A DNA stretch of 32,977 bases, from assembly GCA_010028495.1 (NCBI GenBank), contig RHCX01000009.1, forward strand, positions 1 to 32,977. The letters are read 5' to 3'. Below the pieces are notes generated by a model. That model was not told where the DNA came from and did not search any database. It saw only the letters and a list, made by a program, of their open reading frames with translations. The stretch is from Nitrososphaeria archaeon. Its GTDB lineage: Archaea > Thermoproteota > Nitrososphaeria > Nitrososphaerales > Nitrosopumilaceae. Numbering within the stretch: position 1 is the first letter of the stretch; each line of letters begins with the position of its first letter. Position numbers and translations under genes: made by a program. Positions 1-32,977 of this stretch are shown here, in pieces.

Positions 1-1
1 G

Positions 2-328
2 TTTTTGGACAAGTATCCAATTGATAAGGGCCATGTCTTGGTTGTGCCAAAAATTCACCATGAAAAAATTACAGACATGGAGGAAAAAAATGTCGGAGAA
101 TTATTCTCTATAATACCAAAGATTGCAAAGGCAATAATGAAATCAACTGGAGCCATAGCTTTTTCCCTGGCTCAAAACAACGGTCGGGCTGCAAAACAGA
201 TCATTCCTCACGTTCATGTGCACATCATTCCCAGATATGCAGAAATGGGTGCAGTCTGGACCAAAAGAACCATACCTAGTACGGAAGAGCTGGATGCCTT
301 GGCAAACAGCATCAAATCAAATTTCTAA
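2..328 (+). CDS. HIT family protein (5' truncated by window edge)
   Basis: ORF open to the window start; HIT motif 'HVHVHIIPR' and upstream 'DKGHVLVVPKIHH'. Confidence 0.9.
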   Translation, partial: FLDKYPIDKGHVLVVPKIHHEKITDMEEKNVGELFSIIPKIAKAIMKSTGAIAFSLAQNNGRAAKQIIPHVHVHIIPRYAEMGAVWTKRTIPSTEELDALANSIKSNF

Positions 329-603
329 GAGTCTTCTTTTATCTTATCAAGCATTTCAAATATTTTGCTGGATTCTGTGACCTTTGCCTTTCTGAGATTT
401 TCCCTTAGGTCGATTATCTGCCGGTGTTTTTTGGTAATGTCGTCTTTGGTTTTTTGCACCATTAATTCTCTATACAGCAGTAAATCGTTCATCTTGTCAT
501 GTTCTTCTTCTAATTTCAATAGTAGATTTTTCATGTTTTGAATGGTCAGGTGCTTGTGCTCTAAATTGTCTAGTCTATAGTGGGTATTTCCCAGATTTGC
601 CAT
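325..603 (-). CDS. Small hypothetical protein, likely coiled coil
   Basis: 92 aa ORF, charged heptad-like composition, fills the gap between flanking genes. Confidence 0.6.
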   Translation of the reverse strand: MANLGNTHYRLDNLEHKHLTIQNMKNLLLKLEEEHDKMNDLLLYRELMVQKTKDDITKKHRQIIDLRENLRKAKVTESSKIFEMLDKIKEDS

Positions 604-702
604 TGATTATGGTATGGTATAATATTGATATGACCTAGATGTTGTGTATCGGAACACACATTTTTGCAAAAACTTATAGAATAATTGATATGTTATGACG
701 AT

Positions 703-716
703 CTTTATTACATAAA
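703..716 (+). promoter_or_regulatory. Core promoter element CTTTATTACATAAA upstream of the first HYR protein
   Basis: AT-rich TATA-like 14-mer about 30 nt before the ATG at 733; identical 14-mer at 3262-3275 before the paralogue. Confidence 0.65.
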
Positions 717-732
717 GTAGTGCCTAAAACTC

Positions 733-3204
733 ATGCGACGTTTAATCATTTCATTGGCGTTGATATTTCTGTTTGTCAGTTCTGTGACTGTTACTAATTT
801 TGCATCTGCATATGAAAAAGAAAATCATTATTGGTTAAAGATGGCCCTTGCGCTAAACTGCGGATTTACCATAGATGAAGCTCGAGTGATTGCCACAGGA
901 GACTGGAATATGGATGAAGATTCGGAAACTGCACCAGTCCGCACAGGGTCTGGCACCGACAATCCAAAATGGAAGTGGCATGCGTTACCTACTGAAGACC
1001 CCGATGTTGACAAAAACCAGCCCTCTGCTGGAAACCAACAGATTAAACAAAGACAACACGACTTGTACAATCGCGCATTAAACGAAAAAGACACCGGCAT
1101 GAGACTCTTCAAGTTTGGCCAATATCTTCACTATGAAGAAGACAAGTGGAGTCATTGGGGCTATACTACTGGGATAGGACATGCATTACCAAACATAGCA
1201 CCCGGAGTGACCAGTCCTGATCAGACCCATGCAAATCCAGAAACTTATCGTTACATGGTATTCGACAGCATGGTAAATCTCGGCAAACTTGCAAAATCTC
1301 TTGGTAAAGACACACAATGTGTTTCTGATTTAGTTCCATTGGATACATATCATGGCTCACCTGAATATGGCAAGGACTTTCCATGGGTTAGTCCTCAGGA
1401 AATAAAGCGCTCAGATGCAGACAAATTCAAAAAATCAGTTGACAAACACTTGTCAGATTGGGGTAAAACCGCTTTAATCAATGAAGTAATTGACGTTTCA
1501 AAGAAAAAAGGTGAAGAAGGAGTAACTGAATCTTTCATTTCGTACATTTCAGGTAAAACTGGTATTTCAAAATCAGATGTTGGCAAAAAATATGATTACA
1601 TCTATGTAGACATTGATGACAATGGAGATGCCAAAAAGCTTCCAGACGCCCTGATAAAATTCCTCAAATCTAATGACAAAAAAACAAGTTCAGTAAAAAA
1701 TAAAACAAAATCAAATGTGGATCTGGCACATTTCCAGAAACTCTACAAAATTAGCAAAATGACAGAAAGACTAACCTCTGCACTAGTAACTCTAAATGAT
1801 GGTGAGACAAAAGAACTCAAAAAGACGCTTGATTTGGCAAAAAAAGACTATACTAAGACAAAAAAACCAGAAACTCAGAAACTAGTACAAAAAATACAGA
1901 ATCAGATCAAGGATGCTGAATCTGACAAAAAAGACTTAACCAAACTTGTAGATACATCAAAAACAGTAACCAAAAAAATTACAGAATTTGCTGCAGAGAA
2001 TGGAGTTAAAAAGAATGATCTTGGTAAAATAGCAATTCCTAACAAACCACTAGATCATAGTGCAATCGGCTCCGCGTTACTAGATATTACTACTGATACG
2101 GACAAGCTAGCGTCAGTATTGTTTGGCACAACTACTGAAGCAGATAGAAAAGAAGCTAGACAATATGTGCAACAACTAGCTAATTTCAATAAAGAACATG
2201 AAAAAACTACCCCACCTCAAACTTCTGATGCTCCGCTAGAATCAATTCTGGATGAGATTGATGACTTTGGAGGTCCTGATGCAAGACCACCACAAAATAA
2301 AGATTCAAAACAATCACAAGTTAATCCAGATGCACCTCCAGAATCTATTTTGGATGATATACCAATTTCAGGACCTGATGTGAATGCACCAAAACCAAAA
2401 CCGCAACTAGAAATAAAATCAGGACCTAAACAAGAGATAAAATTAGAAAATGACAAATCTTCATGCGGTACAATACGAGGACTTTGGATTTATGAAGCTT
2501 CATGCCATATCCAAGACGAGAGAAATGATTACAATACCTTGATAGATATTCGAGATTTTGGAATAAAATCTACAACTGATCAACCAAGAATTGATAGAAT
2601 TCTCATAGGCGGAGAGCCACAAACCAACACTAGCACAAAACCAAAAACTGCGATTGGTTCTGGCACACAAGAAAAACCTGGAGAAAAAGGTGTCATTGGT
2701 ACTGGAAATGCAGTCATCACCAACACAAAGCCTGTAATGACAATACCATCGAAATTAACGTTAGAAGCAACAGGCCCGTCAGGCGCAGAAGTACGCTATG
2801 ATGCAACTGCACAGGATAAAGAAGACGGCTTCATTCTGCCAAAATGTACTCCAGAATATGGTTCAATATTTCCAATTGGAACTACGACTGTAACATGCAC
2901 TACTAAGGATTCTGGTGGAAATTCTGTTTCTGGCACTTTTACAGTGACTATTCGCGACACGACCCCTCCAGCATTTGGCCCATTCCAACCAACAGAAGGA
3001 GTCAAAGACGATACTGGTGTGCAGGTATTCTTTGATGTTACTGCAACTGACCTCGTGGATGGAAGTGTTCCGGTAAGCTGTAATTATCAATCTGGTTACA
3101 AATTTCCGCCAGGCGTTACTGACCTAAAATGCACCGCTTCAGATTCGCGAGGAAACCAATCAACTAAAACTGTACAAATCACAGTCAAAGTAACAGAATC
3201 ATAG
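733..3204 (+). CDS. Secreted protein with N-terminal His/Asp-rich alpha-helical domain (phospholipase C/nuclease-like), coiled linker and two C-terminal HYR domains
   Basis: Signal peptide; 'HYWLKMALALNCGFT...', 'FGQYLHYEEDKWSHWGY'; C-terminal 'FPIGTTTVTCTTKDSGGNSVSGTFTVTIRDTTPP' and 'DLVDGSVPVSCNYQSGYKFPPGVTDLKCTASDSRGN' are HYR-type. Confidence 0.8.
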   Translation: MRRLIISLALIFLFVSSVTVTNFASAYEKENHYWLKMALALNCGFTIDEARVIATGDWNMDEDSETAPVRTGSGTDNPKWKWHALPTEDPDVDKNQPSAGNQQIKQRQHDLYNRALNEKDTGMRLFKFGQYLHYEEDKWSHWGYTTGIGHALPNIAPGVTSPDQTHANPETYRYMVFDSMVNLGKLAKSLGKDTQCVSDLVPLDTYHGSPEYGKDFPWVSPQEIKRSDADKFKKSVDKHLSDWGKTALINEVIDVSKKKGEEGVTESFISYISGKTGISKSDVGKKYDYIYVDIDDNGDAKKLPDALIKFLKSNDKKTSSVKNKTKSNVDLAHFQKLYKISKMTERLTSALVTLNDGETKELKKTLDLAKKDYTKTKKPETQKLVQKIQNQIKDAESDKKDLTKLVDTSKTVTKKITEFAAENGVKKNDLGKIAIPNKPLDHSAIGSALLDITTDTDKLASVLFGTTTEADRKEARQYVQQLANFNKEHEKTTPPQTSDAPLESILDEIDDFGGPDARPPQNKDSKQSQVNPDAPPESILDDIPISGPDVNAPKPKPQLEIKSGPKQEIKLENDKSSCGTIRGLWIYEASCHIQDERNDYNTLIDIRDFGIKSTTDQPRIDRILIGGEPQTNTSTKPKTAIGSGTQEKPGEKGVIGTGNAVITNTKPVMTIPSKLTLEATGPSGAEVRYDATAQDKEDGFILPKCTPEYGSIFPIGTTTVTCTTKDSGGNSVSGTFTVTIRDTTPPAFGPFQPTEGVKDDTGVQVFFDVTATDLVDGSVPVSCNYQSGYKFPPGVTDLKCTASDSRGNQSTKTVQITVKVTES

Positions 3205-3261
3205 ATTGATTCATTCTTTTCATGTTGTACTTCGGAAATAAAATGAATACATCACAGTGAA

Positions 3262-3275
3262 CTTTATTACATAAA
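3262..3275 (+). promoter_or_regulatory. Core promoter element CTTTATTACATAAA upstream of the second HYR protein
   Basis: Same 14-mer as 703-716, 31 nt before the GTG at 3293. Confidence 0.65.
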
Positions 3276-3292
3276 CTGAAATTGAATATACG

Positions 3293-4390
3293 GTGCGAAT
3301 TCTCCTTGTAATTCCGTTTTTACTGTTGTTTTCTGTATTGTTTTCTGTTTCATATGGTTTTGAAACAGAAGGTGTACCTGTATCTGTAATTGGAGGAATG
3401 CATTCCTTTGGAGAGCCAATTCATCAAGACATAACAAGAGAGGGATTGTATTTTCTAAAACCTGAGCCATTAGAAACAATAGTTGGCCAGCACATCATAA
3501 TAGAACAAGACCAATCAAGCCCAAACCATTTTGATAATTGTCAATTCAGCGAGACAATCGACAGGATAAACGCTCGCTATGACGTAGCAGTAAGTGCATT
3601 TAACCCAAGTAATCCTCAACCAACCCTGGCCGCAGAAAAATTCGGCATGATTCTGCATGCAGTACAAGATTTTTACTCACATACTAACTGGATTGAAATG
3701 AAAAGAACCGATTTAGTTGACCCATGGTTTGAGCACTGGCGACAGCTTAACGCATACAGCGATACCACAAATGATAGACCTGTCTTTGTGTTAGAAGAAG
3801 ATGGCTCACCCCACATGGACTTTCTGATTTCAACTAGAAACAAAAAAGTCACAATAAATCACGAATCGTGGGACGCGTTAGGCTCTGGCAGAAAAGCAGG
3901 CTTGATATCTGGCACATTTGATGCGGACATAAACAAGTGTCCTCCCAATGCGTCAATACCTCATGGCGGAAAGTTGTTGAATCGATTCAACAGAACTCCT
4001 GAATCCGACGAATTTCCAAACGAATTGAACAAGGATAATCCCGCAATAAAGGGGCATGCGGCAGCCAGAGGATTAGCTGTACAACAAACAACTCATGAGT
4101 TTTGTAGGCTAGTGGAGCTGACTAGACAGGCATATGGCCAACGTGGTGTAGACATAATTTATGATTCCTGGGTGCAGGGTCAATACCAAATAGATAGTCC
4201 ATATAACAACGCCAGATGCGAACCGCCCACTGGCACATCAACAATATCTGATAAATCACATGTTTCAATAGGAAGCAAAGACAAGTTAGCAAAAACACAG
4301 AAAATCAAAACCAGCACAACTGAAGATAAAAAACTAGTCAAAAAAAAATTATTCTGCAAAAGGCAACAAGTGCTGCAAACAAGGATTTGA
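3293..4390 (+). CDS. 5' part of a frameshift-split secreted HYR protein (Het-C/phospholipase-like N-terminal domain)
   Basis: GTG start, signal peptide, 'AEKFGMILHAVQDFYSHTNWIEM'; ends just after an A9 tract at 4340-4348. Confidence 0.75.
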   Translation: MRILLVIPFLLLFSVLFSVSYGFETEGVPVSVIGGMHSFGEPIHQDITREGLYFLKPEPLETIVGQHIIIEQDQSSPNHFDNCQFSETIDRINARYDVAVSAFNPSNPQPTLAAEKFGMILHAVQDFYSHTNWIEMKRTDLVDPWFEHWRQLNAYSDTTNDRPVFVLEEDGSPHMDFLISTRNKKVTINHESWDALGSGRKAGLISGTFDADINKCPPNASIPHGGKLLNRFNRTPESDEFPNELNKDNPAIKGHAAARGLAVQQTTHEFCRLVELTRQAYGQRGVDIIYDSWVQGQYQIDSPYNNARCEPPTGTSTISDKSHVSIGSKDKLAKTQKIKTSTTEDKKLVKKKLFCKRQQVLQTRI

Positions 4391-5796
4391 CAAAGGAACA
4401 AAAAACCAATCTAAAGACATTGCTCAAAGGACAAGACTCTGACAAAAAGAACATCAATCTAGTAAAAGACTATGCCAAAATAATCTCTGGAGATATCAAA
4501 AAAATAGCTCAAAAACAGGGGATAAAATCCTTAGATCTTGACAAAATTACAAAAACTACGAAAAAAGACAAGCAGGGCAATCCCATTAATCAGCTAAAAC
4601 AAGATGCGGTAGACGCAAAAAATAATCTTGATAATGCAGCAAAAATAGATCCCACAGAACTTGCCAGAATTACCTCACAAATTGGAGGTATCCAAAGTAA
4701 AAGTGATTATGAGAAGAAAATAGAAAAACAGCGTGAAGCACTACAAACCCGACTACAATTGGATTCCGATGAACAACTAAATTCGATAATGGGAGTGCAC
4801 AACTTACTTGTGATCATGCAAAAACACGAACAAGCGCAGACCGATTCTATTTTGAGCACATTACCTGATCCGTATGAACAAGCCCAAAACAAAGATCCGG
4901 TTGTAAAGAAGGATCCAAGTAAGCCCGCTACCACATCTAATGTTATTTCACTCCAATCAAAACGCGGCACATACATCGAACCTGAAAACCCATGCACATC
5001 GAATAATCTCTTAATTGCTGCCACATGGGTTTTGGCAAAATCATCAAACATTGATTCTGGATCAGTTACTGTGCTCCAGTTGGATCTTAACAAACCGGGC
5101 GCACCTTCAAGTAAACAGCGAGAGATTAAAGATGGAGTGATTCAGTACTCCGAGTATGCTCAGCATCCTGGACACTATCAGCTTTGGCTAGCAATGGATG
5201 GTAAAACAATACATGACGGCTTGATAGACATCACAATTCCTAATTTGTGTATTGGCACATCATCATCACCTATCATCGCAGAGCCAGGCGGTGGATTCAC
5301 AGTAACTAACACCAAACCGATTTTGACCATCCCGAAGCAGATAACGAAAGAGGCCACGGGATCATCAGGGGCACTTGTGGATTATACGCCAATAGGTATC
5401 GATAAGGAAGATGGTTCCATCACACCAACATGCAACCCACCACCAGCCAGTATCTTTCCAATTGGTACTACAACAGTAACATGTACTGTGACTGATTCCA
5501 AAGACGAATCTGTATCTGGAACATTTACAGTTACTGTAAGGGATACTACCCCACCAAATATTCCCGCATTTCAGCCAAGAGAAGGAGTAAAGGATGAATC
5601 TGGAATCCAAGTATTTTATGAGGTAACTGCTACCGATCTAGTAGACGGGCCAGTACAAGTAAGCTGCAATTATCCATCTGGCTACAAATTCCCAATAGGA
5701 GTAACTATTCTAACATGCACTGCAGATGATTCTAGGGGAAATCATGGTACAAGATCACTGCAAATTACAGTTACACCAAAAGAATCTGGACAGTAG
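4387..5796 (+). CDS. 3' part of the frameshift-split HYR protein (linker plus two HYR domains)
   Basis: C-terminus aligns closely with the 733-3204 product ('SIFPIGTTTVTCTVTD...SGTFTVTVRDTTPP...ATDLVDGPVQVSCNYPSGYKFPIGVT'). This frame is open from 4330, i.e. across the A9 tract; the TTG at 4387 is probably not a true start. Confidence 0.75.
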   Translation: MTKEQKTNLKTLLKGQDSDKKNINLVKDYAKIISGDIKKIAQKQGIKSLDLDKITKTTKKDKQGNPINQLKQDAVDAKNNLDNAAKIDPTELARITSQIGGIQSKSDYEKKIEKQREALQTRLQLDSDEQLNSIMGVHNLLVIMQKHEQAQTDSILSTLPDPYEQAQNKDPVVKKDPSKPATTSNVISLQSKRGTYIEPENPCTSNNLLIAATWVLAKSSNIDSGSVTVLQLDLNKPGAPSSKQREIKDGVIQYSEYAQHPGHYQLWLAMDGKTIHDGLIDITIPNLCIGTSSSPIIAEPGGGFTVTNTKPILTIPKQITKEATGSSGALVDYTPIGIDKEDGSITPTCNPPPASIFPIGTTTVTCTVTDSKDESVSGTFTVTVRDTTPPNIPAFQPREGVKDESGIQVFYEVTATDLVDGPVQVSCNYPSGYKFPIGVTILTCTADDSRGNHGTRSLQITVTPKESGQ

Positions 5797-7020
5797 CTAA
5801 AGAACTCCATATTCCGACAAGCCGGAAATTATCTCTATTTTTGTGCCCACTGGAAGGGCAATTGTTGATAGATAATCTACAATGTCTTGCGATACTGCCG
5901 TCTGATCCATTGACTTGCATTCAGGACACGGCTTGTTGAGCATTTCTGTTTTTTTTGCAATTAATTTTGGCTGCTCTATTATCTCTTCTTGGATTTTTTT
6001 GCATCTGTTGCAGATAATTTCGAGTCTGTGCATATTGGTGTCATCTGTAATTAACAAAATATCGACTACATTATTCTTTAGTAGATTCATGACATCCTTT
6101 AGGCCGTAAACTCCAAGGCCGGTTCTATTGTTTATCTCTCGGAATAGTCGCTCGACAAGCTTTTTCTCTTCAGATAGTCTGAAATCGGCCAAAACTTCCT
6201 GAGCTTTCATGAATGCTTCTCGAATTCCCTCTGAGCCAGAATATGATGTGTCTAGTGTAGCTAGAACATTGTTTTGTAATCTGTATTCAAGATAATTTTC
6301 TTTCAGGAAATCTTCCTTTGTAGGGCCAGGACCTGAAACAATTAGGCCTTTGACAGGATAGATGTCGATAAAGAATTCCTTAGTTACTTCGGCAACTCGA
6401 TTATAATAATATGACAATTCCATTTCTCTTAATCTTTCAAATCTTCTAGCTGACTGTCCACCCTGTCTGTGTTTGCCAGCAACCCCGGAGCTTGTCTCTC
6501 TTAGGACTTCTATCTTGTCGCCATGGAGTAGTCCCCATCCAGCATCCTTGGTATCAATTGCCAAAAATCCAATCATGTTATCGTCCTTTAGCATGTCTTT
6601 GAGAATATCGACATGGAAATGATCATCGCATCTATACAATGACGTGGTAAGATCCTTTGGAGGTTCCAGCTCCCAGACCTTGATTACTTCGCTGCCTATT
6701 GGTCCGCCGCCTTCTGGTGGGACTGCACCACAAAATATCACAAGGCCTCGCTCTGGGGCGTCTTTGTACAGCTTTAGTCTCTGTTGGACCCGGCCTAGCG
6801 CATCAACTACATGACTACGAGTCATTGCGGATTTGATGTTGTCCGCAGTTCCCTGCTCTTCTCTTAGCTGGTTTATCACCAAATGGAACTGCTTTCCCTT
6901 TGGAATATACACAGATATGAGCTCAGTTCCCCTACCGGAAATCCTTGCAAGCTCGTCCAATGTCTTTTTTATCTTGTAAATTTTAACAGAATCCTGTTTT
7001 TCTATGTTGATCTTACCCAA
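5797..7020 (-). CDS. prf1: Peptide chain release factor aRF1 (eRF1 family)
   Basis: 'ISGRGTELISVYIPKGKQF' and 'RHRQGGQSARRFERLRE' (GGQ motif region: AGKHRQGGQSARRFER). Confidence 0.95.
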   Translation of the reverse strand: MGKINIEKQDSVKIYKIKKTLDELARISGRGTELISVYIPKGKQFHLVINQLREEQGTADNIKSAMTRSHVVDALGRVQQRLKLYKDAPERGLVIFCGAVPPEGGGPIGSEVIKVWELEPPKDLTTSLYRCDDHFHVDILKDMLKDDNMIGFLAIDTKDAGWGLLHGDKIEVLRETSSGVAGKHRQGGQSARRFERLREMELSYYYNRVAEVTKEFFIDIYPVKGLIVSGPGPTKEDFLKENYLEYRLQNNVLATLDTSYSGSEGIREAFMKAQEVLADFRLSEEKKLVERLFREINNRTGLGVYGLKDVMNLLKNNVVDILLITDDTNMHRLEIICNRCKKIQEEIIEQPKLIAKKTEMLNKPCPECKSMDQTAVSQDIVDYLSTIALPVGTKIEIISGLSEYGVL

Positions 7021-7078
7021 TGCTGACAGACCTCTTTGGATGCAATATTAAGATTCCAGACGACAATTGAGATACCTG

Positions 7079-7789
7079 CTAACTTTCCAACACTTTACGA
7101 AATACATCTAGTGGTTGATTGCCCACTATTTTGGTGATTTTATCGCCAGATATAATCAAAAATGACGGAGTTCCGCTGATTTGTAATCCTTGGCCAAACT
7201 GGTATGTGTCAAGTACTGTTTGATGATATTTTTTAGAATCGATGCAGGAATTCATTTTATCACTGTCCAATCCTGCAGTCTTGGCAAATTCCGTCAAAGA
7301 ATCCCGGTTTACCCAGCCAGTTCTTTCGCCCTTCCAGTTTTTGTAGATTTCATCATGCATTGGCCAAAACTTGTCCTGCTCGTTTGCACAATGAGCAGCT
7401 TCTGCAGCTAGAACAGAATCATCACCATTCAATGGAAAGTCGACAAAAATCAGACTAGCTTTGCCAGAATCAATGTAATCTTTTTTGATAGTATCAAGAC
7501 TGTTTGTGTGGAATTTGTAGCAAAATGTGCACTGGTAATCGCCAAACTCTACTATAGTAATTGGTGCTGATTTATCCCCTACATATGGCGAGGCTCGTTT
7601 TTCTATTTGTGCTAATGTAAAATCGATTTTCTGTTGTGCATCTTGAGGCTTCGAATCTGCTACCGATGGTGATAAAATATGGCTATGACCAAAATATACA
7701 CTCAAAAACACTGCAACCACAACACCTATTCCTACAGGTATTACAAGTGCTACTTTTGACATGTTGTTCAGGATTATACTATGCCACAA
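7079..7789 (-). CDS. Secreted/membrane-anchored DsbA-family thioredoxin-fold protein
   Basis: N-terminal hydrophobic helix; 'VEFGDYQCTFCYKFH' CxxC; 'QISGTPSFLI' cis-Pro region. Confidence 0.88.
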   Translation of the reverse strand: MWHSIILNNMSKVALVIPVGIGVVVAVFLSVYFGHSHILSPSVADSKPQDAQQKIDFTLAQIEKRASPYVGDKSAPITIVEFGDYQCTFCYKFHTNSLDTIKKDYIDSGKASLIFVDFPLNGDDSVLAAEAAHCANEQDKFWPMHDEIYKNWKGERTGWVNRDSLTEFAKTAGLDSDKMNSCIDSKKYHQTVLDTYQFGQGLQISGTPSFLIISGDKITKIVGNQPLDVFRKVLES

Positions 7790-7798
7790 ATAGTTTTG

Positions 7799-8434
7799 CT
7801 AATGTGTAGCCAATGTCCACAGTGCCGAGTTTTTTGCAGAAATCTCTGCAACAAACGGATCGGAGGCAGAGGCAATAATTATGAGATCATTGTTTTTTGG
7901 CCTTAGCTGAGCAGATAACAGATTTTTGGTCTTAATATCGTCTGCTAAACAGTCAATGTTTTCTTTTGGAAACACGAACTGGCCGTCGCGATATTGTATT
8001 GTGGTTGCCCCATGAGCTCCATACAATATGGCATAATCTCGCTGTTCCATGCCAGATTTTGTGGCACTGGAATATTTTCTTAGAATTATTCCATAGTTGA
8101 ACTTGCTTCTGGCTATGTTGCATTTTGGAATTGCACATTCTAGATCCATAATATCGTGTAAAACCTTGATGAAACTCTTGCCTTTACCAGTAAGGAATGT
8201 GCCAGATTTTGTAGAATCCACAAGTGATTCTTCCTTTAGATGTGCGATCATTGTCTTTACTGCGCCCTCACCCATGTGTAACTCCGAGCAAAATGTACTG
8301 CGAGAGACAAACTGATCTTTATACAAAAGCTGCAAAGCTTTGAAAACGTGCGGAATAGAAAATGTCAAGACCTTTGACGATCCTTTTCTTGAGACAACAT
8401 TTTGTAATGCTTGGATCTTGGACTGCATGCTCAT
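7799..8434 (-). CDS. HTH transcriptional regulator, DUF4443-type
   Basis: 'FSIPHVFKALQLLYKDQFVSRSTFCSELHMGEGAVKTMIAHLKEESLV' winged helix. The ORF track extends to 8503, but a start near 8434 (MSMQSK) fits the promoter and palindrome at 8446-8474. Confidence 0.75.
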   Translation of the reverse strand: MSMQSKIQALQNVVSRKGSSKVLTFSIPHVFKALQLLYKDQFVSRSTFCSELHMGEGAVKTMIAHLKEESLVDSTKSGTFLTGKGKSFIKVLHDIMDLECAIPKCNIARSKFNYGIILRKYSSATKSGMEQRDYAILYGAHGATTIQYRDGQFVFPKENIDCLADDIKTKNLLSAQLRPKNNDLIIIASASDPFVAEISAKNSALWTLATH

Positions 8435-8445
8435 TTGATTAAATA

Positions 8446-8462
8446 TTGGATGATTCATCCAA
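8446..8462. promoter_or_regulatory. Perfect 17-bp palindrome TTGGATGA-T-TCATCCAA between the DUF4443 regulator and cbtB
   Basis: 8-bp arms, 1-bp centre, abutting a symmetric TATA-like AATTTAAAT. Confidence 0.75.
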
Positions 8463-8494
8463 GAATTTAAATACATTCGAAAGAGCGTTTTTTT

Positions 8495-8707
8495 ATGTCT
8501 CAAAGAGAGATTGCAATTTCAAAATCAAGCGTTCCAAGAAAAGCAATTATCGCACTAGCGGCAATTTTTGCATTTGGATTGTTTGTAGTAGGCTTTGATC
8601 AAGGACATCTATTTGCTCCAGTATTTGGAGAAAAAGCGTTTGATCAAATGTACATTCATGAGTTAACTCATGACCTGAGACATGCAGCTGGCTTTCCTTG
8701 CCACTAA
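8495..8707 (+). CDS. cbtB: CbtB-like cobalt transporter small subunit
   Basis: Single TM helix followed by His-rich C-terminus 'MYIHELTHDLRHAAGFPCH'; next to CbtA. Confidence 0.88.
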   Translation: MSQREIAISKSSVPRKAIIALAAIFAFGLFVVGFDQGHLFAPVFGEKAFDQMYIHELTHDLRHAAGFPCH

Positions 8708-8717
8708 CTGATCAGTC

Positions 8718-9443
8718 ATGAGGTCATCTCTTTTTATCGCGCTCGTATTGTTGTCGGGCGCAGTAGCAGGCACAGTTCACGGTCTGGTTAATCTTGTTTT
8801 GGTAGAACCGTACTTGGATTCTGCAATAGGGATTGAAAATCAGCAACTATTTGATTCTGGAAAGGAAAAAGACACTCCGGAATTTTGGGCGAATTACTAT
8901 TCATACAGAGCTTGGCAAAAGGGAGGTGAGATTCTAGCTGGTGCAATACTTGGAACTGCAATCGGCTCATTGTTTGGTATAGTATTTGGATTATCAAAGA
9001 ATGTCTTGCCTGGTTCTAGTTTTGTCAAAAAGGCCCTGATTTTGGCACTAATTATGTGGGCAACACTATACGTCATACCATTTGCAAAATATCCAGCAAA
9101 CCCGCCAACCGTTGGAGAGCCAGAAACCATCATACTCAGGCAGACACTGTACTTGGCATTCATTGCAATATCTGGTCTTGGCGCCCTAGGATTTTACCAA
9201 GTATACAAGAGAATTAACAAAAAAGCCCTAGCCTTTGCAGGATATGCTGGATTAATGATTACGGCATTTATTGCAATGCCGCCAAATCCAGACCCAATAA
9301 CTCTGAGCGCAGACTTGCTCAACGGATTTAGAATGGTGTCTATGGTTGGTGTCTCTTCATTTTGGGTTGCAGTTGCACTGATTTTGGGAGTATTATGGCA
9401 CAAAATCGACTCAGACAAGGTAACTCGAGAAAAATATCAATAA
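8718..9443 (+). CDS. cbtA: CbtA-like cobalt transporter subunit
   Basis: Multi-TM protein 'LLSGAVAGTVHGLVNLVLVEPYLDSAIGIE', directly downstream of cbtB. Confidence 0.88.
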   Translation: MRSSLFIALVLLSGAVAGTVHGLVNLVLVEPYLDSAIGIENQQLFDSGKEKDTPEFWANYYSYRAWQKGGEILAGAILGTAIGSLFGIVFGLSKNVLPGSSFVKKALILALIMWATLYVIPFAKYPANPPTVGEPETIILRQTLYLAFIAISGLGALGFYQVYKRINKKALAFAGYAGLMITAFIAMPPNPDPITLSADLLNGFRMVSMVGVSSFWVAVALILGVLWHKIDSDKVTREKYQ

Positions 9444-9448
9444 TCTAC

Positions 9449-9473
9449 ATTCTCATTCTAGAAAACAAGAACG
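9449..9473 (+). promoter_or_regulatory. Candidate operator ATTCTCATTCTA-N7-AGAACG upstream of the first HTH gene
   Basis: 12-mer ATTCTCATTCTA repeated at 10180-10191, at nearly the same distance from TTTAAA (36 vs 34 nt). Confidence 0.6.
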
Positions 9474-9513
9474 ATACCATTTTATTTAAAGACCAAAACC
9501 AGACAACAACTAC

Positions 9514-9846
9514 TTGTCAAAAAGATTCACCTTACCTCAATTAAAAAAGTATGATATTACCCAAAAGGTCATCGAGGCGCTTGCAGATGCAGAATCACGT
9601 ACAATATTATTTTCAGTGATTAAGCAAGGAAAAACGGCATCAGAAATAGCAGACAAGTACAAGATTCCATTATCCTCGGTTTACAAAAAACTAGCAGACC
9701 TCGAAGATCTTACACTGGTCCATGTAGAAAAATGGATGATCTCTGACAAGGGTAGAAAATTCAAGGTGTATCGCTCAAGAATTTCCAAAGCAGACATTTC
9801 AATCAAAAAGCCAGAACCTGTTCTGAGTCTAGCGCCAAATCAGTGA
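9514..9846 (+). CDS. ArsR-like winged HTH regulator, copy 1
   Basis: 'ILFSVIKQGKTASEIADKYKIPLSSVYKKLADLEDLTLV' HTH; TTG start about 25 nt after TTTATTTAAA. Confidence 0.8.
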   Translation: MSKRFTLPQLKKYDITQKVIEALADAESRTILFSVIKQGKTASEIADKYKIPLSSVYKKLADLEDLTLVHVEKWMISDKGRKFKVYRSRISKADISIKKPEPVLSLAPNQ

Positions 9847-9853
9847 TCATATC

Positions 9854-10180
9854 ATGGACAAAAAGACCACCTACCAGCTCACTCAATATGATGTAACCCA
9901 GCAAATCATTGAAACGCTGGCAAATGTCTATTCTAGAGCAGTATTGTTTTGCATAATAGACAAGGCAAAGGATGCGCAAACAATAGCAGATGATCAAAAA
10001 ATGTCAATATCAACAGTTTACAAAATTCTATCGCAGCTAGAAAACCTCACACTAATCGAAGTTGACAAGTATGAAATCTCAGCAGCTGGCAAGAAAATAA
10101 AATACTACAAGTCAAGAATCAAGCAAGCAGAAATCATAGTCGGTGGAAACACGCCTACTCTGAATCTTCAATCAAATTGA
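9854..10180 (+). CDS. ArsR-like winged HTH regulator, copy 2 (tandem paralogue)
   Basis: Aligns end to end with copy 1: 'QYDVTQQIIETLANVYSRAVLFCIIDKAKDAQTIADDQKMSISTVYKILSQLENLTLI'. Confidence 0.82.
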   Translation: MDKKTTYQLTQYDVTQQIIETLANVYSRAVLFCIIDKAKDAQTIADDQKMSISTVYKILSQLENLTLIEVDKYEISAAGKKIKYYKSRIKQAEIIVGGNTPTLNLQSN

Positions 10181-10204
10181 TTCTCATTCTATATTCCTAG
10201 AATG
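10180..10204 (+). promoter_or_regulatory. Candidate operator ATTCTCATTCTATATTCCTAGAATG upstream of the FTR1 gene
   Basis: Contains perfect inverted repeat CATTCTA-tattcc-TAGAATG (10185-10204); shares its 12-mer with 9449-9460. Confidence 0.65.
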
Positions 10205-10224
10205 TATTTCTGCTTTAAATAAAG

Positions 10225-10238
10225 TTAGGTAAGCCTAA
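10225..10238. promoter_or_regulatory. DtxR/IdeR-like iron box TTAGG-TAAG-CCTAA
   Basis: Perfect 5-bp inverted arms resembling the DtxR-family consensus, lying between TTTAAATA (10214-10221) and the TTG start at 10244 of an iron permease. Confidence 0.7.
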
Positions 10239-10243
10239 ACTCA

Positions 10244-12427
10244 TTGAAGCAATTTTTGATTCTAGTTTTTGCGTTTGTTGTTTTCAGCATCCCATTAGCG
10301 TTTGCAGACGATTTCGCAATGATTGACGCTACTGGTAAGGTAGCAAAAATAGGAATAGAATTGACCAAAACCAGCATTCAGGATGGAAATATTCAAGCTG
10401 CCGAGCAATATTCCAAATTCACTACAGATTCTGTTGCCAACGAAATCAACGAACTAAGAGAGGAAAATGTTCCTTCTGCTGATGATCTGCATCTTTTGTT
10501 AATAGACATTCATTCGCAGATTTCAGAGTCAAAGACGAATTCTATTGTTTCAGTCTTGGGAACCGCAGAATCATATCTTGATGGCTTTGCACAATCACAA
10601 AACCATGCAATGGTTGCATCAGAGATTTTATCAGTAGCAGACCAAACCTATCAAACTGCTTCATCTGAAAATAATTCTGAATACTACATCATTGCAGGCA
10701 AGCTGGTAGGAAGTGCAAACGTATCGTTTGAGCTTGACAACACTTTTGATGCAAGGCAAAAGGTCGAACTGCAGGAATTCTTTTCTGATTTACAAAAGGC
10801 AGTAAATGAGAAAAAGGATTTTGTTACGGTTGGAAAACTAATCACTACAATACAACGCGATTTGGCACAGACAAATGATTTGCCATCTGATAAGGATCAA
10901 ATTTATGACAAAATACAAGAATTATACCAAGAAACAAACACAGAGCTGCAAAAAGGCGATTACGCCAAGGCAGAAGAATTGGTAATTGCTGCATATTTGG
11001 ATAATTTTGAATTTTTAGAAGGTGATATTGGAAAAGCAGACGACTCACTGCTGGAAATAATGGAGCAAAACATGCGAGTCAATGTCAGAGACATGATAGT
11101 ATCAAAAAAATCTCCGCAAGAAATAGCTGCATTCATTGACGATCCTATTCTAAAAGATCTGGAAAAATCAAAGGGCTTGATTGCAGGAATGACTGACAAA
11201 AAGATAGAAGAGTCAAAAAAAGCCATAGGCACTGCAACTGATACCCAAAAATCAGGCGTGCGAGGCGAGGTTGATACCATACGGGACATGCTGGAAACGA
11301 TGTTATCACAATACCAAAAGGGCCAGTACACAGAAGCATTTACCTCTGCAAGGTCAGCATATCTAGACAGCTACGAACACGTAGAAGTACCGTTACGAAG
11401 TATTGATCCTGATTTTACCCTACAAGTAGAGCTGGAATTTTCCCAGCTCCGACAATTAATCTCTGAAAAAGCAGACTATTCCAAGGTCCAAGAGGCAGCA
11501 GTCAAAGTAAGACATAGCTTGGATGAATCAGAAAGACTAGTCACCGGAACTGGTAAAATAGCTCCGGCAATCGCATTTACATCATCGTTTGCAGTAATAT
11601 TTAGAGAAGGATTGGAATCTGTCCTGATTCTTGGAGCAATTCTGACATATCTTGAAGCGTCAAGAAATACAAAATACAAAAAATATGTGTTTCAGGGAAT
11701 TGTAATTGCGATTGCAGCTACTGCGGTGACATGGGCAGTTGCGTCATATATTATAGAAATCTCTGGCACAAATAGAGAATTAATCGAAGCTGTAGCAGCT
11801 TTGTCCGCAACTGCGGTATTATTCTATGTCAGCTTTTGGATTCTAAACAAAATAGAGCACAAAAAGTGGATGGAGTTCGTCAAGGCAAAAGTTTGGCAAG
11901 CATCTACTACAGGTGGAGTAATGGTGTTTGTAATGCTGTCCTTCTTTACGGTATACAGAGAGGGATTTGAGACAGTACTGTTCTATGAGGCGATGTTTGG
12001 ATTTGCAAAACACATGGAGATGTTTGTTGGTTTAGGATTTGTTCTTGGAATAGGAGTTTTACTTGCAGTGTACTTTGCAACCAGAAAGCTTGGAAAAAGA
12101 CTCCCGCTCAAAATGTTGTTCGGTCTAACAATGGGAGTCGGCGCATACTTGTCTGTAGCATTTTTAGGAAATGCTATCAGGGAATTACAAAACCTGGATA
12201 TTTTGCCATTTACCAGCCTGCTTGGAACAATACCAAGATTAGACATCAACATGGCAAAGATGACCGGAATATACCCAACTGTAGAGTCATTGATAGGTCA
12301 GGCAATATTGCTAGGCGTGTACCTGGTTGCGGCATCATACGTACTTGTGCTCAGACCAAAGCGAGAGGAAAAAATAGCTAATCTACGCAAATCCAGAAAA
12401 GAAGTGGATGAGTTTGAGGCGCATTAG
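10244..12427 (+). CDS. FTR1-family iron permease with large extracytoplasmic N-terminal helical domain
   Basis: Two REGLE-type motifs 'FREGLESVLILGAILTYLEA' and 'YREGFETVLFYEAMFG'; signal peptide; repeated 'AAYLDNFEFLEG'/'SAYLDSYEHVEV'. Confidence 0.92.
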   Translation: MKQFLILVFAFVVFSIPLAFADDFAMIDATGKVAKIGIELTKTSIQDGNIQAAEQYSKFTTDSVANEINELREENVPSADDLHLLLIDIHSQISESKTNSIVSVLGTAESYLDGFAQSQNHAMVASEILSVADQTYQTASSENNSEYYIIAGKLVGSANVSFELDNTFDARQKVELQEFFSDLQKAVNEKKDFVTVGKLITTIQRDLAQTNDLPSDKDQIYDKIQELYQETNTELQKGDYAKAEELVIAAYLDNFEFLEGDIGKADDSLLEIMEQNMRVNVRDMIVSKKSPQEIAAFIDDPILKDLEKSKGLIAGMTDKKIEESKKAIGTATDTQKSGVRGEVDTIRDMLETMLSQYQKGQYTEAFTSARSAYLDSYEHVEVPLRSIDPDFTLQVELEFSQLRQLISEKADYSKVQEAAVKVRHSLDESERLVTGTGKIAPAIAFTSSFAVIFREGLESVLILGAILTYLEASRNTKYKKYVFQGIVIAIAATAVTWAVASYIIEISGTNRELIEAVAALSATAVLFYVSFWILNKIEHKKWMEFVKAKVWQASTTGGVMVFVMLSFFTVYREGFETVLFYEAMFGFAKHMEMFVGLGFVLGIGVLLAVYFATRKLGKRLPLKMLFGLTMGVGAYLSVAFLGNAIRELQNLDILPFTSLLGTIPRLDINMAKMTGIYPTVESLIGQAILLGVYLVAASYVLVLRPKREEKIANLRKSRKEVDEFEAH

Positions 12428-14528
12428 AGTAGGCATTGACGTCGGCGGCACTTTTACAAAGGCAGTAGCAATCGACATCAAAACCGGGCAAATTGTAGGA
12501 AAATCCACAGTTCCTACTACTCATAAATCACAAAAAGGAGTATCGGAAGGAATTGTCACCGCATTATCAAAAATACTATCAGAATCAAAAATAGAGTTAT
12601 CCGAAATTGAGCTGATTGCACATTCTACAACACAGGCAATCAATGCATTACTGGAATCAGATACTGCAAAGGTTGGAATCATTGCAATGGGTGTCACTCC
12701 AGAAAAAGGAAATGTGATCAAAAGAACTACACTGACTGATGCAAATTTCAATTCTGATCAAACACTGAAAACAGAACATGCCTTCCTAGATACAGCACAC
12801 CTCATCTCAGAATCAGAGGTTTCTGCAACTATATCTGATCTGAAAAACAAGGGTGCCCAAGTAATAGTTGCTACTGAAGCTTTTGGAGTGGATGACCCAT
12901 CAAATGAAATGTTTGTAATGAAAAACGCAATACAACACAATATTCCAGCTACTGCATCGCATGAGATTTCTGGAATTTATGGCTTGGAAATTAGAACATT
13001 GACTGCGGCAATCAATGCAAGTGTGTTACCAAAAACATTCGAGGTTGCAAATTTTGTCGAAGATGCAATCAAAAGAGCTGGAGTATCGGCACCCATCATG
13101 ATAATGAAGGGAGACGGCGGTGTTACCAGCATGGACACATTTAGGACAAAACCGATACTTACCATACTGTCTGGACCTGCTGCCAGTGTTGCAGGCGCCC
13201 TACTGTACCTCAAAGTATCAAACGGAATATTTGTCGAAGTTGGAGGAACAAGCACAAACATTTGTATTATAAAAAATGGAAAACCCGAAATCCGCTATGT
13301 CACCATAAAGGACCACCCAACATGCATCAGATCAATGGATGTTAGAATTTTGGGCGTAGCTGGCGGCTCCATGATAAAGCTGAAGGACAAGCGAGTCTGG
13401 AAAGTAGGTCCTCGAAGCGCACACATTGCAGGCATGCGTTATTCTTGTTTTGCCGAGCCTGAAATTCTCAAAAAAGGCAAGGTAGTCATGATCAAGCCAA
13501 AGGAAACCGATATCGAGCCATACGTTGCAATACAATGCGATGGTGAAACATTTGCAGTCACCAACACATGTGCCGCAAATGCGCTAGGCATGATTGAAAA
13601 AGACGATTATTCCTTTGCAAATCAAAATTCTGCCAAAATCGCAATGGAGTTGATTGGAAAAGAGATAGGAATTACTGGCCCAGAGGTTGCCATGTCTGTC
13701 ATACAAACGGCATCATTTGAGATTACTAAATCAATATCCAAGATTTTAAAAGAATTCAAAATGGAAAAGACAAAAACTCAGATTATTGGTGGGGGTGGAG
13801 GGGCGTCTGTACTAGTGCCCTTTGTTGCAAAACAGCTAGGCATTCCATACCAAAAAGCAGAGCATGCCGAGGTGATATCATCAATTGGTGTTGCATCATC
13901 CATGATTCAAGAGGAAATTGAACATACCATAACAAACCCAACACCTGAGCAAATCTCTGAAATGCACAAAAAAATCCACACCATGATGATAGACAGGGGT
14001 GCAGTGCCAGAATCAATAACAATAACATCGGAATATATTTCAGAAAAATCTCTACTTCGCGTATCTGCAACTGGAAATGTCGAGATGGACAGCGCAGATA
14101 ATGCAAAAAATGTTTTCACTTTATCAGAGGCAAAGAACAGAGCAAGCGAGATGATGAATCTTGATTCAGGTCTTGTTGATCTGAGCTTTGAGACTGATCA
14201 TTATTTTGTATTCACAGGACATGTGTCTGAAAAGAAACTGTTCAGTAAGAAAAACAGACATCCTGTACTAGTATTGGACAGATTTGGTAGGCAGAAAATG
14301 TCTCTAAATAATGCAAAATTATTCCTTGGAGGCAAAATCTCCATACTAGAAGAGCTTGATGATTACTTGGAATCAAGAAATTCAGATATCGCGCCGCAGG
14401 TGTATTTGTTGAATAATCTCAAATTAATCGACTTTTCGAGCCTGACTTCCATCTCCCACATACTAAACGCAGTCCAAGAAGAACTGGACTCGTCTGATAA
14501 AGCTGCAGTTATAGTAGAAACACAATGA
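12408..14528 (+). CDS. Hydantoinase/oxoprolinase (HyuA-like) family protein
   Basis: 'RVGIDVGGTFTKAVAID', 'LSGPAASVAGALLYLKVSNGIFVEVGGTSTNICII'; overlaps the FTR1 gene by 20 nt. Confidence 0.85.
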   Translation: MSLRRIRVGIDVGGTFTKAVAIDIKTGQIVGKSTVPTTHKSQKGVSEGIVTALSKILSESKIELSEIELIAHSTTQAINALLESDTAKVGIIAMGVTPEKGNVIKRTTLTDANFNSDQTLKTEHAFLDTAHLISESEVSATISDLKNKGAQVIVATEAFGVDDPSNEMFVMKNAIQHNIPATASHEISGIYGLEIRTLTAAINASVLPKTFEVANFVEDAIKRAGVSAPIMIMKGDGGVTSMDTFRTKPILTILSGPAASVAGALLYLKVSNGIFVEVGGTSTNICIIKNGKPEIRYVTIKDHPTCIRSMDVRILGVAGGSMIKLKDKRVWKVGPRSAHIAGMRYSCFAEPEILKKGKVVMIKPKETDIEPYVAIQCDGETFAVTNTCAANALGMIEKDDYSFANQNSAKIAMELIGKEIGITGPEVAMSVIQTASFEITKSISKILKEFKMEKTKTQIIGGGGGASVLVPFVAKQLGIPYQKAEHAEVISSIGVASSMIQEEIEHTITNPTPEQISEMHKKIHTMMIDRGAVPESITITSEYISEKSLLRVSATGNVEMDSADNAKNVFTLSEAKNRASEMMNLDSGLVDLSFETDHYFVFTGHVSEKKLFSKKNRHPVLVLDRFGRQKMSLNNAKLFLGGKISILEELDDYLESRNSDIAPQVYLLNNLKLIDFSSLTSISHILNAVQEELDSSDKAAVIVETQ

Positions 14529-14986
14529 TAAAATCGGTTTTTTTCATTTTACTGATATTTTGTATTGTAATACAGCCAGCTTTTGCAATGGATCTGCCAA
14601 GCAATAGAGTGGATAATTCACTATGCAAAGGAAAAACAATGTGTATTACTGGTAAAATAACCAAGATTGTAGATGGTGATACTGTATACGTTGACACTTA
14701 TAAAATCAGAATGTCACTGACTAATACTCCTGAAAAAGGAGAGCCGTTATTCAAAGAGGCAACCGATTTTACTAAAAAATTATGCGTCAAAGGAGAATCT
14801 GCAAAAATAGACCAGGATGACAAGCAGCCATTTGACAAGTTCAAGCGAGTCGTAGGTAAAGTGTATTGTTCTGGCAAAAACGTCAATGCAGAATTATTAG
14901 AAAACGGCTTGGCAAAGATATCCAAAAGATATTGTAAGACGAGCGAATTTGCGACAGAATCCTGGGCAACTAAATACGGCTGTTAG
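14525..14986 (+). CDS. Secreted thermonuclease (SNase-like) protein
   Basis: Signal peptide; 'ITKIVDGDTVYVDTYKIRMSLTNTPE' and 'NAELLENGLAKI'. Confidence 0.9.
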   Translation: MIKSVFFILLIFCIVIQPAFAMDLPSNRVDNSLCKGKTMCITGKITKIVDGDTVYVDTYKIRMSLTNTPEKGEPLFKEATDFTKKLCVKGESAKIDQDDKQPFDKFKRVVGKVYCSGKNVNAELLENGLAKISKRYCKTSEFATESWATKYGC

Positions 14987-15000
14987 TATACAATAAACAA

Positions 15001-15189
15001 ATGATCGGAATCGCATTAATTGTAATTGGTAGTATGCTGGTTGGGTTTTTTGTATTTGAGACATTTTACCTGTCCATAATGTGGTGGAAGGCACTGTTTC
15101 ACCAAAAGCACCAGTTCTATGTATTATTATTTGGAATAGGATTTGTCATTGTTGGAATAAAGATACAAAGAAAAAAGAAGATAGTCTAA
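15001..15189 (+). CDS. Small two-TM hypothetical membrane protein
   Basis: 62 aa, two hydrophobic segments, basic C-terminus. Confidence 0.55.
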   Translation: MIGIALIVIGSMLVGFFVFETFYLSIMWWKALFHQKHQFYVLLFGIGFVIVGIKIQRKKKIV

Positions 15190-15222
15190 CGAAATTTTTG
15201 CTCTAAAATACAAAAGAATTGG

Positions 15223-16323
15223 TTACGGTGCCTTGAGAACATACTGATTATTCAATTCATCCCAGGAATCATCAGTTACTGCAGAGATTACCTCGTTTTC
15301 TGATATTACAATTTTCATTTTATGAGGAGTTAAAGCCTCGGTGACTATTTGATCAGTTCTATCTCCAAATCCGCCATGACTTGAGGTAAATGATGCCTCT
15401 ATACCATATTGAATTGGGTCTGATTCCATTATTGCAACTGGGCCAAACTCCAAAGTATCTTGCATACCATCAAATGCAAATGTAGGTGACTGCATAACAA
15501 ATTCTCTTGCAATGTTTGTCATGTAAACATCAATAGTTGGAAGTCCACCTGTTGGTTTTGCAGGTTGATCAGACGCCATCAAAGCTTGTGATAACTCTGA
15601 TAGAGATTTTGGTGCGTCTGATGCATCAGTCCAGGTTATTTCTTTATGAAATACTCCCTGATCCAATGTCAAGCGATATGAGAAATAGTCAGCAGCTCCT
15701 TGGTGTGGCATGTATTGTTCTTGTGTCATTTTTAGTATCTTGCTTTGCTGGAATGCATGATCAATTTCCTGAATTGTAGAATCGTCTAATGTGTGGGTAG
15801 ATTCTCCACTCAATATGCCATTTGATGAATCATAAGTTACTGTCTTTGGAGGTAATGCAGCAAATCCTCCCTCTCTTGATATTGAAATTGTATATGGTGC
15901 ATCAGTTTGTGCACTCATTCGTTCAATTTTCATTGTAATTGACATGCCATTCATTGGGCCTGATTTTGCAGTTCCTACCTGTTTTTTGTTTGCAGGATCT
16001 ATCACAAACGAAACCTTGTCACCTACTTGGTGTATCTGCGGGTTTCTAACATCAGTAACTGTACCATCAAAACACAGTGTTTTGACTTGTTCACAAGTCT
16101 CACTGGGTGTAATATCCATGCGTATTACCTCCATTCCTTTTTGCCCAAAGCTGACTACAGTAGCCTTGTCGTTTTTTATCACAAAATGAAACGCTGTACC
16201 TGCAAATTCTGCTGGCGATTCTACGACATTTTTGCCATGATATACTAGTTCTGCATGTGCCGGGCTTACATAGAACATCATTGCAAATGCCACTAGGCCG
16301 AGTATCGGAATTGCAGGATTCAT
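15223..16323 (-). CDS. Secreted hypothetical protein
   Basis: 366 aa with signal peptide 'MNPAIPILGLVAFAMMFYVSPAHA'. Confidence 0.75.
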   Translation of the reverse strand: MNPAIPILGLVAFAMMFYVSPAHAELVYHGKNVVESPAEFAGTAFHFVIKNDKATVVSFGQKGMEVIRMDITPSETCEQVKTLCFDGTVTDVRNPQIHQVGDKVSFVIDPANKKQVGTAKSGPMNGMSITMKIERMSAQTDAPYTISISREGGFAALPPKTVTYDSSNGILSGESTHTLDDSTIQEIDHAFQQSKILKMTQEQYMPHQGAADYFSYRLTLDQGVFHKEITWTDASDAPKSLSELSQALMASDQPAKPTGGLPTIDVYMTNIAREFVMQSPTFAFDGMQDTLEFGPVAIMESDPIQYGIEASFTSSHGGFGDRTDQIVTEALTPHKMKIVISENEVISAVTDDSWDELNNQYVLKAP

Positions 16324-16424
16324 GATTTTGTATCATATCAATTGATTATAACCTTTGATTAAATTCTGGTTTAACTATCAAACAAGAACAAGACCTATAT
16401 CGGATTTATTTTAACCAAAACAAG

Positions 16425-16889
16425 ATGAAAACAATACTGATTCTAGCGATAATTGTAGCAATATCAGCAGTCCCTGCATCGTTTGCAGAGAGCACTACCA
16501 TACAAGCTGATGGAAAATCATTTGATGTCCAGTACAGCTTTGATGGGGAATTGCTTGCAATGGACATAGACCAAGAATCAAAATCACTACTGGTAGGCCT
16601 GGACGGCACAAAAGAATCAACATTTGAGATAACATTTCCTTCAGAGTTGTTATCTGCAGAAAATGGAGACTTTGTTGTCCTAGTTGACGGCCTTGAGGAA
16701 GATTACACCATAACATACGATAATAACAAACAAACACTGACACTACCAATCCCAGAAGAAACCCAAGAAATAGAAATCATTGGAACGTCCGTAGTGCCAG
16801 AGTTTCCATTTGGAGTCTTGGTAGTAATGGGCGTTGTCGTGTCTGTTGCAGTGGTATTCTCCAGATCAAGACTTGCAATATTCAAGTAG
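16425..16889 (+). CDS. PEFG-CTERM sorting-domain surface protein
   Basis: Signal peptide plus C-terminal 'VVPEFPFGVLVVMGVVVSVAVVFSRSRL' (PEF motif, TM helix, Arg cluster). Confidence 0.88.
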   Translation: MKTILILAIIVAISAVPASFAESTTIQADGKSFDVQYSFDGELLAMDIDQESKSLLVGLDGTKESTFEITFPSELLSAENGDFVVLVDGLEEDYTITYDNNKQTLTLPIPEETQEIEIIGTSVVPEFPFGVLVVMGVVVSVAVVFSRSRLAIFK

Positions 16890-17907
16890 TGATTTTTTCT
16901 ATCTTTTTTGATTTTGCCGCCAGTTTTATCTCACGAGCTATTCTTCTACCCATGCTCATTGGCTCATCATATAGTAAAGTAGAGTATGGAGAGCCTTCCA
17001 TGTAGATGTTGGTTCCAGCTACAATTCTTGCGGAAAACTCGAAACTCCAGAATTTTCCGTCCTGATCATAGACTCCCTCTATGCAAAACGGCCCATTCAT
17101 GCCTGGTTTGACCAGTCTTTTTGATGCAGAGACAAATCGCTCGCCCATCTGGTATACCTCATCTAGTAGAGATTCCCGTAATACCATCGGACTATTCCCT
17201 ATGACATTAAATGAAGAAATGTAATCCATTCCTAGTTGCTGTTGCGCAGGAATTCTTGCTAATCCCTCAATGTCTGATTCATGTCTTTTATCAATTCCAA
17301 AGAATTCCAATTCGTTTTTCAGTGGTGAGTAGAAAAACTGCAGATATGCCAATACTCCCATGACGTATTCCTGAATGTACAGGTCTGAATCACCTTTGAT
17401 CAAGCCTTGTTTTACCAGAATGTTGCGCTTTTTGACGTAATCTTTTTCCGAGCTTGCCAGAAAGTATCCTTTTCCTCCAGCGGCCCCATGTCTTTTTGCT
17501 ATTACTAGTCGATTGATTTTTTTTGGACTGGACAAAGACTGCGGAACGTTAAGCTTGGACTCTATCATGAGTTGCTCCTTTAACTTTCTGTCGGATTCCC
17601 ACTTGAGAATCCACTTGTTACCAAAGACAGGAATTTTTAGCGATTCAATCTGTTTTGTGGACATTTGCGCAATTAATGTGCCATGAGGAATCAGGATGGA
17701 ATTATTTTTCTCCAAAATGCTTGTGCATTTTTTATCCAAAACCTCCACAAAGGAATCAACTGGAATTAATTCATCAATAAAATCAAATCTCTTGTATAAT
17801 CGTTCACGTTTTTTCTCGCAAACCAACAATGTCTTGAGGCCTTCGTCCTTGGCTCCCTTGAGTACCTGTAAAGAACAGTGTGAGCCCAAGGTTGCAACTG
17901 AGACCAT
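16882..17907 (-). CDS. purP: 5-formaminoimidazole-4-carboxamide ribonucleotide synthetase (PurP), ATP-grasp
   Basis: 'VATLGSHCSLQVLKGAKDEGLKTLLVCEK', 'IAKRHGAAGGKGYFLA', 'MNGPFCIEGVYD..FWSFEFSARIVAGTNIYM'. Confidence 0.88.
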   Translation of the reverse strand: MVSVATLGSHCSLQVLKGAKDEGLKTLLVCEKKRERLYKRFDFIDELIPVDSFVEVLDKKCTSILEKNNSILIPHGTLIAQMSTKQIESLKIPVFGNKWILKWESDRKLKEQLMIESKLNVPQSLSSPKKINRLVIAKRHGAAGGKGYFLASSEKDYVKKRNILVKQGLIKGDSDLYIQEYVMGVLAYLQFFYSPLKNELEFFGIDKRHESDIEGLARIPAQQQLGMDYISSFNVIGNSPMVLRESLLDEVYQMGERFVSASKRLVKPGMNGPFCIEGVYDQDGKFWSFEFSARIVAGTNIYMEGSPYSTLLYDEPMSMGRRIAREIKLAAKSKKIEKITT

Positions 17908-17930
17908 ATTTTCTGTAAAATATTCAGGGT

Positions 17931-18131
17931 TTATGAAAGCTCGCTCTGCATTTTGGACACATATGCAAAAACCTCATCGATTAGATCCATTGACAGATCT
18001 TTTTTGAGCTCTTCTGGTGTGGCCTTGAGAACAAAGTCAATCATGGTATCTGGGCTTTTTGTATACACAGAATATACCGAAATTGCGTTTGATATCACAA
18101 TTAGGAGTTTTTCCCTGTTTGATAGTGCCAT
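17931..18131 (-). CDS. Small conserved-looking hypothetical protein
   Basis: 66 aa ORF between same-strand genes. Confidence 0.55.
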   Translation of the reverse strand: MALSNREKLLIVISNAISVYSVYTKSPDTMIDFVLKATPEELKKDLSMDLIDEVFAYVSKMQSELS

Positions 18132-18142
18132 GGTATGCTATA

Positions 18143-18973
18143 CTACATCTGGTAATTTCTAGTCTTTTTTCTGGACGAGAGAATTCTCTCTATGATTAGC
18201 CCGATTATTCCCACTGATAATGCAATTATGATTGGCAGTGCAAGATCATGCAGCGGGTCGCCAATTATTGGTGCATTTGAAGTCAGGTATGATGTGTGGT
18301 CTGCAGGAATCGATTCCGGACCCGGTGTAATTTGCTCGGTAGGATTTGGAGGTGGTACGTCAGCAGTTGGAGCGCTAGAATATGCCTGACTTGTCTCTGC
18401 CGTTTTAGACATTGCAGTATCAGCTGCAGGAGTTGATTTCATTGCCATTTGCGGTGCAAATTGGGATGGCTCTGGAGAATTTATCGAGTTGCCAGAGTTT
18501 GCACGTGCGTTTTCTATTGCAACTTGGTTGTTTTGCTGAATAAACTGGACAGAAAACAAAGCTGCTAATGATGCGGCACCGATTGACGCGAATCGGTAAA
18601 TTCGATTAAAAGAATTGAACAACGACTTTGACGTCTTTGCCTTTTCTGTCATGCCTGCTGGTAAAATCACTATGGCGAATTTATCTACAGTATAGTATTT
18701 CATGTCGTGCGATTTTGTGTTTTTTCCAGTCTGCGCTATTTTGACCACATTTGTTTCCTGCATTTTTTTCAAATGATACATTACTAGTGGTAAAGAAATC
18801 TCAGTTTTCTGAGAAATCTGGTTCGCGGTCATTTCCTCATTGAATAATAACTTCAAAATTGCTCTAGATGAATCAGAGCTGAGTAATTCCCCTACAGCTT
18901 TGATACGATCATCATCAGTTGATAATATCTCAATTTTGTCATTAATTCCCATCGGGTCTTCAGAATCGCCCAT
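18143..18973 (-). CDS. Membrane-anchored ArsR-like HTH protein
   Basis: N-terminal winged helix 'ELLSSDSSRAILKLLFNEEMTANQISQKTEISLPLVMYHLKKM'; two TM segments flank a Pro/Ser/Ala-rich loop. Confidence 0.82.
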   Translation of the reverse strand: MGDSEDPMGINDKIEILSTDDDRIKAVGELLSSDSSRAILKLLFNEEMTANQISQKTEISLPLVMYHLKKMQETNVVKIAQTGKNTKSHDMKYYTVDKFAIVILPAGMTEKAKTSKSLFNSFNRIYRFASIGAASLAALFSVQFIQQNNQVAIENARANSGNSINSPEPSQFAPQMAMKSTPAADTAMSKTAETSQAYSSAPTADVPPPNPTEQITPGPESIPADHTSYLTSNAPIIGDPLHDLALPIIIALSVGIIGLIIERILSSRKKTRNYQM

Positions 18974-19039
18974 GTTTCAATGTCGCTTGCTCAAATAGAT
19001 ATTAAAATTTTCGATTCAATTCTATTTTAATCAAAGGTA

Positions 19040-19057
19040 ATAAGCAAACCTGCTTAT
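19040..19057. promoter_or_regulatory. Perfect inverted repeat ATAAGCA-aacc-TGCTTAT at the SIMPL promoter
   Basis: 7-bp arms, overlaps the transcription start expected from the TATA-like TATTTTAA at 19023-19030. Confidence 0.65.
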
Positions 19058-19065
19058 GACATATC

Positions 19066-19842
19066 ATGAATAAAACAATAACAATCGCAGCCGCGATAGG
19101 AGTTGTTCTAGCATTAGGGTTCTCATTAGGAGCAATCCCAACAGGTCTTAATGCGCAAGCACAAACAGAGCCAACGCCGTTCCCATCCAGAGAAAAAACA
19201 ATCTCTTCGTCAGGACAGGCTACAAGCTTTGTGGAACCAGACAGACTCAACATCAACTTTGGAGTAGAGGTTCAAAAGCCGACTGCCAAAGAGGCACTGG
19301 ATGAAAACAGTGACAAGATGAACGAGGTAATTGACGCAATCAAATCAGCTGGAATAAACAGTGATGAAATCACAACATCCCAGTTCTCAATTTACCCAGT
19401 TTACGAGTCATACCAGGAAAAAGAAACCGGCATCTACAAGCAAAAGCTAACTGGATACAGCGTATCTAACATCATCCAGGTGAAAACACCAAAGATGGAT
19501 TTGGCATCAGAAATAATCGATGCAGCAGTAGGTGCAGGAGTAAACCGAGTAGACAATGTCTGGTTCTCACTCTCAGACAAGAAACAACAGCAAGTCAGCG
19601 ATGATTTGCTAGCAGAGGCAATCAAAAATGCCCAATCCAAGGCAGAAAAGGCACTTGTCCCGCTAAACTACAAGATAATCGGAGTCAAGTACGTCAGCCT
19701 TGATGGCGGATACTATCCCCCACCAATGCCATACTATGGAGCAATGGATGCTGGAGTAGCAAAATCTGCAACCCCGATATTTTCGTCTGATCAGCAGGTA
19801 TCTGCAAGTGCAACTGTTGTCTTCCTAATTGGAAGCAACTAA
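19066..19842 (+). CDS. SIMPL (DUF541) domain secreted protein
   Basis: 'ISSSGQATSFVEPDRLNINFGVEVQKPTAKEALDENSDKMNEVIDAIKSAGI' is SIMPL-type; signal peptide. Confidence 0.92.
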   Translation: MNKTITIAAAIGVVLALGFSLGAIPTGLNAQAQTEPTPFPSREKTISSSGQATSFVEPDRLNINFGVEVQKPTAKEALDENSDKMNEVIDAIKSAGINSDEITTSQFSIYPVYESYQEKETGIYKQKLTGYSVSNIIQVKTPKMDLASEIIDAAVGAGVNRVDNVWFSLSDKKQQQVSDDLLAEAIKNAQSKAEKALVPLNYKIIGVKYVSLDGGYYPPPMPYYGAMDAGVAKSATPIFSSDQQVSASATVVFLIGSN

Positions 19843-19851
19843 TTCTCTTTT

Positions 19852-20304
19852 TTATTGATTCAAAAAATCTTCGTACTGAACAAGTTCCTCTATAGCTGAA
19901 ATTTTGCCTCTAGTAATCTGCATCAACCGTTTTTTGTACGTCAAATCAATTCGAGTTCGTCGCTCTAACTGCTCAATTACTTTTCTTGCCAAATAATTCC
20001 CCTTTCTGTCCGAATCAAACAATAAAATCAAATTTTTATCAGATACTGAATCTACGAATTTTGTCATTCCTCTAAATCGATGAAATTCCAAGATTTGCTG
20101 GCTACATCCCAATGACTTGAGTGCCGCTGTGTCTCTTTTTCCCTCCACAATTACAACGCCAGAAGACACATTCAATGAGACGATGAAATCCCGAAGATCG
20201 GAAATCTCATCATATGAAATCTCCACGATTCCTGACATTACATCATAACTAATCTCGTATTGGAGTGAATAATCATGACAAAAAGATGGACAAATTATCA
20301 GCAC
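19852..20304 (-). CDS. Toprim-domain protein (true start may be internal, about 20235)
   Basis: 'GVVIVEGKRDTAALKSLG' and 'LILLFDSDRKGN' Toprim motifs. Confidence 0.82.
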   Translation of the reverse strand: MLIICPSFCHDYSLQYEISYDVMSGIVEISYDEISDLRDFIVSLNVSSGVVIVEGKRDTAALKSLGCSQQILEFHRFRGMTKFVDSVSDKNLILLFDSDRKGNYLARKVIEQLERRTRIDLTYKKRLMQITRGKISAIEELVQYEDFLNQ

Positions 20305-20367
20305 GTACGAACAAAATCTGGATCTTTTCTACGCAACCGTTTTAATAATTTCCGAGTATGATATTAC

Positions 20368-20445
20368 AAGAATCCCCAAAGGTGAATTACAAATTCACTG
20401 TGCCAGCCAAAGGATCTTGGGAGCGCTTTTGAGCTCTCGATTCTT
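20368..20445 (+). ncRNA. Candidate structured small RNA (unknown class)
   Basis: Perfect 7-bp closing stem AAGAATC/GATTCTT enclosing hairpins GTGAATT-ACA-AATTCAC, CCAA-AGGATC-TTGG and GAGC-GCTTTTGA-GCTC; TTTTAATAAT at 20340-20349 is about 25 nt upstream of the first stem base. Not verified by folding or conservation. Confidence 0.45.
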
Positions 20446-20448
20446 TGC

Positions 20449-20688
20449 TTATAAAATATCTCGTCTTGAAAATTCTTCCTGAGCGTTTTTGATTTTCTGA
20501 TCATATGCAATATCATACGTCATATCGACTAGCTCGGCCTTGCTGGAGACCGGTGTAATCTCATCGTCTTTTTCAATAGTGATTTCGTTTTGCAAGTCAT
20601 GCTGTAAATTCAGCAAAACATCAATACTGTCTGCCAGTACCATTCGGACTTCCTTGATATAGTCCACTATATCCTCGCTTGCGCTCAT
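20449..20688 (-). CDS. Small hypothetical protein
   Basis: 79 aa acidic helical ORF. Confidence 0.6.
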   Translation of the reverse strand: MSASEDIVDYIKEVRMVLADSIDVLLNLQHDLQNEITIEKDDEITPVSSKAELVDMTYDIAYDQKIKNAQEEFSRRDIL

Positions 20689-20800
20689 TATAGTACAGAT
20701 CTGGAATTGTCTAATTAATTTTTCAAGTGTTCAATATGAAAATCTAGGCTCAAAATACCTCGTTCATAAAAATAAATACAGACTGTAAGGCACAGTTACC

Positions 20801-22111
20801 ATGATAGGCACAGACCTAGAAAAATGGCGTAGAACTCATTATTCTAGTGATTTATCGATAAAAGCAGCAGACTCGGAAGTAACTGTGATGGGCTGGGTTT
20901 TATCAGTGCGAGGCCACGGCAACATTTCATTTATGATGTTAAAGGACAAAGATGGTGAAGTCCAAATTGTAGCAAAAACTGGAAGCTGTCCTGATGATAT
21001 ACGAGAAAAGATTTCACACCTAAAGGCTCATTCCTCGGTTGGGATAATTGGCACTGTCAAACCGTCAGAGAAAGCGCCAAACGGAGTCGAAATCATACCA
21101 AAAGAGCTGAAAGTATTCTCCGAAGTGGAAAAAATTCCTCCATTTGAGCCATATGCAAAGACAATCAAAAACATCGACACCAGACTAGAGATAAGACCGC
21201 TAGATCTAAAAAGAAAACCACTGCAACATGTATTCCGAGTTAGAAGTTTGGTGCTAAAAGCAATTCGAGATTATTTCTATGAGAAAGAATTTTTAGAAAT
21301 CAACACGCCAAAGATGATTGCAACTGCTACTGAAGGAGGGGCTGCACTATTTCCAATATTTTACTACAACAAGGAAGCATTTTTGGCACAATCTCCACAG
21401 TTGTACAAAGAACAGCTGACAATGAGCTTTGAGAAAGTATTCGAGATTGCGCCAATTTTCAGAGCGGAGCCATCAAGAACAAACAGGCACCTCTCAGAGG
21501 CAATCTCAATAGACATGGAAGAGGCATATGTTGACTATAACGACATAATGCAAAGAATTGAAGATTTGATAAAAATCACCATACAAACTGTGTCAGAGTA
21601 CGCCAAAGCAAACCCAGAATCTGAATTTGTAGTGCCTGAACTACCTGACAAGATAGATAGATATTCCTACACCGAACTGGTTGAAAAAATGCAAAATGCA
21701 GGTGCAAAAACCGAATGGGGGGATGACTTGTACCCATCTAATCTCAAAAAAATAGGCCTAAACGGATTTTATTTCATAAAGGACTGGCCTACTGGACCAA
21801 AACCATTCTATGTAAAAATAAACAAATCCGATCCTAAGATATCCGAATCGTTTGATTTAATGTTTGGAGATCTGGAATTGTCTTCTGGTAGTACCAGAGT
21901 CGAAAAAAAGGCCGAACTAGAAGAGAGAATGAAGAACAAAGGTCTCAAAGTAGATGCGTTTGAGTATCATTTGCGAGCTTTTGACTATGGTATTCCTCCA
22001 CACGCAGGATGCGGGATAGGCCTTGAGAGACTAATCATGGCGCTAACGGGAACTGAAAACATAAGAGACACCACATTATATCCAAGAGACGTAGACAGGC
22101 TAACGCCTTAG
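20801..22111 (+). CDS. aspS: Aspartyl-tRNA synthetase, archaeal type (probably Asp/Asn non-discriminating)
   Basis: 'VTVMGWVLSVRGHGNISFMMLKDKDGEVQIV', 'FRAEPSRTNRHLSEAISIDMEEAYVD', 'GCGIGLERLIMALTG'; followed by gatCAB. Confidence 0.95.
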   Translation: MIGTDLEKWRRTHYSSDLSIKAADSEVTVMGWVLSVRGHGNISFMMLKDKDGEVQIVAKTGSCPDDIREKISHLKAHSSVGIIGTVKPSEKAPNGVEIIPKELKVFSEVEKIPPFEPYAKTIKNIDTRLEIRPLDLKRKPLQHVFRVRSLVLKAIRDYFYEKEFLEINTPKMIATATEGGAALFPIFYYNKEAFLAQSPQLYKEQLTMSFEKVFEIAPIFRAEPSRTNRHLSEAISIDMEEAYVDYNDIMQRIEDLIKITIQTVSEYAKANPESEFVVPELPDKIDRYSYTELVEKMQNAGAKTEWGDDLYPSNLKKIGLNGFYFIKDWPTGPKPFYVKINKSDPKISESFDLMFGDLELSSGSTRVEKKAELEERMKNKGLKVDAFEYHLRAFDYGIPPHAGCGIGLERLIMALTGTENIRDTTLYPRDVDRLTP

Positions 22112-22119
22112 GTGATTAC

Positions 22120-22386
22120 TTGGTATCAAAAGAAGACATTGAACATGTAGCAAAACTAATGAGAATTGACATTGATGATTCCAATGAATATTTTGAGCGA
22201 GTACAAAAGGTGCTCAGTTATTTCGATATTTTAGACAAGGCAAACATCGAAGGCGAAGACATTCCGGTACAACAAGTTATGATTGATGATCTCAGGGAAG
22301 ACAAGTATGAAAAATTCAATGATTCCCTAATACAGCAACTCAAGAACTATCGCGGAAGCTACGTCAAGGCTCCAAAGATGAATTAG
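22120..22386 (+). CDS. gatC: Asp/Glu-tRNA amidotransferase subunit C
   Basis: 'EDIEHVAKLMRIDIDDSNEYFERVQKVLSYFDILDKANIE'. Confidence 0.92.
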   Translation: MVSKEDIEHVAKLMRIDIDDSNEYFERVQKVLSYFDILDKANIEGEDIPVQQVMIDDLREDKYEKFNDSLIQQLKNYRGSYVKAPKMN

Positions 22387-23835
22387 ATGAACCTTGGAAT
22401 CTCTGCCATTGAATACATTCATGGCATCAAAAATGGCACAATAACTGCTGAAGAGTTTGTAGCAAAAACCATAGAACATATCAAAAAAGTAGAGCCAAAA
22501 TTGCATGCATTCCTGTCTTTGAACGATAATGCCATACAAGACGCACGAAATATTGACAAGAAAATCAAATCTGGACAGAAAATTGGCGCGCTATATGGAA
22601 TGCCAGTATCAATCAAGGACAATATTTGCATCAAAGGAGGAAAAACTACATGCGCATCAAAGATGCTGGAAAATTACACTGCACCATACACTGCAACAGT
22701 AGTGTCAAAGTTACAAGAACAAGATGCGACAATAATTGGAAAAACAAATTTGGACGAATTTGCAATGGGTGTTGCAACGGAATTTTCTGCGTTTGGCCCA
22801 AGCAAAAACCCGTGGAATACAGATTATGTTCCTGGAGGATCGTCCGGGGGTAGTGCAGTTTCAGTAGCTGGTCTTGAATCCATACTGTCATTGGGTTCTG
22901 ATACGGGAGGTTCTGTTAGAAATCCCGCTAGTTTTTGCAGTATTGTTGGGTTAAAGCCAACATATGGTTTGGTATCTCGATACGGCTTGGTATCATATGC
23001 AAATAGCATAGAGCAGATTGGTCCAATGGGAAGACGAGTAGAAGATGTTGCATTATTACTCAATTGCATTGCAGGAAAAGACATACACGATCCTACAACA
23101 ATAGACAACAAAAGCCAAGATTATCTGTCAGGAATTGATGCCGGAATTTCTGGCAAAAAAATCGGAATAATAAAAGAGATGAGCTCTGGTGCAGGCCTCG
23201 ACAAGACAGTAGAATCTGTTTTTAGGAATTCAGTGTCCTCATTTGAAAAACTAGGAGCAAAAATAGATGAAGTATCACTAGACATGGTAGAATACACTGT
23301 TGCTACATACTATGTGCTGACAACAGCAGAGGCAGGAAGTAACTTATCCAGATACGATAACTTGCGATACGGATATGATTTGGATGCAGAAGGATACGAG
23401 TACAAGTCGTATATTTCCAAAGCACGAAGAAACTTTGGCCCAGAGGTGACCAGACGCATGATTTTGGGAGGATTTGTACCGTCTGCAGGATTTGCAGGAA
23501 GATATCTACTCAAGGCACTTAAGGTAAAATCCAAGCTCAAAAAACAAATCCAGGAAGCTTTTTCAAAATTCGATTACATCATATCGCCTACAGTACCAGT
23601 ACTGCCGTTCAAATTTGGAGAAAAAATCGATGACCCATTAGCAATGTATCTTGCAGATATCAATACGGTAACTGCAAATCTGACAGGAATTCCAGCAATT
23701 TCAATACCGTATGAAATTAGAAATGGACTTCCTGTTGGAATACAAATCCATGCTAATTCACTACAAGAAAAATCATTATTGCAGGCAGCATATGCTTTAC
23801 AGAGCACAACCAAACTACCGGAGGTTCCGCTATGA
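22387..23835 (+). CDS. gatA: Asp/Glu-tRNA amidotransferase subunit A
   Basis: Amidase signature 'VPGGSSGGSAVSVAGLESILSLGSDTGGSVRNPASFC'. Confidence 0.97.
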   Translation: MNLGISAIEYIHGIKNGTITAEEFVAKTIEHIKKVEPKLHAFLSLNDNAIQDARNIDKKIKSGQKIGALYGMPVSIKDNICIKGGKTTCASKMLENYTAPYTATVVSKLQEQDATIIGKTNLDEFAMGVATEFSAFGPSKNPWNTDYVPGGSSGGSAVSVAGLESILSLGSDTGGSVRNPASFCSIVGLKPTYGLVSRYGLVSYANSIEQIGPMGRRVEDVALLLNCIAGKDIHDPTTIDNKSQDYLSGIDAGISGKKIGIIKEMSSGAGLDKTVESVFRNSVSSFEKLGAKIDEVSLDMVEYTVATYYVLTTAEAGSNLSRYDNLRYGYDLDAEGYEYKSYISKARRNFGPEVTRRMILGGFVPSAGFAGRYLLKALKVKSKLKKQIQEAFSKFDYIISPTVPVLPFKFGEKIDDPLAMYLADINTVTANLTGIPAISIPYEIRNGLPVGIQIHANSLQEKSLLQAAYALQSTTKLPEVPL

Positions 23836-25232
23836 TTGGCCTAGAAATCCACTGTCAGCTGACAAAACTGGAAAGCAAGCTGTTCTGTACATGTAAGGCA
23901 AATTACAGAGAGTTTGAGCCAAACACAAACATCTGCCCAGTATGCATGGGAATGCCAGGGACTCTACCCAGATTGAACAAAAAGGCGGTAGAAAAAGCAA
24001 CAATGATTGCAATGGCTTTGAATTGTAAGACTCCGCACAACTTGGGATTTTTCAGAAAAAATTACTTTTATCCTGATTTACCAAAAAGTTTCCAAATCAC
24101 ACAGTTGAATTTGTATGGACCAACAAGCATTGGAGAGCAAGGCAAAGTATCAGTAGAAGGAAAGGACATTCGAATCAGAAGAATTCAGATTGAGGAGGAT
24201 CCTGGCAGATTGATCTACGAAGGATCTTCAGAAAAAACCGCAATAACACTAGTTGATTACAACAGAGCAGGTACACCACTAGTAGAAATAGTGACTGAGC
24301 CAGACTTTGATAATCCAAGACAGGTCAGAATCTTCCTAAACGTACTATCAGATTTGCTTGAAAATCTGGGGGTTTCTGACCCTACCTTAGAAGGTGCCAT
24401 GCGTGCAGACGCAAACGTATCCATTGAGGGCGGAAATCGGGTAGAAGTGAAAAACATCGGATCTTTCCATGATTTAGAAAAGGCGATTCACTTTGAGCTG
24501 ACTCGCCAGACAAGTCTGAAAGAGCGAGGTATTGAGATATCTCAAGAGACACGTCATTGGGACGATAAAAGAAAGATAACAATATCCTCCAGATCAAAAG
24601 AAGAAGACCAGGATTATCGGTATATTCTGGAAGGTGACATTCCTTGGGTGATAATGGATGAAAAATCATTAAATGCATGGAAGAAAAACATGCCAGAAAG
24701 CATTAGCTCCAAAAAAGAAAGATATGTTGCCAAATATGGCATACCTGGACAAGTAGCAGATGTACTATCAACTGACAAGTATTATTCTGATTTATTCGAG
24801 CAGGCCCATGACGACTCTAATGCCAAAGAGATTGCAAACATCATCACCACTGATCTGATGGGCCTAGTCGATACTAGAGAAAAAAGAGAACAATCGAAAT
24901 TATTGCCAAAACATCTGTCTGATTTGGTTTCTATGATCAATACAGGTAAAATTACAAAAAGCTCGGCAAAAAGCGCATTGCAGGAAATTATCAAGACTGG
25001 AAAATCCGTCTCCGATATTGTATCAAGTACTGGATTATCGAAGATATCTGATGAAGGAGATCTTGGCAAAATCATTGATGAGATAATATTGCAAGAATCC
25101 ACTGCAGTAGAACAGGCAAAGCAAAATTCTCAGACAATCAATTATCTGGTAGGCAAAGTAATGCAAAAGACAAAAGGGAAGGCTGACCCTAGTATAACAC
25201 TGAATTTGTTCAAGAAAAAAATTGGAATTTGA
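23832..25232 (+). CDS. gatB: Asp/Glu-tRNA amidotransferase subunit B
   Basis: 'MIGLEIHCQLTKLESKLFCTCKANY', 'NTNICPVCMGMPGTLPRLN', C-terminal YqeY-like region. Confidence 0.97.
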   Translation: MIGLEIHCQLTKLESKLFCTCKANYREFEPNTNICPVCMGMPGTLPRLNKKAVEKATMIAMALNCKTPHNLGFFRKNYFYPDLPKSFQITQLNLYGPTSIGEQGKVSVEGKDIRIRRIQIEEDPGRLIYEGSSEKTAITLVDYNRAGTPLVEIVTEPDFDNPRQVRIFLNVLSDLLENLGVSDPTLEGAMRADANVSIEGGNRVEVKNIGSFHDLEKAIHFELTRQTSLKERGIEISQETRHWDDKRKITISSRSKEEDQDYRYILEGDIPWVIMDEKSLNAWKKNMPESISSKKERYVAKYGIPGQVADVLSTDKYYSDLFEQAHDDSNAKEIANIITTDLMGLVDTREKREQSKLLPKHLSDLVSMINTGKITKSSAKSALQEIIKTGKSVSDIVSSTGLSKISDEGDLGKIIDEIILQESTAVEQAKQNSQTINYLVGKVMQKTKGKADPSITLNLFKKKIGI

Positions 25233-25491
25233 AATTGATGCCGATGAGGCAGAAATAATACGCATAATATCGAATCTGCCGGAATTTTCGTGGCTATCTA
25301 CTGCCGATCTGGGTAAAATTAGGAGGGAAATCAAGGGCACAGTATCTAGGATTTTGAGAGAGTATTATCTGGAAAACACATGCAACATTGAGGGAAACTG
25401 GACTGAGAAATTTGCAGAATTTGGAATCACAGAACACGACGGCAAAACAATGATTGCATGCGCAAGAAGACTTGGGATAGAAATATCATGA
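25222..25491 (+). CDS. Small hypothetical protein overlapping the gatB end
   Basis: 89 aa ORF, 11-nt overlap with gatB, last gene before the T-rich tract at 25496-25507. Confidence 0.6.
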   Translation: MEFEIDADEAEIIRIISNLPEFSWLSTADLGKIRREIKGTVSRILREYYLENTCNIEGNWTEKFAEFGITEHDGKTMIACARRLGIEIS

Positions 25492-25495
25492 TGGT

Positions 25496-25507
25496 TTTTT
25501 TCGTTTT
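25496..25507 (+). terminator. Probable T-tract terminator of the aspS-gatCAB operon
   Basis: TTTTTTTCGTTTT directly after the stop at 25491. Confidence 0.5.
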
Positions 25508-25652
25508 ATGTTATAGACTAGAATGATTTCTACGTTCGTCTTTTATATCAAAATACATCAAGGTACGTAGCCATACCCAATAGATAGGAATTGGATTTCC
25601 GTTTTGGTGTCCAAGTGACCTATCAAAAAATTTTAAACTAACAAAGACGAAA

Positions 25653-26879
25653 TTATTTTTTAATTTTTCTTATCTCTTGTGATACTAGCGGTAAAAACGC
25701 ACCGACATCGGTAACTATGCCCAAAGCTTGCCATGTACCCCTGTCCATCAGTTTTGTTACAGTCGGTTGACTGATGTCTACAACTATTACCTTGACGTGA
25801 GCTGGTAGCATATTTCCAGTTGCAATGGAGTGTAACATTGTAGATACCATGATCACCATTTTTGCATCCTTGAGGATTTTTTTGTATTCTTTTTGGGCTA
25901 TTGCAGTATCAGTAATGACATCTGGTAACGGGCCATCATCTCGAATAGAGCCTGCAAGAATAAACGGTACTTTTTTCTTGACACATTCGTACAGTATGCC
26001 GCGTTTTAATTCTCCTTTTTTGACCATTTCTGAAACAGAGCCTGCCCTGAACACTGCGTTTATGGTATCCATGTGATTTCTATGCCCCTTTACAGCCAAA
26101 GAGCCATCATGCACGTTCATTCCAAGTGATGTTCCTAGTGTGGCATATTCAATATCATGAACTGCCAAGGCATTTCCAGCAAGGATTCCATCAAGATATC
26201 CTAATCTGACTAGTTCTGCAACCGAATCAGCTGCGCCAGTGTGTACAATAGCTGGTCCACCAACTAGAATAATTTTGCCGCCTGATTTTTTTGTTTTATA
26301 GATGTCTTCGGCTACCTTTTTTGCAATATGTTGAGTTGGTCTTTCTGATGAGCTGCTGCTTCCCATAAAAGTAAATACGTCAGAGCCCTCACGAGGTCTT
26401 TCTGGTGGTGTAATCTTGACTCCTGTCTCTCCAACTACAATCATGTCCCCTTTTTTGATATCTCGAATCGGCGTACAGCTCGCTCTATTTCCTTTTACCA
26501 CAATGCACTTGTCCATCATCATATTATCTACGAGAATCCATTTTCCTCCAAGCATGATCTCAGTGGTATTATTGGTAGTTGAATAGAAATCAATAGGCAT
26601 CACCATATCTTTTGGTGCTGCCTTTAGTGAAGCATTTTTTCCTAGTGTAGCTGTTGCGCCAGCTCGATATACCTGTTCTAGAATTTTATCCAGATGATCT
26701 TGGCTTTTGCCCTGAATTTGCAGTTTGGCATAGCTTGGCTCTTTTTTCTTTTTCCCTACAGTCATTTGTAAAACCTCGAATTCACCTCCAAGGTCCATTA
26801 TAACATCAAAAATCTTGGTCAGTATCATGGAGTCGATTAAGTGACCTTTGACTTCTACTTCTGATGAGAATTTCGCCAT
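25653..26879 (-). CDS. TIGR00300/LOR-SDH family protein (archaeal ornithine cyclodeaminase-like)
   Basis: N-terminal 'VEVKGHLIDSMILTKIFDVIMDLGGEFEVL' and Rossmann-like 'GKIILVGGPAIVHTGAADSVAELVRLGYLDGILAGNALAVHDIE'. Confidence 0.85.
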   Translation of the reverse strand: MAKFSSEVEVKGHLIDSMILTKIFDVIMDLGGEFEVLQMTVGKKKKEPSYAKLQIQGKSQDHLDKILEQVYRAGATATLGKNASLKAAPKDMVMPIDFYSTTNNTTEIMLGGKWILVDNMMMDKCIVVKGNRASCTPIRDIKKGDMIVVGETGVKITPPERPREGSDVFTFMGSSSSSERPTQHIAKKVAEDIYKTKKSGGKIILVGGPAIVHTGAADSVAELVRLGYLDGILAGNALAVHDIEYATLGTSLGMNVHDGSLAVKGHRNHMDTINAVFRAGSVSEMVKKGELKRGILYECVKKKVPFILAGSIRDDGPLPDVITDTAIAQKEYKKILKDAKMVIMVSTMLHSIATGNMLPAHVKVIVVDISQPTVTKLMDRGTWQALGIVTDVGAFLPLVSQEIRKIKK

Positions 26880-26940
26880 TGTCAGATCTGAGTCCCAATT
26901 GTCAATTTAAAATATATCTCATGCACAAAAATTGACCACA

Positions 26941-27288
26941 CTACACAGGCAGAATTACTTTGCCCACGAATTTTGGCATGTTATCCTTTTCGAACTGCTG
27001 TACCAACTGTTCGCATTGTTCTTTTTGCACGCCTTGGATTATTGATTTTGAATAGCCATCCTTATCACATAATGCCACAATATACCCCGAGGTATCAGTT
27101 AACACAAAACCGCTGGATTCATCCACTATGGCATAGAGGTTTTCCTCACCGACTGGTTCCCAGACGTTACTAGTTGAGCTTTTCAGAGCCAATGCAGGCA
27201 TTGCACGATTGTTTGCCAGATTGTTCAAGTATTCTCTAGCAGATGCCACCCGTTTTTGTCCCAGCTTTAACGCAACAAAATACTGCAT
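26941..27288 (-). CDS. Hypothetical protein
   Basis: 115 aa ORF with its own intergenic promoter region. Confidence 0.65.
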   Translation of the reverse strand: MQYFVALKLGQKRVASAREYLNNLANNRAMPALALKSSTSNVWEPVGEENLYAIVDESSGFVLTDTSGYIVALCDKDGYSKSIIQGVQKEQCEQLVQQFEKDNMPKFVGKVILPV

Positions 27289-27339
27289 TGTGTTATACTA
27301 TTAGAATAATTATTAAAACGTACAGCGTTTGATACTGTA

Positions 27340-27636
27340 ATGCCATTAACTAATCAAGTGATAATAATGCTAAATGAAATAACTACGCAAGTCAAGAACA
27401 AAAAATCACTAACTACAGAAGATGAATCCCTGATCAAAGAAACATTCAATAAAATTCTGAGCTCCGGACAATATTACGACGTTGACGAAATAGAGTCGTG
27501 GTTTAATAATGAGGGCACTTGGACTCACAAACCTACTATTGTACGTATAACAAACATGTCGCATTACGTCCAGTCTAGATTTGAGCAGGCACCAAAAAAA
27601 CTGAAAATTGTGTCAGATAGTGATTGTGATTGTTAG
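27340..27636 (+). CDS. Hypothetical protein
   Basis: 98 aa ORF, ATG about 25 nt after AATTATTAAAAC. Confidence 0.65.
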   Translation: MPLTNQVIIMLNEITTQVKNKKSLTTEDESLIKETFNKILSSGQYYDVDEIESWFNNEGTWTHKPTIVRITNMSHYVQSRFEQAPKKLKIVSDSDCDC

Positions 27637-27866
27637 GATTGAATTTTCTCCAACAGTTTTGCTATAGTTTTGCTATTGTCTTCTCTTTCTGCTAAAATAT
27701 CATCCAGTCTTTTTCGCGACTGCTCATTTTGCCATTCTGATGACACAGTTTGAAAATACTCATCATCCAGTATTTGGTTTGCTTGAAATCGTTTGATTAT
27801 CTCAAATAATACTCCTATCAGTTCGTTTTGAGCTCGTATTAACTCATCCTTTTCTGATGACATCAT
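27633..27866 (-). CDS. Small coiled-coil hypothetical protein
   Basis: 77 aa ORF, charged helical composition. Confidence 0.6.
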   Translation of the reverse strand: MMSSEKDELIRAQNELIGVLFEIIKRFQANQILDDEYFQTVSSEWQNEQSRKRLDDILAEREDNSKTIAKLLEKIQS

Positions 27867-27904
27867 TTTACAAATTTCGCCTTGGTCACTATAAAGTATC
27901 TACT

Positions 27905-27925
27905 GTTTGTTCAAACGGAACAAAC
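27905..27925. promoter_or_regulatory. Perfect inverted repeat GTTTGTTC-aaacg-GAACAAAC at the histidine kinase promoter
   Basis: 8-bp arms, about 25 nt after CTATAAAGTAT; overlaps the ORF-track TTG start (27907). Confidence 0.65.
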
Positions 27926-29814
27926 TATGGATTAACTTGGAAAATGAGTTCATCCTACTATTGCATAGGTTAACCTGGATTACACCATTAATAGCGATAG
28001 CGGGTGGAATGATGCTATATGGCATGTTCATTGATCATGAGTTTCTTTGGATGGCTGGAATACAGAATGTAGCATTACCTGCAGTATTGAGTATAATTCT
28101 GGTCAAAAAAATTAACATGGTTACCAAATCAAAAAAATTATTAGTTTGGTTTCTAATTTTTGCAGTCACGTCGTTTGTCGCAGAGACATACTCGTTTTTG
28201 GACGATACGTTTTGGAAAACAGAACAGTTTCCAAGTATTGCCGATGGGTTTTGGGTTGCAGGGTATGTCGCATTATCAATATTTTTGTGGAAAAACTTTG
28301 GACGGTTCAGAAAGCTGGTCAGCAGGAACATTGTTGCGCTAACACTTGGAATTGCGGCTACATCGATAATTCCAACAATTCTTGTTGCACTAGAGCTAGG
28401 CACCAAGGATATTTTTGGTTTAGGAGTTATTTTGAGTTATCCAATATCAGATACAGTATCGATGATGCCGCTCATCTTGGGATCGATAGTTTTTCTCAAG
28501 ATGAGAAACAGATCATGGATGTTTTTGCTAATGGCAAACTCTGCATTTTTGATAGGCGACATTGTCTTTCCACATCTTGAATTAAACAACATGTACACTA
28601 CTGGAGATCCAATAGATTTGACATGGATTGTCGGATATTTCCTTTTCATACTCGCTGGAACCACATTTGATGAGAAAAAAATGAATTGGCTCGCAACGAT
28701 AAAAGAGAATAGAAAATTCATCAAATTTGAAAATATTTACAAAATAACAATACCGCTTATGGTTGGCGCGATTTTCCTAGTTACAATTACCACGTTGTAC
28801 CAGATACACACATTTGATGGGGATAGATTCTTCGGAGATGAGATTGCCATATATTGGATAGTAGGCATGATGGCCGCATTTGGTGGGGTTATTCTTACGG
28901 TAAACCACAATTTGACCAAGATTGTGAAGTCTAGAACAGAATTGTTGACAAGACAGACTGAAAAGCTGGAAGAAGAGATTCGTGAAAAGACTAATTTGAT
29001 TAATTTACAAAAACAGCTTGAATCTGAAATTGAAGATCGGAATAAAGAATTGATCAAAAAATCCATCTTACTAGAAGAGCAAAACAAAAAGCTAGTCGAA
29101 ATCGACAAGAAAAAAGCCGAGTTTGCATCAATGGTTACACATGAGCTCAAAACTCCATTGACTCCTATTTTGAGCTGGTGTGATATTTTGCTACACCATG
29201 ATTCTTTAGGTCCGCTAAACGACGAACAGAAAAACGCAATAACTAAGGTCCGACACAACGCTAGGAAGTTGTTAAGGCTCATTTCAGATATTCTAGATGC
29301 CGAAAAATTAGGGCTTAACCAAATGACATTCAACTACAAGAACATCGATATTCAGGAATTTGTCAGAGACTTGTCAGAGACATATGCGCCCGTTTTGGCA
29401 GAAAAAAGAATTCGTTACTTTGTATCATGTCCAAAGGGGCTTGTACTGCATCTGGATGAGCTAAGACTTGCTCAAGTATTGAAGAATTTCATCAACAATT
29501 CAATCGACTTTGTTCCCGGTAGAAATGGAAAGGTTCAGCTCAAAATAGAGCAAAGCCCAGATACAGTGATGTTTTCAGTAATCGATAACGGTATTGGAAT
29601 ACCAAAAGAAAAACAACAAAATCTCTTCCAAAAGTTCTACCAGATAGATACATCATCTACCAGAAAGCACGGTGGAAGTGGACTTGGTCTTGCAATTTGT
29701 AAGGGAATCATCGAATCGTTTGGCGGTACGGTGGGCATGCAAAGTGAGCCCGGAATGGGTTCAAGATTTTACTTTACCATACCAAAATCTGCAGGACCTA
29801 CTCTAGTCCAGTGA
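27907..29814 (+). CDS. Membrane sensor histidine kinase (true start possibly TTG 27937)
   Basis: Multi-TM N-terminus; H-box 'FASMVTHELKTPLTPILSW'; 'NFINNSIDFV', 'VIDNGIGIPKE', 'HGGSGLGLAICKGII'. Confidence 0.93.
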   Translation: MFKRNKLWINLENEFILLLHRLTWITPLIAIAGGMMLYGMFIDHEFLWMAGIQNVALPAVLSIILVKKINMVTKSKKLLVWFLIFAVTSFVAETYSFLDDTFWKTEQFPSIADGFWVAGYVALSIFLWKNFGRFRKLVSRNIVALTLGIAATSIIPTILVALELGTKDIFGLGVILSYPISDTVSMMPLILGSIVFLKMRNRSWMFLLMANSAFLIGDIVFPHLELNNMYTTGDPIDLTWIVGYFLFILAGTTFDEKKMNWLATIKENRKFIKFENIYKITIPLMVGAIFLVTITTLYQIHTFDGDRFFGDEIAIYWIVGMMAAFGGVILTVNHNLTKIVKSRTELLTRQTEKLEEEIREKTNLINLQKQLESEIEDRNKELIKKSILLEEQNKKLVEIDKKKAEFASMVTHELKTPLTPILSWCDILLHHDSLGPLNDEQKNAITKVRHNARKLLRLISDILDAEKLGLNQMTFNYKNIDIQEFVRDLSETYAPVLAEKRIRYFVSCPKGLVLHLDELRLAQVLKNFINNSIDFVPGRNGKVQLKIEQSPDTVMFSVIDNGIGIPKEKQQNLFQKFYQIDTSSTRKHGGSGLGLAICKGIIESFGGTVGMQSEPGMGSRFYFTIPKSAGPTLVQ

Positions 29815-30348
29815 TTGTATAAATTTTCGAATTGTATTATCTTTGATTTGTTTTTTTGCAGAATCCAAAAACGGCCTTACATTATGTTTTGATTTTTTGT
29901 AGATCATAGCTTGTAATGCCATTTCAAGCTTGTCCACATCATGGAGCAGTTTTGCTTCTTTAGATGATTGTTTTTGATATTCCATCCATATTTCCCAGTA
30001 CTGCCTTGATTGTGTCTTGTTTATGGTGGTGAGGATTTGTTTCATTGCGGTGTTTTCCAAATTGGCCTTTTGCTGCTTTGTTGCGTCTTCTGGAGTTAAA
30101 TCGCCAACTATAGACTCTGCCAAATCATGGAGTAGCGCCATTTTGAGTATTTTTTGTGTGTCTAGTTTTTTGGCATCAGATAGTATCATAGCAATTGCTG
30201 CAACTGAATAAGCATGGTCTGCAACTGATTCTGGGTTTTTGATTCCAAGTTTTTTCTTCCATCCACTTCTTGGGATTTTTTTTAACTGTAAAATATTTTC
30301 AAATATCTTAGAATTTTCTAGTGTCGTCTTCAAGTAGGCCTGATCCAC
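29803..30348 (-). CDS. HD-domain hydrolase (YfbR/HDDC2-like 5'-deoxynucleotidase family)
   Basis: 'ESVADHAYSVAAIAMIL', 'ALLHDLAESIVGDLTP'. Confidence 0.9.
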   Translation of the reverse strand: MDQAYLKTTLENSKIFENILQLKKIPRSGWKKKLGIKNPESVADHAYSVAAIAMILSDAKKLDTQKILKMALLHDLAESIVGDLTPEDATKQQKANLENTAMKQILTTINKTQSRQYWEIWMEYQKQSSKEAKLLHDVDKLEMALQAMIYKKSKHNVRPFLDSAKKQIKDNTIRKFIQSLD

Positions 30349-30491
30349 GATGAACCCTGTCTATATGCTTTGAGTGATCTTCCTTGGTTTCAAGTTTCTA
30401 CTGGCGGTAAGGACAGGAGGCCAGCATGATATGCAATACTAAAACTCGCTATTAAATCTGGATAGCTCAGAATAATAATTACGATTACACA

Positions 30492-31037
30492 TTGGAATCA
30501 TTGAAGATATACACAAAAACTGGAGATGATGGAACTACCGGGGTTCAGGGTGGAAAACGAATATCAAAATCTGACCCACGAATCCAGGCATATGGTGCCG
30601 TAGATGAGGCAAATTCCATTCTGGGAATAGTTTTGACACATAAATTGGATTCAGATGTACAGTCATTATTGGTGCAAATCCAAAACGAGCTTTTTGTTGC
30701 AGGCTCGGATTTATCCAGTCCAGACTTGGTAAATCAGAAAAACCGAGTCTCGGAGTCCATGATATGCAATTTAGAATCACATATTGACAGGTTTGAATCA
30801 GAATTAGATCCTCTTACAAATTTCATCTTGCCAGGTGGAAGTCAAGTAGCGGCGTTTTTGCATCAGGCGAGAACCGTTATACGAAGAGCAGAAACCATGA
30901 CAGTAGAGCTATCAAAAAAGGAATCACTTAATCCATTATGCCAAAAATACCTCAATCGCCTCTCTGATCTTTTGTTTGTGATGGCCCGTGTGGCAAACAA
31001 ACGCTCCAATACTTCAGATGTTTTGTGGAAGCCTTAA
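30492..31037 (+). CDS. Cob(I)alamin adenosyltransferase, PduO type
   Basis: 'IYTKTGDDGTTGVQGGKRISKSDPRIQAYGAVDEANSILG', 'FILPGGSQVAAFLHQARTVIRRAE'. Confidence 0.94.
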   Translation: MESLKIYTKTGDDGTTGVQGGKRISKSDPRIQAYGAVDEANSILGIVLTHKLDSDVQSLLVQIQNELFVAGSDLSSPDLVNQKNRVSESMICNLESHIDRFESELDPLTNFILPGGSQVAAFLHQARTVIRRAETMTVELSKKESLNPLCQKYLNRLSDLLFVMARVANKRSNTSDVLWKP

Positions 31038-31078
31038 TCAAAAGACACTTTAATTCCTGAATTTTGACGGAAGATAAC

Positions 31079-31152
31079 GCCAAGGTAGCTCAGCCTGGGA
31101 GAGCACTCCGCTGAAGACGGAGCCGTCGTGGATTCAAGTCCCACCCTTGGCA
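31079..31152 (+). tRNA. tRNA-Phe (anticodon GAA)
   Basis: Acceptor GCCAAGG/CCTTGGC, D-arm AGCTCAGCCTGGGAGAGC, anticodon arm CTCCG-CTGAAGA-CGGAG, T-arm GTGGG-type with ATTCAAG loop, discriminator A; CCA not encoded. Confidence 0.97.
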
Positions 31153-31194
31153 CATTTCATTTTACCACTTCTTTTAAAAATTTGAAAGATCAAA

Positions 31195-31214
31195 TTGTCG
31201 ACATATGTCAACAA
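31195..31214. promoter_or_regulatory. Near-perfect 20-bp palindrome TTGTCGACATATGTCAACAA upstream of the YVTN gene
   Basis: One mismatched pair; core GACATATGTC perfect; about 28 nt upstream of AGTATAAAAA (31241-31250). Confidence 0.6.
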
Positions 31215-31274
31215 AACAAAACCGTTGAAATCCAAGAGTAAGTATAAAAACTACTTTTCTAAGCAGAATAATGT

Positions 31275-32750
31275 ATGAAGATTTTACTTGTCATTACAGC
31301 TGTTTTAGTTGCAGTTTCATTTTCACTATTTCATGCATATGCCCAAGAGCAAGGCATCACCAGCATTCCAATTGGAAAAACCGCCTTAGATATACAGATT
31401 TCCGGAGATAAGGCATATGTCACAAATCCAGAAGAAGGCGTAATCTCAGTAATAGATACAACAACAAAACAGGTAGTTGACACAATACCTGCAGAAAAAG
31501 GCGTCATGTTCGCCCAAGTCGTAGAGGACAAGAACAAAATCTATGCAACCGTTGAAAACCAAAACAAGGTTTTTGTGTATGATTTAACAACTCATGAAAA
31601 AATAAATGAAATCAATATCGGAGAGAAAGAACTAGTTCTATTTTCCAAAGCAGATAAGCCATACGGTCAGCGAGAATACACATACTTTGCAACTAGCGGC
31701 GTAGGCTTGGAGTATGATCACAATAATGGTATGCTATATGTGGTTCATTCCGAGGTAAACCACGTCAATGTAATTGATACAAATGATGATGAAGTCGTTG
31801 GAACAATCAACGTCGGCACAACTCCAGTAATGATAGCTATAGATGAAGCAGGCAATGCAGCATATGTAACCAATTGGGAGTCAAACGATGTTAGCATAAT
31901 AGACCTCAACACAAATGAAGTCACTGGACAAATCAAAACTGGATTTGTTCCAGCTCAAATGGTAATTGATTCAGAAGAGCACAAGTTATACGTAACTCAT
32001 CACGCATCGCCACATGTTTCAGTTGTCGACCTAACAACCAAAGAGATTGAAAAACAAGTAAAACTACAAGGCCCAACTAGCGCACTTGCACTGGACAAAA
32101 AGGCCGGACTACTCATAGTCACATATCTTCCTGAAAGCGGAATCACTGGACAGTCGTTTTTGAACCGAGTTGAATTCATCGATACCAAGACAAACGAACA
32201 AGTTTCAGGCTACGACATTGCAGCAAATCCATTTGTGATGAAAATCGATGAAAATGATCAATTGTTTGCATCAATAATTAAAGAAGGCAGAGTTGTTTTA
32301 GCAAATCTACCAGAGATAGAAAAATACCAACAAGTCGTTGCAAAGTCAGAAGAAAAACCAAAGGAAGGCAAAAAATCAGGATGCCTAGTTGCAACTGCAT
32401 CCTTTGGAACTGAACTAGCACCACAAGTACAACTACTCAGAGAAGTTAGAGACAACGTATTGTTTGGTACAGGTTCTGGAACTGCGTTCATGGTCGGATT
32501 CAACGAGTTCTATTATTCATTTAGCCCAACTGTAGCAGACTGGGAAAGACAAAGCCCGATATTCAAAGAAATAGTAAAAACAGGAATCACCCCAATGATA
32601 TCGACTTTATCAATTCTTAACTACGTTCATGCAGACTCTGAACAGCAAGTCCTAGGCTATGGAATTGGCGTGATATTGCTAAACATTGGCATGTACTTTG
32701 TCGCACCCGCAATAATTATTTTCAAAATAAAGCAAAGACTGCAAAAATAA
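31275..32750 (+). CDS. Secreted YVTN beta-propeller protein with CFI-box-like C-terminal membrane domain
   Basis: Repeats 'AYVTNPEEGVISVIDTTTKQVVDTI', 'AYVTNWESNDVSIIDLNTNEVTGQI'; C-terminal 'CLVATASFGTELAPQVQLLREVRDNVLFGTGSG'. Confidence 0.88.
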   Translation: MKILLVITAVLVAVSFSLFHAYAQEQGITSIPIGKTALDIQISGDKAYVTNPEEGVISVIDTTTKQVVDTIPAEKGVMFAQVVEDKNKIYATVENQNKVFVYDLTTHEKINEINIGEKELVLFSKADKPYGQREYTYFATSGVGLEYDHNNGMLYVVHSEVNHVNVIDTNDDEVVGTINVGTTPVMIAIDEAGNAAYVTNWESNDVSIIDLNTNEVTGQIKTGFVPAQMVIDSEEHKLYVTHHASPHVSVVDLTTKEIEKQVKLQGPTSALALDKKAGLLIVTYLPESGITGQSFLNRVEFIDTKTNEQVSGYDIAANPFVMKIDENDQLFASIIKEGRVVLANLPEIEKYQQVVAKSEEKPKEGKKSGCLVATASFGTELAPQVQLLREVRDNVLFGTGSGTAFMVGFNEFYYSFSPTVADWERQSPIFKEIVKTGITPMISTLSILNYVHADSEQQVLGYGIGVILLNIGMYFVAPAIIIFKIKQRLQK

Positions 32751-32790
32751 TCTAGAACAGATTTAATATCATATCAGTTACAGGATTAAA

Positions 32791-32977
32791 GTGCAAAAGC
32801 CAATACTGGTTGGAATTGTAATTGGAGTGTTTCTTGTAGGCCTCGGAGTCGGGTATGCGGTATTTTCTGCAAACCAGTCCGCCGCAGCTGATCTTGAAAA
32901 ATACAAAGCTGCAGAAAGCATTGCAGCCGAAAATATCAAGACTTTTGATACTCTGGATTTTGATGTGTTTACAAACC
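32791..32977 (+). CDS. N-terminal part of a signal-anchored hypothetical protein (truncated by window end)
   Basis: GTG start, 'MQKPILVGIVIGVFLVGLGVGYAVFSANQSAADLEKYKAAESIAAENIKTFDTLDFDVFTN', open to the window end. Confidence 0.65.
   Translation, partial: MQKPILVGIVIGVFLVGLGVGYAVFSANQSAAADLEKYKAAESIAAENIKTFDTLDFDVFTN

Follow-up and report, generated by a model that had tools for sequence, protein, structure and literature searches.

The intergenic gap between the Toprim gene and the gene for a 79-aa protein in the window, as we call the whole 32,977-nt stretch analysed here, probably harbours a small RNA gene that stands alone and is encoded on the + strand at about 20367-20446. We tentatively regard it as a member of an undescribed RNA family of ammonia-oxidising archaea, a two-hairpin RNA that may regulate in trans, is served by a dedicated single-copy promoter and has outlived a protein-coding neighbour in two species. 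Comparison with congeners of the window genome (G000), which include Ca. Nitrosotenuis, shows the promoter geometry and the two-hairpin fold to be conserved, reveals no reading frame common to the homologues and shows that the RNA persists in two species from which the neighbouring gene is missing. The outcome is a compact, covariation-supported candidate RNA gene of Ca. Nitrosotenuis. Its promoter is defined, its start is predicted, and there are both carrier and non-carrier species, which makes its expression, regulation and loss directly testable.

The first-pass annotation had proposed a structured + strand RNA at this place that is distinct from tRNA, and the database searches agree with it. 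Rfam 15 (4227 families, at the gathering threshold or E up to 1) gave no match at the element in the window or at seven homologous loci, and ARAGORN reported only a tRNA-Phe at 31079 in the window and no tRNA at the element. The features of the locus are listed in Table 1.

Table 1. Features of the RNA locus and its flanking genes in the window.
Feature	Position	Strand	Remarks
Toprim gene	19852-20304	-	Pfam PF01751; flanks the gap
Upstream promoter box, AAAATCTGGATCTTTTCTACGCAACCG	20313-20339	+	Mean pairwise identity 0.76 (8 species)
TATA element, TTTTAATAATTT	20340-20351	+	Mean pairwise identity 0.94
Spacer from TATA to predicted start, 15 nt	20352-20366	+	Length constant, sequence not conserved (mean identity 0.39)
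C-rich unpaired 5' segment, CAAGAATCCCCAAA	20367-20380	+	Near-identical in close copies, recognisable in divergent ones
Hairpin P2, 20381-20388 with 20392-20399, loop ACA	20381-20399	+	Pairs all standard (8 species)
Unpaired linker, GTGCCAGCC	20400-20408	+	Kept in seven species with small changes; unrecognisable in G004
Hairpin P3, 20409-20424 with 20433-20446, UU bulge 20417-20418	20409-20446	+	Two-sided changes; aligned pairs standard (8 species)
79-aa protein gene	20449-20688	-	No Pfam match; other flank of the gap

Promoter and structure of the RNA

The TATA element noticed in the first-pass annotation (TTTTAATAAT at 20340) is real and correctly placed, and it is conserved with fixed spacing. 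Together with a 27-nt upstream box it forms a strongly conserved block (TTTTAATA) ahead of the RNA core, and identity upstream of the box is 0.30 (eight species, ungapped line-up on the core). The box, which is probably a BRE plus an activator site, occurs in one copy per genome when up to three mismatches are allowed. The TATA element is 100% identical in G000 and G015, whereas their spacers share 33% identity. In seven of the eight species the TATA element starts exactly 27 nt before a core anchor of the CAAGAATCC type; the equal offset in G004 lands on CATCCCCC, which points to a short deletion of the AAGA part in this species. Given this fixed spacing, the conserved core begins approximately at the expected start of transcription. 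From the distance to TATA, transcription is predicted to start near the first bases of the C-rich segment, with the 5' end of the RNA near CAAGAAUCC. The element thus has what is expected of an archaeal intergenic sRNA, its own promoter within an intergenic gap, in the form of a conserved box and TATA at a fixed distance.

According to our analysis, the RNA folds into two hairpins, P2 and P3, joined by GUGCCAGCC, with a U-rich loop on P3 (20425-20432). Both strands of P2 are replaced in G016, G009 and G004, and its stems range over GGUGAAUU/AAUUCACU, AAUUUCUGA/UCAGAAAUU, CGACC/GGUCG and GAUCA/UGAUC. Despite this near-complete replacement of the stems in three species, every aligned P2 and P3 pair is standard in all eight. 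Among the five close copies, five pairs are changed on both sides, and 90.6% of the cells pair as compared with 37-53% when the partners are slid. The eight-species structural alignment and its bulges were placed by hand and fitted to the structure; independent weight therefore lies with the model matches (see below), the slid controls and the fold z-scores. On the + strand, the 81-nt core folds better than its shuffles with z = -1.59 for the window copy and -2.0 to -5.8 for the homologues. The check suggested in the first-pass annotation, folding 20360-20450 against shuffles, gave z = -2.34 on the + strand and -0.36 on the - strand.

This arrangement differs from the cloverleaf that had been drawn from the window alone. 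The repeats quoted for it are all present at the positions given, and its hairpin GTGAATT/AATTCAC (20382-20398) holds up and is extended by one G-U pair. The pairing of its GAGC..GCTC arm also holds, not as a separate arm but as the tip of the larger hairpin 20409-20446. The CCAA/TTGG arm (20407-20420) is not conserved in the homologues. As for the proposed closing stem (20368-20374 with 20439-20445), the conserved structure pairs 20439-20446 with 20409-20416 instead, and a change from A-U to G-C in G015 keeps P3 and disrupts the closing stem. We rejected the cloverleaf because the closing stem and the third arm are not conserved and the closing stem competes with P3; the homologues favour two successive hairpins that no stem encloses.

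A small open reading frame is not apparent in the homologues, where no start codon is conserved and the frames are shifted by indels. Inspection by eye revealed neither the boxes of C/D guide RNAs (C RUGAUGA, D CUGA) nor the pseudouridylation pocket and 3' ACA of H/ACA guide RNAs.

Distribution within the genus

The RNA has homologues in 8 of 17 congeneric genomes, with a single copy in each; among the carriers, G012 and G013 are single-contig genomes. A DNA search of 101 relatives gave matches of 81-85% identity to the element in four congeners, and the copies of G016, G004 and G009 were added by a promoter-pattern search and inspection of the orthologous loci. A model (R1) built from the five close copies recovers the three divergent copies, each at its orthologous position (E-values of 5.4e-6 for G009, 8.5e-4 for G016 and 2.7e-3 for G004 in a search of the eight loci); covariation and the slid controls support the pairs as well. 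Named Toprim loci yielded only G001 and one locus identical in sequence to that of G009, and no copy was found in the plasmid records searched. Outside the genus, a scan of 252 genomes of the family gave matches at E 0.02-1, of which the 17 inspected look like coding or other unrelated sequence with no promoter. The strict filters of this family scan missed G016 and G004, so more distant copies may exist.

In a tree of aspS, RNA-bearing species occur in both main lineages of the genus, and one five-species subgroup lacks the RNA. Because carriers are found in both lineages, the tree, whose root is a midpoint placement only, suggests that the RNA dates back to the origin of the genus, with loss at a later stage. 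Several other congeners that gave no match have incomplete genomes, in which a missing element says little. G014 is a complete genome that lacks both the RNA and a gene for a protein of about 240 aa that is discussed below. A stretch of G014 (L005:1456-1477, TAAGCAAATATTTTAAGAATTT) looks like a degenerate version of the promoter of this RNA.

The 47 nt at 20367-20413 differ between G000 and G015 by a single substitution and a single indel. With third positions of aspS 57% identical as the background, this near-lack of change suggests that the RNA itself has remained under selection.

Possible mode of action and known archaeal RNAs

We posit that TBP and TFB would use the TATA element at 20340, aided by the conserved 27-nt upstream box, and that transcription would start at about 20366-20370; both transcription and the exact ends are what we infer. 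The RNA would then measure about 80 nt or slightly more and consist of the C-rich unpaired 5' end, P2, the linker and a long P3 whose loop is usually rich in U. The unpaired 5' end and the linker would base-pair with targets in trans, and P2 and P3 would serve as stabilising or protein-binding hairpins. For a stand-alone RNA, such base-pairing regulation in trans appears to us the likeliest mechanism, a preference we hold with some reserve. Exact 10-nt complements of the two unpaired segments are scattered, mostly within or antisense to coding sequence, and none is common to all six species.

We consider it somewhat unlikely that the stand-alone RNA mainly binds or titrates a protein (the U-rich loop of P3 could, for instance, bind an Sm-like protein) rather than acting by base pairing. 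Such a role would suit the runs of at least four U in or at the P3 loop of seven of the eight species, the preservation of hairpin shape while the stem sequences change, and the lack of conserved exact targets in our search. However, conservation is strongest in the linker and the unpaired 5' end, two segments that more closely resemble binding sites for a second RNA, and the loop of G016 has no U run.

Trans-encoded intergenic sRNAs of a comparable kind have been described in other archaeal lineages (PMC5867862, PMC3510493). The sRNA162 and sRNA154 of Methanosarcina mazei (PMC3510493, PMC5867862) are likewise small and intergenic, with their own promoter and a structure that includes unpaired segments, but they come from a different phylum, no sequence relation was seen, and the present RNA is known from sequence alone. 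Like the present RNA, Tan1 of marine Thalassoarchaea (PMC5069720) is a structured archaeal RNA restricted to its lineage and without an assigned function; it is 229 nt long, belongs to another lineage and was found as an abundant transcript, whereas comparative sequence is so far the only source for ours. Our literature search, which covered few subscription journals, returned no description of the present RNA, and a 2018 review of archaeal regulatory RNAs does not mention Thaumarchaeota.

Relation to the neighbouring genes

The gene for the ~240-aa protein lies directly downstream of the RNA on the same strand in five species (G001, G013, G012, G016 and G004), as would be expected if the RNA were its 5' leader (cis-regulatory, riboswitch-like or an attenuator) and the window copy a leftover after gene loss. 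We regard such a leader as improbable. The gene has a TATA-like element of its own (AATTAAT/GATTAAT) about 30 nt before the ATG in four species, it occurs without the RNA in five congeners (G006, G007, G008, G010 and G002), and G000 and G015 keep the RNA and its promoter without the gene. A switch in which the 5' end would pair with the 5' strand of P3 does not consistently score better than in shuffled sequences (shuffled fractions of 0.045 in G000, 0.085 in G015, 0.11 in G009 and 0.32-0.91 in the other five). With the linkage failing in both directions and no gain of the alternative pairing over shuffled sequences in five of the eight species, we did not assign the RNA to a riboswitch or leader class.

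A stand-alone RNA gene is the most likely reading because the 240-aa gene has its own promoter-like element and the RNA persists without that gene in G000 and G015. Counted against it were the modest fold score of the window copy (z = -1.59), the hand-fitted alignment, the position 5' of a same-strand gene in five species and the negative outcomes of the search for conserved exact targets and for a terminator or 3' end of the RNA. In G000 and G015 a deletion seems to have removed the 240-aa gene and spared the RNA, since the element's end adjoins the stop of the 79-aa gene in both. The aspS tree groups G015 with G013, a carrier of the 240-aa gene; the two gene losses would therefore be independent, or the locus was exchanged.

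A 5' UTR element of the Toprim gene on the minus strand, which the first-pass annotation had allowed for, is very improbable: the Toprim gene does lie downstream on that strand in the window and several relatives, but the minus-strand folds are weaker than those of the + strand, the G-U pairs of P3 exist on the + strand only, the promoter points along the + strand, and in G001 the Toprim gene is about 2.3 kb away, yet box, TATA and RNA are conserved.

The conserved 79-aa protein (20449-20688, - strand) is found in 30 of 101 relatives and has no Pfam or NCBIfam match. The ~240-aa protein, absent from the window genome, is found in 31 of 101 relatives of the order (e.g. L034:701-1420, - strand; L006:737-1501, + strand; L047:1501-2250, - strand) and gave one sub-threshold Pfam match (E 0.11), none in NCBIfam and no significant one in PDB. 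Upstream of its gene, the five congeners without the RNA (L047, L048, L049, L053 and L056) carry an imperfect inverted repeat such as GAACATT-GTACT-AATGTTC. The repeat immediately follows a TATA-like TATTTAA in the interval that separates the Toprim gene from the 240-aa gene, and may be a protein-binding site.
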